The notes below the pieces were generated by a model, which ran no database searches, was not told the origin of the DNA, and saw only the letters and a list, made by a program, of their open reading frames with translations. The translations under genes and the position numbers were made by a program. Below are positions 1 to 64,000 of a stretch of 64,000 bases of DNA, piece after piece; positions within the stretch are counted from its first letter, which is position 1, and every line of letters begins with the position of its first letter. Source of the DNA: Acidihalobacter aeolianus (GTDB lineage: Bacteria; Pseudomonadota; Gammaproteobacteria; DSM-5130; Acidihalobacteraceae); NCBI RefSeq assembly GCF_001753165.1, contig NZ_CP017448.1, positions 2,855,183 through 2,919,182 on the forward strand, written 5' to 3'.

Positions 1-861
1 GCCTTGGGCAAATACCCTGAGCAGTTCGACGAACTTTTCGTCAACCTCGTGCATGCCGGCGAACAATCGGGCTCTCTCGAAACCCTGCTCGACAAGATCG
101 CCACCTACAAGGAAAAAACCGAAGCCATCAAAGCAAAGATCAAAAAAGCGATGATGTACCCTGCAGCCGTGGTCAGCGTGGCCTTCATCGTCACAAGCAT
201 CCTATTAATCTTTGTGGTGCCTGAATTCCAGAAGCTTTTCAACGGGTTCGGTGCATCCCTGCCCGCATTCACGCTCTTCGTGATCCACTTGTCAAAACTT
301 TTCCAGGCGTGGTGGTGGGCCATATTTGGCGGTATCGGCGTTGGCGTCTGGGCATTCGTTCGTGGATACAAGCGCTCACAAGCTTTCCACCGCATGATCG
401 ACAGTTGGACCCTGCATGTTCCAATTTTCGGTGCTTTGGCCAGCAAGTCCTCCATCGCCCGTTTCGCACGCACACTCTCAACCATGTTCGCTGCAGGCGT
501 CCCCCTGGTCGAGGCGCTGGAATCCGTCGCAGGCGCTACCGGCAATATGCTTTATGCCGAAGCCACTCGGAAAATGCGCGAGGATACCGCCTCGGGGACT
601 CAATTGCGCCAATCGATGCGCCAATACACCAACCTGTTTCCCAACATGGCCATGCAGATGGTGGCTATAGGAGAAGAATCTGGCGCACTCGACAACATGC
701 TGTCCAAGGTGGCCGACTTTTACGAGGAAGAGGTCGACGTGATGGTCGACGGGTTGTCCACCCTGCTTGAGCCCTTGATCATGGTTATTCTCGGCGTGAT
801 CGTCGGCGGTCTCGTCATCGCCATGTACCTACCGATCTTCAATCTCGGCAAGGTCGTCTAA
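1..861 (+). CDS. pilC: Type IV pilus inner-membrane platform protein PilC, 3' part (cut by window start)
   Basis: PilC/GspF-family polytopic protein that couples the PilB/PilT ATPases to pilin polymerisation at the inner membrane. The reading frame is open from base 1, so the 5' end lies outside the window; 286 residues are visible. Two T2SSF domains can be recognised: the end of the first, then a hydrophobic segment around residues 50-75, another around 95-120, the second T2SSF domain with a GVPLVEALE motif, and a C-terminal membrane segment ending in MYLPIF. The paired EQSGSL and EESGAL motifs are typical of the two repeats. pilD follows 59 bp downstream. Identity is secure. Confidence 0.95.
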   Translation, partial: ALGKYPEQFDELFVNLVHAGEQSGSLETLLDKIATYKEKTEAIKAKIKKAMMYPAAVVSVAFIVTSILLIFVVPEFQKLFNGFGASLPAFTLFVIHLSKLFQAWWWAIFGGIGVGVWAFVRGYKRSQAFHRMIDSWTLHVPIFGALASKSSIARFARTLSTMFAAGVPLVEALESVAGATGNMLYAEATRKMREDTASGTQLRQSMRQYTNLFPNMAMQMVAIGEESGALDNMLSKVADFYEEEVDVMVDGLSTLLEPLIMVILGVIVGGLVIAMYLPIFNLGKVV

Positions 862-870
862 GCACTCTGC

Positions 871-890
871 TGGCGGGAGACGTCCCGCCA
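871..890 (+). terminator. Hairpin between pilC and pilD
   Basis: A perfect 8-bp inverted repeat (TGGCGGGA / TCCCGCCA) with a 4-base loop GACG lies 10 bases after the pilC stop and is followed by GACGCTTTTC. The T run is only four bases, so it may act as an attenuator or mRNA 3'-end stabiliser rather than a full terminator. It would let pilC and pilD be expressed at different levels. Confidence 0.5.
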
Positions 891-920
891 GACGCTTTTC
901 CATTCAATGCAGCGCGGGCG

Positions 921-1793
921 ATGACCTCTTCATTCCTGATCTCGTACTTCGTCCTGTTGGTCATCATCGGACTAGTCGTGGGAAGCTTCCTCAATGTGGT
1001 GATCCATCGCCTACCACGCATGCTGGCTAGGCAGTGGCGTGAGGAATGCGCTGCACTAGCTGCCGAAACGCCCGCCCAAGACATGCAACCCTCCTTGCCC
1101 CCCTACAATCTAGTGACACCCCGTTCCGCCTGCCCTGATTGTGGGCATGCGATAGGCCCTCTGGAAAACATTCCGCTCATTAGCTATCTCTGGCAGCGTG
1201 GCCGTTGTCGCGCCTGCAAGGCCAGGATATCGCCACGCTACCCCTTGATCGAACTAATGGGTGCGGCACTCGCCGCAATGGCCGCTCTCCGTTTCGGCTT
1301 CAGCTGGGAAACCCTGGCTGCTGTCGTGCTTGGTTGGAGTCTGCTCGCATCCGCGGCAATCGACCTCGAAACCCAGCTCTTGCCAGACGTAATCACACTC
1401 CCGCTGCTTTGGATGGGCTTGCTGGTTAACCTCGACGGACTGTTCGTGCCGTTGCATGACGCAGTCGTCGGCGCTGCTGGCGGTTACCTGAGTCTTTGGC
1501 TGATCTACCACCTATTCCGCCTGCTCACCGGAAAAGAAGGTATGGGTTACGGCGATTTCAAGCTGCTCGCGCTGATTGGCGCGTGGCTGGGTTGGCAGCA
1601 GCTACCGCTGGTTATATTGCTCTCCTCGTTGGTCGGTGCTGTGACCGGGCTGACACTGATGGCATTGCGCCGACACCAGCGCGAGATCCCAATCCCCTTC
1701 GGGCCCTACCTTGCCGCCGCGGGCTGGATCGCGCTGCTATGGGGACCTCAGTTGACCGATGCCTACCTGCGCTTCGCGCACATAGGCGGATGA
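921..1793 (+). CDS. pilD: Prepilin peptidase / N-methyltransferase PilD
   Basis: Bifunctional inner-membrane aspartyl protease that cleaves type IV prepilins and N-methylates the new N-terminus. The 290-residue protein has an N-terminal membrane helix, then the cytoplasmic zinc-binding domain with CPDC (Cys71/Cys74) and CRAC (Cys96/Cys99), then several membrane helices carrying the two catalytic aspartates: Asp148 in AAIDLETQLLPD and Asp212 in GMGYGDFK. The four-cysteine form is the one with the methylase domain. The start is the ATG at 921. The stop overlaps the coaE start (ATGA), so the two are probably translationally coupled, which is the usual pilC-pilD-coaE arrangement. Confidence 0.97.
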   Translation: MTSSFLISYFVLLVIIGLVVGSFLNVVIHRLPRMLARQWREECAALAAETPAQDMQPSLPPYNLVTPRSACPDCGHAIGPLENIPLISYLWQRGRCRACKARISPRYPLIELMGAALAAMAALRFGFSWETLAAVVLGWSLLASAAIDLETQLLPDVITLPLLWMGLLVNLDGLFVPLHDAVVGAAGGYLSLWLIYHLFRLLTGKEGMGYGDFKLLALIGAWLGWQQLPLVILLSSLVGAVTGLTLMALRRHQREIPIPFGPYLAAAGWIALLWGPQLTDAYLRFAHIGG

Positions 1794-2392
1794 CATTCCG
1801 CGTCGGACTCACCGGCGGTATCGGTTGTGGAAAATCCACGGTATCCGAGCTCTTTGCCGCTCGCGGCATCCCGGTGATCGACAGCGATCTGGTCGCGCGC
1901 GAGCTCGTACGCCCAGGCGAGCCGGCATTGGCGGAAATCGCCGCGGCATTCGGCCCAGAAGTATTACATGACGACGGCACACTCGACCGACGCGCGCTGC
2001 GATCCAGGGTGTTCAAAGATGAAGAGATGCGTCGTCGACTGGAAGGGATACTCCACCCTCACATCAAGAGCGTCCTCGTCACCCGTAGCGCCTCGGCGAA
2101 TGCCCCCTACACCATACTGGTAGTGCCACTCCTGCTCGAGAGCGGCTGGGAAAATCTGGTCGACCGTATCCTCGTCGTCGACTGCGCGCCAGAGACCCAG
2201 ATCCGCCGCGTGATTGCGCGAGACGGATGCAACGACGCCGATGTCCGCGACGTCATGCAGGCTCAGTGTACACGCGAAGCACGTCTCGGCCGGGCCGACG
2301 ATGTCATCCGCAACGAGGACAGCGACCGACACTTGCTGGATGCACGAGTAGCGGAACTAGACGTGCGCTACCGAGAGGCCGCGCGCGTCTAG
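1790..2392 (+). CDS. coaE: Dephospho-CoA kinase
   Basis: Catalyses the last step of coenzyme A synthesis, ATP-dependent phosphorylation of the 3'-OH of dephospho-CoA. The 200-residue protein has a P-loop GGIGCGKST at residues 9-17, a DSD motif near residue 30, and the HP (ILHPHI) and PLLLESG segments typical of the family. The ATG overlaps the pilD stop by 4 bases. In related genomes coaE is normally followed by zapD; here the cellulose block (bcsC to regulator) separates them by 14 kb. Confidence 0.96.
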   Translation: MTFRVGLTGGIGCGKSTVSELFAARGIPVIDSDLVARELVRPGEPALAEIAAAFGPEVLHDDGTLDRRALRSRVFKDEEMRRRLEGILHPHIKSVLVTRSASANAPYTILVVPLLLESGWENLVDRILVVDCAPETQIRRVIARDGCNDADVRDVMQAQCTREARLGRADDVIRNEDSDRHLLDARVAELDVRYREAARV

Positions 2393-2415
2393 CCCAGCCT
2401 GCTAAAGCAAGGGCT
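2391..2415. terminator. Possible bidirectional hairpin between coaE and bcsC
   Basis: An interrupted inverted repeat (AGCCC ... TGCT-AA-AGCA ... GGGCT) spans the stop codons of the convergent genes coaE and bcsC. There is no T tract, so the call rests on symmetry and on its position between convergent genes. Confidence 0.3.
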
Positions 2416-5400
2416 CAGCTCCCGGCTTGGGGGTTATTCAAACCGAACAGCCACGGCGCCTCGACACTGTGCGTTTCCATGCTGTGCCTGTCTAGGGGCT
2501 GGGCATTGAACCAGTACCGAACCAACACACCACCGGACAAATTGGTGTAATTCTGGCTGTTGTCCGAACCGAAAAATCCGCTTATGAACAGATGCGGCGT
2601 CCACGCGTAGGTACCCGTGAACTTCAAGCCATAGGCGACACTGCCCACGGTGTTCGAGGGGTAGTAGGCATTCCCGGACAATGTCTGCATGCCCGAATCG
2701 AGTGGGAAGTATTGGCTGCTGTTGCTGTGAAATACCTGCCAACCGACCAGCCCGCTGAAACGGTAGTTGAGTCTGTGTGCCGCGGTGCCCTGCCACTTGA
2801 GGGTCAGTGCGGGACGGAAATAGTACTGCGGACTGAAATATCCGCCCTGGCCGTAGGTGAAGTGGCTGGAATCGTTCGAGTAGAACATGGAAAGAAGATC
2901 GAAGCCCAAGGCGATGCGAGCCTCGCGCTGGTCCACGATGCGCCAGTTCGCCCCCAGATTCGCCTCCACGCGCGTATTGGTCTGCACGTGCTGCCCTTCC
3001 AGCGCGGCCAGGCTGAGGCTGCCATACAGCAAGCGCTCCTCGTTACCAGAACCAAAGCTGATCCCGAGTCCGTTGACAAATACACCACCCCACACCAAAC
3101 CGGTCTTCTGGTCCTTGATGCCCGCATAGGACAACACGCTGTCACGCATGGCATGTCGGAACAGGTCGAGCGCAAGCGGACCACCCGACGGCTGCCAACG
3201 CAAAGACGCGATCAGACTGTGTTCGAGGAAACCCAGAGGCGAGCTGCCTACCGTAATGCCCAGATTGGGACGGTCTAGGCTCATCGCTAGCCCCAGGCCA
3301 CTCGCCTTGGCGTATGTTCCCGGTTCGGATCCGTAAATCGGCGCGGTACCTATCTTCGCCCCGCTGCTCACCGTACCCGCATCCACGGCAATCGGTGCCA
3401 GCCGTACGGTAACACGCGTGTTGTAATCGACCGCCGTGCTGCCTTCGAACTGACTGCCGAACAGGGTCATCTGGTCAAGCCCCTGCGTACCGCTACGCGC
3501 GCGGGCGTAGAAGGCCGCATCCACATAGGGACTCATATGTCCCTCGATCGCGGCTAGCTCATCACGAATTTCCTGCCGTGCCTTCGGAACATCTGCCATG
3601 GCGACACCCGTTTTTACCTCGGGCAAAGGCCCTGTTGCCGCAACCTTAGCGCCGACTGGACCCGCGAACGGGTAACTCTGTGCTGGGGCCGCTGCGGCGA
3701 ACGGATAGCGCTTGTCAAAGCCATTGGCAGCTACAGAGCCACCCATCGTCTCGCTCGCTGGCAAAACCGGTTCCGGCAGGCTGGCCAGCGCGCTGCGGAG
3801 TGACTTGCGTGCCATATCGGCATTGCCCTGCCGCAAATCGACTTTCGCCGCCAACATTTTGAGGCTCACATCGTCAGGTCGGCTGGCCAGTCCCTGTCGC
3901 ACCCATTTTTGTGCCTGCGCTGTATCGCCTGCAGCCAACGCTGCGCCGACTGCTGCCTGATAGCCTGCCGACGTTTTGCCGGGGCCAACCTGGCGATATA
4001 TGGTCAACGCTTCCGAAAAATGCCCTTCCTGAATCAACAGATCAGCGCGCACTCTCTGCACGCCCGGGTCGTTCGGGTAAATGGATTCCGCGCCGCTGAC
4101 GATGGCCTCAGCGATTTGCGTATTCCCATGATCAAGTGCGTGCTGCGCCTCTCGCCGGGCAGCATTGAGATAAAGCGAACGCACTTGATCGGTCTGGTCC
4201 GAGGTCAAATCCTGACGACCCAACAAGGCAATCAAGCGGGTATGCAATGCCACATCATCGTCGGACTGATACAGCAACCAGGCCAGTTGCAGCTGTAGGT
4301 CGACTGGAGCAGCCTTACCGTCCCTGGCAAGCGCGGCGCGCAAACGGGCAATGGCCTCTGGCCGATGCCCCGTCGCCGCTTCCGCCCACGCCACAACGCT
4401 CGCATAATCCGGCGTACCCTGTAAGTCGCGCTTGACGCCGTCAGGTATGCGTCGGTTCGCCGCGAGCAACTGTGCGGGGCTGTCCATCTGCTGGAGTGAT
4501 TGCAATGCGGCCAGCCAGGCCTTGGGGTCGTCGGGAGCCGCCTTGGTCAACCGGGCGAAAATACGGCTGGCCTCCTGACTCTGCCCCATCCGCTGATATG
4601 CCCCTCCCAAAGCCGCCAGGGCAGCAGGGTCTTCCGACTTGAGGTTGAGTGCCTGCCGATAGTCGTTGACCGCACGTTGATAATCGGCGACGGCGACGGC
4701 CTGTTGGCCAGCCTTCATCCACGACCAGTAACGCGCGTTACGTGCAGCCTTGGCAAGACGTGCCCGGTCCGCCGCGCTACGCGTCATACCCTCTGCACGA
4801 CCGTAGTAATCCGCCGCCCGCGTGAAATCCTGCGCGCGCATGGCCACATCGGCCAGACCCTCCTGAGCTTTCGCGTTATGCGGATCGCGCGTCAGGATGG
4901 AAGTAAACATCTCGCGGGCACGGTTCAGATGACCCGCCTTGAGCGCTGCATAAGCGTCAGACATCTCGCGCCCATGACGGCGCTGGCGCTCGATTCCCGC
5001 CTGCAACCCCTCGGCCTGGCGCAGATTCGCCGCCAAAACGGAATCCCGGTGTTTTGCCAGATACGCCCGCAAGTAGGGTATCGCACGCGGATCCTTGCCC
5101 ATCCAGCCCAGCGCTTCGCGCCAGTGCGCCTGCGCGCCCGGGACCTTATCTTTTGCCAGAGAGGAAAGAATCTTGATGCCCTCGATCCGAGTCTGCGCGT
5201 GATAGCTCAAGAGTTGGCCTAGCACCAGCCGATACGCGGTTTCATGGGGATGCAACGTCACCTGGGTGCGCAGTTCGCTCACTGCGGTCTGCCAACCGCC
5301 GGTGACCTTGGCCAGAGTCTGGTAATAGGTCTCCGCCCATTTAGGTGGAGGTGGGCCCTGAAACACGTTCCGATAGGCGGAGACTGCAGCGGCGTATCGT

Positions 5401-5792
5401 TTCTCGCTGGTCAGCCGTGCCGCCTCTGCAAGCTTCGGACCCGCACCGGGGCCCAAAACCAGCAGGCCGCGTATCTGGTCGATGGCCGGATTCTGAGGTG
5501 CCACCTGTTTGAGGCGGTCGAGATAACGCTGAGCTTCAGCGAGTCTCCCCCGACGAGCATCGTACAGCGCCAACCCCGCCAAAGCCGTCGGCTGTTTGGG
5601 ATCGGCCGCGAGCACCTGCTCCCAGCTCTTGGCTGCCAGATCTTCGCGTCCGTGCATTTTCCAGTATTGCGCGCGTTCGATCAGTAGTTGCACTGCGCTG
5701 CCATTGCCCGATGCCGCGGCCAGAGTCAGTACAGGTGCGCCCATGGTCAGCACGCCCGCAATCAGGGTGGGCATCCAGATTCGTCGCTTCAT
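2415..5792 (-). CDS. bcsC: Cellulose synthase outer-membrane export subunit BcsC
   Basis: Carries the growing glucan across periplasm and outer membrane. The 1125-residue protein has a signal peptide (residues 1-26, ending LTLAAA). A long TPR solenoid follows, with many repeats of the form AxxxLxxLxxxxPxxP from about residue 30 to 680. The last ~330 residues form the beta-barrel BCSC_C region, rich in alternating aromatic and glycine residues, including SPLGFLEHSLIASLRW, YSNDSSHFTYGQGGYFSPQYY-type and SGGVLVRYWF segments. Length agrees with E. coli BcsC (~1150). The start overlaps the bcsZ stop by 4 bases. It is the last gene of the operon. Confidence 0.95.
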   Translation of the reverse strand: MKRRIWMPTLIAGVLTMGAPVLTLAAASGNGSAVQLLIERAQYWKMHGREDLAAKSWEQVLAADPKQPTALAGLALYDARRGRLAEAQRYLDRLKQVAPQNPAIDQIRGLLVLGPGAGPKLAEAARLTSEKRYAAAVSAYRNVFQGPPPPKWAETYYQTLAKVTGGWQTAVSELRTQVTLHPHETAYRLVLGQLLSYHAQTRIEGIKILSSLAKDKVPGAQAHWREALGWMGKDPRAIPYLRAYLAKHRDSVLAANLRQAEGLQAGIERQRRHGREMSDAYAALKAGHLNRAREMFTSILTRDPHNAKAQEGLADVAMRAQDFTRAADYYGRAEGMTRSAADRARLAKAARNARYWSWMKAGQQAVAVADYQRAVNDYRQALNLKSEDPAALAALGGAYQRMGQSQEASRIFARLTKAAPDDPKAWLAALQSLQQMDSPAQLLAANRRIPDGVKRDLQGTPDYASVVAWAEAATGHRPEAIARLRAALARDGKAAPVDLQLQLAWLLYQSDDDVALHTRLIALLGRQDLTSDQTDQVRSLYLNAARREAQHALDHGNTQIAEAIVSGAESIYPNDPGVQRVRADLLIQEGHFSEALTIYRQVGPGKTSAGYQAAVGAALAAGDTAQAQKWVRQGLASRPDDVSLKMLAAKVDLRQGNADMARKSLRSALASLPEPVLPASETMGGSVAANGFDKRYPFAAAAPAQSYPFAGPVGAKVAATGPLPEVKTGVAMADVPKARQEIRDELAAIEGHMSPYVDAAFYARARSGTQGLDQMTLFGSQFEGSTAVDYNTRVTVRLAPIAVDAGTVSSGAKIGTAPIYGSEPGTYAKASGLGLAMSLDRPNLGITVGSSPLGFLEHSLIASLRWQPSGGPLALDLFRHAMRDSVLSYAGIKDQKTGLVWGGVFVNGLGISFGSGNEERLLYGSLSLAALEGQHVQTNTRVEANLGANWRIVDQREARIALGFDLLSMFYSNDSSHFTYGQGGYFSPQYYFRPALTLKWQGTAAHRLNYRFSGLVGWQVFHSNSSQYFPLDSGMQTLSGNAYYPSNTVGSVAYGLKFTGTYAWTPHLFISGFFGSDNSQNYTNLSGGVLVRYWFNAQPLDRHSMETHSVEAPWLFGLNNPQAGS

Positions 5793-6952
5793 CGCCAGTT
5801 CACCTCAAGATTGCCTTTGGAATCGAAGCGGTAGATCCCCCCCAGGTAACCCAGCGCGAACAGCGCCAGATTCTGGTCGTAATAATGCGCCGGACGGCCA
5901 TACAAACCATCCGCTTGGCGACTCCGCTCGATAATTTCAAGTTGTTGTTTAAAAAGTGAAGTTGTACCCAAACTCCGCAGATAGGGCAGTAGTGCGGCGG
6001 AAAAACCGACGGGACCATCACCCACGGCATCGCCCGTAGCCGTGTTCACCGAAACCGGCGGCACGGCATGAGTGTGCAGATAATTCGCCATGCCCCATAA
6101 CGCGCCGATACTCTGTTGTGCGCCCGGCATATCATCCGGCGTCATACCGGCCCACAGGTACACGCGTATCGCATCGTAACTGCCTCTGTCAGGGGAGCGT
6201 TCGGCGGGACCGAAGCCCTTGCTCGGGCACCAGCCGACCCAGTTCGGCGTGAAGCCGTGCGGGGAAACGGACTGTAACAGCGTGGGAAGCGCATGCGCCA
6301 TGTCGGTCCATGGTGCTCCCAGAACGTGCCCCATTCCCTGCAGCACCGGCAATGGCATATAGCTGGGATCGAAGGTGTAGCAACCCGATCCGTCCGGCCC
6401 GAAACCCTTCCGCCCCGGCAGCAGCAGCGGCCCCACACCCGGCAGGTTCACCACTTCCTTCAGCGCGATCGCGGCAGCCAGGCCGCGCCCCAGCTTGGTG
6501 TAGCGCTCGTCGTGCCACAGACGCCCCGCCTGCAACAGCGTATAGGCCATCCAGAGATCGGCATCGGAGGCCGAATTCGGATCGATCACCCCCCATGTGC
6601 CGTCCGCCCGCTTGCCCCACAGCCAGGCCGGCAGTCTTGCGCCGAGTTCGTCAGCAGCCAGGTTTTCCCGGGTCCACTGCAGCAGCTTGGCGAATACGGT
6701 CGGTTGGTTGGACACCAGGGCGAAGAACAACGCATAGGCCTGCGCTTCCGACGTCGTCCGCTGGTCCTCGTAGGCACGGTCGATCACCCGCCCCTGAGCA
6801 TCGATGAAGGACTTGGCATAAGCCGTCCACAGCCGGCCGAAGAGATCGGGGTCGACCGCGCTGTGTACCTGGCTGCAGGCGGACAGCAGGATCAGCAGCA
6901 AGCCGATCCCGCTTCCGCGCAGCAGGTTTAACAGAGGTGCAGCGGCCCGCAT
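5789..6952 (-). CDS. bcsZ: Periplasmic endoglucanase BcsZ (GH8), predicted lipoprotein
   Basis: GH8 endo-1,4-beta-glucanase that trims or edits nascent cellulose. The 387-residue protein begins with a lipoprotein-type signal (LLSAC, Cys26). The GH8 hallmark TTSEAQAY places the likely catalytic acid at Glu69, and PNSASDADLWMAY (about residues 125-137) matches the substrate-binding region with conserved aspartates. It lies 1 bp after bcsAB and overlaps bcsC, so the operon is tightly coupled. E. coli BcsZ is soluble and periplasmic; a lipidated form would be membrane tethered, which is an inference from the lipobox only. Confidence 0.94.
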   Translation of the reverse strand: MRAAAPLLNLLRGSGIGLLLILLSACSQVHSAVDPDLFGRLWTAYAKSFIDAQGRVIDRAYEDQRTTSEAQAYALFFALVSNQPTVFAKLLQWTRENLAADELGARLPAWLWGKRADGTWGVIDPNSASDADLWMAYTLLQAGRLWHDERYTKLGRGLAAAIALKEVVNLPGVGPLLLPGRKGFGPDGSGCYTFDPSYMPLPVLQGMGHVLGAPWTDMAHALPTLLQSVSPHGFTPNWVGWCPSKGFGPAERSPDRGSYDAIRVYLWAGMTPDDMPGAQQSIGALWGMANYLHTHAVPPVSVNTATGDAVGDGPVGFSAALLPYLRSLGTTSLFKQQLEIIERSRQADGLYGRPAHYYDQNLALFALGYLGGIYRFDSKGNLEVNWR

Positions 6953-6953
6953 G

Positions 6954-9900
6954 TCAGGCGGCGTTCATCCGCTTGGTTGCACGGCGCCTTAGCAAGGCTC
7001 CAACCAACCAAGCCAAGATCAGAGACGCCACAATCACGCCGATCCAGATTACCCACGGATGGCGGCTCAGGTGATAGCGCATCCAGGTCCAGAAAGGCAG
7101 TTTGCCGACGAAGTAGCTCGGCGTATGCAGAATGAACGAACTGACCTCGTCGCCATGCACCACGCTCAGGTTACCGAACACGTTCTTGCGCTTGTCGGCG
7201 CTGTCCAGCGCGTTGAGTAGGGCTTCCCAGCCGTTGCTGTCGTGCGCCGAGATCACCAGCAGCGCCCGAGACTTGTGCAGCGGCGAAATACCCTCTTCGA
7301 TCACCGCCTGCGGCACAGTGCCGGCTGAAACCAGCCTGCCCAGCGCAGCCTCGCCATAATGTCGGTCGTCGCCGTTCCACCAGGGCAGATGCCAGCGCGA
7401 CTCGGCGAACCAACCGGCCAGATTGTTGAGCTTGATGCCGTCCTGCCCGTATTCCATCGGCAGATGGCTGCCCCACTGCTGCATCGACTCGCCGTTCGGC
7501 GTGGTGAACACCAGCAGATTACGCTCGGATACCGTCGCGACATCGCCAGGATGCACGACCGCCACCCGTACGCCGGCCATGCCGGTCTGCTGCCCGAACA
7601 TACCCATGACGTTCAAATAGGCATGCAGCATCGGCTGATCCGCACTGGCCGGCAGGACAACCGCCGTGCGCGACAGATCCGCGTAGCGCGTGAACGGATA
7701 GCCACCGTTCATCCAGATCGAGAGTGCGGGCAGTCGCGTGTAATGCGGGATGCCGCGCAGGTCGATGGTGGAATCCGGATAGATCACGCCGGCAGCATTG
7801 TTGATATTGGTCTGCGTGCACTTGCCCTTGATCGGAGCGAAGTAGAAGGTCGCCGCCATCGAATTGGCGTAAGGCTGAAGCACGCTGGCCGGGAAATTCA
7901 CCACGGCACTATGCTGCTGAGATACGCCGGCACCTTGAGGCAACGAAAACCCATGCACGAAATTCCCATTGGCATTCAAGTTCAGTGTCGAATTGGCCGA
8001 AATCGGCACCGAGTTATAACCGTAATGGATATCCACCGGCACGCCGTGTCGATCCCATAGGAACAAGGACGGCGGCAGGTAGAAGGTGAACGGCAGGGTG
8101 CCGGTACCGTTGACAGACATGGGATTCCAGCCTGCGAGTGCATCCAGACGCACAGGTCCGTTGCTCGGCACCCAGCGAGGTGCATGATCTGGTTTTGACA
8201 ATGGCGGCATGTCGACATTGCTTACCTGCGCATCGGCACCACTCAACATGGCATAACCCAGCGCCAGACCACGTGCCGCCGTTACGACCTGCTGCGCATT
8301 CTCACCCACCACCCACAGAATCTTGCCATAGGGATCGTTCGGATTCGTGGTCACGGCCAGTGTCGGGCCGCTGACCTGAGGGACACCCGTGATGGGGGGG
8401 AGATTGGCGCTTGTGGCAAACACCACTGCATTGCCGTTCGCTGGCAGGCTGCCGATGGAAACCGGGAAATCGGTGCCGCGGTAGCTCGCCAAATCGCCGA
8501 ACCATGAGGCCACAATACCTGCTGCCTGTAGCGTCGTACTACTCGGCTGGGTGAAAAAAACGAATGGCAGCTTGAGGCGATTCTGCATCGACTTGTAGAA
8601 GAACGGTGCGGGCAGAAAGTGCAGATTGTCGTTCAACGCAAGCCGTGCACCCGAAACACGTATCTCGGTGCTTGGGGAAATTGTCGCCCATAAGGTGCTG
8701 TTGTTCGGATCCTCGCATTGATTGGTGTAATGGCCGATCAACTGGAACGCAAGATGATTGTATTCGCTCAGCAGGTTCGGATTGACCGAAAAGCTTGCCG
8801 TATGCGCATCGCCCTCCGTGTCGCCGGGCTGCACAGGAATGGAACGTACCACGCGATTGTTGATCAACACATTGATCTGGCTGATACGTGGCAGCAAGCC
8901 AGGTGAAACGTGGTAACGCACGGTCATCTCGGCCTTGGCCACCACACGGTCCGGCGGGATCGACAATGACACGCCCTGAATATCGTCGACACCACTCATC
9001 CGGAGACCCTGCTTTGCCCCGAGACCGGCCAGCGTCCATTGCGTGGAGAAGCTGCCCTGCGCGTTGGTGGCGGCGCTTTGGGTGGCTGCCTGTGCATCCT
9101 GCGGTACTGCGGAAAGACCCGCAGCACCCAACATCAGCGCCAGCGGGATGAGCAGGGTTCCGGCGGCGCTGCTCTTGGTGGCCGAGGCAGAAGCAGGGGC
9201 AGCTTCTTCACGCGGCGCACGCGTCCAGATGCCGGACACCATGCGCCACACGCCGAGCAGCGCAAGCAGCGCAACCTGCACCAGACTGCGCCATGGGCGA
9301 TCCGCATCGCGTGCCTCGCCCCATCCCAGCCAGGCGTCCGCGCGCCCGTAGATGATCCTCACCAGATCACCTAACTGTTCGTTGTTGAGTTCGCCGAACT
9401 TGAGCCGCATCAAACCATCCTCCGAGAAAGTCACTGTCGCCGGGAAGCGATACTCCCCCCCGTCGTAAACCACACCGATTACTACGCTGGCCCCCTTTTC
9501 CAAACGGGCCTGATGAGCCAGGTCGATGCTCATGCCGCCTTCGGAAATATCTACCGTGCGGGCCAGAATCCGCTCGCCGCTGGGCCGATAAAGCATGGCC
9601 GGCAGCGCCAATGGCACGCGCACCTTTTCACGTACCTGTCTCGTCTCCCAGTTCACGCCCAGCACCACGCTGATCATGAGCAGGTTGTAGATGGTCCATG
9701 CGGAGGTCATCACGATGGTCGCGGTATCGGCGTGCGGCTGTAGATTCCAGCGCATGACCGCGGCTACGAGACCGCCCACATTGAGCAGAAAAAGAACGAC
9801 AAAGGGCCAGGCGAAACGCCTGTCGAAATAGGCCTTGCGCACGATGCCGCCCTTGGCCGTGACATTGAACTTACCGAGCTTTGGATTGATGACCGCCAGC

Positions 9901-11321
9901 AGCGTGGGCAACATGATGTACGGTGCCAGCGCCGTCTCGTAGACCTCGTTCCAGAACGAGTTGCGATGCCGCCCCTGCACCCGCGAGTTCGCGATCATGG
10001 CGAGCGCGAGGTGCGGCAGCGAGTAGGCCGCGATGGTCAGCGCATAGGCATTGATCACGTACACGCCGAAATACAGGAACAGCAGTGGCGCGGTCAGGAA
10101 GATCAGACGCGGCACGGCGAAGAAGAAGTGCAGCATGGCGTTGAGGTAGCACAGACGCTGCATGGGCTTGAGCCCCGGTCCCGTCAACGGGTTGTCGACA
10201 CGCATGATCTGCGCCATGCCGCGCGCCCAGCGGATGCGCTGGCCGACGTGGCCGGAAAAGCTGTCCGTGGCAAGGCCGGCCGCCTGCGGCACGTTCAGAT
10301 AGGCCGAATTCCAGCCGAGGCGCTGCAGCTTGAGCGAGGTATGCGCATCCTCAGTCACCGTCTCGGTGGCGATGCCGCCGATCTGCTCCAGCGCCGTGCG
10401 CCGCATGATCGCGCATGAGCCACAGAAGAAGGAGGCGTTCCACAGGTCGTTGCCGTCCTGCACCACCCCGTAAAACAGCTCGCCTTCGTTGGGCACGCGC
10501 TTGAACACGCGCAGATTGCGCTCGAAGGGATCGGGGGAATAGAAGTGATGCGGGGTCTGCACCAGCCCGAGCTTGTCGTCGCGCAGGAACCAGCCCATCG
10601 CCACCTGCAGGAACGAACGGGTCGGCACGTGATCGGAATCGAAAATCGCCACATATTCGCCCTGCGTCTTGCCCAGGGCGTGGTTCAGATTACCGGCTTT
10701 GGCGTGCTTGTGTTCGGAACGGGTGATGTAGCCGGCGCCGATGTCGCGCGCAAAATCGCGGAACTCGCTGCGTACGCCGTCGTCCAGCACGTAGACGGAC
10801 ATCTTGTCGCGCGGCCAGTCCATTTCCATCGCCGCAAGCACCGTGGGACGGACGACGTCGAGAGCTTCGTTATAAGTCGGGATGTATACGTCAACCGTGG
10901 GCCACTCCTGCGGCGAGGCCGGCAGCGCGACGGGCTTGCGCTGCAGCGGATAGGCGGTCTGCAGAAAACCGAGCACCAGCACCATCCAGGCATAGACCTC
11001 GGCCAGGAACAGGGTCAGCGTGATGGCGATGTCGTACCAGTGGTAGCCGGTCACGCCGAAACCCAGGGTTTCCGTGGCACGCCAATAGGCATAGCGCGCG
11101 GTCGCGAAGAGCGACAGCGCCATCAGGAAATACGTGATCCAGTGAGCCTTGAATATCCGGTTCACCAGAATCGCGAGAATCACGAAGCCGACACCCAGCA
11201 GCGACTGGGCCTGCCAGTCGAACGGCACCACGACCATCGGCGAAAACACGATCACCCCGACGATGAACGCGACGACCAGCGGCGCTTCTTCCTCACCGAA
11301 CATCCGTCTGATGCGCCCCAT
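6954..11321 (-). CDS. bcsAB: Fused cellulose synthase catalytic and periplasmic subunits, BcsA-BcsB
   Basis: A single 1455-residue polypeptide. Residues 1-~715 are BcsA, a membrane GT2 glycosyltransferase that polymerises UDP-glucose. It shows the D,D,D,QxxRW motif as DD 180-181, DSD 228-230, TED 323-325 and QRIRW 361-365, plus a C-terminal PilZ domain with REKVR (564-568) and DISEGG (591-596), the c-di-GMP receptor motifs. After a low-complexity Ala/Ser linker a hydrophobic segment (TLLIPLALMLGAAG) starts the BcsB part, which has carbohydrate-binding/flavodoxin-like domains in the periplasm and a C-terminal anchor (WVIWIGVIVASLILAWLVGALL). The ATG at 11321, 1 bp after bcsQ, is chosen over a frame extension to 11618 that only shadows bcsQ. 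The fusion recalls AcsAB of Komagataeibacter. Confidence 0.96.
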   Translation of the reverse strand: MGRIRRMFGEEEAPLVVAFIVGVIVFSPMVVVPFDWQAQSLLGVGFVILAILVNRIFKAHWITYFLMALSLFATARYAYWRATETLGFGVTGYHWYDIAITLTLFLAEVYAWMVLVLGFLQTAYPLQRKPVALPASPQEWPTVDVYIPTYNEALDVVRPTVLAAMEMDWPRDKMSVYVLDDGVRSEFRDFARDIGAGYITRSEHKHAKAGNLNHALGKTQGEYVAIFDSDHVPTRSFLQVAMGWFLRDDKLGLVQTPHHFYSPDPFERNLRVFKRVPNEGELFYGVVQDGNDLWNASFFCGSCAIMRRTALEQIGGIATETVTEDAHTSLKLQRLGWNSAYLNVPQAAGLATDSFSGHVGQRIRWARGMAQIMRVDNPLTGPGLKPMQRLCYLNAMLHFFFAVPRLIFLTAPLLFLYFGVYVINAYALTIAAYSLPHLALAMIANSRVQGRHRNSFWNEVYETALAPYIMLPTLLAVINPKLGKFNVTAKGGIVRKAYFDRRFAWPFVVLFLLNVGGLVAAVMRWNLQPHADTATIVMTSAWTIYNLLMISVVLGVNWETRQVREKVRVPLALPAMLYRPSGERILARTVDISEGGMSIDLAHQARLEKGASVVIGVVYDGGEYRFPATVTFSEDGLMRLKFGELNNEQLGDLVRIIYGRADAWLGWGEARDADRPWRSLVQVALLALLGVWRMVSGIWTRAPREEAAPASASATKSSAAGTLLIPLALMLGAAGLSAVPQDAQAATQSAATNAQGSFSTQWTLAGLGAKQGLRMSGVDDIQGVSLSIPPDRVVAKAEMTVRYHVSPGLLPRISQINVLINNRVVRSIPVQPGDTEGDAHTASFSVNPNLLSEYNHLAFQLIGHYTNQCEDPNNSTLWATISPSTEIRVSGARLALNDNLHFLPAPFFYKSMQNRLKLPFVFFTQPSSTTLQAAGIVASWFGDLASYRGTDFPVSIGSLPANGNAVVFATSANLPPITGVPQVSGPTLAVTTNPNDPYGKILWVVGENAQQVVTAARGLALGYAMLSGADAQVSNVDMPPLSKPDHAPRWVPSNGPVRLDALAGWNPMSVNGTGTLPFTFYLPPSLFLWDRHGVPVDIHYGYNSVPISANSTLNLNANGNFVHGFSLPQGAGVSQQHSAVVNFPASVLQPYANSMAATFYFAPIKGKCTQTNINNAAGVIYPDSTIDLRGIPHYTRLPALSIWMNGGYPFTRYADLSRTAVVLPASADQPMLHAYLNVMGMFGQQTGMAGVRVAVVHPGDVATVSERNLLVFTTPNGESMQQWGSHLPMEYGQDGIKLNNLAGWFAESRWHLPWWNGDDRHYGEAALGRLVSAGTVPQAVIEEGISPLHKSRALLVISAHDSNGWEALLNALDSADKRKNVFGNLSVVHGDEVSSFILHTPSYFVGKLPFWTWMRYHLSRHPWVIWIGVIVASLILAWLVGALLRRRATKRMNAA

Positions 11322-11322
11322 G

Positions 11323-12489
11323 TCAGTCGTCCTCCATCGCTGTGTCCTTCGGATCCAGCTGGATCCGATCCTCGAGCCAGGCCTCGAATTCCTCGATAGC
11401 GTGCGAGAAGGGCGTATACGAGCGATACACCTGCGGCGGCTGACCGTTGGCCAGCGCCTCCTGCACCGAGTTGTCGAGCGGCAAAGATATTTCCAGTAAC
11501 CGACCGCCCAGACGCTTGCGCAGCGCCTCGGAGATCTGTACGTGCAGCTCGCGTGCGGCATCGAACTGGTTGAGGATGTACCAGGCACCGAAGCGGGGGC
11601 GCGACTCCGCTTCGTCAAGCGCGCGTTCGATGCGTTCGATCACCACCAGTGCGTTGATGTCCGGGCGCACGGGGATGATCGCCATGTCGAAGAAGGGTAT
11701 GTCCTCGGCGACATGCGGCGACGCCTCCATGTCCATCACGACCACCGAGGCCTGGGAAACGCGCTGACGCGCGTTCTCGATCAACTCATCCGTAGGTGCA
11801 TCGCCGATCAGGAGATCGACAGGCTTGCCGCCGCCTTCGATGGCCTGCGAGTAGTGGAGAATGGTCGTACGGCTGCGTGCGGGGTCGACCTCCGGTCCAC
11901 CGAAGTAATACGCCAGCGGCGAATACGGCGTCTGCCCCACGAGGACGCAGCGCCGGTCCAGCCGCGCAAACGCCGCACCCAGTGCGGCAGCCAGCGTGCT
12001 CTTGCCGACGCCCCCGGTATACGACACGAGACCGATGATCGGAGCATACGGCTTTTCTTCGCGGCCGGTATCGGCTTCGAGACGATTCAGCATCGCGAAG
12101 CGGGTCTGTGCCGCATCCGGCTTTGCGGTATATGCTTCTTTGCCGCTACCCGCAGTGGATGCCATCGGCGGCAAAGCCACGGATTCCGGCAGCTCCCTGT
12201 CGACGTGCGGCGAGACCGGGGGGCGCAGCACGGGGGCTTCCTGCACGGATACGGAAGCGCCTCGATCCCTCACGGGAGGGATGAACTCCTCGGCGCGACT
12301 TTCGTCCATCAAGGCCGTCGCCGGTGGCGGCGGAGGCGGATCGTCGAAACGATGGTAGGAGGTCGGCTCCAGCCCCAGATCCCGATAAAGATTCTGCACG
12401 TCCGCCAGCGACTCAAGACCCGCCGCTCCCTTGCTGCGGGGCCGGCGCCACCACTGCCACCACGACTTGCGTTCACTCGCCATCTTCAT
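11323..12489 (-). CDS. bcsQ: BcsQ-like ParA/MinD-family ATPase of the cellulose operon
   Basis: BcsQ proteins are ParA/MinD relatives needed for polar cellulose synthase assembly. This 388-residue version has a ~135-residue N-terminal extension: a basic, Trp-rich start (SWWQWWRRP), a short VQNLYRDLGLEPTSYHRF segment resembling BcsR/BcsP-type proteins (tentative), a polyproline run, and a low-complexity spacer. The ATPase domain starts near residue 138 with TGGVGKST as P-loop. The usual Walker A' aspartate position reads VGQTP, so nucleotide turnover may be altered. The start could be the second ATG at 12483, which has better spacing to GAGGAT than the one at 12489. First gene of the operon. 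Confidence 0.85.
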   Translation of the reverse strand: MKMASERKSWWQWWRRPRSKGAAGLESLADVQNLYRDLGLEPTSYHRFDDPPPPPPATALMDESRAEEFIPPVRDRGASVSVQEAPVLRPPVSPHVDRELPESVALPPMASTAGSGKEAYTAKPDAAQTRFAMLNRLEADTGREEKPYAPIIGLVSYTGGVGKSTLAAALGAAFARLDRRCVLVGQTPYSPLAYYFGGPEVDPARSRTTILHYSQAIEGGGKPVDLLIGDAPTDELIENARQRVSQASVVVMDMEASPHVAEDIPFFDMAIIPVRPDINALVVIERIERALDEAESRPRFGAWYILNQFDAARELHVQISEALRKRLGGRLLEISLPLDNSVQEALANGQPPQVYRSYTPFSHAIEEFEAWLEDRIQLDPKDTAMEDD

Positions 12490-12537
12490 ATCCTCGTCGC
12501 ATCGTTCTACGTCCGCGATTTATCTGATTTATGGCGG

Positions 12538-12569
12538 ACTGTAAGGCCCCAGCGTCACACCAGCGTCAA
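12538..12569 (-). promoter_or_regulatory. Candidate SARP-type promoter of the bcs operon
   Basis: Read on the minus strand, two identical heptamers TGACGCT (12562-12568 and 12551-12557) are separated by 4 bp, and 7 bp further lies TACAGT (12538-12543), a -10-like hexamer. Transcription from it would leave a leader of about 40 bases before bcsQ. Heptamer direct repeats with 11-bp period placed about 8 bp before the -10 are the known layout of SARP-activated promoters, and a SARP-type regulator is encoded divergently next to this site. Functional assignment is inference. Confidence 0.4.
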
Positions 12570-12767
12570 CGCATCCCGCCCTTGCTACGGGCGGCGCCGC
12601 CGGAAAGACCTCCTTGAACCCATTACACGGACTCCAAACCTCACCCGGCCGTCCCCAAACCCTGGATGCCTCAACCTGATACACTATCGAAAAATAAGAT
12701 AAAAGGGCTCCGTCACATGCACGTCATACGCCGCCACTGAACCCGGCCGATTCGGATTCCGACCCCG

Positions 12768-15700
12768 ATGTCCACACTCAAACTCTCGCTGCTCGGCCCG
12801 ATCGAAATCGAATTCCAGAACAAACCGTTTTCAGGCGCGCCGCACGACAAATCCTTCATGCTGTTGGCCTATCTGGCGGTGGAACGCAATCGGCCGCACA
12901 GCCGCGAGGCCTTGGCCGACATGCTGTGGCCAGACCTGTCTGCCGAGCGAGGGCGTCACAACCTGCGCCAGACGGTGTTCCGCCTGCGCAGCTTGTTAGG
13001 CAACGGCAAGGCCGGCGACTTCGTCGAAACAGACCGTCATCGTATCTGGTTCAATCGCGACAGCGACTACCACCTCGACCTCGAACAGTTCCATGCAAAC
13101 CGTGCTGACGGCACAGCCGAACACCTGCTGAAGCGGCTCAGCAATTACCGTGGCACCTTCATGGAAGACCTGCGCGGTGAAGTAAGCGAGGACTTCGATC
13201 TCTGGCTGGAGCAGCAGCGAGCTCGAACTCACCGACAAATGTTGAACATGTTGGAGTCGATTTGCACTCACTATGAAAGCCAGGGCGATCTCTCAACGGC
13301 ATTGCGCTGGGCAGGTCGACAGGTTGAAATCGCACCGTGGGACGAACATGGGCACCAGCGCCTCATCCGACTGCTGGCGGATTCTGGTCAACGAAATGCA
13401 GCCATCCGCCATTACCGTGCCATGGCAGAATCGCTCAAGCGAGAACTGGGCATTTCCCCGTCAAAGGAAACCCAACGCTTGTTTGAGCAAATAGAACAGT
13501 TGCCGGACATTACGCCCGCTACTTATCCTGCCCAAGATTCACATCTCACCCAAGATGACACCCATCCAGGCCTGATACACGAATACCGCCAGGTTACCGT
13601 ACTACGCTGTGGATTCAGTTATCGGAAAATCAACGATCCCGAAGCGTTCGCTGACCTCGTAGCCGAGCCACTATTGCGGGCTGTACGTATCATTGAGGAG
13701 CATAACGGCTGGATTCTCGCCGCACGCGGCACCGGTGTACTCGCCTACTTTGGTTGGCCGACCGCCGACGAACGGGCCGCCACTCACGCCGTGCGTGCCG
13801 CAATAGGTCTAGCCAATCAGCTCTCCGACACCCCGATTGGTTCCACCCTTTCAACTGGAGTACACACAGGACGGATCATTCTGACGGGAGAAACAGACAG
13901 CCCGGATACCATTGGTCTAACCACGGATATCGCCGTTCGATTACAAGCCTCTACGCGTGCCGGTATCATAGCGATTAGCGAAACGACTCGTCGTTGTATC
14001 CATGACCACTTCGAGCTGTCGGCACTCCCACCCCTATCTATGGCCGAACAGACTCATCCGCTATCCGTGTGGCGAGTACACCGTAGCGAATCAGGCCCCT
14101 CTCTCGAAAGCACCCAGCAACGCCCACCCCTAGTCGGCCGAGATGCTGAATTAAACAGCTTGCTCGACGACTGGGCCGTGGCCCAGAGCGGACGCTGCGT
14201 GGTGACCGTACTGGTCGGCGAGGCGGGTATCGGCAAGACCCGGCTGCTGCAGGCCCTGCACGACAAGCTTGGACACCCGCTGCTGCGCGAGACGCATTGC
14301 GATCCGCTGATGCGGCAGACACCGTATCAGCCGATTACGCATTTCTTTCGCCGCCACCTCGACCTGCCGCGCAACTGCACCGACGCGCAGATCGCCGACA
14401 AGCTCGCCGAGCACTATTCCAACTTCCCGCATCAGGGCAAACACGTTATCAAGCCGTTGCAGTGGTTACTCGCACGTACCGACAGCCACCACGAGCAGAC
14501 GGAGGAAGGCCGTTTCAACGAGAGCGAGCGTTCGCAACTCATCGAGGCCATCGCCAACCTGCTCGAAACCAGCGCCAAGGCCACGCCTCTGCTGCTCGTC
14601 GTGGAAGACCTGCACTGGGCGGACCCATCCACCTTGACGCTGCTCGGCTCGCTGGCGGCCCGGCTCGCCGAATCGCGGATTCATTTTTGCCTGACCATGC
14701 GCAGCACCAGCTGCCTGCCCGGTCCGCTGCTCGACCGGGCTCGCATCCTGCAGCTCAGACCGCTGGATCTGAATGCGTCCCTTCAGCTGACCTACCGTCT
14801 GGCCCCCCCGGATCGTACCAGCGGCGATTTCGCGCTGACCATCGCGCGGCAATCCGAAGGCAACCCCATGTTCATCGTCGAGCTGACCTACATGCTCAAT
14901 GACGACGAGCTGGACGACGCCTTGCCCGGCAAACTGCAGGAGCTAATCAGCACGCGTATCGAACAGGCCGGCGAGGACCGCCCCCTGCTACGCGCAGCCG
15001 CCGTCATCGGGCGGGAATTCAGCCTCGCGCATCTGGCGCAACTGCTCGGGCTGCCGGAACAAGCCGTCACCGGCGGGCTCCGGCGCCTGATGCAACGCCA
15101 CCTCATCGAACGCTCATCGGAAGACGAGCTGAGCTACCGCTTCACGCACGCGCTCGTGCATCAGGTCACCTACCAGTCGACCACCCGCAGCCAGCGGCGC
15201 GAGTTGCACAAGCAGTTTGCGTCGTTGCTCATGGCCGACGCGAATAGCGATGTCGATGCCGGAGGCGTGGCCCATCATCTGACCGAATCAGGCGCCTATG
15301 CCGAAGCCATCGGCTGGTGGCTCAAGAGCGGACGGGAGGCAGCCAATATGGCGGCCTACGCGGAGGCCGTCAACCACTTCGAACGCGGTCTGCATCTGCT
15401 GGAACACGTACCGGAGCGCGGGAATCTGTGGGAAACCGAACTCGAGTTGCTGGTCAACCTCGCCTATCCGCTGGCGATCACCCAGGGCTACTACGGCATC
15501 AAATCCGAGCGGCTGTACCGGCGCGCCCTCGACATCACCCGCGACAAGCCCGTACAGGCGCGTCAGAACCTTGCTTTGATGCATAGCCACTGGCTTGGCG
15601 CCAGCAGCCGTAGCTCGCTTCGCGAAAGCCGCGAACTCGCTGGCCGCATGATCGAACTGGCCGAATCCGCAAACGCCAAGGCCTTCGCCGCCCTAGGCCA

Positions 15701-16595
15701 CTACCTGTACGGCAGCGATTCCCTCCTGCTGGGCGATTTTGCGGCAGCGCGCACCCACCTGGAGGAAACGCTGACCCGGCTCGACCGCAAAAACCAGGAA
15801 ACCGAACACTTCCTGCGCAACGACCAGCACTTCGACATCACCGCCACCGGCACTCTGGGCTGGACCGCGTGGTTCCTCGGGCAGGTCGATGGCGCGCTGC
15901 GCCTGACCCAGCGCGCCGTGCACATGTCGGAAGCCCGCCACCACCCTGCCACGCTGACCTCGGCGCTGGTAATTTACATCTTCGCCCGCATCTGCTGTCG
16001 CAGACCCGAGGAAGTCGCCATCGCGGCCAAGCAGCTATGCGCCATCTGCCGCGAAAACGGCTTCCGCATGTGGGACGATTTCGGCACCTTGGCCGGCATC
16101 TGGGCCTCGGCCGTCGCCACGCCACCCGGCGAAACCTGCAAGCTCGATCAGGCGGAGGCGTCCCTGCAGCGCGCCGTTGCGCTCTGGCCCGGCGGAGCAG
16201 CTGCACTGCAATACATCCTCATCGACGCCTGCCTCGCCAAGGCGGACGATGCCCGGGCATGGAAAATCCTCGCTCAATTCAAGAAAACGATGGACAGCAC
16301 CGGTGCCGCGGCCTTTTCCGTCTACGGCTGGATCGCCGAAGCCGACTTGCTGACCCGCGGCGGGCAGGACGGCGAACCCTGTTTGCGCGAGGCGGTCGAA
16401 GTGGCCGAACAACAGCGTTCACCCACCCTCACGATCCTGGCATGGGGACATCTCATCGATGACTACCGGAATCGCGGATTCGCGCTGTCCGAGGACATCT
16501 GCAGGCATCTGCAGGAAACCGTGGACCGCTGCAGCGGCATCGATCTCGCACCAGCCGTGGCCGAGATTACGCGCAAGCTGTCCGGAACGGCCTGA
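12768..16595 (+). CDS. SARP/BTAD transcriptional regulator with degenerate cyclase domain, STAND ATPase and TPR tail
   Basis: A 1275-residue signalling protein. Residues 1-95 match the OmpR/SARP winged helix (LSLLGPIEIEF start, then a DMLWPD...LRQTVFRLR segment). Residues ~100-245 are a bacterial transcriptional activator domain (BTAD, ending ELGISPSKET). Residues ~270-425 have the class III nucleotide cyclase fold, but key residues are changed: Gly282 and Thr322 replace the two metal aspartates and Asp387 replaces the usual Asn, while Arg391 remains. A STAND/AAA ATPase follows with P-loop GEAGIGKT (~residue 484) and Walker B LLLVVEDLHWAD (~607). The rest is helical TPR-like repeats. It is divergent from bcsQ with 278 bp between, making it the likely regulator of cellulose synthesis. 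Such proteins resemble actinobacterial AfsR-type regulators and are uncommon in Proteobacteria. Confidence 0.85.
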   Translation: MSTLKLSLLGPIEIEFQNKPFSGAPHDKSFMLLAYLAVERNRPHSREALADMLWPDLSAERGRHNLRQTVFRLRSLLGNGKAGDFVETDRHRIWFNRDSDYHLDLEQFHANRADGTAEHLLKRLSNYRGTFMEDLRGEVSEDFDLWLEQQRARTHRQMLNMLESICTHYESQGDLSTALRWAGRQVEIAPWDEHGHQRLIRLLADSGQRNAAIRHYRAMAESLKRELGISPSKETQRLFEQIEQLPDITPATYPAQDSHLTQDDTHPGLIHEYRQVTVLRCGFSYRKINDPEAFADLVAEPLLRAVRIIEEHNGWILAARGTGVLAYFGWPTADERAATHAVRAAIGLANQLSDTPIGSTLSTGVHTGRIILTGETDSPDTIGLTTDIAVRLQASTRAGIIAISETTRRCIHDHFELSALPPLSMAEQTHPLSVWRVHRSESGPSLESTQQRPPLVGRDAELNSLLDDWAVAQSGRCVVTVLVGEAGIGKTRLLQALHDKLGHPLLRETHCDPLMRQTPYQPITHFFRRHLDLPRNCTDAQIADKLAEHYSNFPHQGKHVIKPLQWLLARTDSHHEQTEEGRFNESERSQLIEAIANLLETSAKATPLLLVVEDLHWADPSTLTLLGSLAARLAESRIHFCLTMRSTSCLPGPLLDRARILQLRPLDLNASLQLTYRLAPPDRTSGDFALTIARQSEGNPMFIVELTYMLNDDELDDALPGKLQELISTRIEQAGEDRPLLRAAAVIGREFSLAHLAQLLGLPEQAVTGGLRRLMQRHLIERSSEDELSYRFTHALVHQVTYQSTTRSQRRELHKQFASLLMADANSDVDAGGVAHHLTESGAYAEAIGWWLKSGREAANMAAYAEAVNHFERGLHLLEHVPERGNLWETELELLVNLAYPLAITQGYYGIKSERLYRRALDITRDKPVQARQNLALMHSHWLGASSRSSLRESRELAGRMIELAESANAKAFAALGHYLYGSDSLLLGDFAAARTHLEETLTRLDRKNQETEHFLRNDQHFDITATGTLGWTAWFLGQVDGALRLTQRAVHMSEARHHPATLTSALVIYIFARICCRRPEEVAIAAKQLCAICRENGFRMWDDFGTLAGIWASAVATPPGETCKLDQAEASLQRAVALWPGGAAALQYILIDACLAKADDARAWKILAQFKKTMDSTGAAAFSVYGWIAEADLLTRGGQDGEPCLREAVEVAEQQRSPTLTILAWGHLIDDYRNRGFALSEDICRHLQETVDRCSGIDLAPAVAEITRKLSGTA

Positions 16596-16630
16596 GTCAG
16601 CGTCATGAAAATGGCATTACGCAGGCAAAT

Positions 16631-17440
16631 ATGCAGAATAGTCCCGACACTAATGACCCGGAAAATGGTGTGAACGATTTCGTTACCTACGAACAGCCGC
16701 TCAACGAACGCATGCGTACTTTTCTGCGCCTGGAAGTCCTGATGCAACGGCTGCGCGCCGCGATGGAGGGAGAGGAAACGTGGCGCACACACTGTGCGCT
16801 GAATTCGCTGCTCGAGATCGTCAGCCTGGTCAACCGCGTCGACGTCAAGAATGACCTAATGTTGGAACTCGACCGACAGGCTGCAAACATCACCCGGCTA
16901 CGCGCCGATGAGGACGTGGATCAGGCGCGGCTGAAAGAAATTGTCGACCGACTCCACGTATTAAGTCACAAGCTCCACGAAATGTCCGGTCCGTTGGCCC
17001 AACACCTCGTACGTAACGAATTGCTGTCCAGTATCAAGCAACGCATGAGCATTCCTGGTGGCACCTGCGACTTCGATTTACCTGCATACCACTACTGGCT
17101 GTCGCGCAAACCAGATATCCGGCTCGAAGTCCTCAAAGCCTGGATGGCTCCCTTCGATCAGGTCATGGAGGCGACCCAACTGGTTCTCGGGCTGGTTCGG
17201 GACAGCGCCGTTCCCACCATGCAATGTGCGGCTCAGGGTTTCTTTCAACAGACGTTGAGTCTCGAAACCCCGACGCAGATCCTGCGTGTGAAACTGGATG
17301 CGAACCAGTCGGTGTATCCAGAGATCAGCGCCGGCAAGCACCGTTTTAGCATACGGTTTCTACGCTTGGCCGATATCGCCGCGCGCGCCACTCAATGTGA
17401 AGAGGATATCGAATTCGAACTGGCCACCTGCGCCCTGTGA
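16631..17440 (+). CDS. zapD: Cell division protein ZapD
   Basis: Cytoplasmic FtsZ-binding protein that bundles FtsZ protofilaments. The 269-residue sequence has the family's N-terminal signature (FVTYEQPLNERMRTFLRLE), a helical domain, and a C-terminal beta domain (SLETPTQILRVKL ... SIRFLRLAD). The ATG at 16631 has only a weak AGG upstream; the conserved part begins near residue 17, and GTG at residue 14 is an alternative. It belongs with coaE, from which the cellulose block separates it. The small yacG gene that usually follows zapD is absent. Confidence 0.93.
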   Translation: MQNSPDTNDPENGVNDFVTYEQPLNERMRTFLRLEVLMQRLRAAMEGEETWRTHCALNSLLEIVSLVNRVDVKNDLMLELDRQAANITRLRADEDVDQARLKEIVDRLHVLSHKLHEMSGPLAQHLVRNELLSSIKQRMSIPGGTCDFDLPAYHYWLSRKPDIRLEVLKAWMAPFDQVMEATQLVLGLVRDSAVPTMQCAAQGFFQQTLSLETPTQILRVKLDANQSVYPEISAGKHRFSIRFLRLADIAARATQCEEDIEFELATCAL

Positions 17441-17452
17441 GTGCTTAGGGCG
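17431..17452. terminator. Hairpin over the convergent zapD / exported-protein stop codons
   Basis: CGCCCT and AGGGCG form a 6-bp stem around a 10-base loop that contains both stop codons; GTGATAAAA follows on the plus strand. A plausible short bidirectional terminator, without a real T tract. Confidence 0.35.
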
Positions 17453-17879
17453 TGATAAAAGGCACTCGCATTTCCACAATGCGTTGGGGATAGCTTAAAC
17501 ACACGACCGCTATCCAATCTGCGCGCCCGGAGGAACAGGCAGGGATCATAGCTCGGGCATGCCATTCGCTACCGGTACGTCTGAATGCGAAGCGATTCAT
17601 CCCCATGTCCATCCCGGTCATCACGAAACGCACTTCCGCCTTCTGGGGAACAGGAATGGCAACCAACGTCAATGGTAATGGCGATAGGCTGCGGGCGGGC
17701 GCATCGAAACGTAGGGTCACCCGATAACCCGCCTGCGTCATGCTGCAGCCAGCGGAAGAGGTTGGAGTGCAGTCAACCGCAGGGGTCAGACTAAGCACTT
17801 GTTCACCCCCTGCATACACGGCTAACGGCAACAGCAGCGCAGTCAACCCCAGTATCCCCGCCGCCTGCGCGCCAATCAT
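17445..17879 (-). CDS. Exported FixH/YtkA-like protein of unknown role
   Basis: A 144-residue protein with a clear signal peptide (ILGLTALLLPLAVYA), then a single beta-rich domain. The segment FVMTGMDMGMNRFAF followed by a C...GRADWIAVV strand resembles FixH/YtkA-type domains. Four cysteines (two in CTPTSSAGC, two near the C-terminus) could form periplasmic disulfides. The start at 17879 is supported by a strong AGGAGGGG six bases upstream. It begins 2 bp after the Nudix-ThiE gene and shares its operon. The Met-rich stretch could bind copper, but this is speculation; no function is assigned. Confidence 0.7.
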   Translation of the reverse strand: MIGAQAAGILGLTALLLPLAVYAGGEQVLSLTPAVDCTPTSSAGCSMTQAGYRVTLRFDAPARSLSPLPLTLVAIPVPQKAEVRFVMTGMDMGMNRFAFRRTGSEWHARAMIPACSSGRADWIAVVCLSYPQRIVEMRVPFITP

Positions 17880-17881
17880 TA

Positions 17882-18898
17882 TCAGCCCCTCCTGCCGCCC
17901 CACAAGCCACTGATCGCGGCAACGCCCTGCCCACCGCATTGCTGGGCGAGGTCTACGTCGTCGTTTGTCATCCCACCCAGAGCATAGACCGGAAAGCTTG
18001 CTGCCGCGCATAGCTCGGCAAAACCGTCCCAACCGATCGGAATCGCTTCCGGATGACTGCCCGTATGCCGCACCGGCGAACAGACTGCCAAATCGACCTG
18101 CAGGGCAGAAGCCAAGGCGATTTCCTGCCTGTCATGGCAGGATGCGGCCACCCAGAGGTCATGAGGTCGCCCGAATTCTTGCAGTAGACGCAGGGCATCG
18201 GCGCTCAGATGGACACCATCCGCACCCACCTCTCGCGCCAGGTCGACAGAGCCGTTGACCAGGCACATGGCCTCATGTTCGCGACATAGCCGGACCACAC
18301 GCTCGGCCAGGCGTCTCAAGCTTGTTTGCGACAGTTTTTTCGCACGCAGCTGGACGAGACGATAGCCACCGTCGAGCAGCGAAGATAAGCGCTCGACGAA
18401 GGCATCGTCGTCGCCATGTTCCACGGGCTCTGGGGTAATCAGGTATCGATCCGGCAAGCGCAACGCGTTTACGATGCCGCGATTTGCAGCCGGCAGTTGA
18501 AGTTGTCGCAGTTCGGCAGCATCGAACCATCCCAACGGTTGGCCCTCGCGCCCCTCTGGAGTGCCGGTATACGCGGTCACGCAGTAAGTATGCAGCCGTA
18601 CGCTGCGGGCGGGATAATCATATGGGATGACAATCAACGGACGGCAGGATTCGACCTGTATCCCCAATTCTTCCGTCAGTTCGCGCAGCAAAGCCTCGCG
18701 TGGCGTCTCGCCCGGTTCTAGTTTGCCACCAGGAAATTCCCAGCAGCCGGCGTGGTCCTTCCCGGCATGTCGTCTCGTGAGCAGGCAGCGACCTGCGCCG
18801 TTGACCACGACCCCAACCGCGACCTCGAGACATCCGTCCACGGCCAGCTCGGTGGGGCTCGTTCCGTCAGCTGCGGTAGTCCGCGTTGATGCGCACAT
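17882..18898 (-). CDS. Nudix hydrolase fused to a thiamine-phosphate-synthase-like domain
   Basis: 338 residues. The N-terminal domain (about 24-145) is a MutT-like Nudix hydrolase with an intact Nudix box at residues 58-80 (G-x5-E-x7-REL-x-EE-x-GI), likely acting on oxidised nucleotides such as 8-oxo-dGTP. The C-terminal domain (about 155-338) is a ThiE/TenI-like TIM barrel (RLVQLRAKK, GADGVHLS, ALGGM motifs). This fusion is common in gammaproteobacteria; whether the ThiE half is catalytic is unclear. The ATG at 18898 lies inside the 3' end of argJ (32-base overlap); GTG at 18841 is an alternative start just before the conserved domain. Confidence 0.9.
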   Translation of the reverse strand: MCASTRTTAADGTSPTELAVDGCLEVAVGVVVNGAGRCLLTRRHAGKDHAGCWEFPGGKLEPGETPREALLRELTEELGIQVESCRPLIVIPYDYPARSVRLHTYCVTAYTGTPEGREGQPLGWFDAAELRQLQLPAANRGIVNALRLPDRYLITPEPVEHGDDDAFVERLSSLLDGGYRLVQLRAKKLSQTSLRRLAERVVRLCREHEAMCLVNGSVDLAREVGADGVHLSADALRLLQEFGRPHDLWVAASCHDRQEIALASALQVDLAVCSPVRHTGSHPEAIPIGWDGFAELCAAASFPVYALGGMTNDDVDLAQQCGGQGVAAISGLWGGRRG

Positions 18899-20084
18899 AT
18901 TCGTGACTCAGGTCGGTGGTCCAGACCCGGGTCTTTGCGGTACCCCGCGCCAGCGCGATTCGGATCAGCAGATCTGCCTGAGCCAGGGCTTCCTGACCCT
19001 GTGCCTCGGTGTATCCGGGGTCGCGCCCGCCTGCCGTGGCAATGCGCACACCGTTGATCTCGAGATCGACCCGACCGGCATCGAGATCCACAAGCCCGGA
19101 ACGACCCACTGCCGCCAGAATACGCCCCCAATTCGGGTCGCTGGCAAACAGGGCCGTTTTTACCAAAGGCGAATGGGCCACAGCGAACGCAACCTGGCGA
19201 GCCTCCTCGACACTGTAGGCCGTATCGATCTCGATCGTGACAAACTTGGTCGCTCCTTCACCATCGCGGACCACCGCCTGCGCGAGTTCGCGGCATAGGT
19301 CGGCCAGGAGACCAGCAAACGTCGCGTAGTCCTGCGAAGTCTCATCCTCGATCAGCAAGCCGGATTTTCCGGTAGCGAGCAAAATGCAGGCATCGTTCGT
19401 GGATGTGTCGCCATCCACGGTGATGCTGTTGAAGGAGCCATCCACCGCCTTGCGCAGGGCGCGGTCCAACAGCGTCTGGGACAAACCGGCGTCGGTGCCG
19501 ACGAACACGAGCAGTGTTGCCATATTGGGATGGATCATCCCAGAGCCCTTGGCGATTCCCGTCAACGTCACCTTGCGACCGCTGATCGTTGTCTGTCTGG
19601 AGCATGCCTTAGGCAAGGTGTCGGTGGTCATGATCGTGCGCGCCGCATCCAGCCAGCCGTCGGCGCGCAGGTCGTCCAGCGCACACGCAATACCCTCTGG
19701 AAATTTCTCCACCGGTAGGGGTTCGCCGATGACCCCGGTGGAAAACGGCAAGACGGCTTCGGGCGCGCAACCCGCGCGCTCTGCCAATATATGGCAGGTT
19801 TCCCTAGCAGCCGCCATCCCAGCGTCACCCGTGCCGGCATTCGCGTTGCCGGCGTTCACCAGTAGGTAGCGCGGTGCAAACATCGCAAGATGCTTACGTG
19901 CAAGCTGCACGGGGGCGGCACAGAAAGCATTGCGCGTGAACACGGCTGCGCCGCACGTGCCCTCTTCGGCGGCGATGATCAGCAGGTCATTGCGTTCACG
20001 ATAACGGATCCCAGCCGGCGCCACGCCAAGACGCAATCCATCAACGGGCAGCAGCCGCCCGGGCATACCCAAACCCACCGCCAT
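18867..20084 (-). CDS. argJ: Bifunctional ornithine acetyltransferase / N-acetylglutamate synthase ArgJ
   Basis: Recycles the acetyl group from N-acetylornithine to glutamate in arginine synthesis. It is made as a proprotein that cleaves itself at the Ala-Thr bond in KGSGMIHPNMAT; here the new N-terminal nucleophile would be Thr190. 405 residues from the ATG at 20084, preceded by GAGGG seven bases upstream; a longer frame to 20150 would run into secA. A conserved C-terminal INADYRS closes the protein. It lies 17 bp after secA in the same direction. Confidence 0.95.
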   Translation of the reverse strand: MAVGLGMPGRLLPVDGLRLGVAPAGIRYRERNDLLIIAAEEGTCGAAVFTRNAFCAAPVQLARKHLAMFAPRYLLVNAGNANAGTGDAGMAAARETCHILAERAGCAPEAVLPFSTGVIGEPLPVEKFPEGIACALDDLRADGWLDAARTIMTTDTLPKACSRQTTISGRKVTLTGIAKGSGMIHPNMATLLVFVGTDAGLSQTLLDRALRKAVDGSFNSITVDGDTSTNDACILLATGKSGLLIEDETSQDYATFAGLLADLCRELAQAVVRDGEGATKFVTIEIDTAYSVEEARQVAFAVAHSPLVKTALFASDPNWGRILAAVGRSGLVDLDAGRVDLEINGVRIATAGGRDPGYTEAQGQEALAQADLLIRIALARGTAKTRVWTTDLSHEYVRINADYRS

Positions 20085-20101
20085 GTTCGCCCTCGTTCTC
20101 G

Positions 20102-22834
20102 CTAGTTGAGCTGGCCGTGACAGTGCTTGAACTTCTTGCCGGATCCGCACCAGCAGGGATCGTTCCGGCCCACCTTGGGATGGTCACGGCGGTAAGGCTC
20201 GGCAGTGCCTGCAGGCACGGCGTCTTCCTCGGGCAGTTCGTCCACACCCGCATCGAGAAATGCGCTCTGCGCCTCAGGGTGTGAGTACTGCATCGGCGCC
20301 GCCATGCGTTGCAGCGCCTCGGCGCGCTCCAGATCCTCCTGGGACGCCATCTGAACACGCATCAGCACAGACACCACTTCCCGCTTTATCGCCTCGAGCA
20401 TGGACTCGAACATGGTGAAGGCCTCGCGTTTGTACTCCTGCTTGGGATCCTTCTGCGCATAACCGCGCAAACCGATACCCTGTCGCAGATAGTCCATTGC
20501 CGCCAGGTGTTCCTTCCACTGGCTGTCGAGCACCTGCAGCATGACGTCCTTTTCAATCCGATACAGTAGCTCTTCACCGAAATCCCGCAGCTTTTGCGCC
20601 ATCGCCGCATCTGCCGCTTCGCTGATTCGCCTGCGTAGGCCCGCCTCATCCAGGTGGTCGTCCTCGTCCAACCACTGCTGTAGTGGCAGCGCTATTCCGA
20701 AATCACGTGCCAGGGTTTCCGTCAGGCCGGTAATATCCCACTGCTCGTCGAGACTGTCTGGGGGCACGAACTCGTCGATGGCCTCTCTCAGCACATCTTC
20801 GCGAATGGATTCGACGGTCTCGTGCACGTTTTCAGCAGTCAGCAATTCCCAGCGCTGCTCGTAGATGACCTTGCGCTGATCGTTGGCGACATCGTCATAT
20901 TCGAGCAGGTTCTTGCGGATATCGAAGTTGTGTCCCTCGACCTTGCGCTGGGCGTTCTCGATCGCGCGTGTGACCCAAGCATTCTCGATCGCCTCGCCAC
21001 GCTGCATGCCGAGCCGCTGCATCAGGCCCTTGACGCGGTCGGAGGCAAAGATGCGCATCAGGTTGTCTTCGAGCGACAGGTAGAAGCGTGTGGACCCCGC
21101 ATCACCCTGGCGGCCTGCGCGACCACGCAATTGGTTATCGATGCGCCGCGACTCGTGCCGCTCAGTACCTACAATGTGCAGTCCACCGGCATTCACCACA
21201 GCCTCATGGCGCGCCTGCCAGGCCGCGCGGATCTCGGCACGCTTGGCATCATCAAGTTCTTCGTCGTACTTGGCATATTCCGCTTCGAGGCTGCCGCCGA
21301 GCACGATGTCCGTACCACGACCAGCCATATTGGTGGCGATGGTCACTGCGCCGGGCATGCCGGCTTCGGCCACGATCTGCGCCTCGCGCTGATGCTGCTT
21401 GGCGTTGAGCACCTCATGGCGTATACCCAGTTTTTTCAGCTTGCCGGAAAGATACTCGGAGGTCTCGATGGAGGCCGTGCCAACCAGCACCGGACGTTCC
21501 GCTTCAACGCACTCGCGAATATCCTCAATGATCGCATCGAACTTCTCTTCCGCGGTCAGAAAGATGAGGTCGTGCATGTCCTTGCGTGCGAGCGGTCGAT
21601 TGGTGGGAATTACGACCACCTCGAGCCCGTAGATCTGCTGAAATTCGTAGGCCTCGGTATCCGCCGTACCGGTCATGCCGGACAGACGTTCATACAGTCT
21701 GAAATAGTTCTGGAATGTGATCGAGGCAAGCGTCTGATTCTCGTTCTGAATCTGCACGCCTTCCTTGGCCTCGACAGCCTGATGCAAGCCCTCCGACCAG
21801 CGTCGGCCCGGCATGGTACGCCCAGTGAACTCATCAACGATGATGATTTCGCCGTCCTTGACGATGTAATCGACGTTTCGCTGGTAGATCGCATGCGCGC
21901 GCAACGCCGCATTGAGGTGGTGCATCAGACCGATGTTGGCGACATCGTATAGGCTGGTACCCTGTTCCAGCAGTCCGGCTTCCTCGAGCAGCGCCTCGAC
22001 ATGCTGATGCCCTTCTTCGGAGAGCAGCACCTGCTTGTTTTTCTCGTCAACGGAGTAGTCCCCTTCGGCCTCCTCATCCGCCTGCGGGACCAATTTTGGA
22101 ATCAAGGTGTTGATCTTGATGTAAAGCTCTGAGTTCTCATTGGTCGGGCCGGAAATGATCAACGGCGTCCGCGCTTCGTCAATCAGGATGGAGTCAACCT
22201 CGTCGACCACCGAGAAATACAGCGGTCGTTGAACCCGCTCCTCGACACTGAAGGCCATATTGTCCCGCAGATAATCAAAGCCGAATTCGTTGTTCGTACC
22301 ATAAGTAATATCAGCGGCATAAGCATCGCGCCGCTGTTCAGGGTCCAGGCCAGCCACAATGACGCCGGTACTCAGCCCTAGGAATCCATACAAACGCCCC
22401 ATCTGGGCGGCATCACGGCTCGCCAGATAGTCGTTGACGGTAATGACATGCACACCGCGTCCGGTCAGTGCATTGAGATACACCGGCAGGGTCGCGACCA
22501 GCGTCTTGCCCTCGCCGGTCTTCATTTCCGCGATCTTGCCTTCGTGCAGCACCATGCCGCCAATCAACTGCACGTCGTAGTGGCGCATGCCCAGGACACG
22601 CTGACTTGCCTCACGGACTGTAGCAAAAGCCTCGGGCAGCAGTTGGTCGAGGCTTTCACCCTGTGCGAACCGCTGCTTGAATTCGTCGGTCTTGGCCTTG
22701 AGTGCCGCGTCGTCCAGAGCCTGGAATTCTGTTTCCAGCGCATTGATACGCGCCACCGACCGTCCGTAACGCTTGACCTGCCGTTCGTTGCGGCTACCGA
22801 AAACCTTCGTTAAGACCTTGCCAAGCATGCGCAA
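20102..22834 (-). CDS. secA: Preprotein translocase ATPase SecA
   Basis: Cytoplasmic/membrane motor that drives unfolded preproteins through SecYEG. The 910-residue protein carries the Walker [13 protein letters not shown] helicase motif II ([15 protein letters not shown]), NMAGRGTDI and the [11 protein letters not shown] motif VI. A C-terminal zinc-binding SEC-C tail ([13 protein letters not shown]) binds SecB and phospholipid. Length matches E. coli SecA (901). The lpxC - DciA-like - M23 peptidase - secA neighbourhood is typical of gammaproteobacteria. Confidence 0.98.
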
Positions 22835-22915
22835 CCATCCGCCTTATGCGATTCAGGGTAATACAATGAATGCGGAATGGTAGCAGAAAGCAGCTTGCCA
22901 GGTGGGTGCCAGGCT

Positions 22916-23842
22916 TCAGCTCCGCCGCTTGCGAATGAACTTCAGAGGGTTGATCGGGTGCCCTTGGTAACGCACCTCAAGATGTACGTGAGGGCCGGTC
23001 GAACGCCCGGTGGACCCTAGCTGGGCGATTACCTGACCCTGCCGAATCATCTGTCCTACCTTCACGTCGACGCGCTCGTTATGGCCGTAGATTGTGGAGT
23101 AGCCATCGCCACTGGCAATTTCAACCATATTGCCATAGCCACCATCGGGACCGGCATGGATCACGATGCCCCCGGCTACCGCATGCACCGACTCCCCTTC
23201 ACGCCCGGCAAAGTCGATACCTGGGTGAAATTCCGGACGGCCCGTGAACGGATCGGTACGCATCCCATAGAATGACGAAATCCAGCCCTTTACTATCGGC
23301 CAGCCCGTCGGGGTGGTTTCCGCACGCAAGTGACGGCGTGCGAGCACCTGACCCAACACCTCGAGCTGAGACTGACGCTCGCTGAGCAGACGTGAAAGCT
23401 GGTCGAGCTGTTGCTGGATATCCGGTCCGCTGAAATGCCCTTCCTTATACTTGGGATCTGGGCCGCCCTGGCCTGGGGTATGTCCGAAATCGAATTCGCG
23501 GGGATCAAGATTCGCCATCTGGACGAGTTTCCCGCCCAAGGCATCGATACGCATCATGTCCGCCTGCAATTCGCCAAGCCGAAGAGTCAACGCATCAATG
23601 CGCGCATCGGCGGTTGCCCGTGTGACCCGAACCTCCCGCTGGGACTGGGTAATCGTGCTTTGCCAGTGGTTGACGAGATCATTGACCCCATAATGCAGGC
23701 CTAGACGATAGCCCGCATACATCAGCACACCACTGGTCACGGTGAGGGTAATCGCCAGCAACAGCCAGTGATACCACCGGCCCAGCGCGAAATGACGGCT
23801 TCCGCCGCCGTCTCTTCCCAATACAATGATATCCATGGCCAT
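22916..23842 (-). CDS. Membrane-anchored M23 family metallopeptidase
   Basis: 308 residues with an N-terminal membrane segment (24-46), a periplasmic coiled-coil stretch (about 60-170) and a C-terminal LytM/M23 domain. The zinc ligands of an active lysostaphin-like enzyme are present: His206 and Asp210 (HPGID) and His287 in HVH. It is therefore probably an active peptidoglycan endopeptidase rather than an EnvC-like activator. The gene lies just upstream of secA in the same direction, its usual place. Confidence 0.9.
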   Translation of the reverse strand: MAMDIIVLGRDGGGSRHFALGRWYHWLLLAITLTVTSGVLMYAGYRLGLHYGVNDLVNHWQSTITQSQREVRVTRATADARIDALTLRLGELQADMMRIDALGGKLVQMANLDPREFDFGHTPGQGGPDPKYKEGHFSGPDIQQQLDQLSRLLSERQSQLEVLGQVLARRHLRAETTPTGWPIVKGWISSFYGMRTDPFTGRPEFHPGIDFAGREGESVHAVAGGIVIHAGPDGGYGNMVEIASGDGYSTIYGHNERVDVKVGQMIRQGQVIAQLGSTGRSTGPHVHLEVRYQGHPINPLKFIRKRRS

Positions 23843-24016
23843 GAGTCTTGATACCCCAAATGCCTAATTATTGACTCGCCGCCCTCGATGGCCGTCGCCC
23901 CCGCCCCGAACGCCATACCATCTTCCTGCATAATGGCTACACTAAGCGATGGAACGCCTCGATCCAGTCCTTCGCAGACAAGCGGAGGCTAATAACCGAC
24001 GAGCCCCGCTGACGCC

Positions 24017-24322
24017 ATGCGCCACGCAAGTCTATTCTTGCCCGAAAACCTGATGCGGCACGCAACACAGCTGGCACGCATCTCATCTATTCTGTCCGCG
24101 ACCCTACCACCCGAACTCGCCGGTCATGTCTGGTTCGCTGGGTGTGATGGCCCGTCCGCAGTCATCCTGACTGACAGCCCCAACTGGGTCGTACTAATCC
24201 GCTTCCAACAGGCCCAACTGCTCGAAGCACTGAGTCATATCCTTGAGGTGCCCACCTGCACCCAGATCATCGTTCGCGTGGTACCGGAAGGGTTGCCTAA
24301 CGGTTACTTGACCCAGCGATAA
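24017..24322 (+). CDS. DciA-like DUF721 protein
   Basis: 101 residues with features of the DUF721/DciA family: an N-terminal helical stretch, then WFAGCDGPSAVILTDSPNWVVLIRFQQAQLLEAL, a KH-like fold core. DciA loads the replicative helicase DnaB in bacteria that lack DnaC. The position between the M23 peptidase and lpxC is the normal one for this gene in gammaproteobacteria, which supports the weak sequence match. It runs opposite to both neighbours and has no strong ribosome-binding site before the ATG at 24017. Confidence 0.7.
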   Translation: MRHASLFLPENLMRHATQLARISSILSATLPPELAGHVWFAGCDGPSAVILTDSPNWVVLIRFQQAQLLEALSHILEVPTCTQIIVRVVPEGLPNGYLTQR

Positions 24323-24338
24323 ACGATGCCTCAACCTC

Positions 24339-25253
24339 TCAGCCTAGAGAAACGACCGGCTGTGAATACGAGATCGGCGCCAATCGCTCGTCATCGAAGG
24401 TCACCTCTTCCCAGGCGTCTTCCTGCGCGACAAGTTCGCGCAACAAACGGTTGTTGAGCGCATGCCCGGATTTGTAGCCAGTGAACGCACCGATCAGGCT
24501 GTGTCCTAGCAGGTAAAGATCGCCAATGGCATCCAGCACCTTGTGTTTGACGAATTCGTCCTCATAGCGCAGACCGTCTTCATTTAGTACACGATAATCG
24601 TCGAGTACGACCACATTTTCGAGGCTACCACCCAGCGCGAGGTTACGCGCACGGAGGGTTTCGATGTCCCGCATGAACCCAAAAGTACGCGCCCGACTGA
24701 CTTCCTTCACAAACGACGTGCTAGAGAAATCCAGCTCGGTAAACTGAACCCCATGCTGGAATACAGGATGATCGAAATCGATACCGAAACCGACCTTGAA
24801 GCCATCGAAGGGTTCAAAGCGGACCCATTTGTCGCCGTCCTCGACCGTCACCCGGCGCTTGATCCGGATATAGCGCTTTGGAGCATGCTGTTCGACGATG
24901 CCCGCGGACTGGATCAGGAACACGAACGGTCCCGCGCTGCCGTCCATGATCGGGACTTCCGGCGCGCTGACGTCAACCGTCAGGTTATCGATACCCAAGC
25001 CGGCCACCGCCGAGAGCAGGTGCTCGACCGTCGAAATGGAAACGCCGTTCTGCACCAGCGTGGTGGACAGTCGCGTGTCGCCCACGTTTTGCGGCGTAGC
25101 CTTGATCGACACCATTGGATCCAAATCGACGCGGCGGAATACTACCCCCGCGTCCACCGGCGCCGGATGCAGAGTCAACAGGACCTTTTCACCTGTATGA
25201 AGCCCTACCCCCGTCGCGCGAATCGCATTCTTAAGCGTGCGCTGCCTGATCAA
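24339..25253 (-). CDS. lpxC: UDP-3-O-acyl-N-acetylglucosamine deacetylase LpxC
   Basis: Zinc deacetylase, the first committed step of lipid A synthesis. 304 residues, the E. coli length. The zinc ligands are His78 ([10 protein letters not shown]), His237 and Asp241 ([12 protein letters not shown]); Glu77 is the general base and His264 (KSGHALNN) the second catalytic histidine. It follows ftsZ with a 203-bp gap and closes the dcw region, as in E. coli. Confidence 0.98.
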
Positions 25254-25394
25254 TGCCTAATTCCCCTAGCTTACGTTCCATCCGTGACGGCGCGATCGAC
25301 CGCAGCCGAGAGCCACTCGCCCCGCACGCGACATGCAAAACCCAGGCCATGAGCGCGACTTACAAGCCACCCCGACTGCCTCGCAAAGGGCGCA

Positions 25395-25400
25395 ATTCTA
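25395..25400 (-). promoter_or_regulatory. Possible lpxC promoter -10 (TAGAAT)
   Basis: The 203-bp ftsZ-lpxC gap contains TAGAAT on the minus strand, 142 bp before the lpxC start. No good -35 is visible at 16-18 bp. lpxC has its own promoter in this gap in E. coli, which is the main support. Confidence 0.25.
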
Positions 25401-25456
25401 GCGCACACAGCCGCCTCACGCACTATTTTTGCGCATTTTGTGTGGTTTTATCCCCA

Positions 25457-26608
25457 TCAATCTGCCTGTTTACGCAAAAAGGCCGGGATGTCCAGGTAGT
25501 CCGTCCCAGTCATCTGTCGGCTGGCAACTTCTTCATGGCGATTCGGTTTGCGGATCACCGTAGGGCGGTCGTACTCCTTGTAATTTCCGCGCACCTGGCG
25601 TTCAACCTCGTTCTTCACGAACGGTGACTGCGGCACTTCTGCCTCAGACAATCGGTTTCCCAGCCCGGTAGCTACCAGCGTGACGCGAACCTCATCCTGC
25701 ATGTCGGGGTCAATGACCGTACCGATAACGACGGTCGCATCGTTCTGCGCGAGTGCTTCGATCTCCGAGCCTACGGACTCAAATTCATCCATAGCAAAGT
25801 CGAGACCCGCAGTGATGTTGACAAGAATGCCCTTGGCACCAGCGATGTTCACGTCCTCCAACAGAGGACTGGAAATAGCGGCTTGCGCAGCGGTTCGTGC
25901 GCGGCCATCACCACTACCCGTACCGGTACCCATCATTGCCATACCCATTTCCGACATCACGGTACGCACGTCGGCGAAGTCGACGTTGATCAAACCCGGG
26001 CGGGTGATCAACTCGGCGATACCCTGCACCGCACCGTAGAGCACGTTGTTGGCCGCCTTGAACGCATCGAGCAAGGTCACACCCTTACCCAGCACGGAAA
26101 GCAGTTTCTCGTTGGGGATGGTGATCAACGAATCAACGTGCTTACCCAGCTCCTCAATGCCCGATTTGGCCGCGGACATGCGCCGACGACCCTCGAACGG
26201 GAACGGCTTGGTGATGACGGCAACCGTAAGAATGCCCATTTCCCGAGCGATCTGCGCCACCACCGGCGCTGCGCCGGTGCCTGTGCCGCCGCCCATGCCG
26301 GCGGTGATGAACAACATATCGGCGCCTTCAATCACTTCGCGGATCCGGTCACGATCCTCCATCGCGGCCTGCCGCCCGAGTTCGGGGTTGGCGCCGGCAC
26401 CCAGACCCTTGGTGATGTTGTTACCGAGCTGCAGCACCGTCTTCGCGTTCAGATTCTTCAGCGCCTGCGCATCCGTATTGGCGCAGATGAATTCCACACC
26501 CTCAATATTGGCGTTGACCATGTGCTGCACGGCATTGCCGCCGCCGCCGCCCACGCCGATGACCTTGATGACCGCATCCTGTGCAAATGAATCCACCAGT
26601 TCGAACAT
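25457..26608 (-). CDS. ftsZ: Cell division GTPase FtsZ
   Basis: Tubulin homologue that forms the Z ring. 383 residues with the tubulin signature [10 protein letters not shown], the N-terminal [10 protein letters not shown] nucleotide-binding loop, the T7 loop [11 protein letters not shown], and the conserved C-terminal tail [14 protein letters not shown] that binds FtsA, ZipA and ZapD (the latter encoded at 16631-17440). GGAGG six bases before the ATG is a strong ribosome-binding site, fitting the high FtsZ requirement. Confidence 0.99.
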
Positions 26609-26644
26609 ATCAGCCTCCCAAATCCGCTAAGGATTCAAAATCAA

Positions 26645-27886
26645 TTAAAAATTTCCCTGAAACCAGCTTTTCATCCGCTGCCAGACGCCGTCTCCTGACG
26701 CCGGCCCGCGACCTCGCTCCAATCGTCCCAGGCCACCGCGTCCGCGGCTGCCGTAAAGCACCAGCCCCACGCCCGTGGCATGAATCGGGTTACGCACCAC
26801 GTCGGCGAGACCGAATACGTGTTGTGGCACTCCCAGCCTGACGGGCATATGAAATACCTCCTCCGCTAGATCAAGCGCCCCTTCCATTTTCGAGGAGCCT
26901 CCGGTTAGCACGATGCCTGCGGCAATGATGTCTTCGTACCCGCTCCGCCTGAGCTCGGCCTGCACCAGGCTCAGCAGTTCCTCGTAACGCGGCTCGACCA
27001 CTTCGGCGAGCGTCTGTCGCGACAGCCGGCGCGAAGGCCTGTCGCCGACGCTCGGCACCTCGATGCTTTCCTCGGGGTTGGCCAGTTGGCGCAACGCACA
27101 GGCGTACTTGATCTTGATTTCCTCGGCGTACTGCGTCGGCGTGCGCAAGGCGACGGCGATGTCGTTGGTCACCTGATCGCCGGCGATCGGAATCACCGCG
27201 GTATGCCGGATGGCACCGTCGGTGAATACGGCGATATCGGTCGTGCCGCCGCCGATATCCACCAGACAGACGCCGAGTTCCTTTTCGTCGTCGGTCAGCA
27301 CCGCATAGCTCGATGCGAGCTGTTCGAGGATGATGTCCTCAACCTCGAGCCCACAGCGACGCACGCACTTGATGATGTTCTGTGCCGCGCTGACCGCACC
27401 CGTCACGAGGTGCACCTTGGCCTCCAGCCGGACCCCTGACATACCGACCGGCTCGTGAATGCCCTCCTGATCGTCGATGATGAATTCCTGCGGCAGGATG
27501 TGAAGCACCTGTTGATCCGCCGGTATCGCCACCGCCCTCGCCGCATCGATCACCCGGTCCACGTCGTTCTGCGTGACCTCCTTGTCCTTGATCGCGACGA
27601 TGCCGTGAGAGTTGAGGCTGCGTATATGGCTGCCCGCGATGCCTGCGTACACGGAATGAATCTGCACCCCAGCCATCAGTTCGGCCTCCTCGACCGCGCG
27701 CTGCATCGACTGCACGGTGGACTCGATGTTCACCACCACGCCCTTTTTGAGTCCGCGCGACGGATGCGAGCCGATGCCCACGATATCGATCGCGCCCTCG
27801 GCATTGATCTCGCCGACGATGGCCACCACCTTCGATGTACCTATGTCGAGTCCGACGATCATGCCTCTGTCCGCTCGCTTGGACAT
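26645..27886 (-). CDS. ftsA: Cell division protein FtsA
   Basis: Actin-like ATPase that tethers FtsZ to the membrane. 413 residues: VGLDIGTSKVVAIVGE phosphate-1 loop, the SHI domain 1C region, DIGGGTTDIAV phosphate-2 loop, VLTGGSSKMEG, and the C-terminal amphipathic helix VWQRMKSWFQGNF that binds the inner membrane. It starts 6 bp after ftsQ. Confidence 0.98.
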   Translation of the reverse strand: MSKRADRGMIVGLDIGTSKVVAIVGEINAEGAIDIVGIGSHPSRGLKKGVVVNIESTVQSMQRAVEEAELMAGVQIHSVYAGIAGSHIRSLNSHGIVAIKDKEVTQNDVDRVIDAARAVAIPADQQVLHILPQEFIIDDQEGIHEPVGMSGVRLEAKVHLVTGAVSAAQNIIKCVRRCGLEVEDIILEQLASSYAVLTDDEKELGVCLVDIGGGTTDIAVFTDGAIRHTAVIPIAGDQVTNDIAVALRTPTQYAEEIKIKYACALRQLANPEESIEVPSVGDRPSRRLSRQTLAEVVEPRYEELLSLVQAELRRSGYEDIIAAGIVLTGGSSKMEGALDLAEEVFHMPVRLGVPQHVFGLADVVRNPIHATGVGLVLYGSRGRGGLGRLERGRGPASGDGVWQRMKSWFQGNF

Positions 27887-27892
27887 GTTGTG

Positions 27893-28708
27893 CTACTCCT
27901 TCGCGGGGACTGCGGCCCCGTTGGTTTTTGAATGTTTCCAGGCCACGGCAAAGCCGTTGGGATAGCGCAAATCGATACGCGCGATCTGCGTCGCCTTGGG
28001 CGCCAGCACCCTCGCATACACCGCGGCCATCCGCGCCATACGCCCCGTGTCCCAATCTCGCCCCACGACGAGTTCGATCCCGTTGGCGAACCACAGCCGG
28101 TAGGCTCGGCGCGCATCTTCGCTGACTGCAGTCACCTGCAGTCCATCAGCGGCAAACAGGGATTTGGCCTCGAGGTAGCGCTGCATCAATTCATGCTCCT
28201 TGCCTTGCGGTCCATCGAGAGCCGGCAGCCCCTTGGGAAAGGTGGCCGGCGGCGGCGAGAAGACATCGCCCTGCGCGTTCAGTAGCCCGGTTTTGCCCCA
28301 GTAGGCGACCGCACGCTGGGGCTGCAAATGGATGATCAACGCGTCCGGCCATCGGCGTTGGACGTTGGCCCGGTACACCCATGGAATCTGCTTGAGTGCG
28401 TCCGCTATAACCTTCAGGTCGAGGCCGAAAAATCCGGCATTCAGGTGTGTCGTCACGATCTGACGTACCGCCTGCCGGGAAATCAGACGACCCGAACCTT
28501 CCACCTTGACCACCCTGATCGGCAGAACCGACGGCGACAGCACCCAGCCCCACAACCGCCAACCAGCCGTCAGCAGCAGCACGGCAACGACCAGCACACT
28601 CACGCGCGAAATCCAGCGCCGCAAGCCAGGCCAGCGCGGGGTCCGAGAGCCTGCAGGCGACCGCCTGCGCGTGGTCATGGCTGCTTTTTTCCTGCGTCGT
28701 ATTTCCAT
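27893..28708 (-). CDS. ftsQ: Cell division protein FtsQ
   Basis: Bitopic membrane protein that scaffolds FtsL-FtsB and the FtsWI synthase in the divisome. 271 residues: basic cytoplasmic tail, a membrane helix (VSVLVVAVLLLTAGW), a POTRA domain beginning PIRVVKVEG, and the beta domain. ATG at 28708, 3 bp after ddl, is used; an internal ATG at 28678 (MTTRRR) is possible. Confidence 0.95.
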   Translation of the reverse strand: MEIRRRKKAAMTTRRRSPAGSRTPRWPGLRRWISRVSVLVVAVLLLTAGWRLWGWVLSPSVLPIRVVKVEGSGRLISRQAVRQIVTTHLNAGFFGLDLKVIADALKQIPWVYRANVQRRWPDALIIHLQPQRAVAYWGKTGLLNAQGDVFSPPPATFPKGLPALDGPQGKEHELMQRYLEAKSLFAADGLQVTAVSEDARRAYRLWFANGIELVVGRDWDTGRMARMAAVYARVLAPKATQIARIDLRYPNGFAVAWKHSKTNGAAVPAKE

Positions 28709-28711
28709 AGG

Positions 28712-29650
28712 TCATGCCGGCTCGCCCTTGGGCAACGTATCCTCGAGAATGCGTATTACCAAGCCCGTCATATCCAAACCTGTCACCCTAGCCGCCATCG
28801 GCACGAGACTGTGATCTGTCATCCCGGGCACGGTGTTGATTTCCGCCAACCGGGGTTCGCCGGTTGCATCGATCAGAAAATCGACTCGCCCCCATCCCGT
28901 ACCGCCCACGATGGCGAAGGCCTCGAGGGCCATTTGACGCATCGTCGTCTCCAACTCGTCAGACAGTCCGCAGGGGCAGTCGTAACGCGTGTCGTTACGC
29001 AGATACTTGGCCTCGTAGTCGTAGAACTCGACCGCCGGCACGATCCGGATCGCAGGTAGCGCCTCGTTCCCAAGGATCGCCACCGTGTAATCGCCGCCGG
29101 GCATGGCGGTTTCTGCCAGTACGACGCCATGGCGTCCTGCCGCCGCCGCATAGGCGGCCGGCAGATCCTCCGCACGCTTGACCTTGCTGACGCCCACGCT
29201 CGACCCTTCCTCGGATGGCTTGACGAACAACGGCAGGCCAAGGCGTTCGGCGACGGCATCGAAATCGCTGTCCGCGGTCAGCACCTCACCGGGCACGACC
29301 GGCAGCCCGTGCGCCTGCCACAGCAGCTTGCAGCGCAGCTTGTCCATGCCCAGCGCGGAACCCAGCACGCGGCTGCCCGTGTATGGGATGTCGAGTAGCT
29401 CAAGCAACGCCTGCAGGGTGCCGTCCTCCCCACCGGTGCCGTGCACGACGATGAAGCAGCGATCGAAACCGCCGGCCGTCAATTGGTCGAAAACGCGCTC
29501 GCGTTCGAGGTCGACCGCGACCGCCTCCACGCCACCGGCCTGCAGCGCGGCGGTAACCGCCACCCCGCTGTTCAACGACACCTCGCGTTCGGCCGACCAG
29601 CCGCCCATCAGGACGCCGACTCTGCCGAAACGACGCGGATCGACGCTCAT
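28712..29650 (-). CDS. ddl: D-alanine--D-alanine ligase
   Basis: ATP-grasp enzyme making the D-Ala-D-Ala dipeptide for peptidoglycan. 312 residues with [21 protein letters not shown] at the N-terminus, the [17 protein letters not shown]-grasp motif and the C-terminal [15 protein letters not shown] substrate motif (Mg-binding Glu/Asn). The start at 29650 has GGAGG seven bases upstream and overlaps the murB stop; the longer open frame to 30019 is only a murB shadow. Confidence 0.97.
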
Positions 29651-30567
29651 GCCCTTACCTCCGCCTCGCCCACGATGCGCACCTCGGGCACCAGCCGGAT
29701 GCCGCTCTGCTGCGTCACGCGTTCCTGAACCGTGATCATCAGCGTTTCGATATCGGCGGCACTCGCCGTACCCGTGTTCAGAATGAAATTGCCGTGCTTT
29801 TCGGAAACCTGCGCACCGCCGCAGCGCAGCCCCTTGAGCCCAGCTGCCTCGATCAATCGGCCGGCGTAGTCGCCCGGCGGGTTGCGGAACACCGATCCGC
29901 ACGACGCCACGCCCGTCGGCTGACTGACCGCCCGGTTGGCCAGCAGATCGCGAATGCCCTGGTGCAACGCCTCGGGATCGCCGCCGGGTACGAAATCGAA
30001 TTCCGCCGCCACAAACCAACCGGGATCACCATCACCAGCCGCACGCACATGGCGGTAACCGATCTCGAATTCGGACGGCTCGCGCCAGCGCAGCTCACCC
30101 GCGCGATCGATGGTTCGCACACGCCGCACCACATTCCAGGTTTCGCCGCCGAACGCGCCTGCGTTCATCGCCAAGGCCCCGCCTACGGTGCCCGGTATGC
30201 CGGCGAAGAACTCCCCGCCCTGCAAGCCCGCGCGCGCGGCGAAGCGGGCCAGCTTCGCGCCGGGTACGCCGGCACCCGCGCGCACGCCCGCCTCGCCGAC
30301 GCGCTCGAGTCCGTCCAGTCGCGCGTGCAACGCGATCACCGTGCCACGTACCCCGCCGTCGCGTACCAGCAGATTGCTGCCCAGCCCAAGCCACAACAGG
30401 GGCTCGTCTACCGGCAGCTGGCGCAGGAAGAGCTGCAGGTCGTCGAGGTCGGTGGGGCGATACATCCGGTCGGCGCAGCCGCCCGCGCGCCAGCTCGTCA
30501 GCGGCGCGAGCGGTGCGTTCACGACCAGTTCCCCGCGCAGACCATCGTCACGTAGCGCCGCCATCAT
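29647..30567 (-). CDS. murB: UDP-N-acetylenolpyruvoylglucosamine reductase MurB
   Basis: FAD enzyme that reduces enolpyruvyl-UDP-GlcNAc to UDP-MurNAc. 306 residues is the short, type II form. FAD-binding PCMH segments [16 protein letters not shown] and [20 protein letters not shown] are present; the catalytic serine region is [11 protein letters not shown], and the C-terminal [10 protein letters not shown] is conserved. Overlaps murC and ddl by 4 bases each. Confidence 0.97.
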
Positions 30568-31994
30568 TCGGCACCTCCCGCAACGGCCAGCCGCTCGGGC
30601 AGTTTCGCCGCAATCGCGCCGATCGACCCGGCACCCAGCGTAAGCAGTACATCGCCACCGCGGAGCACGTCGACCAGAGCCTCGGGCAGACGCTCCACCT
30701 CTTCGACGAAGACCGGTTCGACCCGCCCACGTGCGCGGATCGCACGGGCCAGGCTTCGCCCGTCCGCATTGGCAATCGGGTCCTCGCCCGCGGCATACAC
30801 CTCAAGCAGCACCAGGGCATCGACACTGGAGAGCACCGCGACGAAGTCCTCGAACAGATCCCGCGTGCGCGTATAGCGGTGCGGCTGGAACGCCACCACC
30901 AGACGTCGCTCGGGCCAGGCCTTGCGCGCCGCGTCGATGGTCGCCGCGATCTCCGTGGGGTGATGGCCGTAGTCGTCGACCAGCAGCACCGAGCCCGGGC
31001 GCGTCGCCACCTCTCCGCCGATCTGGAATCGCCGTCCGATACCCTGAAAGCCGGCCAACGCCTGCCGGATCGCGGTCTCTCCGATACCCAGATCGTGCGC
31101 CACGGCGATCGCCGCGAGCGCGTTGAGCACATTGTGCCGGCCCGGCAGATTCAGCTTGATCGGCAGCGGCGCCGCGCGGCCGGGCAGGATCACCTCGAAG
31201 TGACTGCTTGGCCCTTCGTACTGGATGTCGCGCGCCATCACGTCGGCCGGACGGTCGATACCGTAGGTACGCAACGGGCGCGCCAGCTGCGACAGGATCG
31301 CCTGTACGCCGGGATCGTCGACGCACACCACCGCCAGGCCGTAGAACGGCAGATGATGGATGAACTCGACGAACACCCGTTCGAGTTCGCCGTAATCGCC
31401 GCCGTAGGTACCCAGATGGTCGGCGTCGATGTTGGTCACCACCGAAATCATCGGCTGCAGGTGCAGGAACGAAGCGTCGCTTTCGTCCGCCTCGGCCACC
31501 AGATAATGACTGTCTCCCAGGCGCGAATGCGTTGCCGTGCTGTTGAGCCGGCCGCCGATGATGAAGGTCGGGTCGAGCCCGCCTTCAGCGAGCAGGCTGG
31601 CGACCAGGCTCGTGGTGGTGGTCTTGCCGTGCGTGCCGGCAACCGCAATGCCATAGCGGAAGCGCATCAGCTCGGCCAGCATTTCGGCGCGGCGCACCAG
31701 CGGAATGCGTGCGGCACGCGCCGCGACGAGCTCGACGTTGTCCGCACGTACCGCCGTGGACACCACGACCACGTCCGCCCCTTCGACGTGCGACGCGTCG
31801 TGGCCCCGGTCCACGCGCACACCGAGCCCGGCCAGGTGCCGGGTCATCGCGTTCTCCGCCTGATCCGAGCCGCTGACCTCGTAGCCGAGATTGGCCAGCA
31901 CCTCGGCAATGCCGCCCATGCCCGCACCGCCGACGCCCACGAAGTGGATTCGGCGAATGCGGCGCATGGCCATGTGTTCGCGGACCTGACTCAT
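30564..31994 (-). CDS. murC: UDP-N-acetylmuramate--L-alanine ligase
   Basis: Adds L-Ala to UDP-MurNAc, the first amino acid of the stem peptide. 476 residues with the Mur-ligase Rossmann start [20 protein letters not shown]-loop [19 protein letters not shown], and [10 protein letters not shown]. Overlaps both the murG stop (ATGA) and the murB start. Confidence 0.98.
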
Positions 31995-33106
31995 GTGCGT
32001 TTCTCCCGCGCTGACCCTGCGGCGCCGTCGAGCAGGCCTAGACAGGTATCGGCCACCGTTTCCGCCGCCTGCGGACGTGCGAGCGCACGCGCGGCCACCG
32101 CCATGCTGCGCAGCCGCTCGCGGTCGCCGATCTGCGCGAGCACCGCAAGCAGCCGGGCATCGTCGAATTCGGACTCAGGGATCATGACCGCGGCGCCGGC
32201 ATCGGCCAGATAGGCACCGTTCGCACGCTGATGGTCGTCGACCGCATAGGGGAACGGCACCAGCACGGAGGCAACGCCGGCGGCGGCGAGTTCGGCCACG
32301 GTCAGCGCGCCGGAACGGCAGATCACGAGGTCGGCCCAGGCATAGGCCTCGGCCATGTCTGCGACGAAAGGCATGACCTCGGCTTCCACCCCGGCCTGGG
32401 CATAGGCCTGGCGCGCGTCGTCCAGCTGCCGCTCTCCCGCCTGGTGGCGGACCAAAGGACGCAGGTTGGGGTCCAGCTGCGCAAGGGCGCCCGGCACGCG
32501 GCGGTTGAGCGCGCGCGCGCCCTGGCTGCCGCCGAGCACGAGCAGACGCAGCGCACCTTCGCGTCCGTCGTAGCGCGTTTCCGGCACCGGCAGCGACGCG
32601 ATTTCCGCGCGCACCGGATTGCCCACGTAGTCCGTATGCCCGAGGGCACCGGGCAGCTCGACCGGAAAGCCGGTGAACGCGCGCCGGCTGAAACGCGCCA
32701 GCCAGCGGTTGGTCATGCCCGGAATCGCATTTTGCTCGTGCACGAACAGCGGAATGCGCATCAGCACCGCCACCAACCCGCCGGGTCCGGACACAAACCC
32801 GCCGAAACCAATCACCGCACGCGGCCGCAAGCGTCGCAGCACGCCGCGCGCCTGCCAGAGCGCACGGGCCAGGCGCAGCGGCGCGAACAGCCAGGTACGC
32901 CAGCCCTTGCCGCGCAGGCCGGCAACGCCGATCATGGCCATCTCGATGCCCGCGGCCGGCACCAGCTTCGCCTCCAAGCCGCTCTGCGTCCCGAGCCACA
33001 TCACCGTCTGCCCCCGCTCGGCCAGGGACCGCGCCACCGCAAGCCCGGGGAACACGTGCCCACCGGTGCCTCCGGCCATGATCAGGATGGGACGCGGCGC
33101 GCTCAT
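31991..33106 (-). CDS. murG: Undecaprenyl-PP-MurNAc-pentapeptide GlcNAc transferase MurG
   Basis: GT28 peripheral membrane enzyme converting lipid I to lipid II. 371 residues; [12 protein letters not shown] is the N-terminal glycine-rich loop, [10 protein letters not shown] the second G loop, and [12 protein letters not shown] and [15 protein letters not shown] are family motifs. The ATG at 33106 overlaps the ftsW stop; the longer open frame upstream is a shadow of ftsW. Confidence 0.97.
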
Positions 33107-34311
33107 GTGCGCCTCCCGGCACGACCGCGCGTGCGCACCGCTACGGCACTGCCCTCGACTGTCTCGCGATGGATTCGCTGCAGGAAGCCCAAGGCCATGC
33201 AGTTGACCAGCATGCTGCTGCCGCCGTAGCTCATCAGCGGCAGGGTCAGACCCTTGGTCGGCAGGATGCCCATGTTCACCGCCATATTGATGAAAGCCTG
33301 CATGCCGATCCAGATGGTCAGGCCATAGGCGAGATTGGCGGAGAAGTGGTTGCCCGCCTCGGCTGCGCGTGCGCCGATCCTGAAACCGCGGTAGACCAGC
33401 ACCGCGAACAGCGCCACGACCAGCACGATGCCGACCAGCCCGAGTTCCTCCGCCAGCACGGCGAACAGGAAGTCGTTGTGCGCCTCCGGCAGGTAAAAGA
33501 GCTTCTGCACGCTTTCGCCAAGCCCCATCCCCCACCACGAACCGCCGCCGATGGCGATCAGCGACTGGGTCAGCTGATACCCGGAGCTGTAGGGATGGGC
33601 CCAGGGATTGAGGAAACCGGTGAGGCGCTCGACGCGATACGGCGAGCTGACCGCCAGCACGGCTACCGCAACCATGGTCATCAGCAGGAACAGGGCAAAC
33701 TGGGTCAGCCGCGCGCCGCCGAGAAAGAGCATACCCAGACCCATGGCCATCAGCGTGACCGCACTGCCATAGTCAGGTTCTCTCAACAGCAAGAAGGCGG
33801 CGATCACCATAACCAGCATCGGCCTGGCAAACCCCCAGAAGGTATTGCAGACCTCTCTCTCCCGCCGCACCAGAAACCCGGCGAGATAGATCGCCATGAA
33901 CAGCTTGGTGGGTTCCGACACCTGGATGTTGAACGGCCCGAAACCGATCCAGCGAATGCTGCCGTTGACCTGATGCCCGATGCCCGGGATCAGCACCACG
34001 ACCAGCAGGAAGTAGGTGAACAACAGCAACGCCATCCCTGAGCGCTCCCACAGCACCAGACGTGTGTGGAAGGCCACCATCGCCGCTCCGATGCCGAGCA
34101 GCGCGTAGATCGCCTGACGGTCGAAGAAATAGAAGGGATTGCCGGTTTCCCGTGCCGCCACGCTCACCGACGACGAGGCCACCATGACCAGACCCAGGCC
34201 GAGAATGGCGAACGACACGAGCAGCATGGGCATGTCCACGGCGCCGGAAAGCAGGCCTTCCAGGCGTCTGGCAAGTCCGGGCAGGCGCAGATCGGCAGGG
34301 ATGCTAGCCAT
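33103..34311 (-). CDS. ftsW: Septal peptidoglycan polymerase FtsW
   Basis: SEDS-family glycosyltransferase that polymerises lipid II at the septum with FtsI. 402 residues with about ten membrane helices. The SEDS signatures NGSIRWIGFGPFNIQVSEPTK, REPDYGSA (with the essential Asp) and LPLMSYGGSSML are present. ATG at 34311 overlaps murD by 8 bases. Confidence 0.97.
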   Translation of the reverse strand: MASIPADLRLPGLARRLEGLLSGAVDMPMLLVSFAILGLGLVMVASSSVSVAARETGNPFYFFDRQAIYALLGIGAAMVAFHTRLVLWERSGMALLLFTYFLLVVVLIPGIGHQVNGSIRWIGFGPFNIQVSEPTKLFMAIYLAGFLVRREREVCNTFWGFARPMLVMVIAAFLLLREPDYGSAVTLMAMGLGMLFLGGARLTQFALFLLMTMVAVAVLAVSSPYRVERLTGFLNPWAHPYSSGYQLTQSLIAIGGGSWWGMGLGESVQKLFYLPEAHNDFLFAVLAEELGLVGIVLVVALFAVLVYRGFRIGARAAEAGNHFSANLAYGLTIWIGMQAFINMAVNMGILPTKGLTLPLMSYGGSSMLVNCMALGFLQRIHRETVEGSAVAVRTRGRAGRRT

Positions 34312-35665
34312 GCGGCAACCCCTCGTAGGCACGCACGAAATCATCGCCGCGCGCCATGTAGTTGCGGTACATGTCCAGGCTGGCGCAGGCCGGCGACAAC
34401 AGCACGCGGTCGCCGGGCTGCGCCAGTCGTGCGGCCAGGGCGACGGCGGCCGGCATGTCGGGCGCATCGAGCAGCGGAGCAACGCCGTCCAGCGCCTCGC
34501 GCAGACGCGGGGCGTCCACACCGATCAGCAGCACGCCGCGCGCGCGTCCCGCCAGGGCGGTACGCAGCGGCGCGAAATCCTGGCCCTTGCCCTGGCCGCC
34601 GGCGATCAGTACCAACGGTCCGTCCAGCCCTTCGATGGCCGCCAGCGTGGCGCCCACGTTGGTGCCCTTGGAATCGTTGTACCAGTCCACTTCATCGCGC
34701 CGACCGACCCACTGGCAACGGTGCGGCAGACCCGGAAACTCGCGCAGTGCCGCCAGCATCGCCTGCTGCGGCAACCCTGCCTCGTACCCCAGTGCCAGCG
34801 CAGCCAGCGCGTTGGCCAGGTTGTGCCGGCCTGCCATGCGCAGCTCGGCGGCCGCCAGCAGCGGCATGTCGCCCCGTGCCAGCCAGTGTCCGCCGTCCCG
34901 TTCGATCAGCCCGTAATCGCCTGCACGCGGTGACGACAGGCCGAAACCGGTGCGCGCGCAATCGCTCACGAGGCTCGCGGCGAGTGGATCGTCGCGATTG
35001 ACCACGCAGTGCGCGGCACGCGCATAGATGCGCGCCTTGGCCTGTGCATAGGCATCCAGCGAGGCGTAGCGGTCCATGTGATCCGGGCTCACGTTGAGCA
35101 CCACCGCCGCGCGCGGATGCAGGCTGTCGGTGGTCTCCAGCTGGAAGCTCGAGAGCTCCAACACATACAGATCCGGCGCACCGTCGCCGAGCAGGTCCAG
35201 CGCCGGCGTGCCGAGATTGCCGCCGACCGCCGCACGCATTCCCGCCCGCCGTGCCATCTCGCCGACCAGCGTGGTCACCGTGCTCTTGCCATTGGACCCG
35301 GTGATCGCGATCACCGGGGCGCGTGCCTCGCGCGCAAACAGTTCGATGTCGCCGATCACTTCGGCGCCGGCGGCACGCGCCTCCTCGATGGCCGGATTGG
35401 ATACGGCAACGCCGGGGCTCACGATGAGCCGTCGCGCGCGATGGAACACGTCGCGGTCGAAGGCGCCGAGATGAATCTCCTGCGGCATGCCGATCGCGGC
35501 GAGTTCGCCCAATCCCGGCGGTTCGGCCCGGCTGTCGACCACCGCGAACGGTTCGCCCCTGGCCGCCAGATAGCGCACGACCGATAGGCCGGTCGCGCCC
35601 AACCCCACCACGAGGTTGTCGATCGCTTCCGCCATGCCGTTTTGCCTTTGCGCCATCGTCGTCAT
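34304..35665 (-). CDS. murD: UDP-N-acetylmuramoyl-L-alanine--D-glutamate ligase
   Basis: Adds D-Glu to UDP-MurNAc-L-Ala. 453 residues from the ATG one base after mraY; the ATG at 35635 (MAEAIDN) is closer to family N-termini and may be the true start. LVVGLGATGLSVVRYL, ATP loop ITGSNGKSTVT, LELSSFQLE, NVSPDHMDRY and WYNDSKGTN are all diagnostic of MurD. Confidence 0.97.
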   Translation of the reverse strand: MTTMAQRQNGMAEAIDNLVVGLGATGLSVVRYLAARGEPFAVVDSRAEPPGLGELAAIGMPQEIHLGAFDRDVFHRARRLIVSPGVAVSNPAIEEARAAGAEVIGDIELFAREARAPVIAITGSNGKSTVTTLVGEMARRAGMRAAVGGNLGTPALDLLGDGAPDLYVLELSSFQLETTDSLHPRAAVVLNVSPDHMDRYASLDAYAQAKARIYARAAHCVVNRDDPLAASLVSDCARTGFGLSSPRAGDYGLIERDGGHWLARGDMPLLAAAELRMAGRHNLANALAALALGYEAGLPQQAMLAALREFPGLPHRCQWVGRRDEVDWYNDSKGTNVGATLAAIEGLDGPLVLIAGGQGKGQDFAPLRTALAGRARGVLLIGVDAPRLREALDGVAPLLDAPDMPAAVALAARLAQPGDRVLLSPACASLDMYRNYMARGDDFVRAYEGLPHG

Positions 35666-35666
35666 C

Positions 35667-36749
35667 TCAGCGGATCTTCAGACTGGCCAGACCGATCAGC
35701 ACCAGAATCACGGTGATAATCCAGAAACGGACGATCACCCGCGGTTCGGGCCATCCCTTGAGTTCGAAATGGTGGTGCAGCGGCGCCATTTGGAAGATGC
35801 GCCGACGCGTCAGCTTGTAGGAACCCACCTGGAGGATGACCGACAGGGTTTCCATCACGAACACCCCGCCCATGATCAGCAGCACCAGCTCCTGCCGCAC
35901 CATCACCGCCACCACGCCCAGTGCGGCGCCCAGCGCCAGGGCACCGATGTCGCCCATGAAGACCTGCGCGGGATAGGTGTTGAACCAGAGGAAGGCAAGC
36001 CCAGAGCCCACCAGCGCACCGCAGAACACCACCAGCTCTCCGACGCCGTGCACATAGGGAATGCCGAGATACAGAGCGAACTTGTAGTTGCCGCTCAGGT
36101 AGACGAATACGGCCAGCGCGCCGGCCACCATCACCGTCGGCATGATCGCCAGACCATCGAGTCCATCGGTCAGGTTGACCGCATTGCTCGATCCCACGAT
36201 CACCAGCCAGGTGAACGGAATGAACAGCCAGCCCATCGGGATCATCCAGTTCTTCACGAAGGGCATCAGCAGGGCGGTCTGCGCCGGCTCGGTCGCGGCG
36301 AAGAAGAGGTAGAACGCGGCGGCAAAGCCGATCACCGACTGCCAGAAGAATTTGGCGCGCGCCGGCAGGCCCTTGGCGTTGCCGTAACGCAGCTTGCGGT
36401 AGTCGTCCACGCCGCCGACCAGACCGAACAGCAGGGTCACGCCCAGCGCGACCCAGACGAAATGGTTGTCGAGGTTGCTCCACAGCAGAGTCGCCACCGC
36501 CACGCCGACCAGGATCAGCGCCCCGCCCATGGTCGGGGTACCCGCCTTGGACAGATGCGATTGCGGTCCGTCGTCGCGCACCTGCTGCCCGATCTTGAGC
36601 ACCACGAGACGCCGAATCATGCCGGGGCCGATGATCAGGCCGATGACCAGCGCGGTGAGCACGCCGAGAATGGCGCGCATCGTCAGATAGGAAAAGACGT
36701 GGAAGCCGCTGTAGTAGTGGGCCAGGAACTCGAACAGGCTATACAGCAT
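35667..36749 (-). CDS. mraY: Phospho-MurNAc-pentapeptide translocase MraY
   Basis: Ten-helix membrane enzyme that makes lipid I from UDP-MurNAc-pentapeptide and undecaprenyl phosphate. 360 residues, identical to the E. coli length. Catalytic motifs: [31 protein letters not shown] and the HHHFELKGW loop. Start at 36749 overlaps murF by 11 bases. Confidence 0.98.
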
Positions 36750-38097
36750 GGGCGCCCCCTTCGACCGGGTGCAGCGCAAGCCGTCCCACCAGTCGTTCCA
36801 GCGCCATCGAGCGCGAGCCCTTGACGAGGATGGTCAACGGACGTCCCGCGGCCCCGGCGGCACGCGTCACCGTCTCCGCCAGCGTCTCGATATCCGCACA
36901 GTGTTCGGCGCCCCGGCCGAAGGCGTCCGTCGCCTCCCGGCTCAGAGCACCGACCCCGAACAGCCGCTCGATGCCGCGCGCGCGCGCACGCTCTCCGGCG
37001 GCGCGATGCAGCGCAGGTCCGCTGCTGCCCAGTTCTGCCATGTCGCCCAACACCAGCCAGCGCACGCCGGCACGCGAGGCCAGCACCTCCAGTCCGGCAT
37101 CCAGCGAGGCGGGATTCGCGTTGTAGGTGTCGTCCAGAATCGTGACGCCGCCCCGCCCCTCCAGTTCGCGCAGGCGACCGCCGACGCCGCGCACGCGGGC
37201 AAGCCCCTCGCGGATCGCATCGAGTTCCACGCCGGCAGCCAGAGCAGCCGCGGTCGCAGCCAGCGCATTCATCGCGTTGTGGTAGCCGGTTAGCGGCAGG
37301 TTCACTTCGAATTCGCCGAGCGGCGTGCGCGCATGCAGACGGCCGTTCGCGTATGAGCCGCGCACGTCGGCAGCTTGGCGCATGCCGAAAGTCAGCACCC
37401 GACGATCGCGATTGAGCCCCACCCAGTATTCAGCGAAGTCGTCGTCGGCGTTGATCACCGCGATCCCGTCGGGCACCAGCCCGCCGTAAATCTCGCCCTT
37501 GGCGCGGGCGACGCCGGGCAGGTCGCCGAAACCCTCCAGATGCGCCGGACCGGCATTATTAATGAGCGCGACCTGGGGGCGTGCGATCGCGGTCAGGGCG
37601 GCGATCTCGCCGGCGTGATTGGCGCCCATCTCGATCACCGCATAGCGATGGTCGGGTTCGACGGTCAGCAGGCTCAGCGGCACGCCGATATGGTTGTTGA
37701 GGTTGCCCCGGGTCGCTTGCGTCGGCCCCGCACAGGACAGGATCGAGGCCAGCATCTCCTTGACCGTGGTCTTGCCGTTGCTGCCGGTCAGCGCCACCAC
37801 GCAGGCCTGCAGGCTCTCGCGCCAGGCGGCCGCGAAGCGGCTCAGCCCGCGCAGGGTATCCTCGACCAGCACCTGCGGACGCGGATCGTCCACCTCGCGG
37901 GCAACCATGCACGCGGCGGCAGGCAGGCCCGGCCGGATGAAGTCATGCCCGTCGAAACGCTCGCCGTCGAGCGCCACGAACAAGGCACCCGCGGACAGTG
38001 TGCGGCTGTCGATACCCACGCCGGTAACCGTCGTATCTTTGCCGATCAGGCGTCCCTGCGCCCATTCCGCGACGCGGCTCAGCTGCCACCGGTTCAC
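36739..38097 (-). CDS. murF: UDP-MurNAc-tripeptide--D-Ala-D-Ala ligase
   Basis: Adds D-Ala-D-Ala to complete the pentapeptide precursor. 452 residues with the P-loop [34 protein letters not shown] and [16 protein letters not shown] start at 38097 is preferred: GGGAGG lies 7 bases upstream, the GTG overlaps the murE TGA (GTGA), and homologues start close to this [11 protein letters not shown] segment. An ATG at 38112 would only add five residues. Confidence 0.96.
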
Positions 38098-39605
38098 GAG
38101 GCGGCCTCCCATGCGGCAAACCAGGCCGCCACGGTTTCCCGGTCGCTGTACGGCTGCGTGCCACGCGCGGTGATCTGCACGGCCTCATGTCCCTTGCCCG
38201 CGATCAACACGGTCTCGCCAGGCTGCGCGGTATCCAGCGCGTGGCGTACGGCTGCGGCGCGATCGTGGATCACCTCGACGCCTTCGCGCTGCGCCAACCC
38301 CGCCAGGATGTCCTCGACAATGGCGTCCGGGTCCTCGCTGCGCGGGTTGTCGTCGGTCACCACGATACGGTCGGCCAACTGCGCCGCCATCGCACCCATC
38401 AGCGGCCGCTTGCCGCGGTCGCGATCCCCGCCCGCACCGAAGACACAGCATAGACGCTGCGCGCCGTGCTGGCGTAAGCTCGTGAGCACGGCCTCCAGCG
38501 CCGCCGGGGTGTGGGCGTAGTCGACTACGGCCACTGGCGCGCCCGGCCGGTCGAAGCGCTCCATGCGCCCAGGCACAGGCCTGACTGCACGCAGGCGGTC
38601 GACCGCGTCCGCGAGTGGCACACCCAGGGCCAACAGACTGGTGAGCACGGCCAGGAGATTGGCGGCATTGAAGCGCCCCAGCAGCGGGCTTTCGATCTCG
38701 CTCTTTCCCCAGGGCGTCTCCACTCGCATGGCGAAACCGTGATCCTGCAGACGCAGGCCGCTTGCCCATATTGCGTCCGTGCCGGCAGGCGGGCGTGTGG
38801 CGAGCGAGTAGCCCAGGCAAGCCCGTGCCGCAGTCCCGCGTGCGGCGAGGTCACGACCGAAGGCATCGTCCAGGTTCAGGATGGCGTATTCCAGCCCGGG
38901 CACCTCGAATAGACGCCGCTTAGCCGCGGCATAGGCCTCGATACTGCCGTGGTAATCGAGGTGGTCGCGCGTGAGCTGGGTCAAGATCGCCTGGTTAAAA
39001 TCCACCGCATTCAGGCGCCCCTGGGCCAGACCGTGTGAGGACGCCTCCATCACCACCCAGCGGGCACCGGCATCGGCGAGCTCGGCCAGCGCGGCCTGCA
39101 ACCCGATCGCATCGGGGGTGGTATAGCCGCTGGGTTCGAGCGCGCCTACGAGGCCGTTGCCCAAGGTACCGATGATGCCGGCACGCGCCCGCTCCTGATC
39201 CAGCGCCTGCGCCAGGAAGTGTGAGACCGAGCTCTTGCCGTCGGTCCCCGTCACACCGATCACGGTCATGCGCCGCGCCGGCTGGCCGTAGAAGCGTGCA
39301 GTGATCGCCCCGAGCCGTTCGCCCAATCCCTCGATCCAGCAGATGGGCACGTCGAGCGGGCTCAACAAGTGCTCGCGGTCGCGTGCACCGGCATCCGCAA
39401 TGATCGCGCAGGCCCCCTTAGCGACGGCATCGGCGGCATGGATCACGCCGTGCACGTGCAAACCGGGCAAGGCCACAAAAGCCATGCCGGGGCCTGCACG
39501 ACGGCTGTCCTGGGTCAGTCCGCGGACCATCACCTCGCCTGGCCTAGGTGACATGCACCAGTCGGCGACCAGCTCGCTCAACGCCATCTCTCGATCCGCG
39601 CTCAT
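38094..39605 (-). CDS. murE: UDP-MurNAc-L-Ala-D-Glu--2,6-diaminopimelate ligase
   Basis: Adds meso-diaminopimelate as the third stem residue. 503 residues; P-loop VTGTDGKSSVSHF, EASSHGLAQGR, NLTRDHLDYHG-type motif (QLTRDHLDYHG), and DNPRSEDP, the motif that selects diaminopimelate over lysine. The peptidoglycan is therefore DAP-type. ATG overlaps the ftsI stop by 4 bases. Confidence 0.98.
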   Translation of the reverse strand: MSADREMALSELVADWCMSPRPGEVMVRGLTQDSRRAGPGMAFVALPGLHVHGVIHAADAVAKGACAIIADAGARDREHLLSPLDVPICWIEGLGERLGAITARFYGQPARRMTVIGVTGTDGKSSVSHFLAQALDQERARAGIIGTLGNGLVGALEPSGYTTPDAIGLQAALAELADAGARWVVMEASSHGLAQGRLNAVDFNQAILTQLTRDHLDYHGSIEAYAAAKRRLFEVPGLEYAILNLDDAFGRDLAARGTAARACLGYSLATRPPAGTDAIWASGLRLQDHGFAMRVETPWGKSEIESPLLGRFNAANLLAVLTSLLALGVPLADAVDRLRAVRPVPGRMERFDRPGAPVAVVDYAHTPAALEAVLTSLRQHGAQRLCCVFGAGGDRDRGKRPLMGAMAAQLADRIVVTDDNPRSEDPDAIVEDILAGLAQREGVEVIHDRAAAVRHALDTAQPGETVLIAGKGHEAVQITARGTQPYSDRETVAAWFAAWEAAS

Positions 39606-41317
39606 GCGACCGCTCCGCGCGACTCGGGCACCGGCCCGGCCTGAAGTACGTCGATGTCGTCTGGTGGGATATCGAGCAGACGCAACGCGCCGGACATTAC
39701 CTCCTTGAACACCGGCGCGGCCACCTGACCACCGTAGTATTTGCCGCCCTGCGGATCGTCGATCATAACCACCGCGACCAGACGCGGCCGTGTTGCCGGT
39801 ACGATGCCGGCGAACACCGCGGTGTACTTGTCCTCGGCATAATTGCCGCTGCTGGTCAGACGATGCGCCGTACCCGTCTTCCCGGCCACCGTGTAGCCCG
39901 GGATGTGCGCCGCGTAACCTGTGCCCATCGGGGTAATTACGGAGCGCAGCATGGTGCGCATCTGATCGGCAATATGCTGCGGGAGGACGCGCTTGCCGGC
40001 CGTGGACGCGGTCGGCTGAACGAAGGTTGCCGGCTCAAGCACGCCGCCGTTGGCCAAACCGCAGTAGGCATGCGCCAGCTGCAGCGAGGTCACTGCAATA
40101 CCGTATCCGTAGGCCATGGTCGCCTGGTCGATCGGACGCCAGGTCGTGTAGTTGTGCAACGTACCGGTTGCCTCGCCGGGAAAACCGCTGTGGGTGATCT
40201 GACCGAAACCGAAATCGCGATACATGGACCAGACGTAGTACGGCGGCAGGGTCAGCGAAATCTTGCTGGCCGCGACGTTGCTCGACACCTGGAGCACCTG
40301 GGTCAGGTCGATACGCCCGAAATCCGAGTCATCCTTGATCGTGTGTCCGGCCAGCATGTACCAACCGGGCGAGGTGTTGATCTCGGTGTCGGGGGTGTAC
40401 TTACCACTCAACAGCGCCGCCGACAGGGTGAACGGCTTCATCGTCGAACCCGGCTCGTACGCATCGGTCACCGCGCGATTGCGGTACAGGCGCGGCACGT
40501 AGTCGGAACGCACATTGGGATTGAAGGTGGGCTGGTCGGCCATCGCCACGATGGCGCCGTTGCTAGGGTCCATCACCACGATGGAGCCGGAACGCGCGCC
40601 GTGCGCGACGACCGCGGCCTTGAGGCTGCGGTAGGCGAGATACTGGATCCGCTGGTCGATGCTGGTCACGAGATCGCGCCCAGGGCGCGGCGAACGGATC
40701 AGGTCGACGTTCTGCACGATCTGTCCGAAACCATTCTTGATCACACGCTTGGCGCCGGGCTTGCCGGTCAGCCAGCTGTTGAACTCGAGCTCCAGACCAT
40801 CCTGCCCCTGGTCGTCGATATTGGTAAATCCGAGCACGTGCGAGCCGACCTCGCCCATGGGATAGAAGCGCTTGTATTCGCGCAGCAGGCCGACACCCGG
40901 CACCTTGAGCGCCGCGACGCGGCGGCCGAGCTGGGGATCGATCAACCGTTCGACCCAGAGGAATTCACGACCGGTCTGGCGGGCGACCCGCACCTGGCCA
41001 CGCAACGTGGCGGCATCCTGCTGCAACAGCGCGGCCAGCCGATCCAGCCCGCGGTCGTCCGGGTCCTGCTGAGGGTCGATCCACACCGAATCCATCGGCG
41101 TGCTGATCGCCAGTGGGCGGCGGTTGCGGTCCAGGATCATCCCGCGATGCGCCGGCATCTTCACCACGCGCAGGTAACGGGCATCGCCCTGCTTGCGCAG
41201 GAAGGGCCCGCGCATGACCTCGAGATCGAAACCACGCCAGACGAGACCCGCCGCGCCGACGCCGAACAGGCCGAGCACCAGCTGTCTGCGTCGCTTGAAG
41301 TCGGGGCGCGAGGTCAT
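39602..41317 (-). CDS. ftsI: Septal peptidoglycan transpeptidase FtsI (PBP3)
   Basis: Class B penicillin-binding protein that crosslinks septal peptidoglycan with FtsW. 571 residues: short cytoplasmic tail and membrane helix (QLVLGLFGVGAAGLVWRG), the PBP dimerisation domain, then the transpeptidase domain with SxxK as STMK (EPGSTMKPFT), SSN (SSNVAAS) and KTG (VAGKTGTAHR). Overlaps ftsL and murE by 4 bases. Confidence 0.98.
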   Translation of the reverse strand: MTSRPDFKRRRQLVLGLFGVGAAGLVWRGFDLEVMRGPFLRKQGDARYLRVVKMPAHRGMILDRNRRPLAISTPMDSVWIDPQQDPDDRGLDRLAALLQQDAATLRGQVRVARQTGREFLWVERLIDPQLGRRVAALKVPGVGLLREYKRFYPMGEVGSHVLGFTNIDDQGQDGLELEFNSWLTGKPGAKRVIKNGFGQIVQNVDLIRSPRPGRDLVTSIDQRIQYLAYRSLKAAVVAHGARSGSIVVMDPSNGAIVAMADQPTFNPNVRSDYVPRLYRNRAVTDAYEPGSTMKPFTLSAALLSGKYTPDTEINTSPGWYMLAGHTIKDDSDFGRIDLTQVLQVSSNVAASKISLTLPPYYVWSMYRDFGFGQITHSGFPGEATGTLHNYTTWRPIDQATMAYGYGIAVTSLQLAHAYCGLANGGVLEPATFVQPTASTAGKRVLPQHIADQMRTMLRSVITPMGTGYAAHIPGYTVAGKTGTAHRLTSSGNYAEDKYTAVFAGIVPATRPRLVAVVMIDDPQGGKYYGGQVAAPVFKEVMSGALRLLDIPPDDIDVLQAGPVPESRGAVA

Positions 41318-41583
41318 GGGCTGACGTACACGGTGTCGGAACTGTCGGGCATGACCATGTCGAGCTTGCTACGCGCGATACGCTCGACGCGCGAATGTGC
41401 CGACCAGACGCTCTGTTCCAGCTCCAGACGCCCCCATTCGACGTTCAGCGCATCGCGCTGTGCGTCGAGCTGCTCCAAACGGATGAACAATTGCCGGGTT
41501 TCGTAGGTCGTGTAGACGACGCCCAACGCACTGCCCATCACCAGCAAGACCAGTAGACCGACGACGATGGCCGACCAGTTCAT
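41314..41583 (-). CDS. ftsL: Cell division protein FtsL
   Basis: Small bitopic protein of the FtsQLB complex that activates FtsWI. 89 residues: an N-terminal membrane helix ([20 protein letters not shown]), then a periplasmic coiled coil with leucine heptads ([22 protein letters not shown]). Low sequence conservation but exact position and topology. Overlaps rsmH and ftsI by 4 bases. Confidence 0.93.
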
Positions 41584-42518
41584 GGCAGCCTCTCCGCAAC
41601 GCGCAGCACCGCGCTGCGCGACCTTGGGTTGCGCGCGATCTCTTCCGCAGACGGCTGCTGCGCCTTGCCGACAAGTTTCAGTTGCCTCCCACCCTCAGCT
41701 GCATCCATCACCGGAAGATTGCGCGGCAACTGTTCGCCGCGGGCGTGTTCGCGCATGAAGCGTTTGACGATTCGATCCTCCAGGGAATGAAAGCTGATCA
41801 CCGCAAGGCGGCCGCCCGGCCCCAGAATTGCCAAGGCCTGTGCCAGCGCCGCGCGCAATTCGTCCAGTTCGCCGTTGATATGGATGCGAATGGCCTGAAA
41901 ACAACGCGTAGCAGGGTGTTTGCCCGGTTCGCGGCGCCCGATCACGCCGGCAATCAAATCCGCCAACTGCAGGGTCCGCGTGAGCGGCGCCTCGGCGCGT
42001 TGTTGCACGATGCGCCGCGCGATGCGTCGCGACTGCCGCTCTTCGCCATAGTTCCAGAAAACATCCGCAAGCTCCGCCTCGTCGGCCGAGTTCAGCCATA
42101 CGCTGGCCGGTTCACTGCGACTAGGATCCATACGCATGTCGAGGGGACCGTCGCGCATGAAACCGAAACCGCGCGATGCCTCGTCCAGCTGCGGAGAAGA
42201 AACGCCAAGATCCATCAGCACACCAGCAGACTTCACGGCGCCGGCGTGGGCACGCCAACTGGATTCGAGTTGCGAGAAGGGCGCATGCACGATGGCAAAA
42301 CGAGAGTCATTCGCCGCCAGCAGCTGCGCCGCAGCAACCGCCTCTGGATCACGATCCAGGGCCAGCAAGCGACCACGTGGACCCAGGTGCGCGAGGATGG
42401 CGCGGCTGTGACCTCCTCGACCGAAGGTCGCATCGACATACCCGCCGTCAGGCCTGATGGATAGTCCCGCCACCGCCTCCTCCAGGAGAACAGTCTGGTG
42501 TTCCACATGGGCACTCAC
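41580..42518 (-). CDS. rsmH: 16S rRNA (cytosine-1402-N4) methyltransferase RsmH (MraW)
   Basis: SAM-dependent enzyme that methylates N4 of C1402 in 16S rRNA; the 2'-O-methylation of the same base is done by RsmI, encoded at 43656-44537. 312 residues; [24 protein letters not shown] (SAM site), [18 protein letters not shown] and the C-terminal [15 protein letters not shown] motif. Starts 1 bp after mraZ. Confidence 0.98.
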
Positions 42519-42519
42519 G

Positions 42520-42972
42520 TCAGATCGACAACGAGGCCAGGGCTTCGCTCAGCCCGCCTGCGTAGGCATCCGACTTGAGCCATTCGTCACGCTGTGCGGC
42601 CCAGACCGCCTCATCCCAAAGTTCGAATTTGTTGCCCTGACCCACCAGGACCACGTGTTTGTCCAGTTTCGCCTGCGTGCGCAACGTGGGCGCAACGAGA
42701 ATCCTCGCCTGCGCATCCATCTCGACATCCGTCGCGTAGCCCACGAAAACGCGCTGCAACTGTCGCACCTGCGGGTCGATGTTCGGACGCGCCATGACCG
42801 CGGCCTCGATCCGCTCCCATTCAGGCAGCGGATAGATCAGGAGACAGTCATCGCGATCCACGGTAATCACCAATTGCCCGGCGCACGATTCAAGCAGCCG
42901 ATCGCGGTACCGAGCCGGTATCGCGACACGCCCTTTCGAATCGATATTGAGATTGGTGACACCGCGAAACAC
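42520..42972 (-). CDS. mraZ: Transcriptional regulator MraZ
   Basis: AbrB-like (SpoVT/MazE fold) DNA-binding protein, first gene and autorepressor of the dcw operon. Two tandem DxxxR motifs are visible: [13 protein letters not shown] and [16 protein letters not shown] at 42972 (reading VFRGVTNL, cf. MFRG in homologues) is chosen because GGGGG lies five bases upstream; that gives 150 residues, close to E. coli (152). An upstream GTG at 42984 lacks a ribosome-binding site. Confidence 0.95.
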
Positions 42973-43005
42973 GCGTACCCCCACCGGATGGAATGCGCCA
43001 GGGCC

Positions 43006-43035
43006 TTATTTCCACTTTCTACCACTTTGCCCCAC
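43006..43035 (-). promoter_or_regulatory. MraZ operator: three GTGG direct repeats
   Basis: On the minus strand three contiguous 10-bp repeats read GTGGGGCAAA, GTGGTAGAAA and GTGGAAATAA. GTGG/TGGG boxes at 10-bp spacing are the known MraZ binding sites in front of mraZ. They begin just downstream of the predicted transcription start, fitting autorepression. Confidence 0.85.
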
Positions 43036-43043
43036 AATTAGAC

Positions 43044-43072
43044 ACTATAGGCACGACATCAGACGCAGTCAA
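43044..43072 (-). promoter_or_regulatory. Sigma-70 promoter of the dcw operon
   Basis: Minus strand: -35 TTGACT (43067-43072), 17-bp spacer, -10 TATAGT (43044-43049). Predicted start near 43037, giving a leader of about 65 bases that contains the MraZ repeats. Confidence 0.85.
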
Positions 43073-43279
43073 GCAAATCCATGCTCGTCGCTTGGTGAGA
43101 TTGTCGTTTATACACAAAGGCTTACACGTATCTGCACAGGCCAGAACCGGCCAGTCACACGGGCGTCAAAAAAGCGCACAATCAGAAAGTTGCGGCAATA
43201 ACTTAAGGGATTTTGCAAGGTTGGCCGGGCCGCCGGGCGGGCTGCTTGTGACGTATTTGGGGAGAAGGTGGTGAAAGGT

Positions 43280-43629
43280 GGGGAGTCGGCCTATAAGCCG
43301 GGTTCTGTCTGGGGCAGCCATTCATCTGGGACGCGCGTCACCGCGCGCCTCTTGCGACCTACCCGGACGCGATGCGGGCCACATCATGGCGTCCCTATTT
43401 GGTCTTGCTCCGGATGGGGTTTACCGTGCCGCGGCATGTTGCCACCCGCGCGGTGCGCTCTTACCGCACCTTTTCACCCTTGCCTGCACCCCGAAGGGTC
43501 ATCGGCGGTCTGTTCTCTGTGGCACTTTCCGTCGGCTCGCGCCGCCCAGGCGTTACCTGGCATCCCGCCCTGCGGAGCCCGGACTTTCCTCCCCGCCCGA
43601 TGGCGGAGCGACTGCCTAGCCAACTCCCC
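43280..43629 (-). ncRNA. rnpB: RNase P RNA (type A)
   Basis: Catalytic RNA of RNase P, which matures tRNA 5' ends. The minus strand holds the family's hallmark blocks: GGAGGAAAGTCCGGGCTCC near the 5' end, CCAGGTAACGCCTGG, GTAAACCCCATCCGGAGCAAG, CCAAATAGG, and ACAGAACCCGGCTTATAGG near the 3' end. The terminal helix P1 is formed by GGGGAGTTGGC at the 5' end and GCCGACTCCCC at the 3' end, which sets the limits to within a few bases. Several open frames on the plus strand here are not genes. The rsmI - rnpB - mraZ order is conserved in gammaproteobacteria. Confidence 0.97.
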
Positions 43630-43655
43630 GAGGAAGGATACCACGAAGCCGACAC

Positions 43656-44537
43656 TCAGGGCGCATCCTGCGCCTCATCGTCTTGGCGCTGCCGACGTAT
43701 CTTCTGTGCCTCGCGGTAGAGTGCCTGGCGCGCCCCCCCGGTAATGCTCGCGGCCAGATCGGCGGCCTGGCGCGCCGGTAGCGCCTCGGCGAGGACGCGT
43801 ATGACCGTAGCAGCGGCCACCCGTGATTCCGTAGACTCAGGAACTGACGGCGCCCCGCCTACCATGACCACGAACTCGCCGCGCCTGCGGTTCGCGTCGC
43901 CATCGATCCACCCCACCAACTCGCCCAGCGACGCCTGCACGATCTCCTCGAAACGCTTGGTCAGCTCTCGCGCCACTGCCGCAGGACGGTCGGGACCGAA
44001 CACCGCGGCCATGTCTGCAAGGCTCGCCGCGATACGATGACTCGATTCGTAAAATACGAGCGTGCCGGTTTCACTTGCCAGCGCTTGCAGATGGGTGCTG
44101 CGTCGCCCACCCTTGGCCGGCAGAAATCCCTCGAAGACAAAACGATCAGTAGGCAGTCCGGATGCCGACAGCGCTGCGATCAGCGCGCTCGGCCCCGGAA
44201 TCGGGCTGACACGCCACCCCGCCTCGCGCACCGCGCGCACCAGACGATACCCCGGGTCGCTGATCAGGGGCGTACCAGCATCCGAAATGACCGCTACGGC
44301 CTGCCCGCTGCCCAGAACCCCAAGAATGGCGGGAACGCGTGCGCTCTCGTTGTGCTCGTGCAGGCTGATGCACCGCGTGCGCACGCCGAGATGGGACAGC
44401 AGACGCTGCGCCACACGCGTGTCCTCGGCAGCGATCAGCCCGGCCCCACCCAAGACCTCGCGGGCCCGCTCGCTGATGTCTCCCAGATTTCCCAATGGCG
44501 TCGCTACGACGTACAGCACTCCCGCTTCAATTGACAC
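43656..44537 (-). CDS. rsmI: 16S rRNA (cytidine-1402-2'-O) methyltransferase RsmI
   Basis: SAM enzyme that 2'-O-methylates C1402 of 16S rRNA, complementing RsmH. 293 residues: LYVVATPLGNLGDIS, AEDTRVAQRLLSHLG, ISDAGTPLISDPGYRLV (SAM loop), PGPSALIAALSASGLPTDRFVFEGFLP and YESSHR, all diagnostic of RsmI. Divergent from lpoA with about 50 bp between the starts. Confidence 0.98.
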   Translation of the reverse strand: MSIEAGVLYVVATPLGNLGDISERAREVLGGAGLIAAEDTRVAQRLLSHLGVRTRCISLHEHNESARVPAILGVLGSGQAVAVISDAGTPLISDPGYRLVRAVREAGWRVSPIPGPSALIAALSASGLPTDRFVFEGFLPAKGGRRSTHLQALASETGTLVFYESSHRIAASLADMAAVFGPDRPAAVARELTKRFEEIVQASLGELVGWIDGDANRRRGEFVVMVGGAPSVPESTESRVAAATVIRVLAEALPARQAADLAASITGGARQALYREAQKIRRQRQDDEAQDAP

Positions 44538-44587
44538 GTTGCCTTCCAGTCCAGATACTGAGCCACCCGCTCACGCGCACAGGGTTC

Positions 44588-46531
44588 ATGATACACGGGC
44601 GCCCCTACAGGATGACGCCAAGCGTCACCATCCGACTCAGTCTCGCCATGTGCGCCACACTGCTGCTGGCTGCCTGTGCGACGCAGCCTGTCACGCCCTC
44701 GGCACCCTGGGCGCAGCAGGCCCAGACACAGGCACAAGCCGGCCACCCGGCCGCCGCGGCCGCCATCTATCTCCGGGCCGCGCCCTCGCTCCCCTCACCG
44801 CAACGTGAACAGATCATGCTCAAGGCGGCCGCACTGCTGCTTCAGGCGCAGCAGCCCGAACAGGCGCGCACCGTGATCGAACACATCAATCCGCAAGACC
44901 TCAGCTCCGATGACACCGGGCGACGCGCAGGGCTTGCCGCACAAGTCGCGCTTGCGGAACACCAGCCGGCACAGGCCCTAGCCGCATTGCCAACCAGCAC
45001 AACCGGCCTGTCCAATCCCGTCGCCGCGGAGTTGCTAGAGCTGCGTGCACAGGCCGAACGACTGAACGACAATCCGCTCGGCGCCGTAGAGGCCCGGATC
45101 GCCCGCGCACCGCTGCTAGCCGAAACCAGCGCACTGGACGCCAACCGCAAGTCCCTGTGGGAGCTACTCAGCCAGGCAAGCCCGCAACAAACGCGGCAAT
45201 GGCTGCAGCAGGCAACCACGCCTCCACTCAAGGGTTGGCTGGCGCTGGCCCTGATCGCCAAGTCTACACCGCCGCAACCCGCCGCCCTCGCCGCCGCGCT
45301 GGCCAACTGGCAACAACAGTACAATCTGCCCGACGCCACGCCCATCATCGAGGCGCTCAAGGCACAGTGGCAGGCGATGCAGGTCTATCCGCCGCGCATC
45401 GCCATACTGCTGCCGCTCACCGGACGCTTCGCCCCGGTCTCCACGGCGATCCTCGACGGCCTTCTCACCGCCTATTACCGGCATCCCAGTCAGCCTGATG
45501 CGCAACCGATCACCCTGCGCTTCTACGATACCTCCGCGCATCCGCAAAATATCCCGGCACTGTATGCCCGCGCCGTGCGCGACGGGGCGCAGTACGTCAT
45601 CGGCCCTCTCGACCGCAATGCAGTGACCGAGCTCGCGCAAAGTGGGGCCGTCAGCGTACCCACCCTGGCGCTGAACCATGCTGCCGACGGTACGCAGATC
45701 CCCGCAAAGCTCTACCAGTTCGGCCTCATCCCGGAAAGTGAGGCGGCACAGGCCGCGGAACGCGCCAGCCTGGATGGGTACAGCCGGGCCGTCGCGCTCA
45801 CCCCGAACAGTGACTGGGGCAAGCGTGTGGCCGCGGCATTCTCGAACCGCTTCACGCAACTCGGCGGACAGGTGCTGGCAACCGGCCGCTACGATCCCAC
45901 GGCCTCGGACTTCACGCCGGCCATCGTCAACAGCCTGAATATCGACTACAGCGACGCCAGACGCCGGGCCGTTGCCGCCACCATCGGACAGTCCGTCGAA
46001 TTCGAGGCACGTCGGCGCCAGGACGTGGACATGATCTTCATCGTCGGCGACCCAAGACAGGCACGGCTACTGATCCCGCAAATCCGATTCCACCATGGTA
46101 TCGGGCTGCCCATCTACTCGATCTCCACGGCCTACAGCGGCACCCATGACCCACGTGCCGACCACGACCTCAATGGAATGATCTTCGACGACGCCCCGTT
46201 GCTGCTGGACGCTCAAGGGCCGGCCGCCGCAGCACGGGATGCCATGCACACGAATTTCCCCGACGCCAGCCGACGTTACCCGCGCCTGATCGCCCTCGGC
46301 GAGGATGCCTTCGACGTTCTGCCGTACCTCGGCCGTCTTGCGTCGGAGGACTGGGCGCGCTTCCCCGGACTTTCCGGCAGTTTGAAAATGACGCCCGGCA
46401 ACGTGCTCGTGCGCCAACTCGAATGGGCTCAATTTGATAACGGCCTCCCGGTACCCTTCGGACAGGTCGGCACGTCCAACACGGTGCCCACTGCCACGCC
46501 TGCGCAGCAGAATGCCGACACGCCCCCGTAG
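44588..46531 (+). CDS. lpoA: Outer-membrane lipoprotein LpoA (LppC), activator of PBP1A
   Basis: Outer-membrane lipoprotein that reaches through the peptidoglycan to stimulate PBP1A. 647 residues from ATG 44588 (ATG 44612 is an alternative); lipobox LLAAC with Cys30. An N-terminal TPR-like helical domain (about 35-270) is followed by a periplasmic-binding-protein-like domain starting PRIAILLPLTGRFAPV and ending near residue 610. The lpoA-yraN-diaA order is the standard one opposite rsmI. Confidence 0.93.
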   Translation: MIHGRPYRMTPSVTIRLSLAMCATLLLAACATQPVTPSAPWAQQAQTQAQAGHPAAAAAIYLRAAPSLPSPQREQIMLKAAALLLQAQQPEQARTVIEHINPQDLSSDDTGRRAGLAAQVALAEHQPAQALAALPTSTTGLSNPVAAELLELRAQAERLNDNPLGAVEARIARAPLLAETSALDANRKSLWELLSQASPQQTRQWLQQATTPPLKGWLALALIAKSTPPQPAALAAALANWQQQYNLPDATPIIEALKAQWQAMQVYPPRIAILLPLTGRFAPVSTAILDGLLTAYYRHPSQPDAQPITLRFYDTSAHPQNIPALYARAVRDGAQYVIGPLDRNAVTELAQSGAVSVPTLALNHAADGTQIPAKLYQFGLIPESEAAQAAERASLDGYSRAVALTPNSDWGKRVAAAFSNRFTQLGGQVLATGRYDPTASDFTPAIVNSLNIDYSDARRRAVAATIGQSVEFEARRRQDVDMIFIVGDPRQARLLIPQIRFHHGIGLPIYSISTAYSGTHDPRADHDLNGMIFDDAPLLLDAQGPAAAARDAMHTNFPDASRRYPRLIALGEDAFDVLPYLGRLASEDWARFPGLSGSLKMTPGNVLVRQLEWAQFDNGLPVPFGQVGTSNTVPTATPAQQNADTPP

Positions 46532-46868
46532 CGGCGAGGATTTCGAACGCCAGGCCTGTGCCTATCTGACCGATAGGGGTCTACGCCTACGCAAACGCAA
46601 CTACCGTTGCCGCAATGGCGAGATCGACTTGGTCATGCTCGATGGGCAAACTCTGGTTTTCGTCGAAGTGCGCTATCGCAACAATGCACGATTCGGCGGA
46701 GCCGCAGCCAGCGTCGATGCCGGCAAACGCAGGCGGCTAACCGTTGCAGCATTACATTATTTGCAGCGACACGCACACGACGCCCCCGCGCGTTTCGATG
46801 TCGTCGCGATGGGGCCAGGCGAACGAATCGAATGGATCAAGGACGCCTTCCCCGCACAGGATCACTGA
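46512..46868 (+). CDS. yraN: YraN-family endonuclease-fold protein
   Basis: 118-residue UPF0102 protein with a Holliday-junction-resolvase/restriction-endonuclease fold: GEDFERQACAYL, NYRCRNGEIDLVMLD and LVFVEVRYR give the E...GEIDL...EVR nuclease residues. Role unknown. The ATG at 46512 overlaps the lpoA 3' end by 20 bases. Confidence 0.92.
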   Translation: MPTRPRSGEDFERQACAYLTDRGLRLRKRNYRCRNGEIDLVMLDGQTLVFVEVRYRNNARFGGAAASVDAGKRRRLTVAALHYLQRHAHDAPARFDVVAMGPGERIEWIKDAFPAQDH

Positions 46869-46877
46869 CCCCCCTGA

Positions 46878-47495
<618 letters not shown>

Positions 47496-47499
47496 CCCC

Positions 47500-48891
47500 A
47501 TGTCCCTGCCTCGCCCGATGCTCGACGCACTTGCGGAGCTGCTGCCGGCAGAGGACCTGCTCACCGAGGCCGGCGACTGCTGGACCTACGGCTACGACAA
47601 CTCCAAGCGCCACGCGCCCCCGGATGCAGTGGCCTTCCCGCGCGAGCACGACCAGATTGTTGCCCTGGTCCGTCTGTGCAACGAGCACCGCGTGCCGATC
47701 ACCCCGCGCGGACGGGGCACCGGCACGACCGGTGCCACTGTGCCTTTGCGGGGCGGCCTGGTGCTGAGCCTGGAACGCATGGACCGCATCATCCGGGTCG
47801 ACCCGGACAACCGGCTTCTGATCGCGCAACCCGGGGTCACCAATCTGGCCGTGCAGCAGGCCGCTGCGGAACACGGATTTTTCTGGCCTCCCGACCCGAC
47901 CAGTGCGGCGGCCTGCACGTTGGGCGGCAACCTCGCCTACAACTCTGCAGGCCCGCGCGCGGTCAAGTACGGCACCCCGCGCGAGAATACCCTGGGCCTG
48001 CGCGCGGTCACCGGGGCCGGCGACAGCATCCGCACCGGCGTCATGACCACCAAGGGCGTGGTCGGCTACGACCTGACGCGCCTGATCATCGGCTCGGAAG
48101 GCACGCTGGCGATCATCACCGAGGCCGCACTCAAGCTCACCCCTAAACCTGCCGCCAAACGTACCCTGCAGGCGGTCTACGCCGACATGACGGCCGCCGC
48201 GCACGCCGTCGCCGCGATCATGGCCCAGCCGGTGGTTCCTTGCGCCCTCGAATTCATCGATGGTGCCGCCATCGAGATGATCCGCAGCTATTCGAAAGCG
48301 GAACTGCCCGCGGCAGCCGGCGCCCTGCTGATGATCGAGGTCGACGGCGCACCGGCAAGTCTCGACGAGGCCGTCGGCGAAGTCATGCGAGCCGCCGACG
48401 TCGAGGGGTGTCTGTCCGCCAAGGTCGCAGGCAGCCAGCAGGAAGTTGAAGCCCTCTGGGCCACCCGCAAGGCGCTTTCACCCGCGCTGCGCACCGTCGC
48501 GCCCAAGAAGATCAACGAAGACGTGGTCGTGCCTGTCTCGCACATCCCCAGCCTGATCGACGGCCTGCGCACGCTGGGGCGACGTCACGACATCACCATC
48601 GTGAACTTCGGCCATGCCGGCAACGGCAATATTCATGTCAACCTGCTGATCGATCCCGACGATCCAAGGCAGGCCGCCGCGGCCGAGGCCTGCCTGCAGG
48701 AAGTGTTCGAACTGGTGCTGAGTCTCGAGGGTACCCTGTCCGGCGAACACGGCATCGGGCTCGTGAAACGGGACTTCGTGTCACTGGAAATCGACGCGGC
48801 CACCCTGGCCCTGATGCGCGGAATCAAACACGAGTTCGATCCGCTGGGGCTACTCAATCCGGACAAGGCCCTGCCTGGCGCCGCTACTTGA
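47500..48891 (+). CDS. FAD-linked oxidase (GlcD / D-lactate dehydrogenase type)
   Basis: 463-residue flavoenzyme oxidising a 2-hydroxy acid (probably D-lactate or glycolate) to the keto acid and passing electrons to the respiratory chain. PCMH-type FAD domain with TPRGRGTGTTGATVP, TLGGNLAYNSAGPRAVKYG and GYDLTRLIIGSEGTLAIIT; the C-terminal domain has VNFGHAGNGNIHVNLL and GEHGIGLVK, which hold the catalytic and metal-binding histidines. Begins 4 bp after diaA, in the place usually held by dolP. Substrate cannot be read from sequence. Confidence 0.9.
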   Translation: MSLPRPMLDALAELLPAEDLLTEAGDCWTYGYDNSKRHAPPDAVAFPREHDQIVALVRLCNEHRVPITPRGRGTGTTGATVPLRGGLVLSLERMDRIIRVDPDNRLLIAQPGVTNLAVQQAAAEHGFFWPPDPTSAAACTLGGNLAYNSAGPRAVKYGTPRENTLGLRAVTGAGDSIRTGVMTTKGVVGYDLTRLIIGSEGTLAIITEAALKLTPKPAAKRTLQAVYADMTAAAHAVAAIMAQPVVPCALEFIDGAAIEMIRSYSKAELPAAAGALLMIEVDGAPASLDEAVGEVMRAADVEGCLSAKVAGSQQEVEALWATRKALSPALRTVAPKKINEDVVVPVSHIPSLIDGLRTLGRRHDITIVNFGHAGNGNIHVNLLIDPDDPRQAAAAEACLQEVFELVLSLEGTLSGEHGIGLVKRDFVSLEIDAATLALMRGIKHEFDPLGLLNPDKALPGAAT

Positions 48892-49303
48892 CCACCCGCA
48901 GGCCCGGGCGCCCACCGCCTTCGGGTTTGGACGGAGACCTTTCGGCGCCGCCCCCATCGCCGGGCGGCGGCGTTTCATCCTCGCCGAACATCATGCCCTG
49001 ACCGTTCTCGCGCGAATACACGGCCATGACCCGGTGTACGGGCACGAAAATCTCCTGTGCGCGGCCACCGAAACGGGCACTGAAGCTGATGTAGTCGTCG
49101 CCCAGATTCAACGCCTCGACCGCCTGCGGGGCAACATTCAGAACGATGCGGCCGTCCTGCACATACTGCACGGGCACCTGTACATCGTCGCCGCTGGCAT
49201 CCACCAGCATATGCGGAGTGTGGTTGTTGTCGACGACCCACTGATAAATGGCGCGGACCAAATACGGGCGACTGGAGGTCATTGGATCTGGCACTGAAGT
49301 CAT
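48884..49303 (-). CDS. sspB: ClpXP adaptor SspB
   Basis: Adaptor delivering ssrA-tagged peptides to ClpXP. 139 residues: N-terminal fold YLVRAIYQWVVDNNHTPHMLVDA through FSARFGGRAQEIFVPVHRVMAVYSRENGQGM, a Pro/Gly-rich flexible linker, and the C-terminal ClpX-binding peptide PGLRVVK. A start at 49282 (MTSSRPYL) matches homologues better than 49303. Follows sspA by 5 bp and overlaps the convergent oxidase gene by 8 bases. Confidence 0.95.
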   Translation of the reverse strand: MTSVPDPMTSSRPYLVRAIYQWVVDNNHTPHMLVDASGDDVQVPVQYVQDGRIVLNVAPQAVEALNLGDDYISFSARFGGRAQEIFVPVHRVMAVYSRENGQGMMFGEDETPPPGDGGGAERSPSKPEGGGRPGLRVVK

Positions 49304-49308
49304 GGCGT

Positions 49309-49938
49309 TCAGGCAATCATCTCGCGTTCGATGTCACTCAAGCTGATGCGTACCGCCTGGCGGGCAAACACGCGCGCGCTGTAGTCGGTAATGGCCTTGG
49401 CGGCCGGCGGGAGTTGGATACCCAGCGCCCCGAGCCGCCACAGCACCGGAATCACCGAACAATCGACAAGGCTGAAATCCTCGCCGAACAGATACGGTCT
49501 TGCTTCCATGAACAGGGGCGTTGCGGACAGCACGCTTTCCCGCAGCATCTTGCGCAAGCGTGGCTGTTGTTTTTTGTCGGCCCCGACCAGTTCCCCCAGC
49601 AGCTGGTACCAGTCGCGCTCGACCCGGTACATCAGGAGACGGGCCTTGGCTCTGGCAACTGGATCCACCGGCATCAATGGCGGATGCGGTAAGCGCTCGT
49701 CGAGATATTCGATGATCACGCGGGCATCGTAAAGCACGAGGTCGCGATCGACGAGCGTGGGCACGGAGTTGTAGGGATTCAGATCGACCAGATCCTCGGG
49801 CTTGCTGCTCGGATCGATATGGATAACATCGGCGGTAACGTCCTTCTCCGCGAGCACGATCCGCGTGCGGTGGCTGTCCGGACAATCCGGATCCGAAAAC
49901 AGCGTCATCACCGAGCGGCGGTTGGCGACCAGACTCAT
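49309..49938 (-). CDS. sspA: Stringent starvation protein A, SspA
   Basis: GST-fold protein that binds RNA polymerase and helps bacteria survive starvation and acid stress. 209 residues: N-terminal thioredoxin-like domain (MTLFSDPDCPDSHRTRIVLAEK, NPYNSVPTLVDRDLVLYDARVIIEYLDER) then a helical GST C domain. Normally it follows petABC; here only a cytochrome c1 remnant lies upstream. Confidence 0.95.
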   Translation of the reverse strand: MSLVANRRSVMTLFSDPDCPDSHRTRIVLAEKDVTADVIHIDPSSKPEDLVDLNPYNSVPTLVDRDLVLYDARVIIEYLDERLPHPPLMPVDPVARAKARLLMYRVERDWYQLLGELVGADKKQQPRLRKMLRESVLSATPLFMEARPYLFGEDFSLVDCSVIPVLWRLGALGIQLPPAAKAITDYSARVFARQAVRISLSDIEREMIA

Positions 49939-50035
49939 CTCTTCACTCCGTCGTCAGGCGGTCACGTCGGCCGAACGCCGCCTGTCCGAAATCGCCGCGC
50001 CGGCGCGTGCTCCGCACGCCCGACGTGCGCCCGAT

Positions 50036-50607
50036 TCAGTGCCGCACGTCCTTCCAGTATTCCTTCTTCAGCGAGTATGACACCACAAACAAAAGGCCGA
50101 TGAATGCCAGCACGTAGATACCCAGTCGCCGACGTTCGAGTTGCCTGGGTTCGCCCACGTATGACAGAAACGCCACCACATCACGGGCCATGTGCTCATA
50201 CCCACATGGGTCATTGTACCCGCCTACGCCATATTCAGGTGATCCACCTGCGTTGCATCGCCGCATCTGCCAGGGCACACCCGGCATGCCCACATTCGGG
50301 AAGGCTAGATTATTACTGCCCGCAGGACGCGGCGCCGAACCCGCGCTTGGCGTCCTACTAAAGTATGGTCACATGCACCTTATCGTCGATCTTGTACCTA
50401 CTGAAAATCAGATTCTCCCGAATTTGTGCGGGCGTCAACCCCAGCTGCTCAAGATGATTGTAACGGACTGCAGACAGGGTGTGGCAGCTCAGACAGCAAT
50501 TCACGAAACACCTCGCGCTGCCCGGGACCCACGACACGGCCTGGCAGATCGACATCGACACGCCTCTGCAAGCATTCTCACAAGAACCTTTCCAAGGCCT
50601 TGTTCAT
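50036..50607 (-). pseudogene. petC: Broken cytochrome c1 gene (petC remnant)
   Basis: Pieces of the membrane cytochrome c1 of the bc1 complex remain. The N-terminal piece keeps the haem site CLSCH and the conserved RYN...LGLTPAQIRENL stretch (50561 down to about 50360). The C-terminal piece keeps GSNNLAFPNVGMP, DVVAFLSYVGEP, the membrane anchor and SLKKEYWKDV (down to 50036). Between them are two stops (TAGTAG), a frame change, and loss of the region with WFGxxPPDLS to YxDPS. A further frameshift lies before the haem motif. The upper limit is uncertain. petA and petB are absent from the locus. Confidence 0.88.
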
Positions 50608-50697
50608 GATCCGGGCAAGGTCTAATAAACTGCGCGGGGAGCAAGGCGTTTACTTAAAGTGTTGTTTTTGGATTTGGGGCATCAGGAGGGCTTAGCT

Positions 50698-51024
50698 TTA
50701 CTTGGCTATTCCAAGAAATAGGGCAAGACTGCGCTCAACCGCCACCATGTTCTCGGTTTCAAGGTGGCCCACGACAGTACCGATTTTGTCCTTCCTGATC
50801 GTAATGGGTTTATCCACCATGATCTGAGAAGGCTTTCTTTAGCCGTTTTTCGCACTGGGTTCAATGGCGAGTCGAAACAGCGGGGCTTCGATCAAGGTGC
50901 TGGATACAGGCAAGATCGTCAGTGTATCCAGGGCGTCAACCTGGCCTACCTGGATAACCAGTGCCGATCGAGGTTTGCCGAATTCCCCCTGTATGGCGAC
51001 TGTGACCAGATCACCACGCCTCAC
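50698..51024 (-). pseudogene. MazF/PemK-family toxin gene with an in-frame stop
   Basis: The full frame would encode a 108-residue MazF-like endoribonuclease: MRRGDLVTVAIQGEFGKPR at the start and RKPSQIMVDK and LALFLGIAK at the end. One TAA at 50839-50841 interrupts it after AKNG, where related toxins read NGLRKPSQ, so a single base change from a Leu codon (TTA) explains it. The remaining frame is intact to the TAA at 50698. The 61-residue product would lack the C-terminal half. The start overlaps the antitoxin stop by 4 bases. Confidence 0.85.
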
Positions 51025-51239
51025 TCGGCCCAGCCTTCCAGGTCGGACACGCTTTCATTCATGAGCTGCTGCAGCTCTGCATCTTCAGCATCTGTTCTGG
51101 TGGCCAGCAGGCATTGACGCCGACACGCTGCAGCAAATCCTCTTCGACGGGTATCGGGGACCCATAACTGAACCGGCCGCAAGCCCGCCTTGCGCAGCGA
51201 CTCCCGATGTTTTTGTACGCGTGAATTAACCGTGCTCAT
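51021..51239 (-). CDS. MazE-like antitoxin (DUF3018 type)
   Basis: 72-residue antitoxin: RVQKHRESLRKAGLRPVQLWVPDTRR at the N-terminus (DNA-binding half) and an acidic toxin-binding tail ending DLEGWAE. AGG lies six bases before the ATG. The following toxin gene overlaps by ATGA, the standard coupled TA layout. The antitoxin frame itself is intact. Confidence 0.88.
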   Translation of the reverse strand: MSTVNSRVQKHRESLRKAGLRPVQLWVPDTRRRGFAAACRRQCLLATRTDAEDAELQQLMNESVSDLEGWAE

Positions 51240-51269
51240 GTTTTACCTGCTTAGATTTGTTACATGCAA

Positions 51270-51317
51270 CTTTGGTAAAAGTATAGGCAGGCACAGCAAA
51301 CCACACTTTAGGTAAAC
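51270..51317 (-). promoter_or_regulatory. Promoter/operator region of the mazEF-like module
   Basis: A -10-like TATACT (minus strand, 51280-51285) is bracketed by two similar boxes on the plus strand, CTTTGGTAAAAG (51270-51281) and CTTTAGGTAAAC (51306-51317); an inverted TTTTACC sits at 51241-51247 next to the start codon. Such repeats fit autoregulation by an antitoxin-toxin complex. No clear -35 is seen. Confidence 0.45.
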
Positions 51318-51364
51318 GCCTTACGCGGAGAGGGGATACAGGTTCACATGCAGGGACCTGTATT

Positions 51365-52114
51365 TCAGACGGGGTTGTCGATATCCACGAAGCGGTGTTC
51401 CAGACCAAAGCGCTGGGCAAGGTGTTCACCCAGGGCCAGAACGCCGTAGCGCTCTGTCGCGTGGTGTCCGGCTGCAATGTAATGCACGCCGGCCTCTCTG
51501 GCCAGGTGTACGGTCTGTTCCGAAATCTCACCGCTGAGAAAGACCTGCGCGCCCAGGCTGATCGCCCGCTCCAAATAGCTCTGCGCGGCTCCGGTGCACC
51601 AGGCGACGCGTTCGATGCGCTCGTCCCCGGCCTCGATCCACTGCGGCTCGCGGCCAAGCACATCGGCCACACGTTCCACCAGGGTCCGGATCGTCTGCGG
51701 TTCATCGGGACGTCCGAATGAGCCGACCCCTTCAGGAGTGAGCGGAGTCTCCGCAAGCCAGCCAAGGCGCATGGCCAGTTGCGCGTTGTTGCCCACCTCG
51801 GGGTGGGCGTCCAGTGGCAGATGGTAGGCGATCAGGTTCAGGTCATGCCCCAGCAAGGTCTTCAGCCGCTTCCTACGGATGCCGGAGATCACCGGTGACT
51901 CGCCGCGCCAGAAATAGCCGTGATGCACCAACACGGCGTCCGCCTTCCAGTCGAGCGCCGCATCGAGCAGGGCCTGCGACGCGGTCACCCCGGTCAGCAG
52001 GCGCCCGATCTCCGGGCGACCTTCGATCTGCAGGCCGTTGGGCGCGTAATCGCGGAACCGGCCGACATCAAGATAGGCATCGGCATAGCTGCACAGCTCG
52101 GTCAGATTCACCAT
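51365..52114 (-). CDS. NIF3/YbgI-family metal-binding protein
   Basis: 249-residue protein of the NIF3 family, a dimetal fold often annotated as GTP cyclohydrolase I type 2; physiological role unsettled. Metal-binding motifs: VLVHHGYFWRGE near residue 63 and the C-terminal HHATERYG. Family starts (LCSYADAYLDVGRFRDYAPNGLQIEG) match. Lies 21 bp after hisD in the same direction; in related genomes it precedes petABC. Confidence 0.92.
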   Translation of the reverse strand: MVNLTELCSYADAYLDVGRFRDYAPNGLQIEGRPEIGRLLTGVTASQALLDAALDWKADAVLVHHGYFWRGESPVISGIRRKRLKTLLGHDLNLIAYHLPLDAHPEVGNNAQLAMRLGWLAETPLTPEGVGSFGRPDEPQTIRTLVERVADVLGREPQWIEAGDERIERVAWCTGAAQSYLERAISLGAQVFLSGEISEQTVHLAREAGVHYIAAGHHATERYGVLALGEHLAQRFGLEHRFVDIDNPV

Positions 52115-52135
52115 GCGCGTGTCCGCCCGGGAGGT

Positions 52136-53446
52136 TCAGTCCTTTTGGTCGGACAGGCGGTATTCGGCCGAACGCGCATGGGCGATCAGGCCCTCGCCGC
52201 GCGCGAGCACCGAGGCCGTCTGCCCGAGCACACCCGCTCCTTCCGCGGAGCAACGGATGATGCTCGCGCGCTTCTGGAAGTCATACACGCCCAGCGGCGA
52301 AGAAAAACGCGCCGTGCGCGAGGTCGGCAGCACGTGATTCGGCCCGGCACAGTAGTCGCCCAGGGCTTCGGCGGTATAACGCCCCAGAAACATGGCTCCG
52401 GCGTGATGGATGCGCGCCGCCAGCGCATCCGGCTCGGCCACGGAAAGCTCGAGATGCTCGGGCGCGATGTGGTTGGCCAGCGCCACGGCCTCGTCCATGT
52501 CACGTACCCGGATCAGCGCACCGCGCACGCGCAGCGACGTGCGGATGATGTCCGCACGCGGCATCTCGGCCAGCAGTTCGTCCATCGCCGCGGCGACACG
52601 GTCGATGTAATCGGCGTCCGGACACAGCATGATCGCCTGTGCGTCCTCGTCGTGCTCGGCCTGGGAAAACAGATCGACGGCGATCCAGTCCGGATCGGTC
52701 TGCCCGTCGCACACGATCAGGATTTCGGAGGGGCCGGCGATCATGTCGATGCCCACGGTGCCGTAGACCTGGCGCTTGGCGGCCGCCACGTAGATATTCC
52801 CTGGCCCCACGATCTTGTCGACCGCGGGCACGGTTTCGGTACCGTAGGCCAGCGCGGCAACGGCCTGCGCGCCGCCGATGGTAAAGACGCGATCGACGCC
52901 TGCGACGGCCGCCGCAGCGAGCACCAGTTCGTTGAACTCGCCGCCCGGGGCCGGCACCACCATGATCAGTTCGCCCACCCCGGCCACCTTCGCCGGAACG
53001 GCGTTCATCAGCACGGAGGAGGGATAGGCCGCCTTGCCGCCGGGGACATAGAGGCCGACCCGGTCGAGCGGGCTGACCTGTTGGCCGAGCACCGTGCCAT
53101 CGGCTTCGGTGTATTCCCAGGACTCCAGTCGCTGGCGTTCGGCATAGGCCCGGATGCGCTCGGCAGCCAGATGCAAGGCTTCGCGCTGTGCCGACGGCAG
53201 GCTATCCAGCGCCTGTGCCAGACGCTCTGCAGGCACCTCGAGATCGCTGCCGCGATCCAGCACCAGGCGATCGAAACGGGCCGTGTATTCGAGCAAGGCG
53301 GCATCGCCGCGTTCACGCACGGCGCCGAGTATCTCGTTGACGATGGAGATAACGCCTTCGTCGGCCACGCTTTCCCAGGTCAGCAGCGCGTCCAGACGCG
53401 AAGCGAATTCGGCATCTCGGCTGTCGAGTCGATGGATTTCGGGCAT
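52136..53446 (-). CDS. hisD: Histidinol dehydrogenase
   Basis: Zinc- and NAD-dependent enzyme for the last two oxidation steps of histidine synthesis. 436 residues from ATG 53446; motifs [48 protein letters not shown] and [21 protein letters not shown], with the zinc and catalytic residues in QAEHDEDAQ and AIAPEHLEL-like (HIAPEHLEL) segments. Directly follows the DAHP synthase gene. Confidence 0.97.
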
Positions 53447-53486
53447 ATCGAAACCTCGCTTTGGGTAGTACCGGCCGAAACCGCGT

Positions 53487-54569
53487 TCAGCCGAGCTGCT
53501 GTTGTCGGCGATGGGACTTCCTGCGCATGGCGACCGATTCCGCCAGTTCACACAGCGTTTGCTCCGTCGAATCCCAGCCTAGGCAAGCATCGGTGATGCT
53601 CTGGCCATAGGTCAGCTCCTGGCCGGGCACGACGTCCTGCCGGCCCGCAACCAGATGGCTTTCGATCATTACGCCCATGATCGCCTCGCTGCCACTGGCA
53701 ATCTGCTCGCCTAGCGTGCGGGCGACCTCGACCTGACGTTCGGCCTGCTTGTGACTGTTGGCATGGCTGCAATCGACCATCAGGCGCGGGGGCAGTCCGA
53801 CCTTAATCAGGCGCTCGGCAACCGTCTGCACGCTTTCGGCGTCGTAATTCGGCCCACGGGATCCGCCGCGCAGAATCAAATGGCAGTCCTCGTTTCCGGT
53901 CGTCGTGTAGATCGCCGAACGCCCAGCCTTGGTCAGCGACAAAAAGTGATGCGGCTGCATGGCCGAGCGGATCGCATCGATGGCAATCTGCACGCCGCCA
54001 TCGGTCCCGTTCTTGAAGCCGACCGGGCAGGACAGTCCGGAAGCCAACTCACGGTGCACCTGACTTTCCGTGGTGCGCGCCCCGATGGCCCCCCAGCTCA
54101 CCAGATCGGAAATGTATTGCGGACTGATGATGTCGAGGTATTCGGTCGCCGCCGGCATGCCCATGTCCGACAGTTCCAGCAACAGTCGTCGCGCCACTCG
54201 CAGACCGAGATCGATCTGGAAGCTGTTGTCCAGGTTGGGGTCGTTGATCAACCCCTTCCAACCAACGGTGGTGCGCGGCTTTTCGAAATACACGCGCATG
54301 ACCAGCAGCAGATCTTCGCTCAGAGCCTCGCGAAGGCGTAGCAGGCGCCCGGCATACTCTTTGGCCGCCTCGGGATCGTGAATCGAGCAGGGACCGACCA
54401 CGACCAGCAGCCGGTCATCGGCCCCGGTGAGTAGATCATGGATCTGGCGCCGGGTCTCGAAGACAAGGCGGGCGCCCTCATCCGTGAGCGGCAGTTCCTC
54501 GCGAACCGTCGCCGGCGTGCTCACCTCATGGATGGCCTGTATCCGTAGATCTTCAGTCTGATAGCGCAT
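53487..54569 (-). CDS. 3-deoxy-7-phosphoheptulonate (DAHP) synthase, class I
   Basis: First enzyme of the shikimate pathway, condensing PEP and erythrose-4-phosphate. 360 residues of the AroF/G/H type: [55 protein letters not shown] and the metal motif VDCSHANS. The N-terminal arm ([11 protein letters not shown]) is present, so it is probably feedback-regulated, but which amino acid inhibits it cannot be read. ATG 54569 has AGGA upstream. It sits between hisG and hisD, which normally adjoin. Confidence 0.95.
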
Positions 54570-54673
54570 GACTTTCCTGCTGCCCGGCCCTGCCCTCGCA
54601 AGCCACGGCGCGACTCGCACCGATCAAGTGCCGTTTTGGTCCCGAGAGTACCATGAATGCGTGCGCGACGGCT

Positions 54674-55327
54674 TTATTCAAGTACGTCACCGTGCTCACT
54701 CTCTACCGCCTCCCGCAGCTGCTCGATGATGCGCTGAACCCGCCGATGCTTCATTTTCATCGAGGCCTTGTTCACGATCAGTCGCGAACTGATCTGGGCC
54801 ATGTCCTCCCATGGCACCAGACCATTTGCGCGCAAGGTATTGCCGGTATCGACCAGATCGACGATACAGTCGGCCAGCCCTACCAGAGGCGCCAGCTCCA
54901 TCGAGCCGTACAACTTGATGATCTCGACCTGACGCCCCTGGGCGGCAAAGTGCGCGTGCGCGCTATTGACGAACTTGGTCGCCACACGCAGGCGCCGGCT
55001 GCCGGCATACCCTCCGGGCAGGCCCGCGACCACCATGCGGCAGCGCGCGATGCGCAAGTCCAGCGGTTCGTAGATACCCTCGCCGCCATGCTCCATCAGC
55101 ACATCCTTGCCTGCGACACCGAGATCTGCCGCCCCGTAGCGCACATAGGTCGGTACGTCGGTTGCCCGGATGATGACGAGCTTCACGCTGGAGTCGTTGG
55201 TATCGAGAATCAGTTTGCGACTGGTTTCCGGGTCGTCCGTTGGGACGATACCGGCAGCGGCAAGCAACGGCAGCGTATCCTTGAAGATACGTCCCTTGGA
55301 CAGTGCGATCGTCAGCGTTTCGCTCAT
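54674..55327 (-). CDS. hisG: ATP phosphoribosyltransferase, short form HisG
   Basis: Committed step of histidine synthesis. At 217 residues it is the short form, which lacks the C-terminal regulatory domain and needs the HisZ subunit (not in this window). Motifs: [40 protein letters not shown]. Lies 4 bp after murA. Confidence 0.96.
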
Positions 55328-55331
55328 GCGT

Positions 55332-56591
<1,260 letters not shown>

Positions 56592-56675
56592 CTAAGACCG
56601 TGTCTCCGGGGCATTCGGCCGCCGGCTCTGCAGAAAAGGGCGCTGATCTTACCGCATCGACGCCGTCGGGGGCAG

Positions 56676-56990
56676 TCAGGCCTGGGGCGACACGGCGGGG
56701 AACAGGGATTCGAGATCGCTCACGTCGACGATCACGCGCATCGATTCCGGCAGGTCGGCAAATCGAATACGTCCGCCGGCCGCCCGTGCAGCGCGCATAC
56801 CGGCCACCAGGCAAGCAACGGCGGCACTGTCCGCGTGAGTCACTCCAGCGAGGGAGACATCCGTATCCCCACCGCCTGCCGCAAGCCTCGCCAACGCAGG
56901 CCAAACTGTCGGCACACTGGCCACGTTCAAAGGCCCGCTAATCCGGTAACGACCCTCACCCGCAGTTTCGAGCCTTGCCGCCTCGTTCAT
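56676..56990 (-). CDS. mlaB: MlaB-like STAS-domain protein
   Basis: 104-residue cytoplasmic STAS subunit that stabilises and activates the MlaFEDB ABC transporter. A single domain of alternating strands and helices with THADSAAVACLV, the STAS phospho-loop region. Overlaps mlaC by 4 bases at the end of the operon. Confidence 0.88.
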   Translation of the reverse strand: MNEAARLETAGEGRYRISGPLNVASVPTVWPALARLAAGGGDTDVSLAGVTHADSAAVACLVAGMRAARAAGGRIRFADLPESMRVIVDVSDLESLFPAVSPQA

Positions 56991-57622
56991 GAGGCAGACG
57001 CCTTGTTGTTGGCCTCATTCTGCTTGGCCAGGCGCTGGATCAGTGCCTGCAGACTGGTCTGGGCGATCTCCTGACCGAAGGTGCTGCGGTAGTTCGTGAC
57101 CAGGCTCAACCCCGAGATGGTGATGTCGTAGACCTTCCAGCCCTGCGGGGTCTTCAGCAGGCTGTAGTCGACCGCCAGTGGCTGCTGGCCGCTGCGCACC
57201 ACCTGGGTATAGACGGTCGCGAAGGGGTCACTGACCGTATCCCGGTTGGTCAGGAAGCGGACCTTGCTGTCGGCGTACTCGGTCAGGGACTTGGCATAGG
57301 TGTGAATCAGCAGCAGCTTGAACTGCTCGACGAAGGCCTTGCGCTGCTCCGGGGTTGCGGTGCGCCAGTATCGGCCCAGTACGAGCCGCGCCGAGGCGTC
57401 AACATCCACCGCCGGCAAGATGATCCCAGAAACCAGGTGATTTACATATTTGGGCGACGCCAGCTCGGCCTTGGTATGCGAGTGCAGCGCATCCAGGGTT
57501 TTGTTCACTGCGGTCTGGACCACTTCCAGAGGGTCCTGCGTGGTGCCTGCCCAGGCAGCGGGGACGGCGGCAGCCATCAGCAGACACGTCGTTGCGAACA
57601 ATTTGATCAGACGATCGATCAT
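56987..57622 (-). CDS. mlaC: Phospholipid-binding periplasmic protein MlaC
   Basis: Periplasmic carrier that ferries phospholipid between the MlaA complex in the outer membrane and MlaFEDB in the inner membrane. 211 residues with a signal peptide ending AAWA, then the Tol_Tol_Ttg2 fold (LGRYWRTATPEQRKAFVEQFK, YAKSLTEYADSKV, VYDITISGLSLVTNYRS). Confidence 0.95.
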   Translation of the reverse strand: MIDRLIKLFATTCLLMAAAVPAAWAGTTQDPLEVVQTAVNKTLDALHSHTKAELASPKYVNHLVSGIILPAVDVDASARLVLGRYWRTATPEQRKAFVEQFKLLLIHTYAKSLTEYADSKVRFLTNRDTVSDPFATVYTQVVRSGQQPLAVDYSLLKTPQGWKVYDITISGLSLVTNYRSTFGQEIAQTSLQALIQRLAKQNEANNKASAS

Positions 57623-57641
57623 GCGTGGTCCTCCGTTAGCT

Positions 57642-58100
57642 TCACTTCGAGGTGAGTTTGACCATCAGCTGGCCGATGATCTTCTCCAGTACCACGGCCG
57701 ATTGCGTGTATTGGATCCGACTGCCGTTCTTGAGCACCTGTTCGGAAGCGCCCGGCGACAATGAAATGTACTGCGCTCCCAGCAGGCCTGCGGTGTAGAT
57801 GCTCGCCGAGGTATCCACGGGAAAATCGTGATACTTGTCGTTGATGCTCATGGTCACCTTGGCCTCGAAATTCTTGGCGTCATACTGGATCGAATCCACC
57901 CGCCCGACCTGAACCCCCGCTGCGGTAACCGGCGAATTCACCTTCAGGCCGCCGATGTCGTTGAAGTAGGCGTACACCTTGTAGCCGTTGCCGCCGCTGA
58001 AGTCGGTCAGGTTGCTCACCTTCATGGCCAGCACGAGGAGAGCCAGACAACCGGCCGCCACGAACAGGCCGACGAGGATTTCGATCGAACGCGTGTTCAT
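57642..58100 (-). CDS. mlaD: MCE-domain protein MlaD
   Basis: Inner-membrane-anchored MCE protein that forms the hexameric ring through which phospholipid passes. 152 residues: N-terminal membrane helix (IEILVGLFVAAGCLALLVLAM), MCE domain starting VYAYFNDIGGLKVNSPVTAAGVQVGRV, and a C-terminal helix (VVLEKIIGQLMVKL). Confidence 0.97.
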   Translation of the reverse strand: MNTRSIEILVGLFVAAGCLALLVLAMKVSNLTDFSGGNGYKVYAYFNDIGGLKVNSPVTAAGVQVGRVDSIQYDAKNFEAKVTMSINDKYHDFPVDTSASIYTAGLLGAQYISLSPGASEQVLKNGSRIQYTQSAVVLEKIIGQLMVKLTSK

Positions 58101-58116
58101 CGTAGAACTCCGTATC

Positions 58117-58899
58117 TTAATGGCCGCTGAACATCAGCGCGGTCAGGATGAAGTCCAGGCCCAGGACGGCCAGCGAGGTATTCACGACGGTGCGCGTGGT
58201 CGCGCGGCTCACGCCTGCCGAAGTGGGCACGGCATCGTAACCTTCAAACACCGCGATCCAGCTGGCGACGACCCCGAAGACCAGGGTCTTGATCACGCCG
58301 TTGAGAATATCATGCGCGAAACTGACGTTGGCCTGCATCTGCGACCAGAACGCACCGTCGTTCACGCCCAGCAGGGTTACGCCGACCAGGTAGCCGCCGA
58401 ACACGCCGATCGCGCTGAACAGCGCGGCCAGCAGCGGCATGGCGATCACTCCGGCCAGGAAGCGAGGCGCAATCACCCGCCGGAACGGGTCGACAGCCAT
58501 CATTTCCATGGCGGACAGCTGCTCGGTGGCCTTCATCAGGCCGATTTCGGCAGTCAACGCCGAGCCCGCGCGACCGGCGAACAGCAGGGCCGTGACCACC
58601 GGCCCAAGTTCGCGCACCAGCGACAGGGCGACGACGACACCGAGAGACTCGGTCGCGTTGAACTTCACCAGCGTCGTGTAGCCCTGCAGACCGAGCACCA
58701 TGCCGACGAACAGCCCGGAGACGGTGATGATCAGAAAGGACAGCACGCCGACCGAATAGACCTCGCGTACGATCAGGCCCGGACGGGCAAGCGGCGTCGG
58801 CAACGCCGACAGCACGCGCAGGAAAAACAGCGCCGAGCGCCCCAGGCGTTCCAGGATGCCCAGAGCCCACTGGCCCAGGGAACGAATGGCATTCAGCAC
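58117..58899 (-). CDS. mlaE: ABC transporter permease MlaE
   Basis: Multipass inner-membrane permease of the Mla phospholipid transporter. 260 residues with the family motifs [24 protein letters not shown] and VFGGYLVG. Lies 1 bp after mlaF. Confidence 0.97.
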
Positions 58900-58900
58900 G

Positions 58901-59713
58901 TCAGACTTTCCCCAGCAGGTCGTCGGCGTAGTCCGGCGCCGGATAATGGAACGGCACGGGGCCGTCCGGCAGCCCCTGGAGGAACTGCGCGGCCCATGCC
59001 GATTGCGTGTCTCTCAGCGCCTCCGGCGCTCCCGACTCGACCACCTTGCCGTCGGCGATCAGATAGATGAGATCGGCGATGCCCGAGGTTTCGGGTACGT
59101 CGTGGGAAACGACGATGCTGGTCAGCCCCAGCCCGTCGTTGATGCGCTTGATCAGGGTCACGATGGTTCCCAACGTGATCGGATCGAGGCCGGTGAACGG
59201 CTCGTCGTACATGATCATCATCGGGTCCAGCACGATCGCCCGTGCCAGCGCCACGCGCCGCGCCATGCCGCCGGACAGCTCGCTCGGCATCAGCGCATGC
59301 GCCCCGCGCAGCCCCACCGCCTGCAGCTTCATCAGCACCAGCGGGCGAATGATCTCCTCGGGCAAACGGGTGTTCTCGCGCAACGGGAAGGCGACATTTT
59401 CGAAGGCGTTCAAATCGGTGAGCAGCGCACCGCTCTGGAACAGCATGCCCATGCGCTGGCGCAGACGGTAAAGCTCGCTGCGGCCGAGACGATGCACATC
59501 CTGCCCGTCGACCAGCACCCGCCCGGACGCAGGCGTCAGCTGGCCGCCGATGAGCTTGAGCAGGGTGGTCTTGCCGGTGCCGCTAGGCCCCATGATCGCG
59601 GTTACCCGACCGCGCGGCACCACGATGTTCAGGCCATCGAAGATGGTCCGCCCGCCGCGTCGAAAGACGAGGTCCTGCACCTCGATCAGCGGCTTAGCAT
59701 TCTGGTCCTGCAT
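58901..59713 (-). CDS. mlaF: ABC transporter ATPase MlaF
   Basis: ATP-binding subunit energising MlaFEDB. 270 residues from ATG 59713 (GAGG upstream): Walker [11 protein letters not shown] loop MLFQSGALL, signature [13 protein letters not shown], Walker [13 protein letters not shown], switch VSHDV. The open frame continues far upstream to 60655 but that part covers another gene. First gene of the mla operon. Confidence 0.97.
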
Positions 59714-59796
59714 GGCACCTCGAAACCGCATCCGTTGCGGGAAGCGAGCAGTCTCTGAGAGTCGGCCGGGGCTGTCAACCTCGATCCGGGCAGGCA

Positions 59797-60390
59797 TCAA
59801 CGGCCCAGCAGGTCGCAAAGCTGTCGGCATTCCTCGACGATCGCGGGCGCACCTTCGACGAACAGGTAACGCTGTGCCGGGCCGGGCGCAGCCACGAACG
59901 ATTCGATCAGCGCACGCCTGCGGCACACGTCGTCGCCAAGGCGTGGGGCGTAGAGGCCGATGGCCGCCGGGCGGTCCGCATGCTCGGGACGCCAGGGCGG
60001 CGTGACACCCGCCAGCGGGGGTTCCGCCGCATAGGCGGGGGCAAGTCCGTCCGCGTACAGACGACTCATCAGCGCCCGCGCCGGCTGCAACCCTACGTCC
60101 TCGAAGAATATCCCCGCAAGGCACTCTCCCAGGCTCACCAGGGCGTCCACGGTTGCCGCCTCGGTCAGTTTCGTCGGATCGCAGCCTAGCCAGTAAGCCA
60201 CCTTGCCGCCGGTTTCGTCGGCCCACAACGGCAACTCGCCAGGGGTCCAGGCCGAGGCCGGCAGGCCGACGCAGGCATATTCGTTGGCGTAGTAGGCCTG
60301 CCGCCAGTCGACCGGCAGGTCCGGTGGGTAATAGGTCTCCAGCCAGTCGGCCCGCAGCCAGTCCCATACGCCTATCTCCACCTGCACCAT
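59797..60390 (-). CDS. DUF72-like protein of unknown function
   Basis: 197 residues. The N-terminal WDWLRADWLETYYPPDLP ... WRQAYYANEYACV segment resembles the start of DUF72 proteins (TIM-barrel fold), but the protein is shorter than typical DUF72 members (about 240-280) and later motifs are not evident, so it may be a divergent or reduced member. The start at 60390 is supported by GAGAGGA six bases upstream; an upstream ATG at 60414 is less likely. It lies upstream of mlaF in the same direction. Confidence 0.6.
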   Translation of the reverse strand: MVQVEIGVWDWLRADWLETYYPPDLPVDWRQAYYANEYACVGLPASAWTPGELPLWADETGGKVAYWLGCDPTKLTEAATVDALVSLGECLAGIFFEDVGLQPARALMSRLYADGLAPAYAAEPPLAGVTPPWRPEHADRPAAIGLYAPRLGDDVCRRRALIESFVAAPGPAQRYLFVEGAPAIVEECRQLCDLLGR

Positions 60391-60493
60391 GTGCGTCCTC
60401 TCCAGGCCAGTCATTCGGCTGGCGACATTCTAGCGCCTGGGCCCGGGCAGCGCGGAACGCCATGCATACCGAGTTGGGGCTAGAATGCCGCCC

Positions 60494-61573
60494 ATGCATT
60501 TCGACCTGTTCAACGAACTCTCCGTACCGACGGCCGGCGGCCGTGACGAACGACAGGTTTTCGAGGACACGCTGACGCAGTGGGCCCTGGCGGAGACGCT
60601 GGGTTTCACCACCGGCTGGCTGGTGGAACACCACTTCATGCCGGAATACTCGCACAGCACGTCTCCGGATCTGTTCCTAGCCGCCGCCTCGCAGCGCACC
60701 CAGCGCCTGCGCCTGGGGCATGCCATCGTCCCACTGCCCTACCACCACCCTATCCGCGTGGCCGAGCGTCTGGCCACCCTCGACGTGCTCTCCGGCGGAC
60801 GCGTGGAATTCGGCTTCGGGCGCGGTTTCTCGCCGCAGGAGTACCAGGCCTTCAGCCGGGACATGCGCGACAGCCGCAGTTACACCGAGGAATCCCTACA
60901 GGTCATCCGCCAGGCCTTCGCGCACGGACGCGTGAACTTCGCCGGCACGCATTTCCGCTTCGACGATCTCCCCGTGCTGCCGCGGCCGCTGCAGCGGCCG
61001 CATCCGCCGATCTGGACCGCGGCGGTCAGCCCCGACAGCTTCGAGCTGGCCGCCCGGATCGGCGTCGGCGTACTGGTCGGCCCGTTCAAGCCCTGGTTCA
61101 TGGTGCGCGAGGACATCCGCCGCTACCGCGAGGCTTGGGAGCGAGAGCAGCGAGGTGGCGGCGACACCAATCAGCCCAGGCCGCGTGTGGCGATGACCAT
61201 CGGCATTCATTGCCACGAAGACCCTCGGCAGGCGCGGGCCCAGGCCCGCGACGGCCTCGTCTGGTTCTACCGCCAGCTGCTCGGCCAGACCCGCGGCGTG
61301 CTCGAACGCCTGTACGAAAGCTACGAGTACTACCGCCGCTTCGGGCCCTTCCGCGGGCTGATGGACAAGACCCTCACGCTCGGCGCGCTGGAAACCCTGG
61401 GCATGGCCATCGTCGGCGACCCAGCGCACTGCATCGAACGACTGCGCGCGCTCAAGGAGGCCGGCGTCGATCATGTCCTGCTCGCATTCGGCGCCGGCGT
61501 GCTGCCGCAGACGGAGACGCTGGCCGCGATGCGCCTGTTCGCAGAGCGGGTCATGCCGGCGCTCGACGACTGA
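60494..61573 (+). CDS. Luciferase-like flavin-dependent monooxygenase
   Basis: 359 residues from ATG 60494 (ATG 60485 is also possible) of the bacterial luciferase-like (LLM) TIM-barrel family: WLVEHHFMPEYSH, LRLGHAIVPLPYHHPIRVAERLATLDVLSGGRVEFGFGRG, and WTAAVSPDSFELAARIGVGV. Uses reduced flavin; substrate unknown. Overlaps the following epimerase by 1-3 bases (TGATG), so both are likely co-translated. Confidence 0.9.
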   Translation: MHFDLFNELSVPTAGGRDERQVFEDTLTQWALAETLGFTTGWLVEHHFMPEYSHSTSPDLFLAAASQRTQRLRLGHAIVPLPYHHPIRVAERLATLDVLSGGRVEFGFGRGFSPQEYQAFSRDMRDSRSYTEESLQVIRQAFAHGRVNFAGTHFRFDDLPVLPRPLQRPHPPIWTAAVSPDSFELAARIGVGVLVGPFKPWFMVREDIRRYREAWEREQRGGGDTNQPRPRVAMTIGIHCHEDPRQARAQARDGLVWFYRQLLGQTRGVLERLYESYEYYRRFGPFRGLMDKTLTLGALETLGMAIVGDPAHCIERLRALKEAGVDHVLLAFGAGVLPQTETLAAMRLFAERVMPALDD

Positions 61574-62517
61574 TGCGCATCGCGGTAACCGGCAGCGCTG
61601 GCCGGCTGGGCCGCGTCCTGGTGCCGCACCTGCTTGACGCGGGCATCGCCGAGGAGATCGTCGGCCTCGACCTGCGTCCCGCCGAGGAAACCGATCCGCG
61701 CTACCGACACCGCCGGGTCGACGTCCGCGATCCGGCCGCGAGTGAACTGCTCGAAGGTGTGGACGCCCTGGTACACCTCGCCTTCGTGCTGATGGGCGGG
61801 GGGCTTGGCCGGCGCCGACACCAGCGCACGACCCTGCACTCGATCAACGTCGAGGGAAGCCGACACGTCTTCGAGGCCGCGGTCGCAGCCGGCGTCGGTC
61901 ATGCCGTATTCGTCTCCAGCGCGGCCGTCTACGGCGCCTGGCCGGACAACCCGCCGCAACTGGACGAAGCGGCCCCGCTGCGCGCCATGCCGGGATTCGC
62001 CTACGCCGAGGACAAGATCGAGGTCGAACGCTGGCTGGAAGGCTTCGCCGCCAGCCACCCCGCCATGGGCGTCGCCCGGTTGCGGCCGCATGCCATCGTC
62101 GGGGCGCATGCACACCCTCTGCTCAATCGAGTCCTGCGCCAGCCCATCTACCCACGCGTCACCCCGCCGCCGCCCACCCAGTGCATCTGGGAGAACGACG
62201 TGGCGCGCGCCATCGGCCTCGCGCTGACCCAGCGTGCACGCGGGGCGTTCAATCTCGCGGCCGACCCGCCGATGAGCCTGTATGAGATGCTCGGGCTGGT
62301 GCGCCGACGGCGGATCGCCGTCCCGCCCGCGATCCTTGCCGGCCTGCATCGGATTGCCTGGCAGATCACCCCTGCCGCCGGCGAACCGGGCTGGGTCGGC
62401 GGACTGCGTCACCCCCTGGTGCTCGACACACGCAAGGCAGCCGCAGAACTGGACTTCGTCCCCGAGCTCGACACCGCCGCCTGCGTGCGCCGCGCCGCGA
62501 GAGGTTGGCACGACTGA
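61573..62517 (+). CDS. NAD-dependent epimerase/dehydratase family protein (extended SDR)
   Basis: 314-residue extended short-chain dehydrogenase. Rossmann motif TGSAGRLG at residues 6-13, VSSAAVYG, and a catalytic YxxxK as YAEDK. Substrate unknown. Translationally coupled to the LLM protein upstream, which suggests both act on the same small molecule, by inference only. Confidence 0.88.
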   Translation: MRIAVTGSAGRLGRVLVPHLLDAGIAEEIVGLDLRPAEETDPRYRHRRVDVRDPAASELLEGVDALVHLAFVLMGGGLGRRRHQRTTLHSINVEGSRHVFEAAVAAGVGHAVFVSSAAVYGAWPDNPPQLDEAAPLRAMPGFAYAEDKIEVERWLEGFAASHPAMGVARLRPHAIVGAHAHPLLNRVLRQPIYPRVTPPPPTQCIWENDVARAIGLALTQRARGAFNLAADPPMSLYEMLGLVRRRRIAVPPAILAGLHRIAWQITPAAGEPGWVGGLRHPLVLDTRKAAAELDFVPELDTAACVRRAARGWHD

Positions 62518-62557
62518 GCCCATGCCTGGCATGCAGGGCTTTTCGCCACCCCCTATG

Positions 62558-62563
62558 TATAAT
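62558..62563 (+). promoter_or_regulatory. Consensus -10 (TATAAT) upstream of the antiporter gene
   Basis: A perfect TATAAT, preceded directly by TG, lies 47 bp before the predicted GTG start of the antiporter. No good -35 is visible. It would serve the antiporter-kdsD unit. Confidence 0.45.
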
Positions 62564-62609
62564 TCCTCGTTCCGCCCGCCCAACGGGCCCTTCAGGAACG
62601 CCGTCCGAC

Positions 62610-63569
62610 GTGCTGCTCGCCGCCCTTGCCATTCTCGCCGGCTTCGCACTGCTCATCTGGAGCGCGGACCGTTTCGTCTACGGCGCAGCGGCGCTCGCCC
62701 GCAATCTCGGGGTACCGCCACTGGTGATCGGCCTGACCATCGTCGGCATGGGCACCTCGGCGCCGGAACTGCTGGTCTCCGCACTGGCTGCGTGGGACGG
62801 CAATCCCGGCCTAGGTATCGGCAACGCCATCGGATCGAACATCACCAACATCGGCCTGGTCCTCGGCGCCACCGCATTGGTCGCCCCGCTGACCGTGCAC
62901 TCCAAGCTGCTCAAACGGGAGCTGCCGCTGCTGCTCGTGGCGATGCTGTTCGGCTACTGGCTGCTCAGCGACGGCAGGCTCGCCCGCGCGGAAGGCGCCG
63001 CGCTGCTGCTGGGGCTGGCCCTGCTGGTCGCCTGGATGGTGTGGTCCGCCCGGCGCGCACGGACCGACGATGCGCTCGCCGAGGAACTCCTCGACGAGCA
63101 GCCCACACCGACCTCGACCGCCGCCGCCCTGGGTTGGTTCGCACTCGGCCTGCTGGTCCTGCTTGGCGGCGCCAGGATGCTGGTCTGGGGCGCCGTACAC
63201 ATCGCCCACACGCTCGGCATCAGCGACCTCGTCATCGGGCTGACCGTGGTCGCCATCGGCACCAGCCTGCCGGAACTCGCTACCAGCATCGTCAGCGCTC
63301 GGCGCGGCGAGCCCGATATTGCCCTCGGCAACGTCATCGGCTCGAACCTATTCAACGTACTCGGCGTGCTCGGCCTGCCGGGATTGATCGCCCCCGGCCC
63401 CGTGCCACACGCGGTGCTCACGCGCGACTATCCGCTGATGCTCGCGCTCACGCTCCTGCTCTTCGTATTCGCCTACGGCCGTCAGCCCCGGCGCATCAAC
63501 CGCGCCGAGGGCGGCGTACTGCTCGGCGTATTCATCGGCTACGAATGCTGGCTTTACTGGACTGCCTGA
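62610..63569 (+). CDS. yrbG: CaCA-family calcium/sodium antiporter, YrbG type
   Basis: 319-residue inner-membrane exchanger with two inverted five-helix halves. Each half carries the alpha-repeat: GMGTSAPELLVSALAA with GNAIGSNITNIGLVLG, and AIGTSLPELATSIVSA with GNVIGSNLFNVLGVLG, holding the acidic ion-binding residues. GTG at 62610 with AGGA 12 bases upstream gives the usual length; the open frame upstream is non-conserved. Located before kdsD as in E. coli. Confidence 0.93.
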   Translation: MLLAALAILAGFALLIWSADRFVYGAAALARNLGVPPLVIGLTIVGMGTSAPELLVSALAAWDGNPGLGIGNAIGSNITNIGLVLGATALVAPLTVHSKLLKRELPLLLVAMLFGYWLLSDGRLARAEGAALLLGLALLVAWMVWSARRARTDDALAEELLDEQPTPTSTAAALGWFALGLLVLLGGARMLVWGAVHIAHTLGISDLVIGLTVVAIGTSLPELATSIVSARRGEPDIALGNVIGSNLFNVLGVLGLPGLIAPGPVPHAVLTRDYPLMLALTLLLFVFAYGRQPRRINRAEGGVLLGVFIGYECWLYWTA

Positions 63570-63573
63570 CCCC

Positions 63574-64000
63574 ATGCCCCTAGACGACCAACAGCTCATC
63601 ACCCTTGGCCTGGCGGTGATCCGCACCGAAAGCGAAGCGGTCGCCGCACTGGCGGAACGCATTGACGCCACCTTTGCGCGCGCCTGCCATCACCTGCACG
63701 CCTGTAGCGGGCGCATCGTCGTGCTCGGCATGGGCAAATCCGGACATATCGGCAGCAAGATCGCCGCAACCCTGGCCAGCACCGGCACCCCGGCCTTTTT
63801 CGTCCATCCCGGTGAGGCCAGCCACGGCGATCTCGGCATGATCACGGCCCAGGACGTAGTGCTGGCGCTGTCGAATTCGGGCGAGACCGACGAAATCCTG
63901 ACCATTCTCCCGCTTATCCGCCGCCTGGGCGTCCCCTTGATCGCACTTACCGGCAATCCGGGCTCCAGCCTCGCCAGGGAAGCCACCGTGCACATCGACG
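63574..64000 (+). CDS. kdsD: D-arabinose 5-phosphate isomerase KdsD (5' part, cut by window end)
   Basis: Makes arabinose 5-phosphate for Kdo in lipopolysaccharide. 142 residues are visible: an N-terminal helical stretch, then the SIS domain with VLGMGKSGHIGSKIAATLASTG, HPGEASHGDLGM, SNSGETDE and ALTGNPGS. The C-terminal CBS domains lie beyond the window. ATG 63574 is 2 bp after the antiporter stop. Confidence 0.97.
   Translation, partial: MPLDDQQLITLGLAVIRTESEAVAALAERIDATFARACHHLHACSGRIVVLGMGKSGHIGSKIAATLASTGTPAFFVHPGEASHGDLGMITAQDVVLALSNSGETDEILTILPLIRRLGVPLIALTGNPGSSLAREATVHID

Follow-up and report, generated by a model that had tools for sequence, protein, structure and literature searches.

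A SARP-LAL-type regulator divergent from the cellulose genes of Acidihalobacter and candidate operators between them

Described SARP-LAL regulators and the Acidihalobacter protein

The SARP-LAL regulators of Streptomyces (PimR, SanG, PolR, and PteR/FilR) have an N-terminal SARP and a STAND/LAL ATPase and lack a C-terminal LuxR-type helix-turn-helix (HTH). Their middle part is related to cyclases without carrying a cyclase signature, and their operators, located between regulator and target, consist of direct repeats with an 11-bp pitch (PMC3367932, PMC10972967). In the case of PimR, the bound units are heptamers separated by 4-bp spacers, and they lie between the PimR gene and its target (PMC3367932). 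For SARPs, the bound direct repeats have an 11-bp pitch, and 8 bp separate the 3' repeat from the -10 element (PMC10936776). Those SARPs and SARP-LALs that have been described act as activators (PMC10972967, PMC10936776, PMC3367932), the Streptomyces SARP-LALs switching on antibiotic clusters. AfsR, a large SARP of S. coelicolor, combines a SARP with STAND/NOD and TPR parts and uses a direct-repeat operator at a fixed distance to the -10 element (PMC10936776).

We analyzed a 64,000-nucleotide stretch of the genome of Acidihalobacter aeolianus, a salt-tolerant acidophile (the window), in which a single long gene combines most of these features:

12768 to 16595, plus strand: SARP-LAL-type regulator of 1,275 amino acids (single open reading frame, domain matches, orthologues in two species)
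12849 to 13037, plus strand: OmpR-type winged helix (Trans_reg_C), residues 28 to 90 (Pfam E 2.9e-6)
13092 to 13493, plus strand: BTAD domain, residues 109 to 242 (Pfam E 1.3e-19)
13578 to 14087, plus strand: degenerate class III cyclase domain, residues ~271 to 440 (PDB sequence matches, family alignment)
14127 to 14684, plus strand: STAND ATPase core (AAA_16), residues 454 to 639 (Pfam E 9.6e-23, conserved motifs)
15690 to 15773, plus strand: strongest TPR match in the C-terminal tail, residues ~975 to 1002 (TPR_2 E 1.2e-6)

The initial annotation had proposed a four-part protein (SARP/BTAD, cyclase-like domain, STAND ATPase, and TPR), and matches in Pfam, PDB, and NCBIfam bear this out, the TPR part being weak. 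Trans_reg_C, BTAD, and AAA_16 were all found. The OmpR-type HTH followed by BTAD, both above Pfam cut-offs, constitutes a SARP, and residues 4 to 243 match the EmbR structure (E 1e-6). TPR_2 was detected only when the C-terminal part was scanned alone; a Pfam scan of the whole protein gave no TPR. Neither the whole protein nor its C-terminal part gave a Pfam match to a LuxR-type HTH, even at an E value of 5. The orthologues in two other Acidihalobacter species (67 to 69% identity) keep every domain, so the regulator is not a chance reading frame, and its dN/dS of 0.13 to 0.17 indicates purifying selection.

The Pfam Guanylate_cyc model matched residues ~271 to 440 at an E value of 0.011, below the cut-off, and the same block aligns with class III cyclases in the PDB (2w01, E 1.6e-5; 3uvj, E 1.6e-4). 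In a family alignment, with residues assigned partly by eye, G282, T322, and D387 occupy the positions of Asp, Asp, and Asn in active cyclases in all three orthologues; the two metal-binding aspartates of an active class III nucleotide cyclase thus have no counterpart. Among 15 aligned proteins (the three orthologues plus 12 distant homologues), the second metal-binding Asp is missing throughout, and the first is retained in just two distant homologues (G125a and G093). The domain was rightly called a pseudocyclase. A single-sequence structure prediction of this part was discarded (pLDDT of 35). Walker A (residues 484 to 491, GEAGIGKT), Walker B (residues ~608 to 614, LLLVVED), and the GNP motif of the ATPase are intact. 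Given these motifs and the replaced cyclase residues, the regulator should bind ATP and should not produce cyclic nucleotides.

The architecture, which the initial annotation did not recognize from described systems, is that of the SARP-LAL class, with PimR, SanG, and PolR compared by published description. The regulator differs from the Streptomyces proteins in being gammaproteobacterial and in adjoining cellulose genes instead of an antibiotic cluster. AfsR, in contrast, has no cyclase-like domain. Nearly the whole cyclase-STAND-TPR part also aligns with the TOMM-system kinase/cyclase fusions of NCBIfam TIGR03903 (residues 271 to 1226, collinear, E 4e-85), below the model cut-off (score of 287 versus 706); those proteins start with a kinase, whereas the regulator starts with a SARP. 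We found no paper linking a SARP-LAL to a cellulose operon or to Gammaproteobacteria, a search of open-access literature that is weak evidence.

The cellulose operon and its loss in one species

The regulator lies head to head with minus-strand bcsQ-bcsAB-bcsZ-bcsC across 278 bp. This divergent arrangement, noted in the initial annotation, is confirmed by reading frames and Pfam matches, with bcsA and bcsB forming one frame:

11323 to 12489, minus strand: bcsQ, ParA-like, with an N-terminal extension of ~150 residues (partial Pfam CBP_BcsQ match; TIGR03371 E 1.6e-27, below cut-off)
6954 to 11321, minus strand: bcsA-bcsB fusion (Pfam and NCBIfam matches, motifs)
5789 to 6952, minus strand: bcsZ, GH8 endoglucanase (Pfam)
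2415 to 5792, minus strand: bcsC, TPR plus outer-membrane part (Pfam)

In the fused BcsAB, the PilZ motifs RxxxR and DxSxxG and the catalytic motifs TED and QRxxW are intact. Its start is most likely the ATG at 11321 and not the TTG at 11618, which overlaps bcsQ and is probably spurious. Past the bcs genes lie coaE, pilD, and pilC; behind the regulator, zapD follows in the same direction after 35 bp. A second, weak BcsB-like match (L065, G000:C1:2316813-2317184; E 6.7e-5, over the cut-off) falls in a 649-residue frame elsewhere in the genome of the window.

We compared the locus across three Acidihalobacter species: that of the window (G000), G001, and G002. G002 has the same arrangement, with the regulator paired with bcs. 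In G001, the regulator sits between coaE and zapD without a bcs operon at the locus, and BcsB had no match anywhere in the single-contig genome. Directly after coaE in G001, 45 bp (L033:14341-14386) are 77.8% identical to the 3' end of the G002 bcsC gene (E 7e-5). On the minus strand, this fossil ends in ...RPWILGLDNPGA-stop, compared with ...KPWMLGLDNPGS-stop in G002, indicating that the bcs operon was deleted in the G001 line. Because of this fossil, we rejected a later arrival of bcs next to a preexisting regulator in G000 and G002. Informative sites favor a grouping of G001 and G002 (27, versus 15 and 14 for the alternatives). Since roughly 39 to 58% identity would be expected for neutral DNA since the split of G001 and G002, the deletion looks recent, and the survival of the regulator in G001 would then say little about other targets.

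Candidate operators and the reading they favor

The intergenic region contains two direct repeats and two predicted promoter elements:

12711 to 12726, plus strand: proximal direct repeat CGTCACATGCACGTCA, candidate SARP operator (kept in three species; exact motif near-unique in the genomes)
12553 to 12568, plus strand: distal direct repeat CGTCACACCAGCGTCA, candidate SARP operator, 64 bp from bcsQ (kept in three species)
12538 to 12543, minus strand: candidate bcs-facing -10 element TACAGT, 7 bp past the second heptamer of the distal repeat (weak, 4/6; predicted)
12696 to 12701, minus strand: candidate bcs-facing -10 element TATCTT, 7 bp past the second heptamer of the proximal repeat (weak, 4/6; predicted)

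Both repeats read CGTCAC-N5-CGTCA, with the 11-bp pitch and form of SARP operators, and the half-sites are invariant at both blocks in the three species while the rest of the intergenic alignment is poor. As sequence candidates, they are conserved heptameric direct repeats of the PimR form near the regulator, with a half-site of CGTCA here versus CGGCAAG in the Streptomyces SARP-LALs. The exact motif occurs 3, 5, and 2 times in the three genomes, two of each inside the intergenic region. This amounts to 6 matches within 943 bp of intergenic DNA versus 4 in about 10.5 Mb outside, a contrast that far exceeds the effect of having defined the motif from the same intergenic regions. Other exact matches in G000 and G001 were considered as second targets; those examined fall across reading frames, one of which is transposase-like, and none was convincing.

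The pitch and the distance to the candidate -10 elements agree with the SARP rule (PMC10936776, PMC3367932). A TAnnnT hexamer stands 7 to 8 bp past the second heptamer at 6/6 sites on the bcs-facing strand and at 0/6 on the opposite strand; this spacing is suggestive only, given weak hexamers (3 to 5 of 6 consensus bases), the non-independence of the six sites, and a rule applied post hoc. A sigma70 consensus scan found no consensus promoter. An imperfect palindrome (GTCCGCGATTTATCTGATTTATGGCGGAC, window 12511-12539) between bcsQ and the distal repeat overlaps the predicted bcs transcription start and is not evident in the other two species.

The reading that we prefer, at a probability of roughly 0.6, is that a SARP-LAL-type regulator was co-opted in one genus as a local activator of the cellulose genes, atop c-di-GMP/PilZ control. 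The two SARP-type direct repeats and their bcs-facing polarity support a likely role at the bcs promoter, as the initial annotation had suggested. By analogy with AfsR, PimR, and STAND proteins, we infer that the sensor of a ligand or partner would be the TPR tail, the dead cyclase domain, or both. The STAND ATPase would then swap ADP for ATP and open, and the freed SARP domains would dimerize on the 11-bp direct repeats between bcsQ and the regulator. From there they would help sigma70 RNA polymerase at the weak bcs-facing promoters, raising bcs transcription, and the proximal repeat may double as an autoregulation site. Cellulose output would still be gated by c-di-GMP through the intact PilZ domain of BcsA; that control acts on the enzyme, so the regulator would add a transcriptional layer. 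In this scheme we infer the signal, the ATP switching, the binding itself, and activation rather than repression.

The strongest competitor is that the repeats act solely at the promoter of the regulator itself, with the true targets elsewhere and bcs a mere neighbor. In each of the three species, also where bcs is missing, the proximal repeat lies at a constant distance from the regulator start (-56/-57), and repeats also occur upstream of distant homologues that have other neighbors. The distal repeat, however, holds its distance to bcsQ (64 and 68 bp in the two species with bcs) and not to the regulator (-215, -245, and -232 across the three species), and all six sites are polarized toward bcs. 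Retention of both repeats in G001 would count against a bcs role unless the deletion was recent, as it appears to have been. We consider autoregulation alone unlikely, at something over a fifth of the total weight.

Regulation of bcs could also run in the opposite direction, the regulator binding both repeats and repressing bcs until a signal relieves it. Binding near a promoter is compatible with this, but the spacing from repeat to -10 element matches activator geometry and the described SARPs and SARP-LALs activate (PMC10972967, PMC10936776, PMC3367932), which makes repression improbable. Even less probable is that zapD is the main target or shares a transcript with the regulator. Their adjacency is kept in the three species, even without bcs, but it would also follow from an insertion between coaE and zapD; zapD is also present without the regulator in the sister genus, and the gap between the two genes holds no repeat.

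Homologues beyond the genus

We surveyed 274 genomes of the class, 130 with BTAD and 20 with BcsB matches. Among the matches listed, BTAD and BcsB lie close together only in G000 and G002, and no recurrent linkage to bcs was found outside the genus. No relatives came from a contig scan that used the three aligned sequences; a profile built from these proteins identified near-full-length homologues in G076, G125 (two), G150, G226, G205 (two), and G093, genomes in which no BcsB scored above the cut-off. Neighbors of the distant homologues include GGDEF proteins, NAD synthase, a GntR-aminotransferase regulator, and a methyltransferase, among others. Cellulose control is not a general function of such regulators; most homologues elsewhere lie away from bcs. 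The initial annotation had named homologues regularly found away from any bcs gene as evidence against the pairing, and for the family as a whole this is what the survey found. Within the genus, G001 does carry the regulator without bcs; given the deletion indicated by the bcsC fossil, this does not count against a bcs role there.

A generalized repeat, CGTnA-N6-CGTnA at an 11-bp pitch, was present 7 times upstream of 13 distant homologues, versus 0 to 3 at any other pitch, a count that is partly circular because the half-site was generalized from some of the same sequences. For 40 other BTAD genes, the CGTnA motif occurred 3 times at pitch 11 and 0 to 2 times at other pitches. A motif-free count of 6-mer repeats in these 40 genes gave no special peak at pitch 11, so the repeat signal is not general for BTAD genes.

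Several individual loci differ in context. Two distant homologues adjoin GGDEF diguanylate cyclases (L101:6300-7220 and L098:5494-6924); one of the two, in G125, is head to head and has an 11-bp CGTTAT repeat upstream. On a Salipiger plasmid (L150:6986-10735), a near-full-length homologue is divergent from a hypothetical protein and a pyruvoyl histidine decarboxylase, and no CGTnA repeat was found upstream of it. In G036 (L028 and other matches), many frames of 1,700 to 1,980 residues match the STAND part, an apparent family expansion.

What appears new here is a SARP-LAL with an unreported cellulose neighbor and good candidate operators. A bolder and more tentative proposal, which we hold at well under even odds, is that a Gram-negative SARP-LAL, with its dead cyclase as a possible sensor and its STAND domain as a switch, directly activates a biofilm polysaccharide operon. 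The CGTnA repeat with its 11-bp pitch would then serve as a common operator for a group of gammaproteobacterial SARP-LALs, each controlling the gene head to head with it. G001, in which bcs was deleted and the regulator and repeats were retained, offers a natural control. Mineral attachment matters in bioleaching acidophiles, and if our reading is correct, these bacteria would have an ATP-switched transcriptional layer above c-di-GMP-gated cellulose.
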